From Deltaproteobacteria bacterium (GTDB lineage: Bacteria; Desulfobacterota; DSM-4660; Desulfatiglandales; Desulfatiglandaceae): 64,000 nt of DNA. The translations under genes were made by a program, and so were the position numbers. The stretch's first letter is position 1. Each line of letters begins with the position of its first letter. A model generated the notes under the pieces. It did no database searches and was not told where the DNA came from. It saw only the letters and a program-made list of their open reading frames with translations. Shown here one piece after another: positions 1-64,000 of this stretch. The DNA is taken from NCBI GenBank assembly GCA_019310785.1, contig JAFDDR010000006.1, positions 1-64,000 of the forward strand, written 5' to 3'.

Positions 1-289
1 ATATGCAGTAACTGCAGTCAAGAGGACAGTTTGTTGCCACATTGAGGATCTGATAACCGCAGCAGATATATTCCCTGGTTCCCGGGCACGGCTTTAGGAA
101 TTCGCCTTTATAGGGTAGTAAGTGCAGGGTCTCTTTCCCCATGTCCGTTTCATCATTTCTTGCCTTGGATTCGGTTTCTTCTATCATTTGGACTGGAACT
201 TCAGGTAGTCTCCGCAGGATTTGATCTGTGAATGCCTCCCCTGAAGCCCCCTTTTCAATAATCACCTTCTTTATGTTTAAGCCCTTCAT
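1..289 (-). CDS. SplB-like radical SAM protein (3' part outside window)
   Basis: This gene reads off the left edge, so only the first 96 residues are visible. The ATG (289-287) overlaps the TGA of the ParB-like gene upstream by one base, so the two are almost certainly translated together. Near the visible end lies CPLDCSYC, a CX3CX2C cluster that binds the 4Fe-4S centre of radical SAM enzymes. The residues around it resemble the spore photoproduct lyase / DNA photolyase-like radical SAM family (COG1533). Members of this family repair UV-induced thymine dimers in spore formers, but many homologues in non-spore-formers have no known function. The fold call is good. The substrate cannot be judged because most of the protein lies outside the window. 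Confidence 0.72.
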   Translation of the reverse strand, partial: MKGLNIKKVIIEKGASGEAFTDQILRRLPEVPVQMIEETESKARNDETDMGKETLHLLPYKGEFLKPCPGTREYICCGYQILNVATNCPLDCSYCI

Positions 290-1278
290 CAGGCACCTCT
301 CTCCCAGGGATTTCCAAGTTCCTCCAGGCCGTCTATTTTAAAAAGTCTCCCAATTTTCTCTCTCAATTCCTTTCCCTCTTTAAAAAGGATTTCGAGTCTA
401 TAATCGGGCGATTCAAAAAAGAGGGGTGGATCTATACGCACTCCTTTTGGGAGATTCAAACTTGAGACCATCTTGTTGAAGGTTTTTTCCGCTTCAGTCA
501 GTGTAGGGAAACGCTTGATTTTTAGCAATCTGAGAACTGCCTTGGCCTTCTGAGGAGTATTCAGGCTATTATTCAAAAATATATTTTTTAAAGTCTGCTC
601 TTTTAAGAGTTCAATGACCGGCACCCTAATTACATGCGAAATATCAACTATATAATTAATAAGTTGAATTTGTTGATTAATGTTAAACTTTAGATTTGAT
701 ATCACGCTGAAAACAGGGGATCTGGATACTGTTTCCATGTTTAGAAGCATTCTGACGACCTGTAATGATATATGGCCCTGGGCCAAATAAACCTTGATCT
801 TTTCATCCAGTTCGTTTTCAATTTTTAGAAAAAGATAGAATGTCTCTTCACGTGACGGAAGGTCTAACAAAGGCATATAATCTTTCATGATTTCATTTAG
901 CGAAAGATATGAGTTCAGATGACTCAAGGCCATTCCCTTTTCAACATTATTCAGACTTCTTGTTGCCAGGTTTTCGTGGAGGTTCAAAAGGAGACATTCC
1001 AGGGGAGAAAATTCGGATTCTTGAAGGACCCTGCAAGGTATATGGTCCCATTTTATGGATTTGGCCGCCTGAATCCTGCGATACCCGGAAACAACCTTCA
1101 GTGTGCCCTTCCCGTCTTCTATTAACAGGGGACTGTTAACCAGCCCAACCCTTTTTACGGACCGGACGAGGGGCTCGAGTTCAAATCCGAAACTCATACA
1201 ATAAGGTCCGGGCAAATCGTCAATTCTCTTCAAATCTATCGGTTGAATGTCGGCTGATGCGATTTTTTGGATATCCAT
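289..1278 (-). CDS. ParB N-terminal-domain protein
   Basis: The protein has 329 residues. Residues about 10-110 match the ParB/Srx-like N-terminal fold: a VVSGYRRIQAAK segment stands where chromosomal ParB proteins have GERRxRA, and an NLHENL stretch follows. ParB proteins bind CTP and parS DNA. This one has no ParA partner beside it, and its C-terminal two thirds are not recognisable as a standard ParB DNA-binding domain, although residues about 120-240 are helical. It overlaps the downstream radical SAM gene by one base, which suggests a shared task, possibly DNA recognition or repair, rather than chromosome segregation. The start gives a conventional N-terminus (MDIQKIASADIQPIDL). The domain call is secure; the role is unknown. 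Confidence 0.75.
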   Translation of the reverse strand: MDIQKIASADIQPIDLKRIDDLPGPYCMSFGFELEPLVRSVKRVGLVNSPLLIEDGKGTLKVVSGYRRIQAAKSIKWDHIPCRVLQESEFSPLECLLLNLHENLATRSLNNVEKGMALSHLNSYLSLNEIMKDYMPLLDLPSREETFYLFLKIENELDEKIKVYLAQGHISLQVVRMLLNMETVSRSPVFSVISNLKFNINQQIQLINYIVDISHVIRVPVIELLKEQTLKNIFLNNSLNTPQKAKAVLRLLKIKRFPTLTEAEKTFNKMVSSLNLPKGVRIDPPLFFESPDYRLEILFKEGKELREKIGRLFKIDGLEELGNPWERGA

Positions 1279-1365
1279 CTTTTCTCCTTTAAACTCTACT
1301 TCGCTTTACGTTAAATAACACCAAACCCAATTCACTGCAAATTGTACTTTCTTTCTGCGCTTCTT

Positions 1366-1529
1366 GACTTTTTGTGAGCTCATTAATGTTGACAAACTCG
1401 TAAAAAATCGAAAAGTTCCCTTTTCCGTCATTCCGACGAAAGCCGGAATCCAGTATTTTCATATAGTTATGGCTGGCCTGGAACCCGGATTTCGCCGGGG
1501 TGACGACTTTTTGTGAGCCCATCAATGTT
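1366..1529. repeat. palindromic intergenic element flanked by 25-bp direct repeats
   Basis: A 28-bp arm at 1426-1453 (starting cgtcattccgacgaaagc) is imperfectly inverted at 1478-1505 (ending tttcgccggggtgacg). Outside the arms, near-identical 25-bp copies beginning gactttttgtgag occur in direct orientation at 1366-1390 and 1505-1529. The gtcattcc...ggaatccag core belongs to a palindrome type seen widely between genes of Desulfobacterota and related genomes. It lies between the divergent ParB-like and solute-binding genes and would form a stable hairpin in RNA. Confidence 0.7.
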
Positions 1530-1543
1530 ACCCTAAAAAATAT

Positions 1544-1573
1544 TTGCCTTTTCAACGGATTATTGAGTATTAA
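1544..1573 (+). promoter_or_regulatory. possible sigma-70 promoter for the first solute-binding gene
   Basis: TTGCCT at 1544-1549 is followed after 18 bases by TATTAA at 1568-1573, about 35-40 bases before the gene start. The match is moderate and rests on sequence alone. Confidence 0.35.
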
Positions 1574-1606
1574 TGAAAGGAAAAGGAACCGCACTGAGAA
1601 AGGCAA

Positions 1607-2800
1607 ATGCCGATGAAAAATACGTATAAACTGTCTTGCATGTTTTGGGTACTGGCTTTTTTGAGCATATTGATGGTCGGCACTGCCTTTGCCGATAACA
1701 TTAAGGTGGGAGTGCTCCTTCCGCTGACAGGGAAACTTGCAACGGCCGGCGAGATTGAACAGAATGCGTTTGTAATGGCAGTGGATGAAATAAATGCGGC
1801 GGGAGGTGTGGCCGGTAGGAAAATAGACCTGATTATTAAAGACACCGCTACCAACCCGCACGTGGGTGGTGCAGCTATTGAAAAATTGATATCACAGGAC
1901 AGGGTAGTCGTGCTGGGTGGTGGCTGTTCCAGCCCTGTGACCCGGACGACGGCTGCCGTGGCCCAGGAACGTGAAGTCCCCTTTCTGGTGAATACCGCTT
2001 CTGCCGACGAACTTACTGAAATGAAAAGAAAATATGTCTTCAGGCTCAACCCGCCGGCAAGCGAATATTCAGGGGCACTTGTTTCTTTCCTTACGAAAGT
2101 AGCCCGTATGAGGACTGCGGCTATACTGTATGAAAACACCGGTTTTGGGCGGTTCGGGGTAAAGGGCTTTTATAAAGTACGCAGGAAACTAAATTTCAGG
2201 GTGGTCTTGAAGAGAGGCTATGATGCAAGCACCCGTGACTTCAGGCCCCTGCTGGCCATGGTCAAGGACAGGAAACCCGACCTGGTCTACATAGTTTCTC
2301 ATAATATATTGGATGCTACCTTGCTGATGCAGCAGGCCGATGAATTGAGCCTCCATCCCAGGCTGTTCTTGGGAAGCGCTGCGGGTTTTACACTGCCTGA
2401 ATTCCAGGATTATGCAGGAGAGGCCTCGGAATATATCTATTCCAGTACTATCTGGTCCCCTTCAGTCTCCTACTCCGGCACCCGATCGTTCTATGACAGG
2501 TTTGACGCAAAATATGGCGCTCACCCGGATTACCATGGCGCCCAGGCATACGCGGCTATGTACGTGATTGCGGATTCATTGAAGAGGGCCAAATCCTTTG
2601 ATCCTGAGGACGTGAGAAATGCCCTGGCCGGGACTGACATGATGACAGTTTTTGGGCCGGTAAAGTTCGTTTCTTACGGAAAAAAGAAACAGCAGAATAG
2701 ACTTCCTACCTATTTAGTCCAGTGGATAAATGGAAAGCTTGAAATTGTCTGGCCCAGGGAGGTTGCTACGGCAAGGTACGTCTATCCTGCATCGAGGTAA
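1607..2800 (+). CDS. branched-chain/amide ABC transporter substrate-binding protein
   Basis: This is a periplasmic binding protein of the Leu/Ile/Val type (Peripla_BP_6, HAAT family), about 397 residues. A Sec signal peptide ends near the AFA/DN junction (residue 29). The mature part opens with IKVGVLLPLTGKLA, the usual start of LivJ-like proteins. A second in-frame ATG at 1613 gives a more typical signal peptide (MKNTYKLSC...) and may be the true start. It is followed after 105 bp by another binding protein and then livHMGF, so it may give the same permease a second substrate range. Ligands of this family include amino acids, amides, short-chain and aromatic acids; sequence alone does not say which. 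Confidence 0.88.
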   Translation: MPMKNTYKLSCMFWVLAFLSILMVGTAFADNIKVGVLLPLTGKLATAGEIEQNAFVMAVDEINAAGGVAGRKIDLIIKDTATNPHVGGAAIEKLISQDRVVVLGGGCSSPVTRTTAAVAQEREVPFLVNTASADELTEMKRKYVFRLNPPASEYSGALVSFLTKVARMRTAAILYENTGFGRFGVKGFYKVRRKLNFRVVLKRGYDASTRDFRPLLAMVKDRKPDLVYIVSHNILDATLLMQQADELSLHPRLFLGSAAGFTLPEFQDYAGEASEYIYSSTIWSPSVSYSGTRSFYDRFDAKYGAHPDYHGAQAYAAMYVIADSLKRAKSFDPEDVRNALAGTDMMTVFGPVKFVSYGKKKQQNRLPTYLVQWINGKLEIVWPREVATARYVYPASR

Positions 2801-2833
2801 AACAAGTATATCATTATCCCTTATGGCTTTGTA

Positions 2834-2862
2834 TTGACACCAATTTTTGTCTATAGTTTAAT
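2834..2862 (+). promoter_or_regulatory. sigma-70-type promoter before the second solute-binding gene
   Basis: A perfect -35 box TTGACA (2834-2839), a 17-base spacer and TTTAAT (2857-2862) lie about 44 bases before the ATG at 2906. The second binding protein and livHMGF can therefore probably be transcribed independently of the first binding protein. Confidence 0.55.
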
Positions 2863-2905
2863 ACCGTAGCTTAAAAACCAAATAATCCTAACAGGGAGGT
2901 ATGTC

Positions 2906-4189
2906 ATGAAAAATCTACCAAAATTACTGTTTTTGATCATTGCCCTTTCTTGTTTCATTTTAACAGGTTTTTCGATCGCCGAGGCAAAATCGGCAGGTAA
3001 GATCGTGATCGGTCATCCTGCTTGCCTTTCGGGAAAGTACGCAAAGGCAGGTGAACAGGCAGTTGGTGGAATAAAAGCTTGTATCAATTGGGTAAATAAT
3101 GTCTATGGTGGCGTGAAAGTAGCAGGGAAGAAAGTTCCTCTTGAATATAAGTACTATGATTGTGAGTCAAAAAAAGAGGCCGTCACAAGTCTGATCGGCC
3201 GGCTGATTACGGTTAACAAAGTGAATGTTGTTTTCTCCGCATATAGCTCCGGTTTAACTCTTCGCGGCGCCCCGGTGACCGAGAGTCATCAGATGCTCTA
3301 TATGGATCATGGCGGCGCTAATAACAAGATATTCAGGCAGGGTTTCAGATATATTGTCCAGACCATTGGGCCTGCCACAAGCTATCATCAGGGAACGCTC
3401 GATATGATTCATAAAATTGACCCTAAGGCCAAGAAAGTTGCACTGGCCTATGAAGATTCAGAGTTCGCAAAGATGGTAATGCATGGAGCAGAAAAACACG
3501 CTAAAAAGCTTGGGTTTAATATTGTCTTTAAGCGTACCTATCCCAAAGGCGTAACAGACTTAACCCCCCTGCTCTCAGCTTTGAAAGGGAGTAAACCGGA
3601 TTTCACCCTCGGCGGCGGGCACTTTGAAGATGGCCAGCTCTTTAACCGGCAGATGTCTGATCTGGACATAGATACCAATGCCCTGTCACTGATAGCGGCA
3701 GCGACACTGCCAGCCTTTTATAAGGCTTTAACCAGTTTGGCAGAAGGCGTCATGGGCCCTTCACATTGGGAATATGGTGTAAAATACTCGGCTGATGAGG
3801 CAAAGAATGTGGGGCTGGATTGGATCGGCCCGGACCAGGATGAATTTGTAGCCCTTTTTAAAAAGGCCGTGGGCAAAGATATTATCCCGGATTATCATGC
3901 CGCTGAAGCCGGAGCTCAGGTGTTGGCCTATGTATTAGGAGTAGAGAAGGCAAATTCCCTTGATTCGGATAAAGTAAGAGCGGCCCTTGGCAATCTGAAG
4001 TTTATGTCTTTCTATGGGGGCTGGGATGTTGACGATACAGGACTTCAGGTCGGCCATTCTATGGTAGATGTTCAGTGGCAGGGAGGCAAAAGGGTCATTG
4101 TATGGCCCGAGGAAGCCCAAACCGGTAAGCCCTGCTATCCCATGCCCACATTTGCAGAAAAAGCAAAGGGGAAGGTAGCGATCCCGTAA
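2906..4189 (+). CDS. branched-chain/amide ABC transporter substrate-binding protein
   Basis: The protein has 427 residues and a signal peptide ending near IAEA (residues 1-27). The mature part begins GKIVIGHPACLSGKYAKAGEQ and belongs to the Leu/Ile/Val-binding (HAAT) family. A strong ribosome binding site (GGGAGG at about 2894) precedes the ATG, and the gene has its own promoter-like sequence, in keeping with the high expression usual for binding proteins. It stands directly before livHMGF and is the most likely main partner of that permease. It is only distantly similar to the preceding binding protein. The transported solute is not identifiable from sequence. Confidence 0.9.
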   Translation: MKNLPKLLFLIIALSCFILTGFSIAEAKSAGKIVIGHPACLSGKYAKAGEQAVGGIKACINWVNNVYGGVKVAGKKVPLEYKYYDCESKKEAVTSLIGRLITVNKVNVVFSAYSSGLTLRGAPVTESHQMLYMDHGGANNKIFRQGFRYIVQTIGPATSYHQGTLDMIHKIDPKAKKVALAYEDSEFAKMVMHGAEKHAKKLGFNIVFKRTYPKGVTDLTPLLSALKGSKPDFTLGGGHFEDGQLFNRQMSDLDIDTNALSLIAAATLPAFYKALTSLAEGVMGPSHWEYGVKYSADEAKNVGLDWIGPDQDEFVALFKKAVGKDIIPDYHAAEAGAQVLAYVLGVEKANSLDSDKVRAALGNLKFMSFYGGWDVDDTGLQVGHSMVDVQWQGGKRVIVWPEEAQTGKPCYPMPTFAEKAKGKVAIP

Positions 4190-4280
4190 TCACTACAAAC
4201 CGTGGGGATCTCCTTTAGACCAGCCAAGGGTTTTAGTGGAGGTCCCTGTCAGTATCCTGAAGCGAAGAAGGAAAACAGAG

Positions 4281-5168
4281 ATGATTGGAGCGCAGTTAGG
4301 CGGTAATTTGATCCAGGGCCTTGTTCTGGGCGCTGTTTATGGTATGGCCACCATGGGTCTTAGTCTTATCTTTGGTGTTCTGAAAGTTGTTAATGTGGGA
4401 CACGGGGCCTTTATCATGGTAGGGGCATTTGTATCCCTCTGGCTTTTTAATTCCCTCGGAATCAACCCGATTCTTGCTGTCCCCGTTGCCTTTGGTGTAG
4501 GTATCGGCCTGGGATTCCTGTTTTACTATACAACCATGCAAAGGTTGATTAAGGCACCGGAACTTGCAACTCTGCTCGCAACTTTTTCCTTGGGTATCCT
4601 ACTCGAAGAGCTTGTAAAACTCATCTTCGGATCAGAGTTCCGCGGCTTTAACTGGGTTGTTGGCAAGATTGATATTGGTGTAACGGTTCTGCCCATGTCA
4701 AAATTGTATGCCTGTATCGGCAGTGTGATTATCGCCCTTCTTCTCTACTTGTGGTTCAACAAGACACGGGCAGGGTCAGCAGTGCGAAGTGTTGTTGAGG
4801 ACAGTGAAGGCGCAAGGGTTTGTGGAGTAAATGTTGGGAGAGCCTATGCCCTGAGCTTTGCATTGGGGATTGGCATAACTGTTACGAGTGGCGTTCTTCT
4901 CACCATGTTTATCCCGGTTGGCATCAATCCCTATATGGGAGGAGGATATACGCTGAAGGCCTTCGTTATCGCTGTCTTGGGCGGCCTTTCATCCCCGTAC
5001 GGCGCTTTTTTCGGTGGATTGGCCTTTGGGCTGATTGAGAATGGATCCTATACGCTATTTGCCTTAATTCCCGGGGTGGAACCGTTTGCCCTGACCCGGT
5101 TTATATCTTTCGTAATGTTGCTGGTAATACTCCTGGTTAAACCGACTGGACTTCTGAGCTCAAAATGA
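4281..5168 (+). CDS. livH: LivH-type ABC transporter permease
   Basis: This is an inner-membrane permease of the HAAT family with eight or so hydrophobic segments, including the LivH hallmark GLVLGAVYGMATMGLSLIFGV near the N-terminus. A longer reading from GTG at 4236 is possible but adds a charged 15-residue leader with no family support. The ATG at 4281 is preceded by an AGAAGGAAAA stretch and gives the normal LivH N-terminus (MIGAQLGGNLIQ). The gene overlaps livM by four bases (ATGA), so the two permease subunits are translationally coupled. Confidence 0.92.
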   Translation: MIGAQLGGNLIQGLVLGAVYGMATMGLSLIFGVLKVVNVGHGAFIMVGAFVSLWLFNSLGINPILAVPVAFGVGIGLGFLFYYTTMQRLIKAPELATLLATFSLGILLEELVKLIFGSEFRGFNWVVGKIDIGVTVLPMSKLYACIGSVIIALLLYLWFNKTRAGSAVRSVVEDSEGARVCGVNVGRAYALSFALGIGITVTSGVLLTMFIPVGINPYMGGGYTLKAFVIAVLGGLSSPYGAFFGGLAFGLIENGSYTLFALIPGVEPFALTRFISFVMLLVILLVKPTGLLSSK

Positions 5169-6166
5169 AAAAAGAAAGCACAAATTACTATCCTTTAATA
5201 CCCGTATTTGTAGCATACCTAATCCTTTTTTTGATCGGCCAAAACATTTCGGGGATGTGGCAATTGGTGGCCATGCTCCTTTTCTACTGCGCCATGGGAC
5301 AGGCATTTAATATCTTTCTCGGCATGACCGGTTACGTGGATTTTGGTTATGTTGCTTTTATGGGTGTTGGCACGTATGGTATGGCTTTGGCAATCACGCA
5401 CCTTGCCCATTTTGAAGGACTCGGAAAAGGAATTATTGTTATCGGTTTTGTCCTGGCATTAGTGATGTCCACTCTGTTGTCTATGGCTGTGGGGGCAGTA
5501 GCACTGAGACTCAGGGGCGCTTACTTCGCCATCGCCACAATAGGAGTAAATGAAGGGTTCCGTTTTTTTATTGAAGGGGCAAGGATCTGGAATGGTTCTG
5601 AAGGCTTAATATTTACCGCCCAACTTAACCAGATCCTTGGAAGAGAATCTGCCAGCGCTTTAATGACCTATTGGGCTGATATCATGGTCCTTATCATTGC
5701 GGCATTGGCTGCTCTTGTAACCTTATATTACATGAGAAGCAAAATCGGCTATGCACTGACAGCGCTGAGGGAAGATGAAGACGCTGCAAAGGTTATGGGA
5801 ATCAATGTTACAAAATACAAGATCATAGCCTTTATCACAAGCGCCTGTTTCGCGGGTCTGGTGGGAGCTGCCTCATGGGCCTTGAAAACCCCTTATGTCT
5901 TCCCGCCGGAGGTTTTTGAGATTCATTATACCATAGAAGCCATTATTATTGTCCTCCTTGGTGGCGCAGGCACCCTTCTCGGTCCTGTTGCTGGCGGGCT
6001 TATCTATGGCCTCTCTAAATACTACCTCTCTATATTCATGCCGGGATTTCAGTTGCTTATTTTTGCGCCAATTATCATCATTATTATCATTTTATTCCCG
6101 GAGGGAGTGATCGGAATGTTAAAAAACAGGGTGAAGGATTCAGTTCTGGCAAAGTTTATAATTTAG
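5165..6166 (+). CDS. livM: LivM-type ABC transporter permease
   Basis: This is the second permease subunit, 333 residues, with about nine hydrophobic segments. It has the conserved LivM elements GQAFNIFLGMTGYVDFGYVAF and, near the C-terminus, LLGGAGTLLGPVAGGLIYG. It pairs with LivH to form the membrane channel. Its start overlaps livH by four bases and its stop lies 8 bp before livG, so all four genes form one operon. The C-terminus runs into a very isoleucine-rich segment (about residues 300-312), a membrane span typical of the family. Confidence 0.92.
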   Translation: MKKESTNYYPLIPVFVAYLILFLIGQNISGMWQLVAMLLFYCAMGQAFNIFLGMTGYVDFGYVAFMGVGTYGMALAITHLAHFEGLGKGIIVIGFVLALVMSTLLSMAVGAVALRLRGAYFAIATIGVNEGFRFFIEGARIWNGSEGLIFTAQLNQILGRESASALMTYWADIMVLIIAALAALVTLYYMRSKIGYALTALREDEDAAKVMGINVTKYKIIAFITSACFAGLVGAASWALKTPYVFPPEVFEIHYTIEAIIIVLLGGAGTLLGPVAGGLIYGLSKYYLSIFMPGFQLLIFAPIIIIIIILFPEGVIGMLKNRVKDSVLAKFII

Positions 6167-6174
6167 GTTAGGAT

Positions 6175-6915
6175 ATGTCTTTATTAAAGCTGGAAAATGT
6201 AACAAAACGCTTTGGCGGTTTGATAGCAGTGAATGACGTCAGTCTGGAAATCAACCAAGGCGAATTTGTTGGCATAGTGGGTCCGAACGGAAGCGGGAAG
6301 ACGACCCTCTTCAATATTATCAGCGGGGTTTACATTCCGGAAGAAGGGCGTATTATTTTCGACGGATTGGATATCACAAATTTTCAGCCATATAAAAGGG
6401 CCCCCCTGGGCATAGGACGAACATTTCAAATTCCGAGGCCATTTGCCTCAGCCACTGTAAGGGAAAACGTAGCCGTTGGCGCAATGTTCGGTTCCCTTGG
6501 CGGCAAAGCGAGTGTGGATGAGTCTTTTGAAATAGCCGACCAAACCATTGAACGTATTGGCCTTCAGGATCACCGATTTAAGGCCGCAGGCGCACTGACA
6601 CCTGTAGAAAAAAAGCTGATGGAGATAGCTCGGGCCCTGGCAATGAAGCCCAAGCTACTCCTTATGGATGAAGCTATGGCCGGAATGCACCCGAATGATA
6701 TAGATCAAATGGTCGCATTTATTAAACAGATAGCAATTGAAGAGAAAATAGCCGTTGTTGCCATGGTCGAGCACATTATGCGGGCAGTAGTTGGAATGGC
6801 GGAAAAGGTAATTGTGTTGCATCAAGGCTCCAAGCTGGTTGATGCCCCCACGAAACAGGCCTTAGAAGACCCAAAGGTTGTGGAGGTGTACTTGGGTCAT
6901 CCACCGGAGGCATAA
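6175..6915 (+). CDS. livG: LivG-type ABC transporter ATPase
   Basis: This is a cytoplasmic ATP-binding subunit, 246 residues. Walker A is GPNGSGKTT at residues 36-44. The LivG-specific GIGRTFQIPRPF lies near residue 80. The signature region is the degenerate LTPVEKKLMEIARALA, and Walker B reads LLLMDEAMAG, with Ala where most ABC ATPases have Pro after the catalytic Glu. LivG proteins often lack a textbook LSGGQ, so these deviations do not imply loss of function. It lies two bases upstream of livF. Confidence 0.92.
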   Translation: MSLLKLENVTKRFGGLIAVNDVSLEINQGEFVGIVGPNGSGKTTLFNIISGVYIPEEGRIIFDGLDITNFQPYKRAPLGIGRTFQIPRPFASATVRENVAVGAMFGSLGGKASVDESFEIADQTIERIGLQDHRFKAAGALTPVEKKLMEIARALAMKPKLLLMDEAMAGMHPNDIDQMVAFIKQIAIEEKIAVVAMVEHIMRAVVGMAEKVIVLHQGSKLVDAPTKQALEDPKVVEVYLGHPPEA

Positions 6916-6917
6916 AA

Positions 6918-7625
6918 ATGTTAACCGTGCAAGACCTCGAATCAGGTTATGGCCCTATGCAGGTTTTATGGAAGCCGGGCATTCATGTGGAAAAAGGGAC
7001 CATAACTTCACTTTTGGGACCAAATGGCGTTGGTAAGAGCACTTTTCTTTACACCGTCTTTGGCTCTGTTGAGCCCTGGGGAGGTACGATAACCTATTCG
7101 GGACAGGATGTTACCACCTTTCCCACCCACAAAAAGGTCGAAATGGGCATAGCATTAGTGCCTGAAGGGAAGCACCTATTCCCCGATATGAATGTATATG
7201 AAAACCTTTCCATGGGCGCATACGTAAAAAAGGCACTCGAGCATAAAGACGAATCCATGGAACTTGTCTATTCATTGTTTCCTCGATTGAAAGAAAGACG
7301 TAAACAGTTGGCCGGGTCTTTAAGCGGCGGTGAACAGCAGATGGTAACCATTGCCCGGGCCCTGATGACAAAACCCGAATTAATAATGCTTGATGAACCC
7401 AGCCAGGGCCTGGCCCCATTGCTTGTACAGGAGGTGTTCAGGACCATAGAAAAAATGAAGGAAGAAATAGGTCTGACTATTCTCCTCGTGGAGCAGAATG
7501 CGGATGCGGCCCTGAATGCGGCAAGCTATATCTACATCTTACACGAAGGAAGGATCAAAGCGGAAGGAACACCTGAAGATATAAAGAAATCGGCTGATAT
7601 ACGTGAGGCATATCTCGGCATATAA
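6918..7625 (+). CDS. livF: LivF-type ABC transporter ATPase
   Basis: This is the second ATP-binding subunit, 235 residues. Walker A is GPNGVGKST (34-42), the signature is LSGGEQQMVTIARAL, and Walker B/D-loop is IMLDEPSQGLAP, which is the LivF hallmark. It completes the SBP-SBP-livH-livM-livG-livF transporter. It ends 17 bp from the convergent nucleoside transporter gene, with no obvious intrinsic terminator between them. Confidence 0.93.
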   Translation: MLTVQDLESGYGPMQVLWKPGIHVEKGTITSLLGPNGVGKSTFLYTVFGSVEPWGGTITYSGQDVTTFPTHKKVEMGIALVPEGKHLFPDMNVYENLSMGAYVKKALEHKDESMELVYSLFPRLKERRKQLAGSLSGGEQQMVTIARALMTKPELIMLDEPSQGLAPLLVQEVFRTIEKMKEEIGLTILLVEQNADAALNAASYIYILHEGRIKAEGTPEDIKKSADIREAYLGI

Positions 7626-7642
7626 CGCGCTTAAAACCTTGT

Positions 7643-8887
7643 TCAATATATAATTCCCACCAGTGCCCCCGTCATGCAGGTGGCTAAGGTTCCGGCCACG
7701 ATTGACTTAATACCTAAGCTTACAATTTCCCCCCTTCTTTCCTTTGCCATGGCGCCCATGCCGCCAATCATAATACCTAAAGAACCGAAGTTGGCAAAAC
7801 CGCACATGGCGTAAGTCATAATCAAACGGGACCTTTCACTTAAGGTATCCACGGGTAATGCGGCTAAATCGAGGTAGGCAAGCAATTCATTTAGAACTGT
7901 TTTGGTCCCCATAAGCGCTCCGGCCGTCTTTGCCTCGGACCAGGGGATCCCCATCAGCCACGTGACGGGGGCCATTACATAACCCAGCAACAGTTGAAAC
8001 GTGATTGACTGGCCTCCCAATTCGGGCAAAAAGCCCAAAATAAGGTTCAACAGGTGGACCAGCGCAACGAGGACCACTAACATGGCGATAATGTTAATAA
8101 GCAGTTTGACGCCATCTAAGGTTCCGCGGGTAATGGCGTCCATGGAACTGGCTGCACCCTTTGGCACCTCCACGTCTCCCCCGGTGGGTTCACCTGTTTC
8201 GGGGATCATCAGCTTGGATATGGTCACGGCCGCCGGGGCGCTGATAATGGATGCGATCAGCAGGTGTCCCATGATTCCGGGAATTACTTTGCTCAGGATC
8301 GCAGCATAAAGCACCATCACAGTTCCCGCAATGGTGGCCATGCCTGAGGTCATGATTGTGAACAATCCGCTCCTCGATATACCTGACAGATAGGGCCTCA
8401 CAAAAAGGGGCGACTCAACCATTCCCACAAAGATATTGGCCGCAGTACCCAGGCCTTCGACCCCGCCGATGCCCATTATCCTTCTTAAAACCCATGAAAA
8501 GGCACGGACAATGGCAGGCATTATTCTCCAGTAGAAAAAAAGCGAAGAAAGGGCGCTGATGACAAGGACCAGGGGGAGTCCGCGAAAGGCAAGGATATAG
8601 CTGGAACCGGGTATTCTTTCGTCAAATGGAAGGCCTGCCCCGCCGAGGTATCCGAATACAAATCCGGTTCCCGCCCTTGTGGATTCTTCCAGAGCCTGCA
8701 CGGCCCTGTTTAGCCATAGAAAAATATCCTGGCTTCCGGGAAATTTCAGCAGTAGCAGGGCCAGACCTGCCTGCAGACCAAGACCTGTGATCACGATCCT
8801 GATACTTACCTGTTTTCGCTTTTCGGAAAAAAGCCAGGCCAGGAGGGCCAGAGCAAGAAATCCGAACAAACTCTGAAGTGTGTCCAA
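7643..8887 (-). CDS. concentrative nucleoside transporter (NupC/CNT family)
   Basis: This is a polytopic inner-membrane protein, 414 residues, of the CNT family, which imports nucleosides with Na+ or H+. Visible domains are the N-terminal CNT region (residues 5-80), a central gate domain, and a C-terminal domain containing GTKTVLNELLAY, equivalent to the conserved NEFVAY-like motif, and the closing MCGFANFGSLGIMIGG segment. The start is a TTG at 8887, giving MDTLQSLFGFLAL, which fits the family N-terminus; there is no ATG in a suitable position. A purine nucleoside phosphorylase lies elsewhere in the window (45020) and could act on imported nucleosides, but the genes are not linked. Confidence 0.88.
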   Translation of the reverse strand: MDTLQSLFGFLALALLAWLFSEKRKQVSIRIVITGLGLQAGLALLLLKFPGSQDIFLWLNRAVQALEESTRAGTGFVFGYLGGAGLPFDERIPGSSYILAFRGLPLVLVISALSSLFFYWRIMPAIVRAFSWVLRRIMGIGGVEGLGTAANIFVGMVESPLFVRPYLSGISRSGLFTIMTSGMATIAGTVMVLYAAILSKVIPGIMGHLLIASIISAPAAVTISKLMIPETGEPTGGDVEVPKGAASSMDAITRGTLDGVKLLINIIAMLVVLVALVHLLNLILGFLPELGGQSITFQLLLGYVMAPVTWLMGIPWSEAKTAGALMGTKTVLNELLAYLDLAALPVDTLSERSRLIMTYAMCGFANFGSLGIMIGGMGAMAKERRGEIVSLGIKSIVAGTLATCMTGALVGIIY

Positions 8888-8980
8888 TTTTAATCCAAAT
8901 TTAAGGCATGATTAAACTTTATGCAGCCACAAAAAGGCACAAAATACGCAAAACAAAAAAAGGTTCTTAGCCGAACAGGC

Positions 8981-9001
8981 GGGCACAGTGGCCCGCCCTA
9001 C
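8981..9001. repeat. 21-bp direct repeat, copy 1
   Basis: The sequence gggcacagtggcccgcccta plus c recurs exactly at 9729-9749. The two copies bracket the broken sixA gene. The stop codon of sixA (8998-9000) lies inside this copy, so the gene's 3' end abuts or was altered by the repeat. Confidence 0.65.
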
Positions 9002-9463
9002 TTGATAATCTCAGGCACTAACATCCAGGCGATGGTCCATCCTTTTTCTTCATCATCATGCCTGAGGCATACTATTCCGCCCTGCTGAAAACCAACGACC
9101 ATATTGGAATCACTCCCTGTAATCAGAAGGGATGTGAGCCTGGCCAAATACGGCAGATGCCCTACGATCATAAGGTCCTTTTGGCCTTGCTCAATCTCGT
9201 CTGCAATCTCTTTCACATCATCTAAAGGAGCAAGCCCTTTTTTTTACAGGTTCCTTGCCGGGAATTAATTTGGGAATCATAATCTCAGCCGTCTGCATAG
9301 CCCTTGTTTTTCCGCTGTGGAAGATATTATCCACCTTTATCCCGGCCTTCATGAGAAAAGAGGCCACCCTCTCCACATCTTCTTTCCCCTGATTCGAAAG
9401 GGGTTTGTCAGGGTTCTCCTCTTTGGGAACCGGCTTCCCGTGTTGCACTAAGTAAATATTCAT
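8998..9463 (-). pseudogene. sixA: SixA-type phosphohistidine phosphatase split by a +1 A frameshift
   Basis: Two consecutive reading frames together encode a complete SixA-like histidine phosphatase of about 154 residues. The first part (from ATG 9463, preceded by GGAGG eight bases upstream) holds LVQHGKP, the catalytic His motif with Gln where many relatives have Arg, and the HSGKTRAMQTAEI segment. The second part holds the conserved IVGHLPYLARL. The break falls at a run of eight T on the plus strand (9238-9245, A8 in the mRNA). Removing one A joins the frames through VKKGLAPLDDVKEIAD. SixA removes phosphate from histidine of HPt domains or of PTS protein NPr. A sequencing indel, a recent null mutation or transcriptional slippage would each explain the break. 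Confidence 0.8.
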
Positions 9464-9652
9464 GGCGTGTTCCTCCAATTACCAAATTGACGATTTTGGA
9501 GAATTATCGATTTGCGACAGATGATACCAGAACCGCGCCTTTCGGGTCAATGAAGTTGCTTCCATTATCAATCTTCCTGAAGTCTGTACCATTGAATTTG
9601 CTATTCGTATGGGGGACAGATTCCCCACGCTGGGAAGCTTAATGATTGTAGG

Positions 9653-9718
9653 GTCGGCCACCCTCCGGGCTATAGGCTTATACGCGCCGGAAGCCTATGG
9701 GCCGGAGGCCGTGCCGAC
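9653..9718. repeat. long inverted repeat (hairpin)
   Basis: The segment beginning gtcggccaccctccgggct is inverted, with few mismatches, by the one ending ggccggaggccgtgccgac; arms of about 27 bases surround a loop of about 11. It resembles dispersed REP-like palindromes. Confidence 0.6.
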
Positions 9719-9728
9719 TTTTTTCGAC

Positions 9729-9749
9729 GGGCACAGTGGCCCGCCCTAC
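9729..9749. repeat. 21-bp direct repeat, copy 2
   Basis: Exact copy of 8981-9001, in the same orientation. Confidence 0.65.
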
Positions 9750-9763
9750 ACATGATTTTTTGT

Positions 9764-9792
9764 TTGACAAAGTAAAACCTCATTCCTATATA
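9764..9792 (+). promoter_or_regulatory. strong sigma-70 promoter for the flavin oxidoreductase
   Basis: TTGACA (9764-9769), a 17-base spacer and TATATA (9787-9792) lie 36 bases before the ATG at 9829. Both boxes and the spacing are close to consensus. Confidence 0.7.
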
Positions 9793-9828
9793 TTTCTGTT
9801 AATTTGCATTTAAGGAGAAGAAAGACTT

Positions 9829-11745
9829 ATGAAATACCTGTTTTCCTCTTACCGAATCAGGAATTGTGAACTCAAAAACAGGATCGTGATGCCGGGTCTG
9901 GCATCTTTTCTAATTGAAGATGGTGGATCCATAACGGATGCCACAATTGAACATTACAGGCTCAGGGCCGCCGGTGGTCCGGCCATGGTCATTATGGAGG
10001 CATGCGCCGTATCACCGGAGGGCATTGTCTCGCCTCACCAGGCAAGGATAGATGATGATAGATTTATAGAAGGTCTTTCAAAAATTGCCAGTGTTATGAA
10101 ATCAGAGGGTACAGCCCCTGCCATTCAGATCCACCATGGGGGCAGGCAGACCTCTATCAAAGTGATCAAACAAAAGCCCTTGGCCCCCTCTCCCCTTCCC
10201 TGCCCTGCAATCAGGGGCGATGTGGAACCTCTGACAATCAACGGGATACAGGAATTAGTCCGTAAGTTCGGACATGCCACGAATAGGGCACTTGATGCGG
10301 GATTTGAACTAATTGAGATCCATGGCGCCCATGGTTATTTGATCAACCAGTTTCTTTCCGGGTTTTCCAACATTCGGGAGGACGAATACGGCGGGGATGT
10401 CACAGGAAGGACCCGGTTCGCCAAGGAGATCGTACAGGAGGTCAGGAAGCATCTCCCCGAAGACTTTCCTCTTTCCTTCAAGATAAGTGCCCAGGAGTTT
10501 GTATCAGGCGGCCTTACAGTGGACGAGAGCATAGAGATTCTCAATATTCTTGTGCAAGCGGGAGTTGATGTAGTCCAGGTATCGGCCGGAAATGACGCAA
10601 CCCCTGAATGGATCTGTCAGCCCATGTTTATGGAAAAGGCATGTCTCTTGGATTCCGCCGAAAGAATCAAAAAGGCACTGGGAATTCCAATAATGGCCGT
10701 AGGGAGGATTAATGACCCTGTAATCGCGAATGAGATCATAGAAAAGGGAAAGGCCGATCTGGTTTGTATTGGCAGAGGACTGTTGGCAGACCCTGAAATG
10801 CCGAAAAAGGCAAAGGAAGGCAGGCTGGAAGACATAAGGACCTGCATTGCCTGTAACACCTGCATGGAATCAATTTTCAGGAGAGGCCGTGTTGAATGCC
10901 TGGTTAATCCCATGTTAGGCAGGGAAAAAGAAATGGCCTTTCATCCTGTCAAGACACCAAAAAAGGTAATGGTGATAGGAGGCGGCCCCGGGGGGCTGAA
11001 CGTGGCATGGGTAGCAGCAAGGAGGGGTCATGATGTGCACCTTTTTGAAAAACAATCCATTCTCGGGGGACAGTTGGTATTGGGCAGTGTGGCCGGTTAT
11101 AAAAAGGAACTGCTGAGCCTCATCAAATTCCAGGAGAGACAGATAAAGAGGTTCGGAGTCAAGTGCTACCTCAACCAAAAGGTCACAGTGGACATGGTGA
11201 AAGCGGAGGATCCTGATGTAGTGATCCTGGCAACCGGTTCCTATCCCTCTTATCCCCCTGTGGAAGGGATTGACAAGCCCAATGTGGTTGGTTATGCAGA
11301 TGTCCTAAGCGGAGATGTACCGGTCAGGAAAAAGACAGTAGTGATCGGCGGAGGCCCCACAGGATGTGAAGTGGCACTTCACCTCTCGGAGCATGGATGC
11401 CCTGTGACCATCGTTGAGATTCTCCCAAAAATCGGGACCCGCCTTGAGAGCATGACCAGAAAAATACTCCTCAAAAAGCTAAAAGAGAATAATGTGCGGG
11501 TTATGACCGAATGCAAACTGTCAAAGGTTGAAGACGAAGGTGTTATCCTGATCGGAGGAGATGATAAGGAATTATCTGTTGAGGCGGAAAGGATTGTTAT
11601 GACCATCGGGAACCGGCCGGTCAATAGACTCGTCAATCAAATCAAGCCCCTCGGATATGAAATCCATCAGATAGGAGACTGCTTGGAGCCAAGGAGTGCC
11701 AAGGCAGCCATTTATGAGGGGGCGGTATTAGGACGGGCTATTTAG
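9829..11745 (+). CDS. FMN/Fe-S/FAD NADH:flavin oxidoreductase (enoate/2,4-dienoyl-CoA reductase-like)
   Basis: The protein has 638 residues, the size of FadH, enoate reductase and trimethylamine dehydrogenase. Residues about 1-330 form an old-yellow-enzyme FMN barrel, with IQIHHGGRQ and [17 protein letters not shown] cysteine cluster follows (C339, C342, C345 and C357), which should bind a 4Fe-4S centre. The remainder is a two-dinucleotide module with [11 protein letters not shown] near residue 385 and [13 protein letters not shown] near residue 507. The CX2CX2CX11C spacing is one residue shorter than the usual CX2CX3CX11C. Such enzymes reduce unsaturated acyl-CoAs or enoates with NAD(P)H. 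The ATG has an AAGGAG site, and the gene has its own promoter. It converges with the DnaJ-like gene and overlaps it by eight bases. Confidence 0.88.
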
Positions 11746-12166
11746 GGATTAGCTCCTGGTACGCCTCCTGTATTTCCTTGAAGCGCCTTTCAGCTAATTC
11801 TCTGAATTCTTCTCCAAGGTGGAGCACCTTATCCGGATGGTACTGGTTGGCAAGCTGTCTGTATGCCTGTTTTATCTGTTCAGAGGTCGCATCTCTTCCT
11901 ACGCCTAACACGGAGTAAGGGTCATCATGTCCTGTATCAGTGTTTTTTTCTTCGTAGGGACCCTCTCCACTCTGTCCGGAAGAGGATTGTCGCCCCTTTT
12001 CGTAATATCCCTGGTGTTTGAACCTTTTCCTTCCGAAGAAATACCACCAGAGAAGGCCCAGGACGATCACGTCGTCAATCCATCCCAATCCTATAAAAAA
12101 ATCAGGAAAAAGATCGTATGGACAGATGACATAAGATAAACCCAACAGGGCCAAAAGAAATCTCAT
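11738..12166 (-). CDS. DUF1232-DnaJ domain fusion protein
   Basis: The protein has 142 residues. Residues 1-50 are a small membrane module of the YkvA/DUF1232 type, with [21 protein letters not shown], which is the family's signature. A polar linker follows, then a C-terminal J-domain (about 78-140) with DPYSVLGV, the HPDKV motif and the final helix [10 protein letters not shown]-domains activate Hsp70 (DnaK) ATPase; here the membrane module would tether that activity to the inner membrane. No zinc finger or C-terminal DnaJ substrate domains are present. The client is unknown. It lies 20 bp downstream of rmlD on the same strand and may be cotranscribed. Confidence 0.85.
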
Positions 12167-12186
12167 TATTGGGTATTCACCGTTTC

Positions 12187-13080
12187 TCAGTTTTTCTTTG
12201 CTTTAGCTTCTTTGATGAGTTCTTCACCGAATTTTTCAAGAAAGGTGTCCACGTCTTTTTTCCAATCAGGCATAACGCTGATCCCCTGTTTTTTTAACAA
12301 CCTGTTTTCCAAAAGACAATTGCTGGGCCGCTCTGAAGCACCATGGAAATCTTTCATGCTGCAAGGTTCAACCCTGGCCTTCAACCCCAATTTTTTAATG
12401 ATGAATTCCGCACATTCAAATCGAGTGCAATAACCCTCTGATGTTGCGTGATACGTCCCTCTTCCATCATGATGCAAGAGTTCTTTGACCTGCAATGCAA
12501 GCCTGTGGGCCGAGGTAGGTGAACCAAACTGATCATCCGCAACTTTCAGGGTTTTCGGCTTTTTCTTGACGGCCTGTTTTACAATGGACTTGATGAAGTT
12601 GTTCCCATGGATACCATACAGCCACGCAGTACGTATGATAATGTAATTCGGGGCATTTTCCCGAACGGCTTTTTCGCTTTCCATTTTGCTCTTCCCATAG
12701 GCCGACAAGGGATTTGGTACATCATCCTCAAAATAGGGTTGCGGGACCGGCTTTTGCCCGTCAAAAACATAGTCACTGGAAATATGTACAAATTTGCACT
12801 CAAATCTTGCAGAGCACTGGGCCAGGTTCCTGGGTCCTTCGACATTTACTTTTCTTACTTTGAAATCTTCGGTTTCACATGCGTCCACGTCTGTAAATCC
12901 GGCACAATTAAGAACAACATCGGGTAAAACCTCCTGGAGATTTTCAATAACACCGTCCCAGCTGATAATGTCCAACTCCTTTTTGTCAGGCGTTATAATT
13001 TCGTGATCCTGACCGAGTACGCCTTTACATTCGCTTCCCAACATACCTGTGCTGCCCAAAATTAGTATTTTCATCTTCAA
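12187..13080 (-). CDS. rmlD: dTDP-4-dehydrorhamnose reductase
   Basis: This is an extended short-chain dehydrogenase of 297 residues. The N-terminus [14 protein letters not shown] is the Rossmann glycine motif; [14 protein letters not shown] holds the YxxxK catalytic pair, and RTAWLYG is the RmlD signature. It catalyses the last step of dTDP-L-rhamnose synthesis. The other rml genes are not in the window, so it is an isolated copy or serves a related NDP-sugar. Two ATGs lie at the start (13080 and 13074), and either may be used. Confidence 0.9.
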
Positions 13081-13260
13081 CGGCTCCCCACAAGTTATAC
13101 AATCGCTTCGAAAATTTATAGAAAGTTGCCTGTGTTAATACCACAGAAAGGAAAAAAGTCCACTAAATCTTTATGTTAGCCTTCAAATTCTCGCATAATG
13201 TTCTCTGAAGCTAATGGTTTCCCTCTTGCCTAAGCCTCGTGTTTCATGTAGATTTAAAAT

Positions 13261-14505
13261 ATGACATCTTTTTTAATTTTCAAGGTCAGATCTTCAGGGC
13301 GTAATTTAAAGGTGAATAGTGCCTCTTTTTTATTGATTCTCGCCTTTTTGCTGTTATTTTCCTTGAAACCCGTTGCCTCGGGTTTTGAGGAAAAAGCACA
13401 TTCCGATTCCCACGGATCGCAGATCAATAAAAAAATACTAAAAGGTATCCATCTCCTGTACGACGAGCGGTTTGGCGACGCCGAAAACGTCTTTCTGAAA
13501 ATTATCGCCGAATTTCCCCAAAAACCGGACGGCTATTTTTACATGGCAATGGTAAGCTGGTCACGTTTAGCTTCGGGTTTCTGGTCACCCGAGGTCGTAA
13601 ATGAATTCAAAAAACGTATTGACCGTACCGTCTATGTGGCGAGAAGACGGATTGAAGACAGCAATAAGCCTGATAGCTATGATTATTTTTTCTTAGGAGG
13701 GGCTTTAGGCTTTAAAGGCCGTTTTGAACTCATGAAGGGCAATTGGCTCTCTTCTTTTTTTTTAGCTAAGGATGCAATCGAGGCACTCAAAACCTGCCTG
13801 GATATGGACCCTGACAACAAAGATGTCATGTTAGGCATCGGCACTTTTGATTATTATACCGCCCATCTCTCAGGTGTCCTTAAATTTTTGACCTACCTCC
13901 TGCTCCACAAGGGAAACAAGGAAGAAGGTCTAAGAAAATTGCAGATTGCCGCCGATGAAGCAACTTACTCGGTAACGGAAGCAAAAAGCATGCTTCTGCA
14001 CATCTATCTTTTTGTTGAACAGGACTTCTCAAAGGCCCTGGATCTGGCCGAAAGCCTGTCAAAAAAATATGACATGAATCCGCGGTTTTATTCCCTCAAG
14101 GGTGTATGCTACATAAGAATGAAAATGGTCATTAGATACAGGGATACTGTCTACGGTCTGCGCCAAAGAAGTTTACGGGCATCTTCCCTGGATGTGGCCT
14201 CCAAATGGCACAGGCGTGCGCTTTACTTAGAGACGGTTTACGATCTCTATCATGGACGATATTCTGAGGCCAGGTCCAAACTGCAGGAGATCCTGAACCG
14301 GGCCGACTCTGAAAACGATCCGGCAATGATCGCGTTTCCTCTCGTAAAAATGGGCATGAGTTATGACCTGGAGGGTGACAGGGAAGAAGCGGAAAAGTAT
14401 TATCGCCGGGTAATGAACATGGCAAACGGGTCAGGAGCGCAATTTTTAGCAAAAAAAATGTTGGCGGCTCCCCCTGAAGAAAAAAATCCTTTTATTGGAT
14501 ATTGA
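13261..14505 (+). CDS. exported TPR-repeat protein of the TRAP locus
   Basis: The protein has up to 414 residues. A hydrophobic signal sequence lies at about 22-40 (SFLLILAFLLLFSLKPVASG). The mature part contains TPR-like helical repeats, for example around residues 60-90, 180-200 and 350-390 (YDLEGDREEAEKYYRRVMNMA). The start is uncertain: the ATG at 13261 has no ribosome binding site and only six bases separate it from a promoter-like TAGATT (13249-13254), so a downstream GTG near 13312 may be used. It stops two bases before tatT, the next gene. It probably acts in the periplasm with the TatT lipoprotein and the TRAP binding protein, but its exact role is not known. Confidence 0.75.
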   Translation: MTSFLIFKVRSSGRNLKVNSASFLLILAFLLLFSLKPVASGFEEKAHSDSHGSQINKKILKGIHLLYDERFGDAENVFLKIIAEFPQKPDGYFYMAMVSWSRLASGFWSPEVVNEFKKRIDRTVYVARRRIEDSNKPDSYDYFFLGGALGFKGRFELMKGNWLSSFFLAKDAIEALKTCLDMDPDNKDVMLGIGTFDYYTAHLSGVLKFLTYLLLHKGNKEEGLRKLQIAADEATYSVTEAKSMLLHIYLFVEQDFSKALDLAESLSKKYDMNPRFYSLKGVCYIRMKMVIRYRDTVYGLRQRSLRASSLDVASKWHRRALYLETVYDLYHGRYSEARSKLQEILNRADSENDPAMIAFPLVKMGMSYDLEGDREEAEKYYRRVMNMANGSGAQFLAKKMLAAPPEEKNPFIGY

Positions 14506-14507
14506 AC

Positions 14508-15377
14508 ATGAAAAACATTCAAAAAATATTGATTATCATATTCCTGTTAGCTCCTTTCCCGGCAGGATGTGTAAAGATGGCATTGCGGTTTTCACCCTCC
14601 CTGATACCTAACTTTACCAATGCCTTTTTCGAGGAATGTGACCCGGATCTGGCAGAACAGTCCCTTCCCTCCAACCTGAAGCTCATGGAGGGACTCCTCA
14701 AGAATGATCCCGATAACAGTCAGCTTTTGACCGCCCTCTGTATGGGCTTTACAGGCTACGCCATGCTGTTTGTCGAGGACGATGATCCGGAAAGGGCATC
14801 AACACTTTATTACCGGGCAAGGACTTACGGGTTCCGGGCCATTGGCAGAAACGCCTCCCGGCTAAAAGATGCAGGTCTAAAAAAAGACAACGTCCGGGGC
14901 AGGTTGCTAATATATGGTGAGAAAGAAATCGAGGCCCTTTCCTGGACCGCTATTTCCTGGAATGCATGGATTAATTTGAACCTTGACAAACCTGCTGCCC
15001 TGGCACAATTAGGTGCGGCACAGGCATGTCTTGAAAGGGTCCTGGAAATACAACCGGACCATTTTCACGGTCTGTCGTATATCATGAAGGGTTCTATTCT
15101 TGCATCAATGCCTGTAGCTTTAGGCGGCAAGCATGGCAGGGCAAAGACATGTTTTGAAAAGGCAATAAATGTGAGTCATGGTAAATTTCTTCTGGCTCAA
15201 TACTATTTTGCCAAATACTATGCGGTCAGGGTTCAGGACAAAGAACTGTTTTTGAAACTGGTCAAAGAGATTGAAAGCAGCCCTTCGGATGGGCTCAAAG
15301 AGGCCTGCCTTATAAATGCCGTGATGAAAAAGAAGGCCAAACGATTGATGGAAATGTCGGAGGAGCTGTTTTTTTAG
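14508..15377 (+). CDS. tatT: TatT-type lipoprotein of a TRAP transporter
   Basis: This is a lipoprotein of 289 residues. The signal sequence ends in a lipobox (PAGC, Cys about residue 21 from this ATG). It matches the TatT family (TRAP-associated TPR protein, first described in Treponema pallidum), with the conserved CMGFTGYAMLFVEDDDPERA region and a series of TPR-like helices. TatT proteins form a ring that docks with the TRAP binding protein and have been proposed to help deliver hydrophobic ligands. The TTG at 14502 would add two residues and overlap the previous stop; the ATG at 14508 is preferred. Its stop codon overlaps the ribosome binding site of dctP. Confidence 0.87.
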   Translation: MKNIQKILIIIFLLAPFPAGCVKMALRFSPSLIPNFTNAFFEECDPDLAEQSLPSNLKLMEGLLKNDPDNSQLLTALCMGFTGYAMLFVEDDDPERASTLYYRARTYGFRAIGRNASRLKDAGLKKDNVRGRLLIYGEKEIEALSWTAISWNAWINLNLDKPAALAQLGAAQACLERVLEIQPDHFHGLSYIMKGSILASMPVALGGKHGRAKTCFEKAINVSHGKFLLAQYYFAKYYAVRVQDKELFLKLVKEIESSPSDGLKEACLINAVMKKKAKRLMEMSEELFF

Positions 15378-15386
15378 GAGGTAAAA

Positions 15387-16406
15387 TTGTTCAGACGGAA
15401 ATCGATTATCGTTTTCAGTTGTCTTTTGGGAATATGTTTGAGCTGGTGCCCGGGTAAAACCGATTGTGTTTTTGCAAAACAGCAGTACATGATCAAATTT
15501 GCAACCGTTGCGCCCGAAGGATCTACATGGATCAAGCAGTTAAGAAAACTTGATAAAGACATTAGGAAAAAAAGCGGCGGCCGGCTCGGTTTGAGGGTGT
15601 ATGCGGGCGGAATTGCCGGCGATGAACTGGATGTCTTAAAAAAAATCAGGATCGGTCAGATCCATTGTGCGGCATTTTCCGGTGTGGGTTTCGGCCAGAT
15701 ACTCCCAATGGTCAGGGTCTTAGACCTCCCCTTTTTATTTCGCAACTACGAAGAGACGGACCTGGTTCACCGGGAAATGCGCCCCTTCTTTGCTGAAGCC
15801 TTCCGAAAAAGAGGTTTTGAACTAATATCCTGGGCAGAAGTGGGGAATGCTCATCTCTTCTCAAAAAAACCAATCCGCAAGGTGAAGGACCTCTCCGGTC
15901 TCAAGGTGTGGGCCTGGACAGGTGATCCCATTGCCAAAGAGACATTTTCTGCCATGGGAGTCAATCCCATCCCGTTAGCCATTACGGATGTCACAACGGC
16001 CCTCAATACGGGTATGATCGACACGGTCTATGCCCCTCCCTTAGGTGCCCTAGCCCTTCAGTGGCATACTTCCATGAATTATATGACCGCTCTGCCGCTT
16101 GCCCATTCCACAGGAGCGATCCTTATCTCCTCAAAATACTTTAAAAAACTACCCAATGACCTCGCCGATATCCTGATCACCTCTTTCCGGGCTGCCGTTA
16201 AAGAACTTACTATAATTTTAAGAAAGCAAACTAAGGAATCTGTCCGGCTAATCCGCGAAAGCGATCTGACTATCACGCCTGTCCCCACAGGTGCGGATTT
16301 AGCCGAATTCTACAGTGTTCATGAACATGTAGCCCGTAACCTGACAGGCAAAATTTACCCTAAAGAAATCCTTGACCGCGTGTATGTAATTCTGAAAAGA
16401 CCATGA
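15387..16406 (+). CDS. dctP: TRAP transporter substrate-binding protein (DctP family)
   Basis: This is a periplasmic binding protein of 339 residues. The start is a TTG at 15387, fixed by a near-perfect AGGAGGT (15376-15382) four bases upstream. A signal peptide ends near residue 31. The mature part begins MIKFATVAPEGSTWIKQLRKLDKDI, standard for DctP, and contains LKVWAWTGDP with the Arg/Trp-type ligand region and ALNTGMIDTVYAPP. TRAP binding proteins capture organic acids with high affinity. Coupling to TatT suggests an unusual, perhaps more hydrophobic ligand. It overlaps dctQ by four bases. Confidence 0.92.
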   Translation: MFRRKSIIVFSCLLGICLSWCPGKTDCVFAKQQYMIKFATVAPEGSTWIKQLRKLDKDIRKKSGGRLGLRVYAGGIAGDELDVLKKIRIGQIHCAAFSGVGFGQILPMVRVLDLPFLFRNYEETDLVHREMRPFFAEAFRKRGFELISWAEVGNAHLFSKKPIRKVKDLSGLKVWAWTGDPIAKETFSAMGVNPIPLAITDVTTALNTGMIDTVYAPPLGALALQWHTSMNYMTALPLAHSTGAILISSKYFKKLPNDLADILITSFRAAVKELTIILRKQTKESVRLIRESDLTITPVPTGADLAEFYSVHEHVARNLTGKIYPKEILDRVYVILKRP

Positions 16407-16930
16407 AAACCCTTAGATGGATAGACAAAACCCTTGCGAGGTTCGAGGGATGGGTGATTATCACATTGCTCTGGTTGATGGTGACCCTCACCTTTGTTCA
16501 GGTGTGTCTGAGGGGTCTCTATACCCATGCCCATCTTCAATGGGCCAACTCCCTGATGGGATATTTAGACTGGTCTGAACCTTTCGTAAGACTCCTGGTG
16601 TTATGGTTGACTTTTTTGGGGGCTTCCCTCATCACAGGGGAGAATAAACACATCAAAATCGATCTCTTCTCCACCCTTTTACCGCCAAAATGGGAGCGAA
16701 CACGTGAGCTTGCCCTTTCAGTTGTGTGCGTGGTGATTTCCGCGATCATGGTCAAGGCCTGTATCGATTACATAAAAATGGAAATGGAGTTTGGCGGAAC
16801 CATGTTCCTTAATCTTCCCAACTGGGCAGGCCAGTTGATCCTTCCTGCGGGATTCACCTTGATCCTTTTCCGCTTTTCCTTAAGGGCTATTGATCAGGGA
16901 CTTCAGATTTTAAGGGAAGTGACAAAATGA
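16403..16930 (+). CDS. dctQ: TRAP transporter small permease (DctQ)
   Basis: The protein has 175 residues and four predicted membrane helices, as expected of DctQ. The conserved LVLWLTFLGASLITGENKHIKID (about 70-92) is the family signature. It overlaps dctP and dctM by four bases each (ATGA), so P, Q and M are tightly coupled in translation. Confidence 0.92.
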   Translation: MKTLRWIDKTLARFEGWVIITLLWLMVTLTFVQVCLRGLYTHAHLQWANSLMGYLDWSEPFVRLLVLWLTFLGASLITGENKHIKIDLFSTLLPPKWERTRELALSVVCVVISAIMVKACIDYIKMEMEFGGTMFLNLPNWAGQLILPAGFTLILFRFSLRAIDQGLQILREVTK

Positions 16931-18201
16931 TCATATCAATGGTCGTACTGCTGATTGTCCTCATCATTTTAGGCATGCCCCTTTTTGCAGGCATTTTGGG
17001 CGCGGGCATGTTAGGCCTTTATGTGAGCGGGGTTGACTTCGCCGCCATTCCCATTGAAATTTTCCGTCTTGCTAATGCCCCTGTTTTATTGGCCATTCCA
17101 CTTTTTACCTTTGCCGGATACCTGATGGCGGAAGGAAAAACCTCTACCCGGTTGGTCAGGTTTTCCAGGAGCCTTTTTGGCTGGATGCCCGGCGGACTGG
17201 GTGTTGTTGCGCTGGTTTCGTGTGCTTTTTTTACGGCCATTACCGGTGCCACCGGAATCACAATCATAGCCCTTGGTGGATTACTTTTCCCTGCCCTTAT
17301 ATCGGAAAAGTATGAGGAAAACTTCTCTCTTGGCCTCATGACTACATCGGGCAGCCTGGGTCTCCATTTTCCTCCAAGTCTTCCTATCATATTATACGGG
17401 TTTGTTTCAGGCACAAGCATTGAAAAGCTCTTCATGGCGGGCGTTTTGCCGGGAATTTTGATGGTTGGAGTCCCCTGTCTTTTTTCAGTGTACATGGGCA
17501 GAAAATGGAAACTTGAAAGGCCGCCTTTTTCGCGCCGTGAGTTCCTTTCAGCACTGAAAGAGGCTGCATGGGAGCTACCGATTCCCCTTTTGATTATCTT
17601 CGGAATCTATTCCGGTTTCAGCACGGCTACGGAGGCGGCCGCCCTTACTGTCGCGTACGTACTTTTTGTTAAAATTTTTATTTTTAATGAATTGAGCCTG
17701 GCCCGGGATATTCCCAGGGTTATGAAGGAAAGCATGAAGATGGTGGGGGGCATTATGATCATCTTAGGGGCCGCGCTGGGTTTTACAAACTATCTCGTAG
17801 ACGCTTTTATCCCCATGAAGATCCTTAATTTCATGGAGGGGATGGTTCACACCAAAATCGCGTTCCTCCTGATCCTTAACGTTTTTCTGATCCTTGTAGG
17901 GTGCATGATGGATATCTTCAGTGCCATTTTGGTGGTAGTTCCCCTGATTGTTCCCCTGGCCTCACGTTTTGGCATTGACCCTGTTCACCTTGGCATCGTC
18001 TTCTTAGCCAACTTGGGTATCGGCTATAACACGCCGCCGGTCGGCCTGAATCTTTTTATTGCCAGTTCCAGATTTGACCGCCCGATTGTACAGCTTTATA
18101 AGGCAACCCTGCCCTTCTTGCTCCTGCTTCTCTTAACCCTGCTGCTTATCACATATTGGCCGGCTTTGAGCCTGTTTTTGCCCAACTTATTGAAATCCTG
18201 A
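16927..18201 (+). CDS. dctM: TRAP transporter large permease (DctM)
   Basis: The protein has 424 residues and about twelve hydrophobic segments. It is the Na+/H+-coupled transport subunit. Family hallmarks include PLFTFAGYLMAEG, FFTAITGATGITIIALGG, GLHFPPSLPIILYG and FLANLGIGYNTPPVGLNLF. It forms the TRAP complex with DctQ and the binding protein DctP. It is the last gene of the operon; repeat copy A begins 18 bp after its stop. Confidence 0.93.
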   Translation: MIISMVVLLIVLIILGMPLFAGILGAGMLGLYVSGVDFAAIPIEIFRLANAPVLLAIPLFTFAGYLMAEGKTSTRLVRFSRSLFGWMPGGLGVVALVSCAFFTAITGATGITIIALGGLLFPALISEKYEENFSLGLMTTSGSLGLHFPPSLPIILYGFVSGTSIEKLFMAGVLPGILMVGVPCLFSVYMGRKWKLERPPFSRREFLSALKEAAWELPIPLLIIFGIYSGFSTATEAAALTVAYVLFVKIFIFNELSLARDIPRVMKESMKMVGGIMIILGAALGFTNYLVDAFIPMKILNFMEGMVHTKIAFLLILNVFLILVGCMMDIFSAILVVVPLIVPLASRFGIDPVHLGIVFLANLGIGYNTPPVGLNLFIASSRFDRPIVQLYKATLPFLLLLLLTLLLITYWPALSLFLPNLLKS

Positions 18202-18218
18202 GTAATAGTTCAGTAAAA

Positions 18219-18646
18219 ATCCTGGCCCAGAGGACCAGTCTTTGGTTATCCCCAGATAGGACTTGCTTTGTTGGAGTTTTATTATGGTTTTTTAATACCC
18301 CGTCCGCTTGCGGCGGGGTCATTCCGCTTAAATCGGGTCCAGGGCTTGCCCTGGGGTTTAATACCCTTTATTTGAGTTATTGAAGTTCCAAATATCACAT
18401 CCCAAGTATCAAACAAATTCCAACACGCGGCGCAAGCGCCTGCGCTGCGCGTGACCAAAATTCGAAAATCCAAACAATGTATTGTCTTGGAAGGTTTTGG
18501 TCATTGAATATTGGAATTTGAGATTTGTTTGTTCTTTGGTGCTTGGAATTTGTATTTTTAGGCACAAAAAGCCAAGGCAGAGACATATAGCTCTGACCCC
18601 CGCGTAGCAGGATCTTCAACGGTCCCAGAGGACCGGGGTTTCAATG
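18219..18646 (+). repeat. dispersed ~280-bp repeat, copy A (interrupted)
   Basis: This is one of three full copies of a family also found at 32849-33136 and 44704-44982, with a partial copy at 45842-45980. The left end reads cctggcccagaggaccag and the right end gaggaccggggtttcaatg. The inner arms (caaattcc...gaccaaaattc and ttttggtcattgaatattgg) are inverted and would form a long hairpin. This copy is longer than the others because a GC-rich segment (about 18282-18380, with a CCCCG/CGGGG hairpin) and a short GC-rich segment near 18425-18450 interrupt it. It lies upstream of the VWA-FHA gene. Confidence 0.8.
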
Positions 18647-18736
18647 GAAAATAAATCGCGGCATTAGTCCATAATGGCGGGACCCTACGCGGCTTATCTA
18701 TGAAATCAGCTTTCCTGATCATAACAATCTCCTTTG

Positions 18737-18765
18737 TTGACACATGAATACCTTTATTTTATACT
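18737..18765 (+). promoter_or_regulatory. strong sigma-70 promoter for the VWA-FHA gene
   Basis: TTGACA (18737-18742), a 17-base spacer and TATACT (18760-18765) lie 48 bases before the ATG at 18814. The match is almost perfect. Confidence 0.72.
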
Positions 18766-18813
18766 GCCGCATCTGAGATTGGGAAATAATCATACACTGG
18801 AAAGGATATACGC

Positions 18814-20745
18814 ATGAAGCAAAATTGCACTACATTCACATTGGGAACAGTTCTCTTGTTCAGTTTGCTGGTCGTATTTTCTGTAGCAGGGTTTGTTGGG
18901 GCACAGCCTATTGAGCGTCTTACCATTAATTATATTGAAGCCTCTGCCGTTCCCGAGCAAGGTGCAAATGAGGTCCGTGCATATGTCACCGTTTCAGACG
19001 CCGATGATAATCCCATTCCCGGGCTGTCAGAGCCTAATTTTGTCGCACTTGAGGACGGCCGAAAGATTTCCATTGAAAATGCCTCTCAAACCACTGATCC
19101 CATGGCCATTGTATTAACCATAGATACCAGTGGCAGCATGCAGGCCCAGGACAAATCCGGTCAGACATCGATGGAAGCAGCCAAAATGGCGGCAATGGAC
19201 TTCATCTCTATGTTGTCGGAAGATGATCGGATCGCCATTTACAGTTTCAATAATGAATCAATTCTTAAATTTGATTTCTCGACCGACCACGCTGCTGCAG
19301 CGGATGTCGTCAATGGCCTGGCCGCAAAACCCAATGCGGCAACCCGCCTGTATGACACTACCCTTGAAGCTGTCAAAAAAACAGCAGAGATACCCAAAGG
19401 GAGAAGGGCAATTATCCTGCTAACGGATGGAAAGGATGAGAAGGCCGGTGGTAAATGCAGCTCATGCAGTTCCAATGACGTGATTGACGCCGCAACCACA
19501 AAGGCGATTCGCGTACCAATCTACACCATCGGTGTAGGCCCACAGGTTGATGCCCGTGAATTGGGCCGCATGGCCAGCCTTACCGGGGGCCGGAGCCTGT
19601 TGGCTTCCTCTTTGGACGAGTTGCCGGGATTTTACCAGACCATCGCAAATCAATTAAAGAACCAGTACCTGATCAAATACATGACCCGGACCCCGAGCGG
19701 AGAGCACAGTCTGGTGGTGAAGGCCCTGCACGAAGACACCAAGGCCCAGGATGAAAAGAGGTTCTGGTCCCCGCCGTTGCCGGTCATGCGTGCGCCGACC
19801 ATCAAAATTGTCGGGCCGAGGTCTGCCGATCAGGTACGTGGAACTGTCACGGTCAGGGTCAGTATCGATCCTGTAGATACAGTGGTTAAGGTCAGATATT
19901 ATGTGGATGCCGCCCTGAAGGAGGAACGCATAAAAGCCCCTTTTGATACGTTCAAGTGGAATACTGCCGGGCTCTCCGGTGGTCTCCACGTCCTGCGGAT
20001 AGAGGCTGTGGACGTGAACGGGAAGGTCGGGACTGCCGAGATAACCGCAAAAGTGAAGGCGCCCCCGGCTCTAAAGCCAGGACCGGTCCCTATTGCCGAA
20101 GAAACAAAAGGAATAAGGCCCATTATGATCTGGGGCGCTGCATTGATTTTGTTGTTGGCGCTGATTGCCTGTGGGGCCTTGTGGTGGTTTCGTCTGCGAC
20201 AGAAGGAAGGAATTAAGGCGTCTACTCCAACGGCAGCACAAGAGCATCCATTTGAGATGCCGGAAAGACTCGATGGAGACGAAACTCAATTCATGCCGGA
20301 CTTCGGGGTAACTGGAGAGGCCATGGTCAGAGGGGAAAATGGACCTACTCCTTTGGCCACGCTTAAGGTAGTCAAGAGCATGAACCTTGATCCCGGTAAA
20401 GTATTTGAGGTAAATATCGGCACAACAACGATCGGACGAACAAGCGCGAATGATATCTTTATCCCGGACAAACCCGTATCCAGAAAGCACGCGGAGATAA
20501 CCTTTGACGACGGTACTTTTTATATCCGTGATCTCGGCAGCAAGAACGGTACCCAGGTGGATGGCGAAGCTTTATCGTCAGAGCCGGAAGGTCTGAGCAA
20601 TGGCGCAAATATCCACTTGAGCTCCAAAACGATCCTTGAGTTTAATGTTGTTGTCATTGAAGAAGAGGTTGGTGAAGACGAAATAACAAAAATTTCCAAA
20701 GAAGAGATCGGGGAGGACGATGCAACCAGGGTGTATGATGATTAA
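18814..20745 (+). CDS. membrane-anchored VWA-FHA protein
   Basis: The protein has 643 residues: a signal peptide (1-30), an extracytoplasmic von Willebrand A domain (about 95-290) with a complete MIDAS start DTSGSM (D104) and the TDGKDE segment, a cadherin-like/Ig-like region (about 330-415), one membrane span (about 437-459), then a cytoplasmic FHA domain (about 520-610) with GRTSANDI, SRKHAEI and GSKNGT. The C-terminal tail is acidic. VWA domains bind proteins or surfaces through a metal ion; FHA domains read phosphothreonine. The arrangement could link an external binding event to a Ser/Thr kinase pathway, but no kinase is seen in this window. The ATG follows an AAAGGA site and a near-consensus promoter. 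Confidence 0.88.
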   Translation: MKQNCTTFTLGTVLLFSLLVVFSVAGFVGAQPIERLTINYIEASAVPEQGANEVRAYVTVSDADDNPIPGLSEPNFVALEDGRKISIENASQTTDPMAIVLTIDTSGSMQAQDKSGQTSMEAAKMAAMDFISMLSEDDRIAIYSFNNESILKFDFSTDHAAAADVVNGLAAKPNAATRLYDTTLEAVKKTAEIPKGRRAIILLTDGKDEKAGGKCSSCSSNDVIDAATTKAIRVPIYTIGVGPQVDARELGRMASLTGGRSLLASSLDELPGFYQTIANQLKNQYLIKYMTRTPSGEHSLVVKALHEDTKAQDEKRFWSPPLPVMRAPTIKIVGPRSADQVRGTVTVRVSIDPVDTVVKVRYYVDAALKEERIKAPFDTFKWNTAGLSGGLHVLRIEAVDVNGKVGTAEITAKVKAPPALKPGPVPIAEETKGIRPIMIWGAALILLLALIACGALWWFRLRQKEGIKASTPTAAQEHPFEMPERLDGDETQFMPDFGVTGEAMVRGENGPTPLATLKVVKSMNLDPGKVFEVNIGTTTIGRTSANDIFIPDKPVSRKHAEITFDDGTFYIRDLGSKNGTQVDGEALSSEPEGLSNGANIHLSSKTILEFNVVVIEEEVGEDEITKISKEEIGEDDATRVYDD

Positions 20746-20752
20746 GCCGGTT

Positions 20753-21517
20753 TCAGCATGCCTCAGCCTGTTTTGTCACTTCACTAATCTGATCCCTGGA
20801 TCCCAATACAACGATAGTATCGGCGTGCTCGATCTGCGCACTGCCGGGAGGATTGTAGGTATAGAACGGGTCACCCCGTTTTCTGATGGCAATAATCAGG
20901 ATCCCGTATTTCTTTGGCAGGGATAGTTCCTTTAAAGAGAGCCCACAAAAAGGTGATTCCTTTGACATAACAATCTCAGCCATCTCCGACCTATTATTTT
21001 TGTGGCTCATCATTTCATCTAAAAATTCGGTTACATGTGGTCGGACCATTTCCGAGACAAGACGCAGTCCGCCGATAAGGTTGGGGGAAACCACCGAATT
21101 TGCGCCGCCCTTGAAAAGTTTTTTGCCAATATTTAACACATCCGCCGTGCGGGCAACTATCCTTACTCGTGGATTGAGTTGACGTGCTGCCATGGTTATA
21201 TACAGGTTATCCTTTTCGCTCGACAGAACCGGAAAAATTCCATATGCATCCCTTATAAACGCCTCTTCCAGGACATCATCATCCGTTGCATCCCCGACAA
21301 AGCATTTTATTTTAGGCCATTTGGTCCTTGTTCTTTCTATTGCTTCTTCAGAGCTGTCAATAACAAGATATTCACGATAACCCACACCCTCGACATCATT
21401 TTCTTTTTCAGAGGGCTTTTCCCGATAAGATTCGAGTAGTTCGATAATTTGCGTGGCCGTTGCCCCCAGGCCGCAGATTATAATGTGATCCTTTAGTTTT
21501 TTGGTCTTTTTGAGCAA
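20753..21517 (-). CDS. RCK/TrkA-N domain protein without a channel
   Basis: The protein has 254 residues: an RCK N-terminal domain (GLGATATQIIELL nucleotide-binding turn, residues 15-130) and a TrkA-C domain (about 165-250). It resembles the cytoplasmic half of the next gene upstream but has no membrane segments and no selectivity filter. The start is a TTG at 21517 with GAGG about eight bases upstream. It is probably a regulatory subunit that joins the ring of the adjacent K+ channel, sensing a nucleotide or ion. It ends 7 bp from the convergent VWA-FHA gene. Confidence 0.85.
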   Translation of the reverse strand: MLKKTKKLKDHIIICGLGATATQIIELLESYREKPSEKENDVEGVGYREYLVIDSSEEAIERTRTKWPKIKCFVGDATDDDVLEEAFIRDAYGIFPVLSSEKDNLYITMAARQLNPRVRIVARTADVLNIGKKLFKGGANSVVSPNLIGGLRLVSEMVRPHVTEFLDEMMSHKNNRSEMAEIVMSKESPFCGLSLKELSLPKKYGILIIAIRKRGDPFYTYNPPGSAQIEHADTIVVLGSRDQISEVTKQAEAC

Positions 21518-21564
21518 TTGCTAACCTCGTATAAAGTCGCTCTGCGCCTTTTTACCCCTCATTT

Positions 21565-22617
21565 TCACTGTGCGATTTTTCGCAGGGTGAAAACCTTGTC
21601 CATAGGCCCCATACCAATGAGAACATCGCCTGCTTCGATTTTTTGCCCTGCGTCCGGGTTCTGGATGAATTCGCCAATGCCTCCTTTTCTCACAGCCACA
21701 ATAAGAAGTCCGGTTTTTTCCGGTATTCGTGCCTCCCTTAGCGTTGTTCCTGAAAATACAGAGCCAGGCGAAATAGTTACTTCTTCAATACGCATGACGG
21801 CACGGTCATCTTTAAGCATACGGTCTAAGAACGTAGTCACCGACGGCCGGAACATTTCGGAGATCATTCTCCGGCTGCTGATGCGCTCGGGTGAGATCAC
21901 ACAGTCCGCGCCCGCACTTCTTATCTTGGGGGCCATCTTTTTGAAATGCTCCACCTTTGCCCCTATTCTGAACCGCTTAGCGTTCTCCTTTCTATATTGG
22001 CTCAGGGACATGACTACAAACAGGTTATCCTTTTCATCGGGAAGGGCCGCCATAATACCTGCCGCATGTTTAAGTCCGGCCTGTTCCATAATCTCATCCT
22101 GGGTGGAATCGCCCTGTATGTACAAGAGATCGCCAAATTCCGTCAGAACCTCCCTGATCCGTTCTTCCGATCTTTCAATGACCACAAAGGGCCGTACCGT
22201 TGCCTTCAGTTCCTGCATCATATAGACGCCGGCCCGGCCAGCTCCACAGATAATATAATGGTAGCGCAGGGTCGAGATGAGTTTTTGCATTCTTTTCCGG
22301 CGTCTCTCACTGATCATGTCACCGGAAACCACGTATTCGGTTATGACACCCATAACATAGAGGAGGGAGCCTATACCAAACAGAATAAGCAGAATAGCAA
22401 ATAATTCAACAAGATAGAGGTTACCCCCTTCAGATATATTATTGTGGGGGGTTAGATCGCCGTACCCGACGGTTGTCAAGGTAATGACAGTAAGGTAAAG
22501 GGAGTCAATAAAAGAGAGATGATCAAGGAGGATGTAAAATCCGACAGTACCGATTGAAAAAATAAGAACAATAAGGATGAGTGCTTTGCCTATTCTTCTG
22601 CGTATCAGAATATCCAT
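21565..22617 (-). CDS. two-TM potassium channel with RCK domains
   Basis: The protein has 350 residues: two membrane helices (about 10-31 and 68-93) around a pore loop with the intact K+ selectivity filter TVGYGD (residues 49-54), then an RCK N-terminal domain (YHYIICGAGRAGVYMMQEL) and a TrkA-C domain. This is the MthK/Kch architecture, a ligand-gated K+ channel. It lies 47 bp upstream of the channel-less RCK protein on the same strand, and the two are likely cotranscribed and may form mixed gating rings. Confidence 0.92.
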   Translation of the reverse strand: MDILIRRRIGKALILIVLIFSIGTVGFYILLDHLSFIDSLYLTVITLTTVGYGDLTPHNNISEGGNLYLVELFAILLILFGIGSLLYVMGVITEYVVSGDMISERRRKRMQKLISTLRYHYIICGAGRAGVYMMQELKATVRPFVVIERSEERIREVLTEFGDLLYIQGDSTQDEIMEQAGLKHAAGIMAALPDEKDNLFVVMSLSQYRKENAKRFRIGAKVEHFKKMAPKIRSAGADCVISPERISSRRMISEMFRPSVTTFLDRMLKDDRAVMRIEEVTISPGSVFSGTTLREARIPEKTGLLIVAVRKGGIGEFIQNPDAGQKIEAGDVLIGMGPMDKVFTLRKIAQ

Positions 22618-22886
22618 TCCAGTGCTGTCCGGGATAAAATTATTCTTATTTGATGAGGTGTGCGCTCAAGGTCATTAACCCTTGAACCTGCATTATTTTT
22701 AGTGATTATAGTACGATAAGGATACAAAAACATCAACAGTTTTCTCTATATGCCCTAAATCGATATTTTTTATTGCAATTTTTTCTCCAGGTCTTATTTT
22801 ATAAAATGGTGTTGCAGTTTTTTGAAGAAAGTCGTAACCTTTTGTTAAACGGTGTTTCTTTAGTATTTACGGAATGGAGAATCAAA

Positions 22887-23105
22887 ATGCCCATTTATGA
22901 GTTAAAGTGCAAAAAATGCGGGAATGTTTTTGAGTTCCTGTGTTTTCACAGTAGTGATGAAGCTACCGCCACATGCCCATCATGCGGAGGAAGCAAAACC
23001 GAAAAGCTCTTATCCACTTTTTCATCTGCCTCGTCCGGTTCGAGCAAAGGATTCGGGAGCGGCCTGGCTTCAGCGTCCTGCTCGCCATCAGGAGGGTTTT
23101 CCTGA
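22887..23105 (+). CDS. FmdB-family zinc-ribbon protein
   Basis: The protein has 72 residues. The N-terminus MPIYELKCKKCGNVFEFL, with CXXC at residues 8-11, and a second CPSCGG knuckle define the FmdB/regulatory zinc-ribbon family, often followed, as here, by a Ser/Gly-rich tail. The family was named from a putative regulator of formamidase; its molecular role is unsettled. The ATG at 22887 is chosen because a GGAGA site precedes it and the family always starts at this point; an in-frame extension to 22773 has no such support. Confidence 0.88.
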   Translation: MPIYELKCKKCGNVFEFLCFHSSDEATATCPSCGGSKTEKLLSTFSSASSGSSKGFGSGLASASCSPSGGFS

Positions 23106-23231
23106 GCCGGTTAAACTTGCAGCCGTGCGCTGCACCGTGTATTTTTTCACAAAAAAAGGGAATTTAAGTGGGAACAATAGAGTTCTAAATTAATGATAAA
23201 AGAAGAAAAAAGAAAGGAAAAGGAGGGGTCC

Positions 23232-23318
23232 ATGAGCATATGGGTTTTTGTTGTGATTATTGCAGTCTGGTTCCTTTTGCAGACATACATACTGCCTAAA
23301 TTTGGAATTTCCACATGA
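23232..23318 (+). CDS. 28-residue membrane peptide
   Basis: A short reading frame begins with ATG at 23232, five bases after a perfect AGGAGG (23221-23226). The product starts MSIWVFVVIIAVWFLLQTYI and ends KFGIST, i.e. a single membrane helix with a short hydrophilic tail. Small single-span peptides of this kind are sometimes annotated beside FmdB-like genes in related bacteria; that comparison is from memory. The ribosome binding site and the clean hydrophobic profile make translation likely. Function is unknown. Confidence 0.6.
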   Translation: MSIWVFVVIIAVWFLLQTYILPKFGIST

Positions 23319-23485
23319 CTGAGAAACAATTGCCAGTTAGGCAATGCAAATGAACATATAAAAGAGCCTTATAACAAATCCGATATTTCAATACGTTAGC
23401 TATATTATATTAGATATAACTTTAAGATTCTGCCAACCCCGTCACCCGCAATTCGATTGCTCGGTAATTTCCTTGTTTCGTATTT

Positions 23486-25138
23486 TCATCCCTCTGCCCT
23501 TCGCTCCTCTTCGCTCCGGATTTCCCGCCTCAGGAGTTTCCCTACTTTGGACTTGGGTAGCATGTCCCTGAATTCTATATACTGGGGGATTTTATAAGCG
23601 ACAAGTTTTTCCCTGCACCACTTGATCAGATCATAGCCCGTAATACCCTTTACATCCTCCTTAAGGACCACAAATGCCTTGATTCGCTCCCCCACCCTGG
23701 GATCGGGAATGCCCACCACGCAACTACCAATAACGGCAGGATGCTCTTGAAGGACAGACTCTATCTCGGATGACGATATCCTGTATCCTTTATGTTTGAT
23801 TGTATCTACTGTGCGGTCAACAAAATAAAGGTGCCCTGCCTCATCCATGGATATGATATCTGCTGTTCGATAATATCGAAGTCCGTCCATCTCCACAAAG
23901 GCGGCCTCGGTCTCTTCAGGCTTGTTCCAGTACTCCCTGACCATTCGTTCCGAGTGGACAAGAAGTTCACCGGGCATATTCAGGGGAAGTGGTTCAAGGG
24001 TTTCGGAATCAACAATCTTGATCTTTTTGCTCGGAACGGTCTTCCCTATGCTTTTCAGGGGGTTATCTTCATCTATCGGACACATTGAAACACCGCCGCA
24101 TGTCTCGGTGGCCCCATAACCCTGGTAGATGGGTTTATTGAATTTTTTTCGCCACCGCTGGTTGATCTCCACGGGCAGGACATCCCCGCCATTAAAACAG
24201 TATTCGAGCGAACTCAAATCATAAAGGTCGATCCGGTCGTGTTCGAGGATCATCCTGTAGAGCGTGGGAACCCCTATGAGGGTTTTAGCCTTATAGCGCT
24301 GGACAGAATCAAAAATGGCGTCCAGGTTAACCTTTGGCATAAGAATAATGCTCCCTCCCACTAAGAGGACACTCAAGGCAGTGGTCTGGCCCAGAATGTG
24401 AAAGAGTGGTGAAGAGCCGATCACAACATTATCAGAGGGGGGGAAAAGAGGTTCACATATGGTGATCTGCTCTAATGCCGATTCTAAGTAAAGGCCGTGG
24501 GAAATGGGAACGCCTTTTGGAAATTTTGTTGTACCTCCGGTATAAAGGATTTCCGCTGTATCGGTTTCTTCCTTTTTTAATATGGGGAGGTGAGAATTGT
24601 GATTGCCGGAATTTAACATTTTTTTGAATGAAAGGGTGTTGTCCTCCTTCGCAACCTTACCCTTTGGTACCCTGTCAAAGGCCCAGCCAAAAAGGCGTTT
24701 CCACCACGGCAGTATATCGGTAAGCCTCGTGACAATGGCCTTTTTGAAACCTGTTTCGGGAAATACCTGTTTTACATATCCATAGTTCGTATCAGAACAG
24801 ACGATATATTTAGCCTCGCTGTCGTTTGCAATATACTGTAGATCATGTGCCGTGTAGATTGGCGTTATGGGAACAGCAACGGCACCCGCTCTCTGAATAC
24901 CTAACCAGGCGATTACCCACTGAACACTGTTGGGGACATATATGACAATCCTGTCCCCACACTCAACCCCCTGGGCACTTAAAGAGAAGGCGAAGCGTTC
25001 TGCAAGTTTTACGACCCTGTTGTAACTGAAGCGGGTGCCCAAATAGATAATTGCGGTTTTGCTGCCATGTTTTTCTGCGGCAGAATCAAAGGCATTGTAG
25101 ATGTTATCTAAAGCGTCTTTATCGGTCATATCTTCCAT
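23486..25138 (-). CDS. acyl-CoA ligase (AMP-forming)
   Basis: The protein has 550 residues and belongs to the ANL superfamily. The P-loop is YTGGTTKFPKGVP (core 3). GYGATETCGG is the adenylate-binding motif; YYRTADIISMDEAGHLYFVDR is the hinge region; and KSKVGKLLRREI near the C-terminus carries the catalytic Lys. It activates a carboxylic acid to its CoA thioester with ATP. Its position 157 bp after livF of the second HAAT operon, on the same strand, suggests that the transporter imports the acid it activates. The family includes fatty acid, aromatic acid and branched acid ligases, and the substrate cannot be told from sequence alone. Confidence 0.88.
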   Translation of the reverse strand: MEDMTDKDALDNIYNAFDSAAEKHGSKTAIIYLGTRFSYNRVVKLAERFAFSLSAQGVECGDRIVIYVPNSVQWVIAWLGIQRAGAVAVPITPIYTAHDLQYIANDSEAKYIVCSDTNYGYVKQVFPETGFKKAIVTRLTDILPWWKRLFGWAFDRVPKGKVAKEDNTLSFKKMLNSGNHNSHLPILKKEETDTAEILYTGGTTKFPKGVPISHGLYLESALEQITICEPLFPPSDNVVIGSSPLFHILGQTTALSVLLVGGSIILMPKVNLDAIFDSVQRYKAKTLIGVPTLYRMILEHDRIDLYDLSSLEYCFNGGDVLPVEINQRWRKKFNKPIYQGYGATETCGGVSMCPIDEDNPLKSIGKTVPSKKIKIVDSETLEPLPLNMPGELLVHSERMVREYWNKPEETEAAFVEMDGLRYYRTADIISMDEAGHLYFVDRTVDTIKHKGYRISSSEIESVLQEHPAVIGSCVVGIPDPRVGERIKAFVVLKEDVKGITGYDLIKWCREKLVAYKIPQYIEFRDMLPKSKVGKLLRREIRSEEERRAEG

Positions 25139-25295
25139 GGATTATTAAAAGAGAGTTTGTTGTAATATGGTACATTATCTTTAGTGATTTTCTGATGGTG
25201 TTGCTGAAAGAAACTTGAAGCTGGAAACTCAGTAACCCAATAAAAGGTGAAAATCCCTTCGAGTTTCAAGTATCGAGTTTCAAGTTTCACTTACA

Positions 25296-26048
25296 TTAAA
25301 CCCCAAAATAGGCCGCCTTTACCTCCGGGTTATCCATCAGTTCGGAGCCGGTGCCTGCTAATGTCAACATCCCGTTTTCAATAATATATCCGTAATCTAT
25401 CATAGGTAATACGGGCCTGGCGAATTGCTCGCTCAAAAGGACCGTAATACCTGAATCATTCCTGAGACCCTTTATGGCTTCAACCAACAAAGTCTGCATC
25501 ATTGGACTGAGGCCCAAGAGGGGTTCATCTAACAAAAGCAGTTTTGGCATTACAACCAGGGCCATGCCGACAGACAGCATTTGCTGTTCGCCACCGCTGA
25601 GGAAACCCGCCTTTCTGGATTTCAAATTAACCAGGGCCGGGAAGAGTTCAAAGACAGACTCAATCATCTCCTTCACCTGAGCGTTCTTCCTCAAGTAGCC
25701 GGCCATTTTCAGGTTTTCAAAAACAGTGCTTTCCGGGAAAATCGGATGCCGCTCCCGGCACAGTACGATACCTTTTTTTACTCTCTCGTGTGGCTGGGTA
25801 TCAATGATATTTTCCCCTTTGAAGATAATATCGCCATATACGGTAATCCGTTCTCCCCCTCTCCTCTTTTCCTTGATACGCATGTCGATAATGAGACCGG
25901 AAAGTGTGTTCATGAGTGTGGTTTTACCGGCGCTGTTGGATCCTATGATACCTACAATCCGACCTTCCTGAACATCCATACTGAAATCGTTCAGGGCTAA
26001 GGCGTTTTCAAAAAAGACCATTAGATTTTTAACCGAAAGCATAATCAT
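25296..26048 (-). CDS. livF: LivF-type ABC transporter ATPase
   Basis: The protein has 250 residues. The Walker A motif GSNSAGKTT (about 34-42) differs from the usual GPNGAGKTT. The signature LSGGEQQMLSVGMAL and Walker B LLLLDEPLLGLSP are intact. There are two ATGs, at 26048 and 26042; the gene starts two bases after the livG stop. A short insertion around residues 52-66 (DMRIKEKRRGGERI) is unusual for LivF. Confidence 0.9.
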   Translation of the reverse strand: MIMLSVKNLMVFFENALALNDFSMDVQEGRIVGIIGSNSAGKTTLMNTLSGLIIDMRIKEKRRGGERITVYGDIIFKGENIIDTQPHERVKKGIVLCRERHPIFPESTVFENLKMAGYLRKNAQVKEMIESVFELFPALVNLKSRKAGFLSGGEQQMLSVGMALVVMPKLLLLDEPLLGLSPMMQTLLVEAIKGLRNDSGITVLLSEQFARPVLPMIDYGYIIENGMLTLAGTGSELMDNPEVKAAYFGV

Positions 26049-26050
26049 CC

Positions 26051-26809
26051 TTATTCTGTTTCGCTCCCTAAGTATGCCTTTTTGACCTGCTCACTTTCCA
26101 TAACCTCAGTTCCTGCTCCTTCTGCTATCTTCTGGCCGTAATTCAGGACCATGATCCGGTCGGCAATACGAAACAGTTCCTTGAGGCGGTGTTCGATCAT
26201 TATAATGGTCTTTCCCTGGAACCTGAGTTTTTCAATAATGGGCACAATACTTGCGACTTCTGCCAGGCTAAGGCCTGAAAAAAGTTCATCTAAAATGACG
26301 AGTTCGGGACGCAGGGCCATGCTTTTGGCCAATTCAAGCCTTTTAAGATAACCCTGAGGAAGGGCATCGGCTTTTTTATAGGCGACATGTGAATCTCGCT
26401 CAAACCCCACCTCTTCCAACAGGTCGAGGGCCACTGCATCCCGGTCTCCATATTTTCCACCCGCTAATTTTTTTACCCTCGGGGAATAAAGCGGAATAAT
26501 CATATTCTTGAAGGCAGGGAGTTGGTAAAAAGGCCTGACCATCTGAAATGTCCGTGCAATACCGAGGCTTACTATCTTATAAGGCGCTAATCCCGTAATT
26601 TTTTTACCCTTGAATTCTATTCTTCCCGAATTAGGCTTTACAAACCCGGTAATAAGGTTAACCAGGGTGGTTTTCCCTGAACCATTGGGTCCGATAATAC
26701 CTAAGAGTTCGCCTTCTTTAAGCTCAAAGCTGACATTTGAGACGGCCATAACACCGCCAAATGATTTGGTCAGATTCGAAACCTTGAGTAATGAGGATGA
26801 CTGATTCAT
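26051..26809 (-). CDS. livG: LivG-type ABC transporter ATPase
   Basis: The protein has 252 residues. Walker A is GPNGSGKTT (about 40-48). GIARTFQMVRPF is the LivG Q-loop region, and the degenerate signature is LPQGYLKRLELAKSMAL. Walker B reads LVILDELFSGLS, with Leu instead of Pro after the catalytic Glu. It overlaps livM by four bases (ATGA). Confidence 0.9.
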   Translation of the reverse strand: MNQSSSLLKVSNLTKSFGGVMAVSNVSFELKEGELLGIIGPNGSGKTTLVNLITGFVKPNSGRIEFKGKKITGLAPYKIVSLGIARTFQMVRPFYQLPAFKNMIIPLYSPRVKKLAGGKYGDRDAVALDLLEEVGFERDSHVAYKKADALPQGYLKRLELAKSMALRPELVILDELFSGLSLAEVASIVPIIEKLRFQGKTIIMIEHRLKELFRIADRIMVLNYGQKIAEGAGTEVMESEQVKKAYLGSETE

Positions 26810-27807
26810 TCTACCTCAACCCATCTTTCAAATTGATGATACTTTCTCTGGATATAGTGGAAAATACCTTCAGGCAGCATAACCACAAAAATAACCAGAA
26901 AAAGCCCGTAGAACACGATTCTGAGTGCGCCTAAGGCCCGAAGGAGTTCTGATAAAGGGACCAGGATGAAAGCACCTAACAATGGTCCTGCAAAGGTTCC
27001 CGTGCCGCCCACTACTGCTGCCGCTATGGGCATAATGGCATAGTCAAGGGCAAATCCGGGCATGCCGGCAAACATATCCACGTGGGTCCCGAATGCCCCT
27101 GCAAAAGAACCGACAGCGGCCGCTAAGAAAAGGACCTGAGTCTTATACCAGTATATATTGATCCCCGCGTTCATCACTGAGCGGTCATTGTCATTAATAC
27201 CTTTGATGATCAACCCATAGTCTGAATCCATAATTCTTCGAAAACCGAACAACGAGGCCAGGACCGCCAGTTGGATCACATAAAGGGCGGTCAATTGGTT
27301 TGGAAAAGGGGTAAGGCCGGTAAGGCCCTCTGTACCCCCCAATATACGAGTCGCCTCCACAAGTCTTGAAAACATAAGGGGAAGGACCAGGGTCACCATG
27401 GCAAAATAGATTCCCCTCAGCCTCAGCACCGGAAGAAGCGCAACCGTACCCAGGATGCCTCCCCCGATCGTGGCAACCGGTATGGTAAACAGGGGAGACC
27501 AGCCCCAATAATAGTTCAGCACACCTGCAACATATGACCCGATTCCAAAAAACAGGGATTGCCCCAATGAGACAAGTCCTGCTGATATGAGCATGTCCCA
27601 GCTAATGGCTAAGAGGGCATAGATGGCCGTAGAAATAATGATTTCCTGCCAGTAGGGGCTGAACAGGGGAGTAACGCATAACAGGAACAGCACAGGGACT
27701 GCCCTTGGCGCCAGGAGATAAAGCATTTCACGGTAGGAAGACAGGGCAAAAATATCTTTTGAGCGGGCGTTAATTCCCCTGTCAATTCTTTCTTTGCGCT
27801 TTTTCAT
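26806..27807 (-). CDS. livM: LivM-type ABC transporter permease
   Basis: The protein has 333 residues and about nine membrane segments, with the LivM features SWDMLISAGLVSLGQSLFFG and VVGGTGTFAGPLLGAF. The first 30 residues are hydrophilic and charged. It overlaps livG by four bases and follows livH by 46 bp. Confidence 0.9.
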   Translation of the reverse strand: MKKRKERIDRGINARSKDIFALSSYREMLYLLAPRAVPVLFLLCVTPLFSPYWQEIIISTAIYALLAISWDMLISAGLVSLGQSLFFGIGSYVAGVLNYYWGWSPLFTIPVATIGGGILGTVALLPVLRLRGIYFAMVTLVLPLMFSRLVEATRILGGTEGLTGLTPFPNQLTALYVIQLAVLASLFGFRRIMDSDYGLIIKGINDNDRSVMNAGINIYWYKTQVLFLAAAVGSFAGAFGTHVDMFAGMPGFALDYAIMPIAAAVVGGTGTFAGPLLGAFILVPLSELLRALGALRIVFYGLFLVIFVVMLPEGIFHYIQRKYHQFERWVEVE

Positions 27808-27853
27808 AATCCTAACAATCTGCGGTCATCTGCGTCCAATAAATGAAAACTCC

Positions 27854-28726
27854 TTAAATTCTTTCTTCAAGTTCCTTTTGATGACTGAACAGCCCCGAGG
27901 GCTTGATGACCAGCACTATGGCAATGGCAATGAGACTTACCAGCATCATCCAGTGCGGTTCAAGATAATTAGCCGTAAAGGTCTGTGCAAAACCAATCAA
28001 GACACTGGCAACCAGGATCCCCACCGTACTGCCAAGGCCTCCCACGATGCAGACTGCTAAGGCATTTATTAATACCTCGTAACCCCCTTCTACGGCAATC
28101 GTACCCAATGGCAGTATCACAATGGCTGCTACCGCGGCAAGCCCGGCCCCAAAGGCCATGCTCAAGGCTCCGATTCGATCGGAGTCAATGCCAAAGGTGA
28201 GCGCCGTCCTTTCGTCCTGGGCAATTGAGCGAAAGGCCAATCCGGTTTTTGTGTGATGGGTAAACAGATAAAGAAACAGGGTTAACCCCACTGCAATCAG
28301 GGCGATGAATATCCGCTGAAGGTCCACATATACATCTCCAATGGCAATGCTGCCGTCATAAAAAACAGGGAGTGTATACCGAAAACCAACAAAATCGAAA
28401 TATCTGAACAGCTCCATAATAGCTAATCCGAGTCCGAAAGTTGCCATGACTTCGGATATGGCAAGTCCTTTTATCCTCAAAATGATCAGGTAATAGGTCA
28501 GCAGACCGAGAACCGCGGACAAAAGAATAGAGATAAGTACACAAAGCACATAAGGAAGGCCGAGGCTGTTCAGAAAGATCCATGTCATGAAACCTGAAAA
28601 GACATAGACGGACCCATAGGCAAAATTGGCCACCCCGCTTATACCAAATGTCAGGTTAAAGCCTAAGGCAACAAGGGCCAGGATAGAACTGTTTATAAAG
28701 CCGTAAATGAGTGTTCCAAGAAGCAT
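27854..28726 (-). CDS. livH: LivH-type ABC transporter permease
   Basis: The protein has 290 residues and about eight membrane segments. The N-terminus LIYGFINSSILALVALGFNL and the CIVGGLGSTVGILVASVLIG segment near the C-terminus are typical of LivH. It heads the permease part of the operon and lies 274 bp downstream of the solute-binding gene, separated by a hairpin. Confidence 0.9.
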   Translation of the reverse strand: MLLGTLIYGFINSSILALVALGFNLTFGISGVANFAYGSVYVFSGFMTWIFLNSLGLPYVLCVLISILLSAVLGLLTYYLIILRIKGLAISEVMATFGLGLAIMELFRYFDFVGFRYTLPVFYDGSIAIGDVYVDLQRIFIALIAVGLTLFLYLFTHHTKTGLAFRSIAQDERTALTFGIDSDRIGALSMAFGAGLAAVAAIVILPLGTIAVEGGYEVLINALAVCIVGGLGSTVGILVASVLIGFAQTFTANYLEPHWMMLVSLIAIAIVLVIKPSGLFSHQKELEERI

Positions 28727-28767
28727 GGAAAATGCCTGTACACTTGTTATTAATGGATTGGTTTTCC

Positions 28768-28791
28768 GGATGCCCGTCTAAGCGGGCATCC
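28768..28791 (-). terminator. hairpin between solute-binding protein gene and livH
   Basis: GGATGCCCG, a six-base loop and CGGGCATCC form a perfect nine-pair stem. No T run follows on the minus strand, so it may act as an mRNA-stabilising or attenuating structure rather than a full terminator. That would allow the upstream binding protein to be made in excess over the permease. Confidence 0.5.
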
Positions 28792-29000
28792 ACGTATTCT
28801 ACTCGAATTAATTGAAAATTTCCTGTTACACCTTAGATCCTTTGTTATACTTTAGCTCTTTGCAAGGGTGAGGCATTTTTCAAGGCAATATCTAAACCTG
28901 GCGTATGAATGTGGCCGATTTTCAGGTTTCTGCGAAAATATGTCCCAAATACCAGGCCAATATTACTCAATTTATCAAACAGCTAAAATATTGTGATCCT

Positions 29001-30278
29001 TTACTGTTTCGCCGATTTTAGGCCTGCAGGAAGTTGAATCTTTCCTTCGGCAACCGATTTGGGATAAACAATGACCCTCTTCCCTTTTCGCCATTGTATC
29101 ATGCATCCGAGGGCCGTCTCTTTCGGGTCCTGACCATAAACCACCTGATGACCATCGTTGAATTTGATTCGGCCCATGGCCCCCATTCGATCCGTTTTTT
29201 CCAGTTCAACCACGACTTTATCGCTATTTAGGGTCCCTGCCCTCTCTATGGCCTCTTTCAGGACATAGACCATCTCGTATGCCGGTGCCGGAGAATGGCC
29301 TGCCTCAATGGGCTTTCCATATTTTTTCTTATATTTTTCAAAGAATTCTACTGACTTCGGAACCTTTTTACAGGGAACACTGCCGATTTCAAAGATGCAG
29401 TTCATGGCACCGTCAATCTTTTTGTCAAAGGTTTTCCAGGCCGCCGGTCCTGCTAAAGGGGAAATAAAACCTGCAACCAGGGCAGGTACGTGCATGGACT
29501 TCCATTGTTTGACAAGGATTCCACTCTGGGGCATATCAAATATCGGCAGGATAACTTGGGCGCCTTTGGCCTTGGCCTTCATCAGTCCTGATGAAAAATC
29601 AGATGCACCTGTAGGGTAGGCCTGTCGCCCCACGACTTCCCAGCCCATTTTGTCGAAAACGAGCTTGATCATAAGATCGCCCGTCTTTCTGGCCCAGGCT
29701 ACGTCCTGGTTCATGATAAAGACCTTGTTAAAACCAAACTCCTTGTTCAGATGTGCCATTGTACCACCTAAATACTTGATGAGATATATAGCATTCAGGC
29801 AAACACGAAATGTGTATTTATATTTGTCGTAATCCGTTTTGACCCTTTTCTCCATGGCCGGGGACATGGCGGTTCCTAAAATCATAGGGATTTTGTGCTG
29901 CCCAACCAGATCCATGCAGGCAATGGCACACTCGGACCTGAAAGATCCGAATATAATGAAGTTGGCCTTGTCTTCTAAAATAAGTTTCTTGTGTGCCCTT
30001 ATCACGTCGGCAACGGGGACTCCTGGTTCAGCCCCCCTGGCGTCGATGGCAACAACCTTGAAAGGACGTTTGACGGCGCCTACCTTTACGCCGCCATTCC
30101 CATTAATCTCGTCCACGGCCATGTTTACACAGGCAAGGCCCTCTTTTCCTTCAAGAAATCCAAGCGAGGTGGGCACGCCCAAAATAATCGGTTCCACGGC
30201 AATGGCTTTGGTGATCGGAATTCCCCATACAACAAAAAGGCAAAGTACCAGGGACAAAAAAACAATTCTCCTATTCAT
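29001..30278 (-). CDS. branched-chain/amide ABC transporter substrate-binding protein
   Basis: The protein has 425 residues. A signal peptide ends near residue 26 (ITKAIA/VEP), and the mature part reads IILGVPTSLGFLEGKEGLA, typical of the Leu/Ile/Val-binding family. A strong AAGGAGGAAAG site stands before the ATG. It is the first gene of the second HAAT operon, followed by livHMGF and an acyl-CoA ligase. It is not closely similar to the two binding proteins at the start of the window, so it probably has a different ligand, perhaps a carboxylic acid that the ligase then activates. Confidence 0.9.
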   Translation of the reverse strand: MNRRIVFLSLVLCLFVVWGIPITKAIAVEPIILGVPTSLGFLEGKEGLACVNMAVDEINGNGGVKVGAVKRPFKVVAIDARGAEPGVPVADVIRAHKKLILEDKANFIIFGSFRSECAIACMDLVGQHKIPMILGTAMSPAMEKRVKTDYDKYKYTFRVCLNAIYLIKYLGGTMAHLNKEFGFNKVFIMNQDVAWARKTGDLMIKLVFDKMGWEVVGRQAYPTGASDFSSGLMKAKAKGAQVILPIFDMPQSGILVKQWKSMHVPALVAGFISPLAGPAAWKTFDKKIDGAMNCIFEIGSVPCKKVPKSVEFFEKYKKKYGKPIEAGHSPAPAYEMVYVLKEAIERAGTLNSDKVVVELEKTDRMGAMGRIKFNDGHQVVYGQDPKETALGCMIQWRKGKRVIVYPKSVAEGKIQLPAGLKSAKQ

Positions 30279-30387
30279 GGCTTTCCTCCTTTTTTGGGTG
30301 TCTCCACTCGTCGTGAAAAAATCACCCGGTTAAAATAAAATGAAAATCCAAACCCCATTCAATAAATTTTCGTACAACCCGACTGAT

Positions 30388-30834
30388 TTATTTAGATTTA
30401 TTTCCGTCTATGGCACTGCCGATATCCTGAAGCAGGACAAATCCCTGCCTGATTCGCACCTTCATGCTTTTCCGATCTGCGATCCTTATGAAATAGAGTT
30501 TTTTCATCTTTCTTATCCCTGAAAAACTGGTTTCGATTTTCCAGGGGGAATCGAGTGGCAATACGGTATTCTTCGTGAAAGAAAGGATCCCGTAGTTCAA
30601 TTGAATTCCACCGGGGCTGACAGAGACGGCACTGAAACCAAAAAACGGGCTGTTAAAAAACCATAAGACAATGAGCACCCAGATGGAAAAGACAATCGTA
30701 TGCTTGACCTTCTTTTTTACAAGCGAGCGTACTAACAGGAATACCACTATGCTCAGGGAAAAAAGCATAATCATATTCTGAACAAAGAGGGATTTGATAA
30801 TAAAGGTCTCTGGCATCATTTCCTTTATTAGCAT
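30388..30834 (-). CDS. hypothetical membrane protein
   Basis: The protein has 148 residues and is not recognised. Two hydrophobic segments near the N-terminus (about 21-36 and 46-62) are followed by a soluble part rich in basic residues and beta-strand-like stretches (AVSVSPGGIQLNYGILSF). This looks like a small PH-like or YcxB-like membrane-anchored domain, but the match is not firm. It lies 109 bp upstream of the solute-binding gene on the same strand; cotranscription is possible. Confidence 0.55.
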   Translation of the reverse strand: MLIKEMMPETFIIKSLFVQNMIMLFSLSIVVFLLVRSLVKKKVKHTIVFSIWVLIVLWFFNSPFFGFSAVSVSPGGIQLNYGILSFTKNTVLPLDSPWKIETSFSGIRKMKKLYFIRIADRKSMKVRIRQGFVLLQDIGSAIDGNKSK

Positions 30835-30894
30835 TTAACACAGAATATTCAGGAGTGTCAATCAGCTACAGTAAAACCTGCGAAACCTTATTTC

Positions 30895-30923
30895 TTGACA
30901 GTATAAAAAACGTTTTGTATAGA
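30895..30923 (+). promoter_or_regulatory. strong sigma-70 promoter for the ArsB/NhaD-like permease
   Basis: TTGACA (30895-30900), a 17-base spacer and TATAGA (30918-30923). The resulting leader to the ATG at 31016 is about 85 bases long. Confidence 0.68.
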
Positions 30924-31015
30924 GTCCTTAGACAATTTAAAGGCTTAAAATGGGAACTTTTAAATGCGTTCCTTTTTCATTCGCTTATACCAAGAACTCC
31001 GGAGGAATCCTTATA

Positions 31016-32758
31016 ATGCAAGCCCTTAAGCATTCTTTGATATTGTTGATTGGTCTCACCCTGTTTTTTATTGCTTCACCCGTTTCAGCAGGCCACGGCG
31101 CCAAGGGAGGTCCCCCCAAAGCGGTCATTCCGGGCGGTGATACCATCAATATTTCCGGCATTATCCTTGATAGCCACAAGGAAGCCATTGATGAAGCTGA
31201 AGTGCTGTTCCTTGTCAATGGTAAAGAGATTGACCGAGTAATAACGGCCCACAACGGCAAATATGTGTCCAGGTTTCAGCTAAAAAAAGGCCAAATTCAA
31301 TCCGCAACTATTCATGTGGAAGTCCACAAGACAAGTTTCAAGTCCCAATCCCTTGAATTCAAAGGCTCTGAGCTGGCACAAAAGTATGATCAATTTTATA
31401 TCAGTGAAGACATCACCATGCCCCGGTTCTTGGGCCCGGCATTCTGGATATCCACTATTGTCTTTATACTGGCTTATGTCCTCATTGCCTTTGAACTGCT
31501 CCACAGGACCGTGGCGGCCATGTTAGGCGCTTCCCTTATGCTTGTAATTTCATATACCATCGGGACCGTCCTGCCGGAATACCACATCTTCTCCTTTGAA
31601 AGGGCCATCAGTTCCATTGATATGAATGTGATTTTTCTGCTCATGGGCATGATGATTATCGTGGGTGTATTAAAGCATACGGGCGTTTTCCAGTGGTGCG
31701 CGTATGTCTCATATAAACTGGCAAAGGGTAAGGTCTTTCTCTTAGTCGTTTATCTCATGATATTTACGGCCGTGTCCTCGGCATTTTTAGATAATGTCAC
31801 CACAATGCTTCTTTTGACGGGCGTGGCCATTGAAATTTCCATTTCCCTTTCCTTAAATCCCTTAGTCCTGCTGATTCCTTTAGTCCTTGCCTCAAATATT
31901 GGAGGCACAGCCACCCTTATCGGCGATCCACCCAATATCATGATCGGGTCCTATGCCGGTCTGACCTTTATGGACTTTGTGGTCGCCATTGCCCTGATCT
32001 GCGGGGTGGCCATGGTGGCCCTCGTTATCTTCTCCAAATTAGTATGGGGAAAGGCATACGCAGCGGCAAAGGTTGAAAATGTTTCGGAATATATAAAGGA
32101 CTTGAAAGAGAAATATCCCATAACCGATCCAATCCTTCTAACCTACGGATTAGCTATTCTGGGATTTGTGGTATTCCTGTTCCTCAGTCACGGTTACTGG
32201 CACATGGAGGTAAGCGTGGCCGCATTAATGGGCGCGTCCGTCCTTTTTACCGTTGCCATTTTGACGGGAAAGGTCAATCTGATCGAATTGATAGAAAAGG
32301 ATATTGAGTGGCCGACACTGATGTTCTTTATCTTTTTGTTCATGCTTGTGGGGGCCGTGGAATCGAGCGGGCTTCTGGCACTGGTTGCGGACTGGATACT
32401 TACACTCTCTGCGGGCAATTTTGTGGTCGCGTGCAGTCTGATCATCTGGGTTGCCGCCATCATGTCCGCGTTTGTGGACAACATCCCATTCACGGCCACC
32501 ATGCTCCCCATTGTGGCCTATCTCAGCACGGTGATCCCGGGCTCGGAAAACACCCTGTGGTGGGCCTTAGCACTTGGCGCCTGTTTTGGCGGAAACGGGA
32601 CCATTATCGGGGCCTCGGCAAACGTGGTTACCATGGGGATCGCGGAATCGAGAGGATACAGGATCAGCTTCGGCGGTTTTATGAAAACAGCCTTCCCATT
32701 CATGATTATCAGTGTATTGATCGCCCATGCCTGGCTGCTTATTTTCAGACCACAATAA
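31016..32758 (+). CDS. ArsB/NhaD-like ion transporter with exported N-terminal domain
   Basis: The protein has 580 residues. The ATG at 31016 is preceded by GGAGGA and gives a clear signal peptide (MQALKHSLILLIGL..., cleavage near VSAG); an upstream ATG at 30950 lacks a ribosome binding site. Residues about 45-130 form a beta-rich exported domain resembling carboxypeptidase-regulatory/Ig-like folds (DTINISGIILDSHKEAIDEAEV). About eleven membrane helices follow, with GGTATLIGDPPNIMIGS and a second half with SAFVDNIPFTATMLP and GGNGTIIGASANVV, the paired signature loops of the ion transporter superfamily (ArsB, NhaD, P protein). The ion may be Na+, arsenite or an organic anion. The exported domain is not standard in the family. 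Confidence 0.85.
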   Translation: MQALKHSLILLIGLTLFFIASPVSAGHGAKGGPPKAVIPGGDTINISGIILDSHKEAIDEAEVLFLVNGKEIDRVITAHNGKYVSRFQLKKGQIQSATIHVEVHKTSFKSQSLEFKGSELAQKYDQFYISEDITMPRFLGPAFWISTIVFILAYVLIAFELLHRTVAAMLGASLMLVISYTIGTVLPEYHIFSFERAISSIDMNVIFLLMGMMIIVGVLKHTGVFQWCAYVSYKLAKGKVFLLVVYLMIFTAVSSAFLDNVTTMLLLTGVAIEISISLSLNPLVLLIPLVLASNIGGTATLIGDPPNIMIGSYAGLTFMDFVVAIALICGVAMVALVIFSKLVWGKAYAAAKVENVSEYIKDLKEKYPITDPILLTYGLAILGFVVFLFLSHGYWHMEVSVAALMGASVLFTVAILTGKVNLIELIEKDIEWPTLMFFIFLFMLVGAVESSGLLALVADWILTLSAGNFVVACSLIIWVAAIMSAFVDNIPFTATMLPIVAYLSTVIPGSENTLWWALALGACFGGNGTIIGASANVVTMGIAESRGYRISFGGFMKTAFPFMIISVLIAHAWLLIFRPQ

Positions 32759-32795
32759 GGGCGTGTATGAGACGGTGTTGATGCAATAAAAAATG

Positions 32796-32840
32796 GAAGC
32801 CCCTCCTGGCATATAGCAGGCGGGGCTTTTCTTTATTTTT
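32796..32840 (+). terminator. rho-independent terminator
   Basis: The stem GAAGCCCC...GGGGCTTTTC is followed by TTTATTTTT, 38 bases after the permease stop codon. It should end transcription of the permease gene. Confidence 0.78.
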
Positions 32841-32848
32841 ACACTAAA

Positions 32849-33136
32849 AACCTGGTCCAGATGACCAGGCATTGGTCATCCCCATAGGGGGATTTGCTTT
32901 GTTGGAGTTTCATTGACTTATTGAAATTACAAATATCAAATCCCAAATATCAAATAAATCCCAATGACCAAAATTCAAAAATACAAACAAAGTCATGTCC
33001 TGGAAGGTTTTGGTAATTGAATATTGGAATTTGAGATTTGTTTGTAATTTGGTGCTTGGAATTTGTATTTTTAGACACAAAAATCTAAGGCAGAGCCATC
33101 TATCTCTGACTTGGCCCGAGGACCAGGTTTTCAATG
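32849..33136 (+). repeat. dispersed ~280-bp repeat, copy B
   Basis: This is the cleanest copy of the family. The left end AACCTGGTCC (32849-32858) is inverted at the right end as GGACCAGGTT (33120-33129). The interior holds the inverted arms caaataaatcccaatgacca and ttttggtaattgaatattgg. It ends 28 bp before the ATG of recQ and starts just after the terminator of the preceding gene. No reading frame is conserved in it, so it is a non-coding element, either a MITE-like insertion or a structured leader. Confidence 0.82.
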
Positions 33137-33163
33137 TAGGAATAAAATGAGAGCGAACTGACA

Positions 33164-35522
33164 ATGTCTGAAAACCACGAACCTCTAAAAGAAGCCCTCT
33201 CTTTCATGGAACGGGTGTTCGGATTTCATGAGTTCAGACCGGGCCAGGATGAGATATTAGAATCAGTGCTGGATGGTTCGGACAGCCTGGTGATCATGCC
33301 CACGGGCGGGGGAAAATCCCTGTGTTACCAGGTTCCCGCATTCATAAGACCCGGGATTACCCTGGTCATTTCTCCTCTTATTGCCCTTATGAAAGACCAG
33401 GTGGACTCGCTTCGGGTCCTGGATCTGCCGGTTGACGCCGTTCATAGCCTCATGGGACTCGGAGAACAAGAAAATACCCTCCTTAAGATTTCCGAAGGTA
33501 AAACCAGGTTAGTGTACGCCTCGCCCGAAAGGCTCAGAAACCAGAGATTTATGGACGCGCTCAGTCAAAATACGGTTTCCATGGTGGCCGTGGATGAAGC
33601 CCACTGCATTTCCCAGTGGGGGCATGATTTCAGGCCCGACTATTTGAGAATCAGCCATGCCATTGAGGCCATTGGCAGGCCACAGGTCATTGCGCTTACC
33701 GCCACGGCCACGGAAAAGGTCCGTTCGGATATTGTCCAGCAATTGAAATTGAAGGCCCCAAGGGTCTTTGTTACCGGGTTTGACCGACGTAATCTTTTCT
33801 GGGAGGTACGGCAGTGCGCGGATGAAAAGGAAAAAAAAAATAGCAGTATTGGAAGAACGTCTCTTAAACCTTTCAGGCGCTGCCATTGTCTACACCGGGA
33901 CCAGAAAAAACGTAGAGCGCACTGTCCAAAAGCTCAATAAGGGCAATTTAAAGGCCAGGGCATACCATGCCGGGTTGGATGAGGCCGAGCGAACCCGGGT
34001 TCAGGAAAACTTCATGGAGGGCCGATCCGACCTCGTGGTAGCAACAAATGCCTTTGGCATGGGAATCGACCGTTCGGATATTCGTATGGTCATCCATCAC
34101 ACCTTTCCCGGAACCATCGAGGCATACTACCAGGAGGGTGGCCGTGCGGGCCGGGACGGAGAACCGGCTACCTGTTTGCTCCTGTACACACCTTCCGACA
34201 GGATGCTTCAGGAATTTTTTATAGACTCGCGGTACCCACCTCGTGAAATAGTGTTTCAGGTCTATGATTGTCTGCTACACCGTCAGGAGGAACTTTTGTG
34301 GTTGACTTATCGTGAAATCGGGATGTTGGGCGATGAGAAAATTCCTGATCTGACAGTGGGATCGTGCATCAAGATCTTAGAAGACGCATCTGCCGTTAAG
34401 AGACTTCACCGTTACGATAACCAGGCCGAGCTTTATCTTAAGAAAAACCCTCAAATCCTTATCAATGAACTCACATCAAGGGCAAAAAACAGGAAAAAGC
34501 TCCTTCAAAACCTTGAACGCATTTACGGAGATGATCAACTCACAAACGGGATCCAGTTTCTCCCCGCTGAACTGGCAAAGAGAACTGATCTATCCATAGA
34601 CGCCCTGAGAAGGTGTTTTCTGCAAATGGAGTCCGAAGGCGCTATTACCTATATCCCTCCCTTCCGCGGCAGGGGACTCCGTGTCCTCAAACGCGTAAAA
34701 CCTGAAGAACTTGAAATCGATTTTCATGCACTAAAGGTTCGCAAGGCATATGAACTGACTAAACTGGATCAGGTGATGGACTATGCCACAACAGAAAGAT
34801 GCCGCCGCAGCTTTTTGGTCGGCTATTTTGGGGAGTCCGCAAAAGGGGATAACTGCGGGGCCTGTGATCGCTGTAAGACGCGCGAAACGCGCGCCGTTTC
34901 TCACAAAAATGGTACCGATCCCATCTTAGCCGTCAAGGTCCTGAGTGGTGTGGCCCGATTGAAAGGGCGATTCGGTACCGGCATGGCGGCCAAAGTGCTC
35001 ACAGGGTCCAAAGATCGCATGCTTTTCCAGTTCAGGCTTCAGCATCTTTCCACGTATGGTCTCCTTTCAGACTATACACAGGCCCAGGTGCAGGACTGGA
35101 TCAAGGAACTCATTTCAAAAGGGTGTCTTGTTTCACGCCGAACTTTTATAGGTGAAAAAAACTACCCTGTCCTGGAACTCACTGACCGGGGATTTCGTGT
35201 TATGGGAGGAGATGAAGAAATTTATCTCTCACCCGCTGTGATAGAACAAAAGGCGGTCCGGCCGGAATCCATAACGCTTCACGGCATCGAAATGGAAACC
35301 TTTGCCCGGCTCCGTGAATTACGCGCACGCTTAGCCAAAGAAGAAAAACTACCCTCTTACTGCATCTTCCATGACCGGACACTTCGGGAAATGACCCGTG
35401 CCCTTCCGGGAACCCCGGAAGAACTCCTTCGTGTTACAGGTGTTGGAGAAGTAACTCTGAGGAAGTATGGGCAGGCGTTCTTGAAGGTATTGAGAGAAAT
35501 AAAAGACGAGAAGTCAGGCTAA
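33164..35522 (+). pseudogene. recQ: RecQ helicase split by a +1 A frameshift
   Basis: Two overlapping frames together encode a RecQ-family DNA helicase of about 785 residues. The first frame (33164 to about 33840) holds the DEAD part: FRPGQDEILE, Walker A PTGGGKS, DEAHCISQWGHDFR. The second frame continues with the helicase C domain (VVATNAFGMGIDRSDIRMVIHH, QEGGRAGRDGEPATC), the zinc-binding RQC part (CRRSFLVGYFG...CGACDRC) and an HRDC domain at the C-terminus. The shift is at a run of ten A (33831-33840): with nine A the protein reads EKEKKIAVLEERL without a break. RecQ unwinds recombination intermediates. Whether the break is real, programmed slippage or a sequence error cannot be settled here. 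Confidence 0.85.
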
Positions 35523-35623
35523 TAGAAATGCCAAAGGAATTCCACTGTTATCCTGATCTATCCCTTCTCCTCTAATTCTTTCGGATTATGTTTATACACT
35601 GATTAAAACATTTCCAATCCGTC

Positions 35624-35651
35624 TTGACATTCCAGAGTTTTCTGATAGATT
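35624..35651 (+). promoter_or_regulatory. sigma-70 promoter for the RCK-DUF1538-PII cluster
   Basis: TTGACA (35624-35629), a 16-base spacer and TAGATT (35646-35651) lie about 86 bases before the ATG at 35738. Confidence 0.5.
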
Positions 35652-35737
35652 AGATATATTGATATTAGTTAAGGTGTATTCAGTGCATACAACCATCCCA
35701 CCCCATTTTTTTCGTAAAATTAACAGGATACACTATC

Positions 35738-37369
35738 ATGAAATTCATTCCTTCCCAAATCCTTTACTTTACTCGAAGCAGAACAACAAAGAGGAACGTC
35801 AAGCTTCTATTCAAGTTCCTTTTGGCGTTGACAATGCTGGTGGTAATATACAGCGTTTTGTTTCATTTCATAATGCTTTTTGAAGAAAAGGAGTTTAGCT
35901 GGATTACAGGTTTCTATTGGACACTCACTGTGATGTCCACGCTTGGCTTCGGCATTCTTTTTCTTCTTGTCATGTTGCCCTTTACCTTCATTCAATTTTT
36001 TTATGCCCCATGGCTTGAAGCCCAATCAAGGGCCAAAACTCCGCGGGAATTGCCGGAAGGCACAACAGGACACGTGATACTGACAAGCTTTGATCCCATA
36101 ACCATAAACCTCGTAGAAAAACTAAAGAAATATGATTATGAATATGCTATTATCGCCACTGATTTTCAACGTGCGTTAGAACTTTATGATTTGAACTTCA
36201 AGGTGGTCGTTGGAGATCTGGGTGATCCGGAAACATATAAACGTCTCCGCATACAAAATGCTGCCATGCTGGTCGCCAACAACGATGATATGACCAACAC
36301 AAATATATCCTTTACGGTCAGGGAGGTCTCTGAAAAAGTACCCGTCGTTACTAATGCAGATGCGGATGATTCCATCGATATTTTGCAGCTTGCCGGCAGC
36401 ACTTATGTCTTTCAGTTTATGAAGATGCTTGGGGAATCCTTAGCGCGAAGAACGCTCGGAATGAGTATGGGGGCAAATGTTATCGGAAGATTCGATCAAC
36501 TTCTCATCGCCGAAGCACCTGCAATGCGAACACCACTTGAGGGAAAAACCCTCATTCAAAGCAATCTGCGAGAAAAAACCGGCGTAACAGTTGTCGGGCT
36601 TTGGGAGAGAGGCCGATTTAAAATGCCTCAGCCACAGACTCGAATCGATTCCACGACTGTGCTCGTGCTTGCCGGTTCGGCTGAACAGCTCGAAAAATAT
36701 GACGAGGTCTTCTCCATTTACCGTGTTTATCACACCGCCGATGCTCCTGTTCTCATATTGGGTGGCGGCCGTGTCGGGCATGCAGCGGCACAGATCCTGG
36801 AAGAGCGACAGATTGTTTATAAGGTTGTGGAGAAGAATCCGAAATTTATTCAAAATAATAAGTATATTCAAGGAAATGCTGCCGATCTTGATATCTTGAG
36901 TCAGGCCGGCATACGGGAAGCTTCATCTGTCATTATTACCACTCATGATGACTCCATGAATATTTATCTCACCATCTATTGCCGTCAACTGCGATCCGAT
37001 ATACAGATTATCAGCAGGGCAAATCTGGACGGAAATATTTCCAAACTGCACAGGGCTGGAGCAGACATTGTCATGGCACATGCTTCCATGGGAGCAAATA
37101 CCATAATTAATCTTCTAAAACCCAATAAAATACTGATGTTTGCAGAAGGACTGAACATCTTCCGCGCGTCGGTACACTCATCCCTTGCGGGCAAAACTCT
37201 TGCTGAAAGTCAAATCCGGAAACAAACGGGCTGCAGCGTAATAGCTATTGGTAGGGAGAATAAATTGAATATCAACCCCGAACCCTCGATTCTTCTTGGG
37301 GAACATGATGAAATGGTCTTGATTGGGACGAGCGATGCTGAAAAACGTCTTATGGAGATCTATCAATAA
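35738..37369 (+). CDS. double-RCK (TrkA-N) potassium channel-like protein with shortened pore
   Basis: The protein has 543 residues. A membrane helix (about 24-48) and the start of a pore region (WTLTVMSTLGFG, ending at G72) are followed at once by ILFLLVMLPFTFIQFF. In relatives recalled from memory, about twenty residues (DITF...plus the start of the second helix) stand between these two pieces, so this copy seems to have lost the end of the filter and part of the second span in frame. Two TrkA-N/RCK modules follow (about 110-220 and 335-450), each with a TrkA-C segment (about 255-315 and 465-540); the second has the complete GGGRVGHAAAQIL nucleotide turn. It may be a non-conducting sensor. 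The DUF1538 gene starts 42 bp downstream. Confidence 0.82.
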   Translation: MKFIPSQILYFTRSRTTKRNVKLLFKFLLALTMLVVIYSVLFHFIMLFEEKEFSWITGFYWTLTVMSTLGFGILFLLVMLPFTFIQFFYAPWLEAQSRAKTPRELPEGTTGHVILTSFDPITINLVEKLKKYDYEYAIIATDFQRALELYDLNFKVVVGDLGDPETYKRLRIQNAAMLVANNDDMTNTNISFTVREVSEKVPVVTNADADDSIDILQLAGSTYVFQFMKMLGESLARRTLGMSMGANVIGRFDQLLIAEAPAMRTPLEGKTLIQSNLREKTGVTVVGLWERGRFKMPQPQTRIDSTTVLVLAGSAEQLEKYDEVFSIYRVYHTADAPVLILGGGRVGHAAAQILEERQIVYKVVEKNPKFIQNNKYIQGNAADLDILSQAGIREASSVIITTHDDSMNIYLTIYCRQLRSDIQIISRANLDGNISKLHRAGADIVMAHASMGANTIINLLKPNKILMFAEGLNIFRASVHSSLAGKTLAESQIRKQTGCSVIAIGRENKLNINPEPSILLGEHDEMVLIGTSDAEKRLMEIYQ

Positions 37370-37411
37370 CCATCGAGCCATTGCAAAGCTCTGGACGGGA
37401 ACAAAGAGATA

Positions 37412-39508
37412 ATGGGTTCTATACAGCAATCAGTAGTAAAAATCACCGCTAACCAAAAAATTGGATTATTAGTTCCTTATGTAAAGGAACGAATAACAGC
37501 GCAGATTAAAGCCATAGCGCTTATAGTTATTTATTTAATTTGTTTTCAAACTATTGTTTTAAACATTGCCATTAGTGAAGCTGCGATCGTTGCAACAGGA
37601 ATTGCCGTGGTAGTTCTTGGCCTGGCCTTTTTTATGGAAGGGCTCTTCTTAGGTTTAATGCCTTTAGGCGAGGTTATTGGGATTAAACTGCCACAAAAAA
37701 CCAAACTGCCCATCATATTAACCTTTGCTTTTATTTTGGGTTTAGGTGCAACTTTTGCCGAACCCGCTATCGGCATATTAAAGACTGCCGGCGCATATGT
37801 AAAGGCCTGGGATGCACCTTTACTCTTTCTGCTTTTAAATAAATATTCCAATTATCTTGTGTATTCAGTAGGCGTGGGTGTTGGCATCGCTGTGTTGTTC
37901 GGTATGCTCAGATTTATGTATGGGTGGTCATTAAAGCCTTTTATTTATATTTTGGTTGGCATTCTTTCGGCTTTTTCTATCTGGGCACTTTTTCAGCCCA
38001 ATATGAAATTCTTAACAGGCCTGGCGTGGGATTGCGGCGCTGTCACTACAGGGCCTGTAACAGTTCCCCTGGTCCTGGCGCTGGGCATCGGAATCTGTAG
38101 AATTGTAAGCAGTGGAACTTCAGAGTCTTCCGGTCTTGGCGTAGTGACGCTTGCATCGTTATTCCCAATCTTAGCAGTACTGTCTTTAGGCGCTCTTTAT
38201 CTCAACCATGTCCCTCAGCCTATGGAAGAAGCCAAATTCTTTGCTAAAGAAAATCAAACCAAGATATTGAATATGTTTAATGACAAAAATGAGATGATTG
38301 GTTATGCATTGCGAAATGCCCAACCAAACAGTCAAATGGCTCTTTTTAACGGCAACCGGGAAAAAATGCTCGAATTTATTGGCAGGTTAAAGAAAGATCC
38401 GATTTTAAGAAAATCTGTTCTTGGAAAAGGAGATATTGAGCATTTGAAAAATTGGGCTGTTCAAAAAGGTACAGAATCACAGAGGTTCGCTATTTTTTCA
38501 GAACCCAACGCCCTTAAAGAGGCAGTAAAAAACTATTCCGGTGTTAAGAATATAATAACCAATCCGGTTGATGTTTTGTTGCGTAATGGCAAGGCTGCTG
38601 TTCAAGCAATCATACCGCTTGCCATATTCTTTTTTCTGGTCTTATTCTTAGTTTTGCGTGAAAAGCTCCCAAGGCCGGATGAAATTATACTGGGAATTAT
38701 TCTGGCTGTTGTTGGCATGGGCCTGTTTAATGTTGGAATTGAATTAGGATTATCAAAGCTCGGCAATAGCGTGGGCACCAATGTCCCTTCTTCTTTTACA
38801 AAGATTCATTTAATTAATGAAAGGCAGACCATTATCAATTTTAATGAGGAGATTGTCCAGACCGCCATAAAGCCGGATGGCAAAAAAGAAATCTTTTTCT
38901 ATGCTAATATTAACGATGAGTATGTGGCTATTCCCTTTGATCAGAGTTCCTACGACCCTTCAAACAAGGAATACATCCATACGCCTACAAAAGGGCCATT
39001 ATTTGGAGGGGAGAAAGGAATATCAGGTTTTTTGGTGGTATTATTATTTGCTTTTGTCATGGGTTATGGTGCGACCTTAGCTGAACCTGCATTAAATGCG
39101 CTGGGTTTAAAAGTAGAGGAATTAACTGTAGGAACATTTAAAAAATCGCTTCTAATACAGGCTGTGGCTTCCGGCGTGGGCCTTGGCATGCTTCTCGGTG
39201 TGGCAAAAATTATCTGGAATGTGCCTTTGGTATATCTGTTATTCCCGCCATACCTTTTACTCCTGATTATTACGAAAATATCCACTGAGGAATTTGTGAA
39301 TATAGCATGGGATAGTGCAGGGGTTACAACAGGACCGATCACTGTACCTTTAGTGCTTGCCATAGGATTGGGGATAGGCAAACAGGTGAACGTAGTAGAG
39401 GGTTTTGGCATATTATCCATGGCATCGGTTTGCCCAATACTGGCAGTGCTTACGGTTGGACTTTATGTAAACAAGAAAAGAAAGGCTATACGGCAGGAAA
39501 GTGCCTAA
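37412..39508 (+). CDS. duplicated DUF1538 membrane protein
   Basis: The protein has 698 residues with two homologous membrane halves of the DUF1538 family. The first half holds GATFAEP (112-118) and AWDCGAVTTGPVTVP (205-219); the second holds GATLAEP (553-559) and AWDSAGVTTGPITVP (632-646). Each is followed by a GIGxGI/GLGIG helix and an ASLFPILAVL or ASVCPILAVL helix. The internal twofold repeat with paired TTGP re-entrant-like motifs is what one expects of a secondary transporter or channel. A soluble stretch (about 270-390), and a second beta-rich one (about 455-535), are inserted between the halves. The stop overlaps the start of the PII-like gene by one base (TAATG). Function is unknown; a regulated transporter is inferred. 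Confidence 0.82.
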   Translation: MGSIQQSVVKITANQKIGLLVPYVKERITAQIKAIALIVIYLICFQTIVLNIAISEAAIVATGIAVVVLGLAFFMEGLFLGLMPLGEVIGIKLPQKTKLPIILTFAFILGLGATFAEPAIGILKTAGAYVKAWDAPLLFLLLNKYSNYLVYSVGVGVGIAVLFGMLRFMYGWSLKPFIYILVGILSAFSIWALFQPNMKFLTGLAWDCGAVTTGPVTVPLVLALGIGICRIVSSGTSESSGLGVVTLASLFPILAVLSLGALYLNHVPQPMEEAKFFAKENQTKILNMFNDKNEMIGYALRNAQPNSQMALFNGNREKMLEFIGRLKKDPILRKSVLGKGDIEHLKNWAVQKGTESQRFAIFSEPNALKEAVKNYSGVKNIITNPVDVLLRNGKAAVQAIIPLAIFFFLVLFLVLREKLPRPDEIILGIILAVVGMGLFNVGIELGLSKLGNSVGTNVPSSFTKIHLINERQTIINFNEEIVQTAIKPDGKKEIFFYANINDEYVAIPFDQSSYDPSNKEYIHTPTKGPLFGGEKGISGFLVVLLFAFVMGYGATLAEPALNALGLKVEELTVGTFKKSLLIQAVASGVGLGMLLGVAKIIWNVPLVYLLFPPYLLLLIITKISTEEFVNIAWDSAGVTTGPITVPLVLAIGLGIGKQVNVVEGFGILSMASVCPILAVLTVGLYVNKKRKAIRQESA

Positions 39509-40635
39509 TGGATATTGATAAAAAGGTCGTTGAGATTACGATTGTTGCCAATAAAGAAATAGCGTCAGCCGTCCGCAAAAATCTGGAATCCATAGGCATG
39601 GAATATAGCAATTCCATAGCAGGGCGAAGGGACCTATTGCAGGAGAGGAAAGGCCTGTTAAAAATGTTTGGAACCGGCAAATCCATTCTGTATGATCCCA
39701 TCACCACCATTACATTTTTAGTCTCCTCGGAAATAGAAGGGGAAATTATAAATTTCATAATCAATAAAGGCGGGTTAAATATACCTGGAAGAGGTTCGGT
39801 TTTCAGTAAAGAGGTTACATTGATTAAGGCACATGAACTATGCCAGGAGAATAAAATCCGGAATATCGAAACTAAAATGAGAAGATTATTTAGCGATTTG
39901 ACCGGCATATGCTGCATTGCACAGAAAGGAGATGGGGACCTTTTGGGGAAGGTTGGATTGGAAACGGGCGGTGGGGTTCCGGCAATTACTCTGGGTATTG
40001 GAACCGGTTTAAGAGATAAGATCGGGCTCTGGAGAGTCGCAATCCCTGCCGAAAAAGAAATTGTGAACCTGATTACCACGTCTCATAATGTAGAAAATGT
40101 GATGGAAATGATGATAGATATTGGGGCATTAGATCAGCCGGGGAAGGGTTTTATTTATCTTTATCCCATAAAAATGGGATTAGTCGATGTGAAAGCTTAT
40201 GTGGGATTGAGCCGCCATGCAGCAAGCATTGAACAGATAGTTACAGTAATCGATGAAATAAAAGGAGACACGAGATGGCGTCGGCGTGAATTCTCTAAAT
40301 ATCGATCCGCCGGAAAAAAACGAAAATATTTAAATGATCTTGTGAATTTCACCCTGATTTGCAATGAAGGACGCGCCACGGATTTAATAAAGGCGGCCAT
40401 GAATGCTGGTGCCGGAGGGGCAACAATAAGCAAATTAAAATATCTCTGCACAGAGAAATCAGAGTCCAGGAAAATATCTCCGGCCCGTGAGATTAGCGAG
40501 ATGATTATTTCGGAAAATCAGATTGAAGGAGTCGTGAAAGCACTTGAGGAAAGCGGTGCGTTAGATGAAGACACCTACGGGCAGATGTTCTGCAGTCTGG
40601 TTCCTAAAGCCTACACTTATATGGGAAAAGCTTGA
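39508..40635 (+). CDS. triple PII-like regulatory protein
   Basis: The protein has 375 residues. Three consecutive PII-like ferredoxin-fold domains can be read at about 7-105, 130-225 and 278-372. Domain 1 has EGEIINFIINKGGLNIPGRGSVFSKEV, domain 2 has VENVMEMMIDIGALDQPGKGFIYLYPI, domain 3 has IEGVVKALEESGALDEDTYGQMFCSLV; each shows the alternating strand-helix-strand layout and the conserved loop after the second helix. The ATG at 39508 overlaps the DUF1538 stop by one base (TAATG), so synthesis is coupled. An upstream in-frame ATG (39430) would lie deep within the DUF1538 gene and is rejected. PII-like proteins bind nucleotides or small ligands and dock on membrane transporters; this one probably gates the DUF1538 protein. 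Confidence 0.78.
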   Translation: MDIDKKVVEITIVANKEIASAVRKNLESIGMEYSNSIAGRRDLLQERKGLLKMFGTGKSILYDPITTITFLVSSEIEGEIINFIINKGGLNIPGRGSVFSKEVTLIKAHELCQENKIRNIETKMRRLFSDLTGICCIAQKGDGDLLGKVGLETGGGVPAITLGIGTGLRDKIGLWRVAIPAEKEIVNLITTSHNVENVMEMMIDIGALDQPGKGFIYLYPIKMGLVDVKAYVGLSRHAASIEQIVTVIDEIKGDTRWRRREFSKYRSAGKKRKYLNDLVNFTLICNEGRATDLIKAAMNAGAGGATISKLKYLCTEKSESRKISPAREISEMIISENQIEGVVKALEESGALDEDTYGQMFCSLVPKAYTYMGKA

Positions 40636-40643
40636 TAGAATAT

Positions 40644-40660
40644 GAGGGGCCGGGCCCCTC
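40644..40660 (+). terminator. hairpin after the PII-like gene
   Basis: GAGGGGC, a three-base loop and GCCCCTC form a seven-pair GC-rich stem nine bases after the stop codon. No T run follows, so it is a weak or factor-dependent terminator at best. Confidence 0.4.
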
Positions 40661-40777
40661 TGCACGGCGTATCCAACCCCAGGTACAGAGAGTCCGAGAC
40701 TACCGGAGGACAGCCGCGGGGGACACTGCCATGATTTGCTAAAGATGCTTACTTCTTATGACAAGGGTTGAACAAAA

Positions 40778-40939
40778 CTATCGTGTGACAACCCAGATAG
40801 CGTGAATTATGCCGGGAACATAGAAAATAAGGGACAGAATGATATTTATGATGATGTCCTTTCCGAATCCCTTTTTCAAAAACACCGCAAGAGGCGGAAG
40901 TAAGATTGAGATTATAATCAAAACGATTTTGTTATCCAT
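40778..40939 (-). CDS. Pmp3/YqaE-family small membrane protein
   Basis: The protein has 53 residues and two hydrophobic helices. The sequence LLPPLAVFLKKGFGKDIIIN followed by LFYVPGIIHAIWVV-like residues (here LIFYVPGIIHAIW) is the signature of the Pmp3/YqaE (UPF0057) family. These proteolipids affect membrane potential and salt or cold tolerance in yeast and plants; in bacteria they are often stress-induced. An AAGGGA site lies about six bases before the ATG at 40939. It reads alone on the minus strand, convergent with the PII-like gene. Confidence 0.85.
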   Translation of the reverse strand: MDNKIVLIIISILLPPLAVFLKKGFGKDIIINIILSLIFYVPGIIHAIWVVTR

Positions 40940-40986
40940 AAGTAATCCCTTTCCGTAAAGTTAATAAGAAATTTTTACATTTTGTG

Positions 40987-41078
40987 ATCCGCCTGCGGCG
41001 GATTTCACCACGAAACCACGAAATTTATTTTACTTCTTTTTCGTGTTTCCATCCTTATCGTGCTTTCGTGATTTGTTT
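40987..41078. repeat. imperfect palindromic region
   Basis: ATCCGCC-TGC-GGCGGAT (40987-41003) is a perfect palindrome, followed by caccacgaaaccacgaaat and, further on, ttcgtg...tttcgtg in inverted sense. No gene is seen in 40940-41207. Confidence 0.45.
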
Positions 41079-41207
41079 ATCTTTCTGGAATTATTAAAGT
41101 ATAGCTGTTCAGTTTTTTACCCTAAATAAGGGTGTTTTTGCGTTTGTTCTTTAATAGTATTAAATAGTTAGCGCGATCCCATTAGCACGCAGCATGAAAA
41201 TGAAATC

Positions 41208-41591
41208 CTACCAGGCCTTCGTCGCCAAGGCTTCCGGCATAGGGTAATGCTTTTTGTTAAGGCTGAATATCCTTCCTCCGGTCTGTATTACCGTAGCGGC
41301 GAGAATTGCATCGTTGATATCAATCCCGTGGCTCGGCTGCCATTTGCGATATAACGATGCAGCATCATCAATACACCTCTGGTCAACAGGTTCAGTTTTG
41401 AATTGAGACAAAAACAATAGCGTTTCTTCTTCTTCGTCCAGCCGCATGAAAAATACGACTTCTGCCCGTTGCATTATACCTGTCCAGAGTTCGTATTCAT
41501 CTTCATCGCGAAGACGGCGCAAAAAGTTCAGAGCTTTGCGTTTACCTCGAAGATGCCAGATCAGGATGTCAGAATCAATGTAAGCTCTCAT
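41208..41591 (-). CDS. vapC: PIN-domain toxin (VapC-like)
   Basis: The protein has 127 residues. The PIN ribonuclease acidic residues are in place: D6 or D8 in IDSDILIW, E44 in QRAEVV, and D91 and D94 in GIDINDAILAATVI. A longer frame upstream is rejected because the ATG at 41591 overlaps the antitoxin stop by four bases (ATGA), the standard toxin-antitoxin arrangement. VapC toxins cleave tRNA or rRNA when freed from VapB. Confidence 0.87.
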   Translation of the reverse strand: MRAYIDSDILIWHLRGKRKALNFLRRLRDEDEYELWTGIMQRAEVVFFMRLDEEEETLLFLSQFKTEPVDQRCIDDAASLYRKWQPSHGIDINDAILAATVIQTGGRIFSLNKKHYPMPEALATKAW

Positions 41592-41845
41592 TGTTGGTGT
41601 CGCGTCATCGACTGTCGAAATGCTTTGCGCGCCTTTTCCACAACTTGCTGTGCAGGTTCCTTCCGATGCCATGCACCGAATGTTTGTTCAAGCACATCGA
41701 TGTTGTGTTCATCTTCGATCTTGTCTGCATACATTTGAATTGCAGACTCGATAATTTTCTTCTTTGAAGTATGCAAATGCCGCGCAATAAGACCTATACG
41801 TCTAACCGTAACTTCATCAACTCGCGCAGAAAATATTTTGTCCAT
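41588..41845 (-). CDS. vapB: ribbon-helix-helix antitoxin (VapB-like)
   Basis: The protein has 85 residues. The N-terminal part (KIFSARVDEVTVRRIGLIARHLHTSKKKIIESAIQMY split around residue 20) is a ribbon-helix-helix DNA-binding domain; the C-terminal part should wrap the toxin. There are two ATGs: 41851 is only two bases from the AGGAGG site, while 41845 lies eight bases away and is preferred. An inverted repeat overlapping its promoter suggests self-regulation. Confidence 0.8.
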   Translation of the reverse strand: MDKIFSARVDEVTVRRIGLIARHLHTSKKKIIESAIQMYADKIEDEHNIDVLEQTFGAWHRKEPAQQVVEKARKAFRQSMTRHQQ

Positions 41846-41862
41846 TACCATTCCCTCCTGTA

Positions 41863-41886
41863 CTTACGTATGAATTCTAACGTAAG
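41863..41886. promoter_or_regulatory. palindromic operator of the vapBC operon
   Basis: CTTACGT (41863-41869) and ACGTAAG (41880-41886) are perfect inverted half-sites with a 10-base centre. The site covers the -10 box of the operon promoter, as expected for repression by the RHH antitoxin. Confidence 0.6.
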
Positions 41887-41902
41887 CAAATTCTGATTGC
41901 AA
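41874..41902 (-). promoter_or_regulatory. promoter of the vapBC operon
   Basis: On the minus strand TTGCAA (41902-41897), a 17-base spacer and TAGAAT (41879-41874) form a sigma-70-like promoter 29 bases before the antitoxin ATG. It overlaps the operator palindrome. Confidence 0.5.
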
Positions 41903-42019
41903 TAGAAAAACACCTCTATGGCTTATTGTTTTCAATATGTTTACGCATATAAGAGATGGATAATGGGGACATGGAAAATTATCCCTCTCTTTACAAGAAT
42001 ATTTCACAAGGGAGCGCTT

Positions 42020-43288
42020 TTATTTACTTTCCTTTTTTACCTTTGCATTCTCTGCCAGTTTTATTTCCACGCCTGCTTCCTTGAGCAGTGCCGCCGCGGT
42101 ACCTTCTTTGTCCTGGGGTAGTACAACCTGATCCGGCTTTAATTCAAGCAGCCACTTTCCTACAAGAAAACCACGCCTGGTTTCTGCCTGCCAGTATGGG
42201 TTTTGAAGGTTTTCCTGCCTGATAATTTTGTTGCTGACACGCTCAATGGTTTCCATCAAAAACCAGGGGGCTTTGGAAAAATGCTCTGCAACCGGTCCCT
42301 CCGGTTCTTTCAGCGGTGTTAGTCTTCGTATGTGCTTTGGTTGGCGGCTGTGTGTTTTGATCCGGGCCATGACCACGCGGGAAAACTGCCTGCATATTTC
42401 ATGCTCCAGCGAGTGAGAGATGCGGTCCGCTAATTCGTGGGAATGGGTTCTCAAAACCACGTCTAAATCTACTATAAATCTTCCTCCGGCATTGCGACTC
42501 AAACACTGTATCACCTTTTTCACTCTTGGATGGGACATCACTAACGAAATTATTTCCCGTTCCGCATCACGGTCAATTGCCTCGTCCATGAGGTCAAGCA
42601 CGGCCCGCAACAGTAACTGGCCGCCCGACCAGAACACAAAAAGGGCCACCGCACCGGCAGCCCATCTATCTAGGTTAAGGCCGAAATAGGCCCCGATCAG
42701 ACTTATTACCACCACGCCGGTGGACATTCCGTCCGCAAGGTAATCCCTGGCGTCCGCCACAAGGGCCGGGGAATGGAACCTCCGTCCCATGCGAAGCTGG
42801 TAAAAGCCGAATGAAAATGTGACAATTAGGCATACAAGAGCCACGGGCAGGGCAAGTTTAACATCGGGCATTGTCCCGGGTCCCAGAAGTGCCCTGCGGC
42901 CTATTTCGTAACCAGCTAAAATAATGGCAATTGAAGTGACTAAGGTTGCAATCGTCTCGGCCTTATAAAGCCCGTATGGAAAGGAGGCGTGACGCCGACC
43001 TGCCAGCCACAGACCGACATATGCGGCACTCGACGCGATAACGTCGGTCGCCGAATGGATTGCGTCGCCCAACAGGGCCGACGACCCTGCCATAATACCT
43101 GCAATACCCTTTCCAAAAGCCAATGACAGGTTGATAAAAACGGAGACGGCTGCCCTTGTGCGGGCCTTTTTTATCTCATCCAGGCCGGATGAACCGTCAG
43201 ACGGAACAGTTTGAACCGCTTGAGTCGTTATTTCTTTGTTGCTTTTCATTTTATCGGGTTCATTTTCTATACTGGTTACGGTGCTCAA
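42020..43288 (-). CDS. CDF-family metal exporter with C-terminal NifX-like domain
   Basis: The protein has 422 residues from a TTG start (43288); an ATG at 43249 is an alternative, and neither has a clear ribosome binding site. Residues about 35-240 are the six-helix CDF transporter (LLGDAIHSATDVIASSAAYVGL with the HxxxD metal site; LVADARDYLADGMST with the DxxxD site). A cytoplasmic dimerisation domain follows (about 245-320). The last part (about 345-415) resembles the dinitrogenase iron-molybdenum cofactor domain of NifX/NifB type (FLVGKWLLELKPDQVVL, EGTAAALLKEAGVEI). CDF proteins export Zn, Fe, Co, Cd or Mn. The added domain could bind a metal cofactor or sense metal. The gene start overlaps the end of a truncated toxin remnant. 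Confidence 0.86.
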   Translation of the reverse strand: MSTVTSIENEPDKMKSNKEITTQAVQTVPSDGSSGLDEIKKARTRAAVSVFINLSLAFGKGIAGIMAGSSALLGDAIHSATDVIASSAAYVGLWLAGRRHASFPYGLYKAETIATLVTSIAIILAGYEIGRRALLGPGTMPDVKLALPVALVCLIVTFSFGFYQLRMGRRFHSPALVADARDYLADGMSTGVVVISLIGAYFGLNLDRWAAGAVALFVFWSGGQLLLRAVLDLMDEAIDRDAEREIISLVMSHPRVKKVIQCLSRNAGGRFIVDLDVVLRTHSHELADRISHSLEHEICRQFSRVVMARIKTHSRQPKHIRRLTPLKEPEGPVAEHFSKAPWFLMETIERVSNKIIRQENLQNPYWQAETRRGFLVGKWLLELKPDQVVLPQDKEGTAAALLKEAGVEIKLAENAKVKKESK

Positions 43289-43371
43289 TTAGTTTTTGTT
43301 ATTCTTCCAAACAAGCCAAGCGTATGTAGATCAATGATAACGTCGGCATCAAGCAGCAGCAATTTTCGCAT
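43285..43371 (-). pseudogene. truncated PIN-domain toxin remnant
   Basis: The frame encodes MRKLLLLDADVIIDLHTLGL and eight more residues before a stop. This is the N-terminal strand and first catalytic Asp of a PIN domain; the remaining 90 or more residues are gone. The start overlaps the preceding antitoxin-like gene by 23 bases, and the stop overlaps the TTG start of the CDF gene. The rest of the toxin was apparently deleted. Confidence 0.6.
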
Positions 43372-43552
43372 AGTTCTCTTCCACAAATCCCGCATCATTC
43401 AGATAGTCATCTATTTCAACCCGATCTATTTCCAGATATTCGGTAAATGTACCTCTTGATATCTTACCTTCCATCAGACATCTGCAAGCAAGAGATATAA
43501 ACCTTGAAAGAAACTTGGATGGACTGTCTTTGTCATACAACCTTCTACGCAT
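43349..43552 (-). pseudogene. antitoxin-like gene, possibly N-terminally truncated
   Basis: The protein has 67 residues (FLSRFISLACRCLMEGKISRGTFTEYLEIDRVEIDDYLNDAGF split near the middle). It resembles, from memory, the C-terminal end of XRE/ImmA-IrrE-type antitoxins that precede PIN toxins. No DNA-binding domain is present, so it is probably the remaining 3' part of a larger antitoxin gene. Its overlap with the PIN remnant supports a decayed toxin-antitoxin pair. Confidence 0.5.
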
Positions 43553-43697
43553 ATTGCGATCCAGATTATGATGGCTGCATTGTCAAGCCCAAAACGTCCT
43601 CAACGTAGGCTGCTACGTCTACGGCCGTTTTGGCCTTGTCGCCTTGCCCTCAAAATTTTCGCTCAATCTCGCTACGAAGCCATTCTCGGACAGCCTC

Positions 43698-44582
43698 CTA
43701 TGGGAGAGGTTTAAGATCAAACTGCTCAGCCACATATGCGGGAATATCAAGCGTTCCGATTATCACCGGCTGCTGGTGGCAGTCAGAACCGCCCGTAACC
43801 ATCAACTTCTCCCTTTTTGCAAATGCAAGATGCGCAGCAATTGTCTCAGGGTTATGTCTTGAATGCCAGCATTCAATACCATCCAACCAGGGCAACATTT
43901 TTTCCTTGATGATATTATGTTGTTCTTGAATAGACGGCGTCAGGATTGCAAGGGAGGTCCCGTTGGGATCGCTGGGATGCGCATGTATAAGCTTTCCCCC
44001 TGCGCCCCTTATCAAATTTGATGCCTCTTCAAGGGATACAGGCATCTTGGGCACATTGCATTTGACTAAGTATTTATCAAATGCCTCCTGTTTTCCTGAA
44101 ACAACGCCTTTTTTAATTAAGTATTCGGCTATATGGGGTCGGCCGAATGACCCGTCTACGGTGTCCTCAATGGCCTCTAAGTCCTTATGGGTGAAAGGTT
44201 CCAGATGCTCCCTGACCAGCTCATGATTGAGCTTCTCGAGGATCTGTTCGGCCCGAATCCTGCGGTATTCCCTAACTTCCCTGAGTTTTTCCGTAAGGGC
44301 GCGGTTGTGGATATCATACTGGTAGCCTAACATATCCAATGGAACCGGTTTGGAGTCCCTGTACTCGGGATGTGAAAAAGATATGCTGAGTTCCACACCG
44401 GTTATATAATGCATGTCATATTTCGCGGCCAGCTTTTGTGCTGCATCCTGACAATCGATACAATCATGATCCGTAATGGAGATAACGTCTATTCTCCTGT
44501 GATGGGCCTCCCTGAATATTTCGGGCAGGGTCATTTTACCGTCAGAGCAGTCCCTTGAATGGATGTGTAAATCGATTTTCAT
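43698..44582 (-). CDS. PHP-domain phosphoesterase
   Basis: The protein has 294 residues. The metal ligands of the PHP fold are visible: HIHS near the N-terminus (residues 6-9), SITDHDCID (about 36-44), GVELSISF, the central HAHPSDP and the late GSDCH. The family includes nucleoside 3',5'-bisphosphate phosphatases/RNase AM (TrpH/YciV) and predicted phosphoesterases. An insert around residues 75-135 is larger than in the shortest members. Not part of an evident operon. Confidence 0.88.
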   Translation of the reverse strand: MKIDLHIHSRDCSDGKMTLPEIFREAHHRRIDVISITDHDCIDCQDAAQKLAAKYDMHYITGVELSISFSHPEYRDSKPVPLDMLGYQYDIHNRALTEKLREVREYRRIRAEQILEKLNHELVREHLEPFTHKDLEAIEDTVDGSFGRPHIAEYLIKKGVVSGKQEAFDKYLVKCNVPKMPVSLEEASNLIRGAGGKLIHAHPSDPNGTSLAILTPSIQEQHNIIKEKMLPWLDGIECWHSRHNPETIAAHLAFAKREKLMVTGGSDCHQQPVIIGTLDIPAYVAEQFDLKPLP

Positions 44583-44703
44583 TCTGATACCTGAATATTT
44601 TGTAGTTAAGATTCTTTTATATTAGGCAGAGGAAATAGGTCAAGATCAAAAAAGCTCTAATCCATTGACTTTTCATTGTGTCTGGCCTAATTCAAGAGTA
44701 AAG

Positions 44704-44982
44704 ATCCGGGTCCGGAGGGCCCGGCTTTGGGTATTCCCAGAGGTGATTTGCTTTTGTGAAGTTTAGTTGACTTATTGAAATTCCAATTATCAAATCCCAA
44801 ATATCAAACAAATTACAATGACCAAAATTCGAAAATCCAAACAATATCTTGTACTGGAAGGTTTTGGTCATTGAATATTGGAATTTGAGATTTGTTTGTA
44901 ATTTGGTGCTTGGAATTTATACTTTTAGACACAAAATCCAAGGCAGAACCAACCATCTCTGGCCTAGCCTGAGGACCAGGTT
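44704..44982 (+). repeat. dispersed ~280-bp repeat, copy C
   Basis: The left end reads atccgggtccggagggcccg and the right end gaggaccaggtt; the interior arms match those of copy B, including caaattacaatgaccaaaat and ttttggtcattgaatattgg. It ends about 37 bp before the ATG of the nucleoside phosphorylase gene, the same position relative to a gene as copy B. Confidence 0.82.
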
Positions 44983-45019
44983 TTAAAAGGCAAATAAAAG
45001 ACCGCACCGGAGAAATCGC

Positions 45020-45838
45020 ATGCTTGAAAAGATAAGGCAGACCAAGGACTTTTTGGTCTCCAAAATGTCTGAAACGCCCGTTGTCGGGATGATTACCGGA
45101 ACGGGTTTGGGAGATCTTACCGAGAGGACAGCCGTTGATTTTCGCATCGCGTACGAAGAAATCCCCAATTTTCCTGAATCCACAATCGAAGGCCATAAGG
45201 GGACTTTAGTTACCGGCAGGCTCGGGAATAAATCAATAATTGCCCAGGAAGGCCGTTTTCATCTCTACGAGGGCTATACGCCTAATGAGATCACCTTTTC
45301 AGTGAGAGTTATGGCCATGATGGGCGTGAAGTATCTGTTTATATCCAGTGCGGTGGGCGGGCTCAACCCCGATTTTGAAACAGGCGATCTGATGGTCGTA
45401 ACCGATCAGATAAACCTGACCGGAACCAACCCGTTAATCGGTCCAAATCTGGACACACTCGGCCCCCGATTCCCGGACATGAATAAAGTTTACGACCCTG
45501 ATTTGATCGCATTGGCTAAGGGAAAGGCTTCAGAATTAGGTATTCCGGTGAGGCAGGGTGTTTACGCCGGGCTCGTTGGTCCAAGTCTCGAAACCCCTGC
45601 AGAAACACGTTTCCTGCGGATGATCGGCGCTGATACCGTGGGTATGTCCACGGTATCCGAGGCTATTGTGGGGGTGCACTGCGGCCTGAAGATCATGGCT
45701 ATCGTTGTCGTCTCAAACGTGAACCTGCCCGAGCATATGGAAAAAATTTCATTAGAGGAGGTTATTGCTGCGGCAAAGAATTCCGGCCCCGCGCTCTCGG
45801 CACTATGGGAGAAAATTATTGAGAGCCTTCCGGACTAA
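45020..45838 (+). CDS. purine nucleoside phosphorylase family (PNP/MTI phosphorylase)
   Basis: The protein has 272 residues, the size of trimeric PNPs (NP-I family). Motifs are GTGLGDL (phosphate loop, about 27-33), GRFHLYEGYTPNEI (the RxHxYEG phosphate site), SSAVGGLNPDFETGDLMVVTDQINLTG split in the middle, and GPSLETPAETRF with VGMSTVSE (purine and ribose site). It phosphorolyses inosine or guanosine, or the methylthio analogues. The MTA/SAH deaminase gene 1.8 kb downstream suggests it may split methylthioinosine, as the pair does in Pseudomonas aeruginosa. A ribosome site (GGAGA) precedes the ATG. Repeat copies C and D flank it. Confidence 0.88.
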   Translation: MLEKIRQTKDFLVSKMSETPVVGMITGTGLGDLTERTAVDFRIAYEEIPNFPESTIEGHKGTLVTGRLGNKSIIAQEGRFHLYEGYTPNEITFSVRVMAMMGVKYLFISSAVGGLNPDFETGDLMVVTDQINLTGTNPLIGPNLDTLGPRFPDMNKVYDPDLIALAKGKASELGIPVRQGVYAGLVGPSLETPAETRFLRMIGADTVGMSTVSEAIVGVHCGLKIMAIVVVSNVNLPEHMEKISLEEVIAAAKNSGPALSALWEKIIESLPD

Positions 45839-45841
45839 AAA

Positions 45842-45980
45842 TCCTGGCCAAGAGGGCCAAGCTTTGGTTGTCTCCAGAGGAAATTTGCCTTGTTGGAATT
45901 TCATCGACTTATTGAAATCCCAAATTGCAAGCACCAAGTTCCAAATAAATTCAAAATTCCAATATCCAATGACCAAAACC
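45842..45980 (+). repeat. dispersed repeat, copy D (left part only)
   Basis: The left half of the family (cctggccaagagggccaagc to caatatccaatgaccaaaac) is present right after the phosphorylase stop codon; the right half is missing. Together with copy C it forms direct repeats around the phosphorylase gene. Confidence 0.7.
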
Positions 45981-46091
45981 TATCATCTTTGCTTCTTTGC
46001 GTTAAACTTCTATTGTCCAAAAGTGTCAGCTAATAAATGAACGATGCCCAAAGCCCCGTTTGGTTTTTTGAATTTCAGTCATTGGGATTTG

Positions 46092-46130
46092 TCCTTCGAC
46101 TTCGCTCAGGATGGTGAGCCTGTCGAACCA
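46092..46130. repeat. short palindrome (TTCGAC...GTCGAA)
   Basis: ttcgacttcgctcagg...gagcctgtcgaa is a palindromic repeat type found between genes in many bacteria. No gene is seen between 45839 and 46193 apart from this and repeat copy D. Confidence 0.5.
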
Positions 46131-46193
46131 TTTGTGATTTGCTATTTGGGATTTCCACTAACCCAACTACTCCGCTAAGGGATACACAAATTG

Positions 46194-47165
46194 CTAACTC
46201 ATCTCCAATAGCACTTTTAGTGCATCAGGTTTAGCAGACCGTTCAAATGCCTCCAATGCCTGCTCAATGGGATATCTTGCAGTGACCAATCGATCAAGGG
46301 GCATATCCGGATAGGACTCCATCATGTTGATACCATACTTAAATTGTCCGCAACGCGAACCTATTATTGTCTGCTCATTGACCACGAGCGGCGACAAATT
46401 GAGGTTACCCTGAGAAGCTACCGTTGATTTGAGGACAATTGTCCCGCGTGGCCTGCAGAGAGACATGGCTTCGATAATACCCTCGCCTGAACCGGTAGCC
46501 TCAACCACGATATCTGCCCCTGCCTCTATCTCACCTGAACCATGGGCAATTTTGAGATGTCGCCATTTGGCCAGATTGAGTTTTTCCGGATGATGTCCAA
46601 TCAGGGTTACGCTGGCAATTAGTGTTGTGAGTGCCCATGCACAAAGAATCCCGAGTCTCCCGTCACCCAGGACAATGACCCGTTCCGAGCCCTTAAATGC
46701 TACCTGTTCCAATATTTCACACGCTGCCGACAACGGTTCGATAAAAATCGCCCTGTGGTCGGGCACGGTCTCCGGTATCTCATGAAGATTGGTAACGGGC
46801 AGCATGCAATAATCGGCCATGCAACCGTCAAGATCGAGGATCCCTAAGACCGTGCGGTTGAGACAGTGACGTTCCAGACCATTTGCACACCACTCACACT
46901 GTCCGCAGCCCACATTGATCTCTCCTGCCACTCGTTTATTTATCAGGTGCGCATCATCACACTGCTCTATCACCCCGATGAATTCATGGCCCAGAATGCC
47001 ATGAAATTCCTTGTATCCCTTCATCAACTCCAGGTCTGTCTTACAGATACCCTCGGTCAGGACCCGAATAAGTGCCCAGCCGGGCCTCAGTTTTGGAGCC
47101 GGGTAATCCGGCACAAATCGTAATTTATTATCAAAAACAACGGCACGCATGGTAGAAGGTGTCAT
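46194..47165 (-). CDS. zinc-dependent alcohol dehydrogenase (MDR family)
   Basis: The protein has 323 residues and is a medium-chain dehydrogenase. The catalytic zinc site is formed by the early Cys (EGICKTDLEL) and GHEFIGVIE; CGQCEWCANGLERHC gives the four structural zinc cysteines; the Rossmann turn is VLGDGRLGILCAW. The ATG at 47165 is chosen because GGAGGG stands ten bases upstream; the longer frame to 47219 runs into a palindromic repeat. Relatives are sorbitol/threonine-type dehydrogenases. It lies between the phosphorylase and the deaminase on the opposite strand, and a role in disposing of a methylthio-alcohol or pentitol is possible but unproven. Confidence 0.85.
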   Translation of the reverse strand: MTPSTMRAVVFDNKLRFVPDYPAPKLRPGWALIRVLTEGICKTDLELMKGYKEFHGILGHEFIGVIEQCDDAHLINKRVAGEINVGCGQCEWCANGLERHCLNRTVLGILDLDGCMADYCMLPVTNLHEIPETVPDHRAIFIEPLSAACEILEQVAFKGSERVIVLGDGRLGILCAWALTTLIASVTLIGHHPEKLNLAKWRHLKIAHGSGEIEAGADIVVEATGSGEGIIEAMSLCRPRGTIVLKSTVASQGNLNLSPLVVNEQTIIGSRCGQFKYGINMMESYPDMPLDRLVTARYPIEQALEAFERSAKPDALKVLLEMS

Positions 47166-47213
47166 ATGGGTTACGCCCTCCATATTTAGTGTCTGAACGA
47201 AAACCCCATTATT

Positions 47214-47292
47214 TGTCATTTCGACCGAAGGGAGAAATCTTAAATCTCAATATTAACAATACAATAAGATTTCTCGCTATGCTCGAAATGAC
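47214..47292. repeat. 79-bp palindromic repeat, copy 1
   Basis: tgtcatttcgaccgaaggga begins the element; agatttctcgctatgctcga and aatgaca close it. The ends are inverted. A second copy lies at 47506-47585. Confidence 0.7.
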
Positions 47293-47400
47293 AGTTTTCG
47301 CATTATTTATTCCAAACGGACTTCAAATGATAATATCTCAAAAAACTAAAAAAATCCCCGGGACAAACTCGCGAAACGATATTATGCATTAATCCATGTC

Positions 47401-47429
47401 TTGACGTATTCATATAAGACATTTACCAT
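47401..47429 (+). promoter_or_regulatory. possible promoter for the deaminase gene
   Basis: TTGACG (47401-47406), a 17-base spacer and TACCAT (47424-47429). If used, the mRNA leader of about 235 bases would contain palindromic repeat copy 2. Confidence 0.45.
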
Positions 47430-47505
47430 ACCACTGCAAAAGTTAAAAGGCGGGTCTTGAAGAACCAGATTTTATGGACTCGTGAAAAGTCAGAATGTCC
47501 GAAAC

Positions 47506-47585
47506 TGTCATTTCGACCAAAGGGAGAAATCTTATTTATTCAAATAGTTACACCTGCAAGATTTCTCGCTGCGCTCGAAATGACA
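47506..47585. repeat. 80-bp palindromic repeat, copy 2
   Basis: tgtcatttcgaccaaaggga begins the element; agatttctcgctgcgctcga and aatgaca close it. The open reading frame passes through it, which makes the downstream deaminase seem to begin about 70 codons early. Confidence 0.7.
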
Positions 47586-47669
47586 ACAAAACGAGATTTT
47601 TTACAAGTCCATCAAGTTTCGTCCCGTCATGAACAGGATCGGTTGGCTTCATATTTCTTAGGTGCTACT

Positions 47670-48983
47670 ATGCAACAGGCAGATATCATTATAAAAAACG
47701 GTCCAATTTTGACCATGGATAAAAAAAATACGGTCATTGAAGACGGCCTTGTCTGTATAAAGGGAGACACTATCTCCCGAATGGGGTCCGGCGACAACAT
47801 ACCCGTTGAGGCCAAGAAAATCATTGATGCACACGGCGGCCTGATCCTGCCCGGCCTCATAAACGGTCACACCCACGCCGCCATGAGCCTTTTCAGGGGG
47901 CTTGCCGATGATCTTCCCCTCATGGATTGGCTTAACAACTATATCTTTCCGGCCGAGAGCAGAATTGATGCTGATTTTGTTTTTACGGGAACGCTTTTGG
48001 CTTGCGCAGAGATGATAATGTCCGGAACGACAACATTTTGTGACATGTATTTGTTTGAAGAAGAGGTGGCAAGGGCGGCCCGAAAAGCCCAAATGAGGTG
48101 TCTCGTGGGAGAAGTCCTGTATGACTTCCCTTCACCCAACTACGGACCCGTGGAAAAAGGCCTGGAATACACTGAATCATTAATCAGAAATTGGCAGGAT
48201 GATCACCTGGTTTCGGTTGCAGTGGAACCACATTCTCTCTTTACGTGCAGCCCCGGTCTTCTGACCTCGGCAAATGAACTGGCATTAAGCTACAAGGTCC
48301 CGCTGATTATTCACGTGGCTGAGACATTGACCGAAATTGCCGAGGTAAAGAAAAAACATGGCAAGCCACCTGTTGAGTATCTCCATTCGTTAGGGCTCCT
48401 CGGCCCCCACCTGATCGCTGATCACTGTGTGCATATCAATGAACAGGACATCGATAAAATGGCTAAGTACGGAGCAAAAGTAATTCACAATCCGGAAAGC
48501 AACATGAAATTGGCGTCCGGTATAGCCCCTGTCACTGAATTATTGGCCCGGGGCGTGACCGTGGGCTTAGGAACGGATGGCTGTGCTTCCAACAACAACC
48601 TGGATGTTTTTACGGAGATGGACATGGCAGCCAAACTCCACAAGATCCAAACCATGGACCCAACAGTATTGGATTCCATAACAGTATTGAGGATGGCAAC
48701 CATCGAAGGGGCTAAGGCATTGGGGATGGAGGATATGACAGGCTCCCTGGAAGCAGGGAAAAAAGCGGATATCATTATTGTGGACGTTGATAAGCCGCAC
48801 CTGACCCCCATGTACAACCCCTATTCCCATATTGTTTATGCGGCAAGGGGAAACGACGTAAGTCATTCAATTATAGACGGTCAACTGGTTATGGAAGATC
48901 GGAAATTGCTGACTCTTGACGTAGAGGAAATCATGGAACGGGCTAAGGAAAAGGCCATAAAGGTGAGGGAATGGGTTTCTTAA
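47670..48983 (+). CDS. mtaD: 5-methylthioadenosine/S-adenosylhomocysteine deaminase
   Basis: The protein has 437 residues and belongs to the amidohydrolase superfamily, subgroup of MtaD/SAH deaminases and related 5'-deoxyadenosine deaminases. The metal site residues are GHTHAAMSLFRG, HVAET, DHCVHI and GLGTDGCASNN; the tail of the protein is the usual AKEKAIKVREWV. An in-frame extension to 47457 is encoded by a palindromic repeat and is rejected; the ATG at 47670 gives the family N-terminus MQQADIIIKNGPILTMD. The product converts MTA or SAH to the inosyl form, which the nearby phosphorylase could cleave. Confidence 0.88.
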   Translation: MQQADIIIKNGPILTMDKKNTVIEDGLVCIKGDTISRMGSGDNIPVEAKKIIDAHGGLILPGLINGHTHAAMSLFRGLADDLPLMDWLNNYIFPAESRIDADFVFTGTLLACAEMIMSGTTTFCDMYLFEEEVARAARKAQMRCLVGEVLYDFPSPNYGPVEKGLEYTESLIRNWQDDHLVSVAVEPHSLFTCSPGLLTSANELALSYKVPLIIHVAETLTEIAEVKKKHGKPPVEYLHSLGLLGPHLIADHCVHINEQDIDKMAKYGAKVIHNPESNMKLASGIAPVTELLARGVTVGLGTDGCASNNNLDVFTEMDMAAKLHKIQTMDPTVLDSITVLRMATIEGAKALGMEDMTGSLEAGKKADIIIVDVDKPHLTPMYNPYSHIVYAARGNDVSHSIIDGQLVMEDRKLLTLDVEEIMERAKEKAIKVREWVS

Positions 48984-49172
48984 TTGAATACTGACTATTG
49001 AAAATTGAATATTCCTAAAAAGATTAAGTTCCTGTCCCTGACACCTATAACCCTTTGATGTTACAATATGTAAATTATCCTTTTGCGTATTTTGCGCCTT
49101 TTTGTCTGCCCTGTGGAATGCGAAGTCTATTCCTCTAAGGCGGCTATATTAAGCTTGATGATAGGAAAAAAC

Positions 49173-49961
49173 ATGCCCACAAAGGAAAAGAGGTTTATAG
49201 CCCTCGGAAGCAGGCTTTTAGGCGTTCCCGAGGTCCTTACGCTTGGTGTAAGACCAAATTTCAAGGACTACAAACCCATGGAAAGGGAACTGATTTTGGG
49301 CGCCGAAATTATCCTTTTCCCCACGCTCAATTATGCCCAGTTTTTCACAACCACGGGCAAGAAGATATTTCCGAGCCTTGAGACCTATCTGTACGCGGAT
49401 GAAAAGATCAAACAGACCACGCTCTTTTACATGCTTGACGTACCTCACCCCAAAACCAGGATCTATTATCATCTCCATCACCAGGATATTGTCAAAGAAT
49501 TTGGTTTCCCTTTCATAGGCAAATTAGCGAGGCGTTCATCCCGGGGCAGAGGCGTTTTCAAGATTCATAACCCGCAGGAACTTGGAGAATATCTCAGTCT
49601 CACTAAGGTTGCGTATGTCCAGGAATATTTGCCCCATGAGAGGGATCTGCGCGTGGTTCTTATCAATTACAGGCATGTCCTGTCTTACTGGCGCATAAGG
49701 AGCCCTGAAAATTTCAGGACAAATCTTTCACAGGGAGGAAAAATCAGCTTTGATAATATCCCGAAGAAAGGTATTGATCTCGCCTTGGAATCCGCTGAGA
49801 AGTGCAAGTTTAATGATGTAGGAATGGATCTCATTAAGAGTAAGGGAAAATGGCATGTCATTGAGGCCAACATGAAGTACGGCCGTAAAGGACTAAAGAT
49901 AAAGGGACTCGACCTGAAAGAAATCATGAGGCAAAAGCTGCTTTCAGGAGAGATTTTTTAA
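49173..49961 (+). CDS. ATP-grasp (RimK-like) protein
   Basis: The protein has 262 residues and carries an ATP-grasp fold: GFPFIGKLARRSSRGRGVF (the flexible glycine-rich loop, about 120-140), YVQEYLPHERDLRVVLI (the EYL-xx-D-R-V motif) and, at the end, the metal-binding VIEANMKYGRKGL. The ATG at 49173 follows AGGAAAA at a proper distance; an ATG at 49158 and a TTG at 49083 are alternatives. RimK relatives add amino acids to proteins or make peptide bonds. The gene touches the penicillin-binding protein gene (stop 49961, ATG 49962), so a role in cell-envelope modification is possible. Confidence 0.78.
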   Translation: MPTKEKRFIALGSRLLGVPEVLTLGVRPNFKDYKPMERELILGAEIILFPTLNYAQFFTTTGKKIFPSLETYLYADEKIKQTTLFYMLDVPHPKTRIYYHLHHQDIVKEFGFPFIGKLARRSSRGRGVFKIHNPQELGEYLSLTKVAYVQEYLPHERDLRVVLINYRHVLSYWRIRSPENFRTNLSQGGKISFDNIPKKGIDLALESAEKCKFNDVGMDLIKSKGKWHVIEANMKYGRKGLKIKGLDLKEIMRQKLLSGEIF

Positions 49962-52900
49962 ATGTTTAAAAAAAAGAGACATATCTTCATATTACTGTTT
50001 TTTCTCCTGATTCTTGTCCCTTTCTGTTTCTTTGTCTTTTTTTATTACACTATTACACGTGACGCTGCGACCCGTATTGAGAGAGGTGCGGTTGACCGCA
50101 TCATTGCCTCGGAAAGTCCCGCCTTCTATGATGATGGGCACACACCCATTGGTGTTTTTTTTGAAAAAACCCACCGTAAATACATTCGCTACCAGGAGAT
50201 ACCAAAACATTTCATAAAGGCCCTGATTGCGGCCGAAGACAGGAACTTTTTTAATCACCCCGGTTTTGATCTAAAAGCTATCCTCAGGGCCCTTTTGGCC
50301 AATATCAAGGCAGGTAAAGTAGTACAGGGCGGAAGCACACTTACCCAGCAAACCGCCAAAAATATATTCAAACGGGAAAAAAGGTCCTACAGGGCAAAGC
50401 TCAAGGAATTGATTCAGTCATTCCTGTTTGAACGGAAATATTCAAAACAGGAAATCCTTGAGATGTACTCGAATCAGTTCTTTGTGACCGGGTACGGAAA
50501 AGGACTGGGAATTGCTGCCCAGTATTATTTTGACAAGGACCCAAAAAATCTTGACTTAGTGGAATCGGCCTTTGTTGCCGGTTCGGTAAAGGGACCCAAC
50601 CGGTATAACCCGTTCATAAAAAAAAGCGAGGCGGAAAAAAACAAGGCCAAAAGGTTGGCCAGGTTGCGTAAGGACTATGTGCTTTCCAACATGCTCAAGG
50701 CAAATTTTATCACCAAAGACCAATACCAAAAGGCTAAGGAAAGGGAGATCCCGTTTAAGGAAGGTAAAATCACCTACCGGTTAAATGTGATCTTAGACTA
50801 TATTCGCGAACAACTTGAATCTGATTATTTCAGAGCCATCCTTGAAGAGCAGGGCGTGGACAATCCTGCCATTTCAGGAATGAAAATTTACACCTCGATT
50901 AATAAGGATATTCAGGAAGCTGCGCTTAAGAGCCTTCGTACCCATCTACCGGTGATGGACGTCAAGTTGAACGGTTACGGCATCCAAAACACGGCAGACT
51001 CGCATAAGGACTTTCTCAAAAATGTCCTTAAAAAACCGCAAGACAATCTGCCCTTTTTGGCTCGAATCACCCAGATTGACGCGGCCAGGGAAAAGGGCCA
51101 TTTAATTGTTTCTTGGGACAAAGGCGGGGGCATTATCGACTATGAAGGTCTCAAGCCCATTGGTGACGCCTGGCTGAAATGGCGTGCGGGTAACTGGGCC
51201 GTGTTTGACAAAAAAAATGTTGCGGCCTTTTTGAAGATTTTTCATACTGGGGATCTTGTGCCCGTCCGATTGATGGTATCTTCGAACGGCATCGGCAAGA
51301 CGAAATTAATGCTTTCAAGGATCCCGGAATTGGAAGGCGGGGTAATCGTTCTTCAAGGAGGCATGATACGGGCCATGGCCGGGGGATTTTTTAACCGGTT
51401 TTTTAACCGCGCTGTTGATGCAAAGCGACAATTGGGCTCAATTTTCAAGCCGATCCTCTATACAGCGGCACTTCAGCTCAAGTGGAACAGTCTTGACCGC
51501 CTCCAGAATATGAAGGATCTTTTTCGATTTGAAAACACATTCTACGTGCCCAGGCCGGACCACAGTCCGAAAAGCGAGTGGGTGTCTATGGCATGGGCAG
51601 GGGCTAAATCGGAAAACCTTGCCACGGTCTGGCTGCTCTACCACCTCACTGACTATTTGAACATGAATGAGTTCCGACAGGTCACGGATCTCGTCGGGCT
51701 TGGACGCAAAGAGGAGGAATCCTACCTGTCTTACAAAAAGCGGATAAGGGATAAACATGGAGTGGTTGTCAACAGGGAGGCCCTCATGGAGGCCGCATTT
51801 GAACAATCCAAAAAAGAGATTGAATCGGACATCATCTTTGGAGGGCATGAGGGGATACTGGACAATCTAAAACGCCTGCACTTCAGCATAGACGGTAAAA
51901 GACCCGAACAGATCCTTCGATTCAGTTTTAAAAGGCTTCAAGGGCTTAACCTGAAAATGAAAGAGGCCCATGAGATGATGAAAAAGCCGGAACCAATATC
52001 CGTTAATGACGTGTTGATTGATGGTTTGGTCACCTCCGGGACGATTGACCTCCTTCAAGAGGAAATGAAAAAGAACTACAGGCGATTAGTGGTCTGCAAA
52101 CGGTACGATCCCGAGGTCCTTTTCCGGGTCAGAGACTTCAGGACCCTTGTGAACCTGTCTTATGTAGTATATCTTTCAAAACACATCGGAATTTCTACAA
52201 AATTGGATCCGGTACTTTCTTTCCCGCTGGGCCCGAATTCTATCAGCATCATGGAAGCGGCCCTGGCCTATCAGACCATTATGACCGGCCATGTCTACCC
52301 CCTTTCACCCGATGGTGGTCTTGAACAGGTCCCCATAATCACAAAAATTGTGGACAGGGAAGGAGAGGTCCTGTGGGAATATAATGCCAGGCCTGAAAAG
52401 GTTCTGTCTGACAGAATCTCCAGGCTGATAACAGAAATCCTGAGAAACGTCATGGAAATCGGGACCGGCCGAAAGGCAAAGGATGCGGTCCGGGTCTTTG
52501 ATATTCCCATTCCCACCTTTGGAAAAACCGGAACGGCCAACCGGTTCACAAATTCCAGCTTTGTAGGGTTTGTGCCGGGTCCCGCGGAGAAAAGCGGCCG
52601 GCTTGATATTGACAGGGGTTACGTGATAGCAAGTTATGTAGGATATGACGATAATCGACCAATGAAGGGAAAGCACATAGCCATATACGGGGCATCAGGC
52701 GCCCTCCCCCTCTGGATTGATACTGCAAATGCCCTTGTAAGCGCCGATTGTTATACGAAAAATTTACAGCCTGCAGACCTGGCATTTGAGCCTGTGCAAA
52801 TAAATCTGCCGCCCGGTGGCAAAGATATCCGGACCGTACCCGTATCTCCTATTACGGGACTTCCTGAAGGCTTTTCCGATGAAACCCCTGGTCCCTTACC

Positions 52901-52991
52901 TTTGGCCGGTGTCGTTTCAGAGGTGAAGGCCCGAGGGGATACATGGGAGCTTAAAAGGCGCTTTGAGCCCCTGAAAGGAAAAACAAAATGA
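49962..52991 (+). CDS. class A penicillin-binding protein (PBP1A-type)
   Basis: The protein has 1009 residues: a membrane anchor (about 8-32), a GT51 glycosyltransferase domain (about 70-240; EDRNFFNHPGFD, QGGSTLTQQTAKN, RKYSKQEILEMYSNQ) and a transpeptidase domain with the three active-site motifs S493-I-F-K496, S550-E-N552 and K855-T-G857. It polymerises and crosslinks peptidoglycan. It is longer than usual because of about 300 residues between the SxN and KTG motifs (roughly 560-850) that include charged, non-canonical sequence. It overlaps the lipoprotein gene by four bases (ATGA). Confidence 0.92.
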   Translation: MFKKKRHIFILLFFLLILVPFCFFVFFYYTITRDAATRIERGAVDRIIASESPAFYDDGHTPIGVFFEKTHRKYIRYQEIPKHFIKALIAAEDRNFFNHPGFDLKAILRALLANIKAGKVVQGGSTLTQQTAKNIFKREKRSYRAKLKELIQSFLFERKYSKQEILEMYSNQFFVTGYGKGLGIAAQYYFDKDPKNLDLVESAFVAGSVKGPNRYNPFIKKSEAEKNKAKRLARLRKDYVLSNMLKANFITKDQYQKAKEREIPFKEGKITYRLNVILDYIREQLESDYFRAILEEQGVDNPAISGMKIYTSINKDIQEAALKSLRTHLPVMDVKLNGYGIQNTADSHKDFLKNVLKKPQDNLPFLARITQIDAAREKGHLIVSWDKGGGIIDYEGLKPIGDAWLKWRAGNWAVFDKKNVAAFLKIFHTGDLVPVRLMVSSNGIGKTKLMLSRIPELEGGVIVLQGGMIRAMAGGFFNRFFNRAVDAKRQLGSIFKPILYTAALQLKWNSLDRLQNMKDLFRFENTFYVPRPDHSPKSEWVSMAWAGAKSENLATVWLLYHLTDYLNMNEFRQVTDLVGLGRKEEESYLSYKKRIRDKHGVVVNREALMEAAFEQSKKEIESDIIFGGHEGILDNLKRLHFSIDGKRPEQILRFSFKRLQGLNLKMKEAHEMMKKPEPISVNDVLIDGLVTSGTIDLLQEEMKKNYRRLVVCKRYDPEVLFRVRDFRTLVNLSYVVYLSKHIGISTKLDPVLSFPLGPNSISIMEAALAYQTIMTGHVYPLSPDGGLEQVPIITKIVDREGEVLWEYNARPEKVLSDRISRLITEILRNVMEIGTGRKAKDAVRVFDIPIPTFGKTGTANRFTNSSFVGFVPGPAEKSGRLDIDRGYVIASYVGYDDNRPMKGKHIAIYGASGALPLWIDTANALVSADCYTKNLQPADLAFEPVQINLPPGGKDIRTVPVSPITGLPEGFSDETPGPLPLAGVVSEVKARGDTWELKRRFEPLKGKTK

Positions 52992-54340
52992 AAAAATTAA
53001 TGACTGTTTTTCTTGTCATGTTTCTTGTATCAGTTTCAGGGTGTATTCCCGTCCTTCAGAAACCTGATGTGGTTATACCTAAATCCGAAAGCCGCATAGG
53101 TCCATTGCCGCCCCTCGATCTTCTTGATAGAAAAATAGAAGTTCTCAATGAAATCCTTCACAGAGAAGGCGTCTCAGAAAAAGACAAGGAAATCGCCTCA
53201 ACTCTTCTGGAATCCTACAAAACATTGAAATTAGCTTACTCCGGGCATCTCACCGAACTGGAATACCGGCACGTCATCAATACCCTTTTTAAAATACTTA
53301 GCGCTCTCGATGAAGATTATTTCTCCGAACAAAAGGGTGTGCCTGATTATTCGGGGCCTATGAACCTCTTTTCTGTTAAGCGAAATAAGATCATGGATAG
53401 TTATTTAGCCGGGGATTTCAAGGCTGTGATCAATCACTGCCTTGAACTGAAGTCGGTCTTTGGTCCGGATGCCCTGATCCCTGAAATCGGCCTTGTGTTC
53501 GCTTTGTCTTTAGGCAAACAGGGAATGTTAAAAGATGCGATAAATATCGGGGAAGGGATTGCCCGTGAAATGGAGGCAAACCCGGATATAATTCACCTGA
53601 GAGCAAAGATTGCAGAATGGCACTTAAACCTGGGTCAAAGAGAAAAGGCCCTCCATATGTACGATAAACTGACGGACAATTTGGATGAGAGGGAAGGTAT
53701 CTTAAAAGGACTCACTCGAAAAATCGCCGGAAAAACCGAACCCAAACCCCCTTCTAATACCAGAACAGACAGTCAGGCTTTGATTCCCATGGATGAGTTT
53801 CTGCTGAAAGTGGATGACCTGGTCCAAAAACACGCTTACGATGAGGCAAGACTTCTGTTGATAAAACAAAGGATCCGGTTGGAAGAGGGTCCTGATACGG
53901 AGCTTATAGATGAGGCATTGAAGGGAATTGAAATTGCCGAAGAGAAGTTTGAAAAAGAAAAGAGGTCCAGGGATACCTACATAAATGAAACCATTGAAAC
54001 GGCAAAAAAATTGATTGAGGAGGAAAGCTTTGAGGAGGCGATCGCTAAGATTGATGAACTCCAGAATCTTCGTGGACCCAGTTCAGAGTCAATGGCATTG
54101 AAAAACCGGGCCATTGAAAAATTGATCAATCGAGAAAGAAACAGGGCCGCAAAGCTCTTTTTGGCCGCCAAAAAGACAGACGACCGTTTAAAAAAGGAAA
54201 AATACCTTCTTTCATCCTACAAAATACTTAAAGCAATAATTGATAAATACCCTTCATCGCCTTTGAATAATAAACTAAAATCTCACATAAAAACTCTGAC
54301 GGAAGAAATGGAGGGATTAGGAATAACTCCCGAAAGTTGA
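52988..54340 (+). CDS. TPR-like lipoprotein coupled to the penicillin-binding protein
   Basis: The protein has 450 residues. The signal sequence ends with a lipobox (VSGC, Cys about 19). The remainder is helical, with TPR-like hairpins (AINHCLELKSVFG, AKIAEWHLNLGQREKALHMYDKL) and a charged coiled-coil-like C-terminus (about 310-440). Four-base overlap with the PBP gene suggests it works with it, possibly as an outer-membrane lipoprotein activator, as LpoA is a TPR-type activator of PBP1A in gammaproteobacteria. This is an analogy of position and fold; no sequence identity with LpoA is claimed. Confidence 0.75.
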   Translation: MKKLMTVFLVMFLVSVSGCIPVLQKPDVVIPKSESRIGPLPPLDLLDRKIEVLNEILHREGVSEKDKEIASTLLESYKTLKLAYSGHLTELEYRHVINTLFKILSALDEDYFSEQKGVPDYSGPMNLFSVKRNKIMDSYLAGDFKAVINHCLELKSVFGPDALIPEIGLVFALSLGKQGMLKDAINIGEGIAREMEANPDIIHLRAKIAEWHLNLGQREKALHMYDKLTDNLDEREGILKGLTRKIAGKTEPKPPSNTRTDSQALIPMDEFLLKVDDLVQKHAYDEARLLLIKQRIRLEEGPDTELIDEALKGIEIAEEKFEKEKRSRDTYINETIETAKKLIEEESFEEAIAKIDELQNLRGPSSESMALKNRAIEKLINRERNRAAKLFLAAKKTDDRLKKEKYLLSSYKILKAIIDKYPSSPLNNKLKSHIKTLTEEMEGLGITPES

Positions 54341-54345
54341 GACTG

Positions 54346-54406
54346 GGAGGCTGTCCGAGAAGTCACCAATTCTAATGATATAAATGCCTATTCTCGGACA
54401 GCCTCC
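54346..54406. terminator. 16-bp perfect inverted repeat after the lipoprotein gene
   Basis: GGAGGCTGTCCGAGAA (54346-54361) is exactly inverted at 54391-54406 with a 29-base loop. The half-site ttctcggacagcctcct also occurs at 43683-43699. It starts six bases after the stop codon and could act in transcription termination or mRNA stability. No T run follows. Confidence 0.55.
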
Positions 54407-54514
54407 TGGGTAAAAACAGTCGAATTCCATGATCCCGGAGATTCTCTTTTCCGTTTAATGTTTGCAAAATAACTTAGCGATTATAGGGCTCTGCCCACCA
54501 TCAGGAAAAAGCTC

Positions 54515-56122
54515 ATGTACCCCATCGACTGGATCATCCTGATTGTCTACATTTTAGTGATCATATACATGGGTTTTTACGTGGGACGTTCCCAGCATTC
54601 CCAGGAGGACTACTATTTAGGGGGTCGTGAAATGTCCTCGTGGCAGGTCGCCTTGTCCATCGTGGCCACCCAGGTGAGTGCCATCAGCCTGATTGGCGCC
54701 CCTGCCTTCATTGCCATGAAACCTGGGGGTGGCCTTGTCTGGCTCCAGTACGAATTCGCTATCCCCCTTGCCATGATGCTGATCATGCTGACAGTGGTTC
54801 CCATGTACCATAGAACCGGAGTTATCAGCATCTATGAGTACCTGGAAAAACGGTTCGGCAGTGCCACCCGAACTATTCTGAGCCTCATCTTTATGGCAAG
54901 CAGGGGACTTGCAACCGGCGTGGCCCTCCTTGCCACATCCATTGTCACCAGCGTGTGTATGGACATGCCGCTTTTTCATACTGTCCTTCTCATCGGGGTA
55001 ATCTCCATTGTCTATACTGCAATGGGGGGAATTCGCGCGGACATCTATTCCGATATTCTTCAACTTGTTATCCTGTGGTCAGGGGCCATTATCTGCCTGT
55101 GGGTCCTTTTTGGTCTTGTCGGCGATGATCCCTTTGGCGGAGTGACACGGACAGCAGCGGGCAGGTACCAGGTTTTTAATATGAGCGGCTCAGGCCTGGG
55201 AGACGGAGAGACCTTCGGGTTCTGGCCCATGTTAGTGGGAGGCTTTTTCCTTTATCTGTCTTATTATGGCTGTGATCAGAGCGAGACCCAGAGACTCTTG
55301 ACAGCCAGAGGGGCAAAGCAGGCACAGAAGGCCCTTTTTTACAACGGGATGATCCGGTTTCCACTGGTCATTACCTATTGCAGCCTCGGGATATTCCTGA
55401 TCCCCTTTTTACACACACATCCAGGTTTCCTGAACAGGCTTGCGGGCCAGTCCCCGGATTTTCTTCTTCCGCATTTTCTGCTGGAATACATGCCCCACGG
55501 GCTTTTGGGGCTTTTGATTGCGGGGATTTTTGCCGCGTCCATGTCCAGCCTTGACAGCACCCTAAACTCTTTAAGCGCAGTCACCTGGCGCGATTTCCTC
55601 CAAAAGTACTTCACGCGATTTAAAACCATTCCCCGCGAAAAGGAGGTGTGGGTATCAAAAATCCTGACCGTTTTGTGGGGCCTGCTATGCACTGTCTTTG
55701 CCCTAAGTATGATAGGAGGCCCGGAGACAGTGCTGGTCTTAGTCAACAAGATCGGATCCGCCTTTTACGGTCCCATCTTAGCCACGTTCTGGTTGGGTAT
55801 TTTGACTAAGAAAGCTTCCCAGCCCGGGGCAATCACGGGACTCGGGACCGGTGTGGCTATGAATATATTTATGTGGCAATTTTTTGGTAAGGCCGTCTCA
55901 TGGCTGTGGTGGAATCCAATAGGGTTTTTTACATCTTTTATCGTAGGGTACGGCGTAAGCCTTGCGTTTTCGAAAAAGAGACCGGAAGTCAGTGAAGGGC
56001 TCCAACAGAGCCCGGGCAAGCCCGGTCTCCCTCTAATCTATTATCTCGCCTTAACAGGTGTTTTTGGCGGGATTCTTCTTGTGTGTTGGCTCATAGAACG
56101 TGTTCTTACGGGAGCACCTTAA
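54515..56122 (+). CDS. sodium:solute symporter (SSS family)
   Basis: The protein has 535 residues and about thirteen membrane helices. The N-terminal YYLGGREMSSWQVALSIVATQVSAISLIG region and the FMASRGLATGVAL and GLLIAGIFAASMSSLDSTLNSLS segments are the SSS signature (LeuT fold); the last contains the Ser/Thr pair for Na+ binding. The N-terminal unwound helix suggests a sugar, carboxylate or pantothenate-like substrate; no specific one is evident. AGGAAAAAGCTC precedes the ATG. Confidence 0.9.
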   Translation: MYPIDWIILIVYILVIIYMGFYVGRSQHSQEDYYLGGREMSSWQVALSIVATQVSAISLIGAPAFIAMKPGGGLVWLQYEFAIPLAMMLIMLTVVPMYHRTGVISIYEYLEKRFGSATRTILSLIFMASRGLATGVALLATSIVTSVCMDMPLFHTVLLIGVISIVYTAMGGIRADIYSDILQLVILWSGAIICLWVLFGLVGDDPFGGVTRTAAGRYQVFNMSGSGLGDGETFGFWPMLVGGFFLYLSYYGCDQSETQRLLTARGAKQAQKALFYNGMIRFPLVITYCSLGIFLIPFLHTHPGFLNRLAGQSPDFLLPHFLLEYMPHGLLGLLIAGIFAASMSSLDSTLNSLSAVTWRDFLQKYFTRFKTIPREKEVWVSKILTVLWGLLCTVFALSMIGGPETVLVLVNKIGSAFYGPILATFWLGILTKKASQPGAITGLGTGVAMNIFMWQFFGKAVSWLWWNPIGFFTSFIVGYGVSLAFSKKRPEVSEGLQQSPGKPGLPLIYYLALTGVFGGILLVCWLIERVLTGAP

Positions 56123-56154
56123 TTCAATCGTAATATCTCAATAAATCGGGGCTT

Positions 56155-56221
56155 CTCACCCCCACATGACCCTGCCCCGTCCCCGCTAAAGACGGGAGAC
56201 AAGGGGGAGGGTTGGGGTGAG
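56155..56221. repeat. CTCACCCC...GGGGTGAG inverted repeat
   Basis: ctcacccccacatgaccctg (56155 on) and gggggagggttggggtgag (56203-56221) form an imperfect palindrome around an inner hairpin. The minus-strand TIM-barrel gene ends inside it. Confidence 0.65.
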
Positions 56222-56986
56222 GGGGAAGAGCAATTGTTTTACATAACCCAGACATTTTCTTATTTCCCAGGGCCTCAGTTCCAGCGTCATTGTCCCGCAA
56301 TAGCCAATCCCTTTCAATTGCTGAAATATCCTTTTGAAATCAACGATCCCCTCTCCCACAGGCAGATGAAGATCATCATCAGGTGAGTTTCCACCACGGT
56401 TGTCATGCACATGGATATGCTTAATCCTGTCAAGGTGCTTTTTCATGAACCCATAACTGGTATTTTGTTTTGATAAAAGCTGGGCGTGGCCCATGTCCAG
56501 AGTCATGTTCAAATGAGGTAATGTCTTGAAAACGCCCGCTAAATGGGTTGCGGTCTCGCTCAGGTTCTCAAGACAAATGGTAATGCCTGCATCTGTTGCA
56601 ATCTCAATAAGCCTTTTGAGGAAACCGATCTTGTAGGCGATTGCATCCGGGGTCAAAAATCGGGGGTCCAACCAGAGATGTATGGTCAAAAGCCTCATAT
56701 CCAGATCGGGCATGATGGAAAGGACCTGAACCAGCTTGGGCATATAAATACTTTCAAGGGTTTCTATATCATTCGGGTCCCCTTCCCGGGGTCCGTGGCA
56801 CAGGTAATAGAGACCGGTTTTCTTCTTTAAGTCGATATAGGTGTCTTTAAGGGACTGGAATTTTTCCGGATCAATAATAGGAATCTCAGCAAATTGAAGC
56901 CCTAATTCATGCAGGGCCATAACATCTTCCGGACTTCGGGCAGTGCCGCCCAAATGAATTGATTGCTTATCATTTGTCGTATCCAT
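56186..56986 (-). CDS. xylose-isomerase-like TIM-barrel protein
   Basis: The protein has 266 residues (AP endonuclease 2/sugar phosphate isomerase family). The metal-site strands are visible: ICLENLSE (Glu), LDMGHAQLL (Asp-His), HIHVHDNRG (His/Asp) and TLELRP (last Glu). It probably isomerises or epimerises a sugar or sugar phosphate, or hydrolyses a phosphodiester; substrate unknown. The last dozen residues (FPLTPTLPLVSRL) are encoded by a palindromic repeat, so the natural stop codon was likely lost. Confidence 0.82.
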   Translation of the reverse strand: MDTTNDKQSIHLGGTARSPEDVMALHELGLQFAEIPIIDPEKFQSLKDTYIDLKKKTGLYYLCHGPREGDPNDIETLESIYMPKLVQVLSIMPDLDMRLLTIHLWLDPRFLTPDAIAYKIGFLKRLIEIATDAGITICLENLSETATHLAGVFKTLPHLNMTLDMGHAQLLSKQNTSYGFMKKHLDRIKHIHVHDNRGGNSPDDDLHLPVGEGIVDFKRIFQQLKGIGYCGTMTLELRPWEIRKCLGYVKQLLFPLTPTLPLVSRL

Positions 56987-57035
56987 AGTAAAACGGTCCC
57001 CCCCAATTTAAGCTCTTTTAGAAACTCATCCCGAG

Positions 57036-58292
57036 TCAGGCACGGGAAATTACCCTCTTCTCTCTTGTTGAATCCCGGGTAGTTAAATAGAGCCCTGCAC
57101 TCACAAACAACGCTACAGAACATATCAAAAATGCAGCGGAATATGCTTCTCCGTTTTGTGTCAGATCCCCGCTTATCTGTTTTATGACGCCTCCGAGTCC
57201 ATGTATAAAGACCCCCGCGCCTAACATGGTGAAAAAATTAATGCCGGCCATTGCCGTCCCCGACATCTCCTCGGGCATAAGCTCTTTGATGTGCGCATAA
57301 CTGATCTGGTTGAAGGAGGCGAAAAAACCAAGTACAAAAAAGAGAGCCCCTAACAAGGGGAGGTAGAACGTTCCTTGCCACTTAGACAGCACAAATACTG
57401 TTAGAGCGGTGATGCATGAGGCTAAGATGACTATGCTTTTCCTCGATCTGAAAACACGGTCCGAGAGCATACCGCCCGTTGGAGAACCTAAAATGAATGC
57501 AATGCTGATCATGAGGAGAAGATTGCCCGCTGTTACATGGGAGAGTCCAAGGTATTCCATGAGAAAGGGGCCGGCCCAGAGCGCCTGAATAGAGGCAAAC
57601 GATCCGTAGCGAAGAAAAATGCTAAAGGAAATAGCCCAGAAACTCCAGCTTGAAAAAAGCCTTTTTATGGATACTGTCAAGGGAAGCGAGTTTGCTCGAT
57701 CCGGGGATCTTACGATGGGGGTTTGCTTGCCGGAGGGTCTGTCCTGAACAAAAAGGAACAGACATATGATCAGCAGGAAATTGAGACCGGCAAGGGCGTA
57801 AAAGGAGCCTCTCCATCCCAGGGATTGCACCATCAGGGCCAGTGGTGTCGTGGCGGCAAGGCTTCCCAAAGTTCCTAATGCCAGGACCAAACCGGAGAGG
57901 GATGCGAATTTTTTCGGCTCGAACCAATAGGTCAGGAGTTTTAAGGTGCCCATGAAGTTGGCCGCCATACCCACTCCAAGGAGCGCCCGGCCCATAACGC
58001 CGCCCGCAAGGCTGGCAGTGCCGGCAAAGATCAATGTTCCGCATACCCCGATGACATTGAGAAACAGCATCGTGGTTTTTGCACCGACGCGATCCAGGAT
58101 GGGCCCAAGGGGCAACTGAATCAGGGCAAAGGCATAAAAGAAGGCTGCACCCAAAAGACCCAGATCATTAGGTTCCAGGTTAAGATCCCTACTTAGGTCG
58201 GGGGCAATAATGGCATTTGATGCCCTGTAAAAAAGGGAGATAAGAAAAAGAGATGTGCAAACCGCAAATAGTGTCCATGGCCGTGATTTCAT
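57036..58292 (-). CDS. MFS transporter
   Basis: The protein has 418 residues and twelve hydrophobic segments. The loop after helix 2 (GPILDRVGAKTTM) is the MFS motif GxxxDRxG, and PTGGMLSDRVFRSRK is its counterpart in the second half. It is of the type that carries small organic anions or hexuronates (ACS-like family). It stands alone in its strand group, 50 bp from the TIM-barrel gene and 38 bp from the aminopeptidase gene, and could be cotranscribed with both. Confidence 0.9.
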   Translation of the reverse strand: MKSRPWTLFAVCTSLFLISLFYRASNAIIAPDLSRDLNLEPNDLGLLGAAFFYAFALIQLPLGPILDRVGAKTTMLFLNVIGVCGTLIFAGTASLAGGVMGRALLGVGMAANFMGTLKLLTYWFEPKKFASLSGLVLALGTLGSLAATTPLALMVQSLGWRGSFYALAGLNFLLIICLFLFVQDRPSGKQTPIVRSPDRANSLPLTVSIKRLFSSWSFWAISFSIFLRYGSFASIQALWAGPFLMEYLGLSHVTAGNLLLMISIAFILGSPTGGMLSDRVFRSRKSIVILASCITALTVFVLSKWQGTFYLPLLGALFFVLGFFASFNQISYAHIKELMPEEMSGTAMAGINFFTMLGAGVFIHGLGGVIKQISGDLTQNGEAYSAAFLICSVALFVSAGLYLTTRDSTREKRVISRA

Positions 58293-58330
58293 AACGCGGT
58301 CTTATAGCAGGCTCGCCGGAAAATAACCAC

Positions 58331-59530
58331 CTAATACCTAAACATGCCGTTTTCATAAACCACCGTCTTTTTGCCGTTATTTAGATAGGCGGTGACGGTT
58401 TTTTTCTCGGTATTTACCAGGTCCCAGTGGAGGGCTGAATCGTTAAATCCTAATTTTCTTTTCCTCTCTTTGGTAAGCCTTGCCGGGTCTCCCTCAAAGG
58501 TGTCGGCATATGAGTCCCCTGCGGCGAGGTGACAATTCCCGTAACGGCCTCCGTAATTTTCATCATACAGGGTATTGGCCATGAACCTGTTTATGCGGGA
58601 AAAGCGTTTATCGGTCAGGGAAAACTCCCCTACCCTGCTGGCCCCCTTGTCCATGGCAAGCTGTTTGACGACAAAATCCCTTCCTTTTTTGGCCTTTATC
58701 TCAACTACGGAGCCTTTCTTGAAAACAAGCCTGACTCCTTCCACATAATTTCCGCTTCGAAAAGACGGCTGGTTTGCATAATACACACCTTCCGTTCCCC
58801 GCCAGTCCGGGGAGAGAAAGATCTCGAAACTGGGGATGTTATGGCCCGAGATCCCTATCCATTTTCGTTGTTTTCCGGGCACAACCTTCAGATCCATGCT
58901 TTCAGATTCAATATGAAAGTATCTAACCTCCATGCTGTTCATCCACTTCTTTACGGCCATGGCATCTTTGTAAATGGTCTTCCATGCACGAACCGGATCG
59001 ACCTTGTCCAAATAACATGCCTTGATGACCTGGTTGGTATATTCCTTCTCTGAGAGCTTTGCCTGTTTAGCTAATTCCATGGTAGGCAGGGTGCAGAGGG
59101 TCCATCCGAACATTCTGCTGTTTTCCCGTTTCTGGAGGATCTCCCGCAACGGCTTGCTGGCCACGGCAGCTTTTCCGATTCTCTTTGGATCAATGTCGCT
59201 CAGATGGGTGAGCGATTCCGGGGCTCGCAGATAGATATTCCCATTAAGACTGTTGAGAAGTTCTTTTTGTCCCGGCGCTATAAAGACTAACTGCCTGTTA
59301 TTCGATTTCCCGTAAAAGTTGTGTTCCATAACAGGTGTCAAACCCTGGCGAAGGACCGGGTGCATTCCCATGTCCAGGAGTTTACCCTGAAGGGTTTCCG
59401 CAAGTTTAACAGCCGCCGGGTCAAAACGGACCAATATAATGTCATTCCTCTTAAACCTGCCCTTTCTTGCGGTTTTCAATCCCCATAAAAGCACATCCGA
59501 ATATTTTTCCAACTGTCTCTTTGTCAGCAT
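58331..59530 (-). CDS. M29-family aminopeptidase
   Basis: The protein has 399 residues and matches the thermophilic aminopeptidase (M29) fold. Visible metal-binding motifs are NIPSFEIFLSPD (Glu), the GNCHLAAGDSYADTFEG stretch (His and Gly) and the terminal DSALHWDLV (His and Asp). These enzymes remove N-terminal residues with Co2+ or Zn2+. Some residues of the family's EGxxxYxYR-type ends are less well conserved here. It is located between the MFS gene and a repeat. Confidence 0.85.
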   Translation of the reverse strand: MLTKRQLEKYSDVLLWGLKTARKGRFKRNDIILVRFDPAAVKLAETLQGKLLDMGMHPVLRQGLTPVMEHNFYGKSNNRQLVFIAPGQKELLNSLNGNIYLRAPESLTHLSDIDPKRIGKAAVASKPLREILQKRENSRMFGWTLCTLPTMELAKQAKLSEKEYTNQVIKACYLDKVDPVRAWKTIYKDAMAVKKWMNSMEVRYFHIESESMDLKVVPGKQRKWIGISGHNIPSFEIFLSPDWRGTEGVYYANQPSFRSGNYVEGVRLVFKKGSVVEIKAKKGRDFVVKQLAMDKGASRVGEFSLTDKRFSRINRFMANTLYDENYGGRYGNCHLAAGDSYADTFEGDPARLTKERKRKLGFNDSALHWDLVNTEKKTVTAYLNNGKKTVVYENGMFRY

Positions 59531-59574
59531 TATTGTACCTCCATGTTCTTTTTATGTACATTCTTTCTCACAGC

Positions 59575-59629
59575 GTAGCGCAGGGCTTTAGCCCTGCATC
59601 AAAATGGCAGAGCTAAAGCTCTACGCTAC
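59575..59629. repeat. 23-bp imperfect inverted repeat
   Basis: gtagcgcagggctttagccc (59575 on) is inverted at 59607-59629 as gctaaagctctacgctac. It is a common intergenic palindrome type. Confidence 0.6.
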
Positions 59630-59638
59630 AAAAAAAGG

Positions 59639-60202
59639 CTATGTGCCGTCGTAGGGTGGGCCACTTGACGAAGTTTCCAGCATGGCCTGTCTCAGTTCTT
59701 TCTTGGGAATCTGGGAACGAACCTTGCCATTTATTAAAAACCCGAGACCCAGAACACGGTCCTTCCCTTGGACAAGAATCACATAACCCGTATCCAGATC
59801 CATGTCCACAGGAAGTTCTTCTCCGGCCACAAGCCTTGTCAGTTGTTGATCGTCAATCTCAATCCTTGCCTTTGTCGCGGCCTGCCCGAAAACCTGGATC
59901 AAACGTGTCGTGGGTTTTACAAATACGCTGATCTTTTGAAAGGCCCTCAAACCCACTTTTGAGACCTTGAGTTGTGATGCGGACATGACCTCCAAAACCG
60001 CATTGTTTATGAGTTGCCAGCTACCCTTTCGCTTGAACAACAGGTAGTTATCAAACATTTTTTCGGGAATTCCAAAACGGTCTTCCATGTATGAAAAAAT
60101 GCGCCGCCGGTCAGTTTCTTCTGCCAATTCGGGCCATGAAGAATCCCACTGAATCGATTCTGTGGGGATAGAACCTGGCAGTCCTTTCAAGTTGTTTGTC
60201 AT
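59639..60202 (-). CDS. PUA-like domain protein coupled to RNA methyltransferase
   Basis: The protein has 187 residues. The N-terminal part (SYMEDRFGIPEKMFDNYLLFKR) resembles the segment linking the catalytic and C-terminal domains of RsmF-type proteins, and the middle holds a PUA-like region (ELPVDMDLDTGYVILVQG, GLGFLINGKVRSQIPKKELRQ). The first 92 bases overlap the end of the methyltransferase gene in another frame. In RsmF-like enzymes a PUA-like RNA-binding part is fused behind the catalytic domain; here it is probably a separate partner. A shorter start (ATG at 60088) would avoid the overlap. Confidence 0.65.
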   Translation of the reverse strand: MTNNLKGLPGSIPTESIQWDSSWPELAEETDRRRIFSYMEDRFGIPEKMFDNYLLFKRKGSWQLINNAVLEVMSASQLKVSKVGLRAFQKISVFVKPTTRLIQVFGQAATKARIEIDDQQLTRLVAGEELPVDMDLDTGYVILVQGKDRVLGLGFLINGKVRSQIPKKELRQAMLETSSSGPPYDGT

Positions 60203-61016
60203 AGTTTTTATTTCCCCATTTGATTAGTCCCGGATCGTAATCCAGGCCCACATGAATGGGAAGCAGCTTTGCGTCCCGGTTATCCAATAAAAGATTGACC
60301 ACTGATTCGTTTTCTTCGGGGTTGTACGTGCACGTTGAATACAGCATCTCACCGTTCTTTTTCAGGAGATCAAACCCACGGAGCATAATCTTTTTCTGCA
60401 GGTCGGAAAGCTTTGCCTTTGTGCCGGTTTCCCGGTATGTAAAATCTTTTTTCGTCTGCCTGAACCTCCCCTCTCCCGAACATGGAACATCGGCCAAAAT
60501 ATAGTCAAACCGGTGTTTCATGGGGAATTCCTGGGCCTGGTACCCGGTGATAACTGCGTTAAGGACCCCCAACCTTTCAAGGGTGTGCCCCAAGGGGATT
60601 TGTCGTTTAGGGTAGAGTTCATTTGCAACAATAAACCCCGTGTTATGCATCAATTCGGCTAAATGTGAGGTCTTTCCGCCGGGAGAAGCGCACATGTCAA
60701 GCACGTAGGCCCCTTGTTCGGGCCCAAGGGCTATGGATGCAAGACAGGATGTGAGGGCCTGAGGATGAATATGGCCCAGAAAATATTCCAAGAGATTTCC
60801 GGAAGAATTCAATTCCGGAGCAAGATACAGGGAGTTATTCTTTCCGGTCGCGCTTTTAAGGTGAATCCCTTTAGCCTCTAAAGAGTCCACCACCAAAACC
60901 GGCTCTGCTTTTATTAGGTTGACCCTGAGGTGGGTGGGAAAGGGATTGTGTAGACTTTCCTGGAAAAGGGAGAAGTCGGGGATGATCTCTTGGTACCGTT
61001 CAAAAATGGGTTTCAT
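60111..61016 (-). CDS. RsmB/RsmF-family RNA cytosine-C5 methyltransferase
   Basis: The protein has 301 residues. AdoMet-binding motifs are VLDMCASPGGKTSHLAEL and, for the catalytic Cys pair, ADVPCSGEGRFRQ (motif IV PCS) and STCTYNPEENESVV (motif VI TCT). These mark m5C methyltransferases acting on rRNA or tRNA. An N-terminal region (1-75) is short and no NusB-like domain is present, so it is more like RsmF/YebU than RsmB. The PUA-like domain is encoded by the following overlapping gene. Confidence 0.9.
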   Translation of the reverse strand: MKPIFERYQEIIPDFSLFQESLHNPFPTHLRVNLIKAEPVLVVDSLEAKGIHLKSATGKNNSLYLAPELNSSGNLLEYFLGHIHPQALTSCLASIALGPEQGAYVLDMCASPGGKTSHLAELMHNTGFIVANELYPKRQIPLGHTLERLGVLNAVITGYQAQEFPMKHRFDYILADVPCSGEGRFRQTKKDFTYRETGTKAKLSDLQKKIMLRGFDLLKKNGEMLYSTCTYNPEENESVVNLLLDNRDAKLLPIHVGLDYDPGLIKWGNKNYDKQLERTARFYPHRIDSVGFFMARIGRRN

Positions 61017-61063
61017 GTTTTACAGTGATCAACGTAGCACATGGATGAAGATATAAATAATGG

Positions 61064-62206
61064 TTATTTTCCAATAACATGGTTTGCAATGACTATTCTC
61101 TGGATCTCGGAAGTGCCTTCATAGATGGTGAAGACCCTTGCGTCACGGTAGTATCTTTCCACGGGAAATTCCTTGATATAGCCGTACCCGCCGTGAATCT
61201 GAAGGGCCTGGTAGGCCACCTTGTTGGCCATTTCAGAGGCAAAGACCTTTGCCATGGATGCGGCCGCTGAAAAATTCTCTTCCCTGTCCCTCATGGCAGC
61301 GGCATTAAAGGTCAGCAGCCTGGCCGCCTCGATCTGGGTGGCCATGTCCGCGATCATCCAGCGTATCCCCTGGAACTGGGAAATGGGTTTATTGAACTGG
61401 ACCCTTTCTTTTGCATAGCTTACTGCTGCGTCCAAACAGGCCTGTGCCAGACCCACGGACTGGGATGCAATTCCGATCCGCCCGCCGTCGAGTGAGACCA
61501 TGGCAATCTTAAACCCGTCCCCTTCCTCGCCCAAAAGATTTTCTGCGGGTACACGGCAGTCCTCGAAAATCAATTCTACCGTATCAGAGCCCCTAAGGCC
61601 CATTTTATCCTCCTCTTTCCCGACAGAAAAGCCGGGGGTTCCTTTTTCCACAATAAAGGCACTAATGCCTCGATGTTTTTTCTCCTTGTCCGTATAGGCG
61701 GTCACAACCGTAACATCCGAATTCTTTCCGGTTGTAATGAACATCTTGGTCCCGTTGATTACATAACTGTCCCCGTCTCTGACCGCTTTTGCCTTCTGCC
61801 CTGCCGGATTTGAACCGGCGCCGGGTTCTGTTACGGCAAAAGACCCGATCTTCTCCCCTGCGGCCAATGGCTTTAAATAGGTTTCTTTCAGATAGTCTGA
61901 ACCGAAAAGGTATATGGGACCGCAGGCCACCGAGTTGTGGACCGACATTACCACTGCCGTAGAAGCGCATGCATAGGCAACTTCCTGCAGCGCTGCGGAA
62001 TAGCTCACCGTATCCGCTCCCACGCCATTGTATTCGGCCGGGACGTTCATGCCCATAAGTCCCAGTTCACCCATCTTTCTGATATTTTCCCCTGGGAATT
62101 CCTTTGTCTTATCCCTCTCTGCGGCGGTAGGCAAAAGGACCTCACGGGCAAATTCCCTTACCATTGCCCGAATCATTCTTTGTTCTTCAGTCAATTCATA
62201 GGCCAT
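61064..62206 (-). CDS. acd: acyl-CoA dehydrogenase
   Basis: The protein has 380 residues, the size of short-chain (butyryl-CoA-type) acyl-CoA dehydrogenases. AVTEPGAGSNPAGQKAKA is the FAD/substrate loop, GFSVGKEEDKMGLRGSDTVEL the second signature and IYEGTSEIQRIVIA carries the catalytic Glu near the C-terminus. It oxidises a saturated acyl-CoA to the 2-enoyl form. It follows the XRE-cupin regulator by 52 bp on the same strand. Typical of beta-oxidation or related CoA-ester degradation. Confidence 0.92.
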   Translation of the reverse strand: MAYELTEEQRMIRAMVREFAREVLLPTAAERDKTKEFPGENIRKMGELGLMGMNVPAEYNGVGADTVSYSAALQEVAYACASTAVVMSVHNSVACGPIYLFGSDYLKETYLKPLAAGEKIGSFAVTEPGAGSNPAGQKAKAVRDGDSYVINGTKMFITTGKNSDVTVVTAYTDKEKKHRGISAFIVEKGTPGFSVGKEEDKMGLRGSDTVELIFEDCRVPAENLLGEEGDGFKIAMVSLDGGRIGIASQSVGLAQACLDAAVSYAKERVQFNKPISQFQGIRWMIADMATQIEAARLLTFNAAAMRDREENFSAAASMAKVFASEMANKVAYQALQIHGGYGYIKEFPVERYYRDARVFTIYEGTSEIQRIVIANHVIGK

Positions 62207-62258
62207 TGATACACCTCAGCGTCTTGTAACTCTTTGATATTATTATTTTTTATATCAC

Positions 62259-62807
62259 CTATGGCGTATATAGCACAACCAGCAATTCGGCCTTTTCTGA
62301 GCTTATGTTTCTGAGCTTATGGGTAATGGAGGAATTGAAATGCAGGCTTTCGCCGGGTCCGAGAATATTCTTGTTGTCACCGACCATGACCTCTACTTTC
62401 CCCTTGAGTACATACTGGAATTCTTCACCTAAGTGCTGGTAACTAACCCCTTTGTGATCCGACTTGGGATCAATGGTGATCTTGAAGGCCTTTAGGTGTT
62501 TATGCCTGGCCTCAGGTGTAAGGATGGCATATGTATAGTCCTCGGTTCTCTTTTGATAATCGTCTTTGGTCTTCTTTCCTGCCTTCTTCTTCTCCTCTTT
62601 TAGGAGGATGCTCGAATCTATTTCAAGTGCCCTTGAGAGCTGGAGAATAACAGAGACCGGCGGGGTCACCTCTCCCTTTTCCACCTCGGAGATATATTGT
62701 GTGGTCATGCCTGTCTCATTGGCAAGATTCTTGAGGGTCAGCTTTTTATCTCTCCTCATTTTTAATAGTTTCTTACCTATGGGCTGGGTCTTTTTTTTAG
62801 CTGCCAT
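62259..62807 (-). CDS. XRE-family transcriptional regulator with cupin domain
   Basis: The protein has 182 residues: a helix-turn-helix of Cro/cI type (about 11-65; LKNLANETGMTTQYISEVEKG) and a C-terminal cupin (about 108-180; LGEEFQYVLKGKVEVMVG, SLHFNSSITHKLRN). Such proteins often control nearby catabolic genes with a small acid or CoA-related ligand bound in the cupin barrel. Position just upstream of the acyl-CoA dehydrogenase and downstream of MeaB suggests control of acyl-CoA/propionate metabolism. A GGAGG site lies in the leader (62811-62815). Confidence 0.9.
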   Translation of the reverse strand: MAAKKKTQPIGKKLLKMRRDKKLTLKNLANETGMTTQYISEVEKGEVTPPVSVILQLSRALEIDSSILLKEEKKKAGKKTKDDYQKRTEDYTYAILTPEARHKHLKAFKITIDPKSDHKGVSYQHLGEEFQYVLKGKVEVMVGDNKNILGPGESLHFNSSITHKLRNISSEKAELLVVLYTP

Positions 62808-62962
62808 GAGTACCTCCTATCTATAGAATTCGCTATGGATTTGTGTAAAATAGCACCTGGCGTTCTGCAGGACTGGATGAATTAGGCATTTGGTTTAAAA
62901 TCAAACCTGCCTTTCATCAACTAACCTTGAACTCTGAACACCTGAACGTTGAACCTGACCAG

Positions 62963-63181
62963 TTACGTCTTTTTATACATACGCACCATGCGGTAGACAA
63001 AACCAATTAAAAGAGTAGCGCTTATCAGGATGATCAAATTTGAAGAGAAAAAGGTCATGATGAAGTAAAATGGGTCTTTCAGTTGGTAGGCCGCCATCAG
63101 AAGTTGAATTCCGAAAACAAGGAAAAAACAACCCATCAGCGTGAGAAGTACCTGTCGTATCCACCAAAAAATACCCGACAT
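62963..63181 (-). CDS. small membrane protein of unknown function
   Basis: The protein has 72 residues and two predicted helices (about 8-30 and 38-65) with a basic tail (YRMVRMYKKT). Not recognised. It lies 66 bp downstream of meaB on the same strand. Confidence 0.55.
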   Translation of the reverse strand: MSGIFWWIRQVLLTLMGCFFLVFGIQLLMAAYQLKDPFYFIMTFFSSNLIILISATLLIGFVYRMVRMYKKT

Positions 63182-63247
63182 ATTTCCTCAACCGACCCCT
63201 TTTCAGAGGCCTTTGCAGGTCATGACAGGAGGGGAAATGAGAATCAT

Positions 63248-64000
63248 TTAGCCGTTAGAAACGCCTATTGCAGGGAGCACCAAGTTGTCACAGGCAGTAT
63301 AGGGGTCTGTCTTTCCCTCCACTATAGACTCTACGGCCCGGTCAAACTCACCGGTTTCGGTGATTTTGTCTAACACTTCCTCGATAAGCCGGCTCTTTAT
63401 CATATCCCCCAATTCCTGGCGCACCTTGTCCTCTCTTCTCCTGACCTGCCGTTCACCGCTAAACTCGGTGAGGTACATGTTATGCTTATCGATTTCTTCC
63501 AAAAGCTCTTTAACACCTATGTCAAAGACGGCCTGGGCTTTAAGAATTGGTGGTTTCCAGCTACCTTCTTCATATTTCTTTTGATCCATTTCGATCATTA
63601 ATCTCAAATCACTGAAGGTCTTGTCCGTGCCTTCCCTATCCGCTTTGTTAATCAGGAAAATATCGCCTATCTCAAGAATTCCTGCCTTTATGGCCTGGAT
63701 ATCATCACCCATTCCCGGGATTACCGTGATGACAGTGGTGTGAGCGCTTTTTACCACGTCCACTTCATCCTGGCCGACACCGACAGTCTCCACGATTATA
63801 TAATCTTTGCCCATCGCATCTAAGACATCAATAGCGCTCCGGGTTGACTGGGTCAGACCGCCGAAATGGCCGCGAGTAGCAAGAGACCGGATAAAGACCC
63901 CTTCGTCCAGACTGTGTCGCTGCATCCTGACTCGATCCCCCAATATTGCGCCACCACTGAAGGGGCTTGTCGGGTCAACGGCAAGGACGCCCACGGTTTT
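63248..64000 (-). CDS. meaB: MeaB/ArgK-type G protein (5' part outside window)
   Basis: The visible 250 residues are the C-terminal three quarters of a MeaB-like GTPase chaperone of methylmalonyl-CoA mutase or related B12 mutases. Family motifs include VDPTSPFSGGAILGDRVRM, FIRSLATRGHFGGLT, ETVGVGQDEV and NKADREG (the guanine-specificity NKxD motif). The nucleotide-loading P-loop lies beyond the window edge, and the gene continues there. It links this locus to propionate/methylmalonyl-CoA metabolism. Confidence 0.92.
   Translation of the reverse strand, partial: KTVGVLAVDPTSPFSGGAILGDRVRMQRHSLDEGVFIRSLATRGHFGGLTQSTRSAIDVLDAMGKDYIIVETVGVGQDEVDVVKSAHTTVITVIPGMGDDIQAIKAGILEIGDIFLINKADREGTDKTFSDLRLMIEMDQKKYEEGSWKPPILKAQAVFDIGVKELLEEIDKHNMYLTEFSGERQVRRREDKVRQELGDMIKSRLIEEVLDKITETGEFDRAVESIVEGKTDPYTACDNLVLPAIGVSNG

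Follow-up and report, generated by a model that had tools for sequence, protein, structure and literature searches.

A conserved gene pair encoding a ParB-like protein and a spore photoproduct lyase-like radical-SAM enzyme: a possible modification module

The window, i.e., the whole stretch of 64,000 nucleotides that was analyzed, starts with the first base of contig C107 and opens with two genes on the minus strand. The ParB-like gene (positions 289 to 1278) is an ORF that codes for a 329-aa protein with ParB/Noc homology. It is followed by a radical-SAM gene of the spore photoproduct lyase (SPL)-like type, of which only the first 96 codons (positions 2 to 289) are found before the frame runs open at the window edge. 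The sequence-only reading had noted a TGATG stop/start overlap of these genes, which is indeed there (positions 287 to 291, minus strand, bases 291 to 287) and amounts to 1 bp. It had also expected the radical-SAM gene to continue past the window: contig C299 begins with the same 114 bases as the window (positions 1 to 114), and joining C107 with C299 results in an uninterrupted complete gene for a 363-aa protein, the remainder being encoded at positions 1 to 917 of C299. On the other side of the pair, a REP-like inverted repeat, recognized by eye (GTCATTCCGACGAAAGCCGGAATCC ... GGATTTCGCCGGGGTGAC, positions 1425 to 1515), separates the ParB-like gene from the divergently oriented ABC substrate-binding gene, and the ORFs at positions 1607 to 6166 read as ABC substrate-binding proteins and permeases of the branched-chain amino acid type.

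Conservation of the pair in relatives, on which the sequence-only reading depended, was borne out by linkage across both the class and the phylum. A class-wide search showed that most genomes of the window's own class encode the ParB-like protein at full length, and the SPL-like gene directly adjoins the ParB-like gene, on the same strand, in 51 of the 52 loci examined there. In the sole exception, locus L063 of genome G019, the stretch fetched contains the ParB-like gene without an SPL-like one. The junction could be measured in 49 class loci and is an overlap of 4 bp in 24 of them and of 1 bp in another 13 (37 of 49 together). Among 378 genomes of the phylum outside this class, strong scores were obtained for both proteins in 186, for the ParB-like protein only in 6, for the SPL-like protein only in 27, and for neither in 159; these counts precede the corrections that came from reopening low-scoring or diverged genomes. 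When 16 genomes, picked for a low ParB-like score or a diverged SPL-like protein, were reopened with a broader profile, a ParB-like ORF was found at the SPL-like gene in 15, so that the low scores mostly reflect divergence rather than absence. Of the 110 pairs in the phylum that could be placed, 68, which span 22 families, are adjacent, and 42 are unlinked yet co-present. On the tree, adjacency is widespread and separations are scattered, and the genes that flank the pair differ from lineage to lineage. Fisher p-values for co-occurrence take no account of shared ancestry and cannot be read as probabilities, and genes core to the same large clades would correlate as well; linkage amid changing neighborhoods carries more weight than co-occurrence.

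Several neighbors were considered as further parts of the system and rejected. The hbd, response regulator, miaB, and nadK genes downstream represent class-level synteny and are not constant. Upstream, MurJ (9 class loci) and purC, the gene for SAICAR synthetase (16 loci), are lineage-level neighbors; purC immediately precedes the ParB-like gene in L113, L116 to L121, L126, L128, L129, L132, L133, L137, L140, L141, and L143. A mobile-element origin was likewise rejected: plasmids contained no ParB-like match, and plasmids and phages gave only distant SPL-family matches.

The ParB homology proposed from the sequence alone is real and covers the N-terminal domain and the HTH region. The ParB_N model matches all 29 aligned relatives, although the window protein itself, at 22 bits, stays below the Pfam cut-off of 26.3. 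The family profile retrieves Noc/ParB structures (E = 5.5e-17), hhalign aligns the protein with the source genome's own ParB at 99%, and the best Foldseek match is Spo0J. That chromosomal ParB is a separate protein, encoded on contig C296 with parA upstream, whereas the ParB-like gene, unlike those of ParB/Spo0J and Noc, has no parA beside it. The N-terminal domain of the CTPase fold (aa 12 to 121, positions 916 to 1245, minus strand) has a partly degenerate nucleotide pocket. In Caulobacter numbering, the equivalents of Ser74, Gly79, Gly101, Arg103, Arg104, Glu135, and Asn136 are largely retained in the window's class, but Gln58, Arg60, Glu102, and Arg139 have been replaced. The first motif, Gln-Pro-Arg in Noc, is Gly-Pro-Tyr in the window protein (Gln58 is Gly), and the Arg139 equivalent, compared with the source genome's own ParB, is Thr. 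The GERR motif reads GYRR (aa 65 to 68, positions 1075 to 1086, minus strand), with the chromosomal ParB having Glu at this place; the position of the catalytic Glu is mostly occupied by Tyr or Phe, and only 2 of 63 ParB-like proteins have Glu. These motifs drift in other families. The region equivalent to the HTH (aa 124 to 152, positions 823 to 909, minus strand) has a net charge of -2 and is not basic; the mean charge of this segment is -0.2 in the ParB-like proteins versus +3.4 in true ParBs. At five loci from four families (L166, L168, L172, L177, and L207), only model positions ~154 to 323 are left of the ParB-like protein, and its gene still lies beside the SPL-like gene. Thus, what stays constant is the region downstream of the HTH, and the CTPase domain is dispensable. 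In the window this region, kept in the shortened SPL-linked versions and proposed to be the partner-binding part, comprises aa 154 to 327 (positions 298 to 819, minus strand). Compared with ParB/Spo0J and Noc, the ParB-like protein has an extended C-terminal region. The notion of a full-length ParB paralogue retaining the ParB dimer domain did not gain significant support: the hhalign match is in register, with E = 0.0097 but a probability of 4%. AlphaFold models of both proteins, from shallow alignments, reached pLDDT values of 62 and 48, too low for active-site geometry.

The complete radical-SAM protein belongs to the SPL superfamily, as the sequence-only reading had suggested from its first 96 codons; its assignment as a photoproduct lyase fared worse, given that the catalytic Cys and Tyr are gone in every member examined. 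The PF20903 (SPL) and Radical_SAM models match all 28 SPL-like relatives (the L003 protein scores 92.8 bits against PF20903, with a Pfam gathering score of 27), and the SPL-like protein is the only one in the source genome above the PF20903 cut-off. The family profile retrieves the SPL structures from G. thermodenitrificans (E = 3.4e-29). With SplB (TIGR04070; PF20903; PDB 4fhc-4rh1), the SPL-like proteins share a radical-SAM core with CxxxCxYC, ~280 alignable residues, and several Arg, Lys, and Asn positions. Arg268, Arg300, and Arg306 of the SPL C-terminal region are conserved in them; their C-terminal tail is a different one. The radical-SAM CxxxCxxC motif is present in all 77 SPL-like proteins and reads CPLDCSYC in the window (Cys88, Cys92, and Cys95; positions 5 to 28, minus strand), followed by Ile where SPL has Tyr. 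In the SPL mechanism, the hydrogen donor is Cys141 (Bs) or Cys140 (Gt), and Tyr99/Tyr98 lies in the radical-return path (PMC3742179). The donor position is Glu in 76 of the 77 SPL-like proteins and Gln in the remaining one, and the relay position is Ile, Val, Phe, or Ala in all 77. His229 and Asp231, in the sequence HFDP, stand where the SPL active site (xxAP) has hydrophobic and small residues. The SPL-like proteins also contain four Cys residues that SplB lacks: Cys68, Cys76, and Cys77 in the CPGTREYICC segment (positions 59 to 88, minus strand) and Cys329, a set predicted to bind an auxiliary Fe-S cluster. Cys68, Cys77, and Cys329 are found in all 77 proteins and Cys76 in 73; the four others, which together make up one clade, have their fourth Cys in a CPC arrangement. 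A single branch (support 93/89) parts the SPL-like proteins from SPL and from the TIGR03886 proteins of non-spore-formers, such as Nostoc and Aureimonas. The latter are members of the same superfamily, but in both TIGR03886-type proteins that were examined the Cys and the Tyr are retained and none of the extra Cys residues occurs.

A third gene codes for a soluble GT2 glycosyltransferase of a single ortholog-like group (11 aligned members, 46 to 83% identity to the first). In 19 sampled loci outside the class, it immediately precedes the ParB-like gene. Such GT2 genes, often overlapping the ParB-like gene or otherwise co-occurring with the pair and usually present in a single copy, were recorded at C321:532-1386 of the source genome (G000) and in L105, L106, L110 to L112, L114, L122, L135, L136, L168, L172, L173, L175 to L181, and L206. 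At E ≤ 1e-60, GT2 was detected in 198 of the 213 genomes with an SPL-like protein (15 are without it) and in 13 genomes without one, and all three proteins are encoded in 174 genomes; this co-occurrence is confounded by clade, whereas the overlapping gene order is free of that confounding. In the window's class, GT2 adjoins other genes, and the source genome has it on contig C321, away from the pair, next to a gene that, as in some relatives, looks by eye like an IspH fusion. GT2 is likely a third member of the system across the phylum, judging from gene order and co-occurrence, so the product or the substrate may carry a sugar. In one family (L173:9796-11436, L175:5978-7519, and L178:10508-12025), GT2 is extended at its N terminus by a further domain of ~220 aa that has no Pfam hit and by eye resembles nucleoside phosphorylase-like proteins.

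With slightly better than even confidence, these genes can be interpreted as a radical-SAM modification module that consists of an SPL-superfamily enzyme with an auxiliary Fe-S cluster, an accessory subunit derived from ParB, and, likely, GT2. The two products of the pair would form one functional unit, probably as a complex. The enzyme is expected to cleave SAM, and the 5'-deoxyadenosyl radical would drive a reaction other than cleavage of the spore photoproduct, because the Cys-Tyr relay for hydrogen return is missing and the place of the Cys is taken by a near-invariant Glu. With its part downstream of the HTH, the accessory subunit could bind or position the enzyme or its substrate, and the ParB N-terminal domain could serve as an optional module for sensing or nucleic acid handling.

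The sequence-only reading had envisaged a ParB-like clamp that, under the control of CTP, sits on DNA and delivers the radical-SAM enzyme for repair or base modification. The two conditions that would have refuted it, a pair absent from relatives and an enzyme unrelated to SplB, did not hold, while its labels of photoproduct lyase and DNA-binding CTP switch have been weakened. This guided enzyme now appears rather unlikely and owes the probability it retains mostly to the fact that SPL relatives act on DNA, in line with the three conserved Arg residues. True homology to ParB/Noc in the N-terminal domain and HTH region, along with the pocket residues largely kept in the class, agrees with it. 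So does the behavior of the Caulobacter E102A variant, which binds CTP and clamps DNA without hydrolysis; R60A and R139A bind poorly (PMC8367383), and it is these two Arg residues, besides Gln58 and the hydrolytic Glu, that have been replaced. Loss of the HTH charge and motif drift in other families also argue against a DNA clamp, and the dispensability of the CTPase/HTH half, given the five loci that keep the linkage without it, weakens this reading further.

To the same limited extent, the radical-SAM enzyme might modify the ParB-like protein itself or else an intermediate made with GT2, either a glycan or a nucleotide sugar. The constant 1:1 linkage fits the former, as do the residues that are invariant in the C-terminal part of this protein, but its most conserved positions are dispersed along the protein and do not form a short motif resembling a core peptide. 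The latter is consistent with the GT2 partner and with the use of GT2 enzymes in other radical-SAM pathways (mycofactocin and arsenosugar models are among the GT2 hits), but the pair is not constantly accompanied by further glycan genes.

SPL chemistry acts on the thymine methyl and C6. A markedly less probable proposal is anaerobic hypermodification of nucleic acids, in which the SPL-derived enzyme would functionalize a base, GT2 would add the sugar, and the ParB-derived subunit would place the enzyme, a three-protein system that could be likened to base J as its oxygen-independent counterpart.

It is more doubtful still that the SPL-like protein works as a lyase of the spore photoproduct or another DNA lesion, with the ParB-like gene as its regulator. 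Similarity to PF20903 and TIGR04070 speaks for it, as does the small regulator gene splA that adjoins true SPL genes and was seen in the B. velezensis locus. However, both residues of the hydrogen relay are gone in all members, HFDP replaces xxAP, the score of 105.7 bits falls far short of the TIGR04070 equivalog cut-off of 400, and no SASP gene was found in the source genome. The SPL-like proteins are thus unlikely SP lyases, and a role in spores or UV repair was rejected on the catalytic residues and the lack of the SASP gene. Least probable of all is that two unrelated housekeeping genes share an operon by descent: 42 of the 110 placeable pairs are unlinked, as the genes are in some families, but linkage persists where other neighbors differ, co-presence persists without linkage, and stop/start overlaps are common.

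As a modification module, the system would show that the ParB fold has been recruited as an enzyme subunit. Over half of the genomes sampled in the phylum encode a member of the SPL-like subfamily, for which the family name alone would indicate a DNA repair lyase; transferring the name "spore photoproduct lyase" would mislabel these proteins in hundreds of genomes. The literature searched assigns no function to this subfamily with its ParB-derived partner and GT2; the search returned no paper linking SPL, radical SAM, and ParB and nothing on the pair. The ParB-like proteins resemble the orphan proteins of the ParB-CTPase fold in that this fold occurs outside parAB. A survey of such orphans (PMC12704722) relied on PF02195 and TIGR00180 at curated cut-offs, both of which lie above the scores of the window protein; neither radical SAM nor photoproduct appears in the main text of that survey. 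Finally, Fusobacterium vincentii encodes a distant SPL-family protein (L148:2501-3346) with a long fused N-terminal extension, which has no Pfam hit, and with Tyr at the position of the SPL catalytic Cys.
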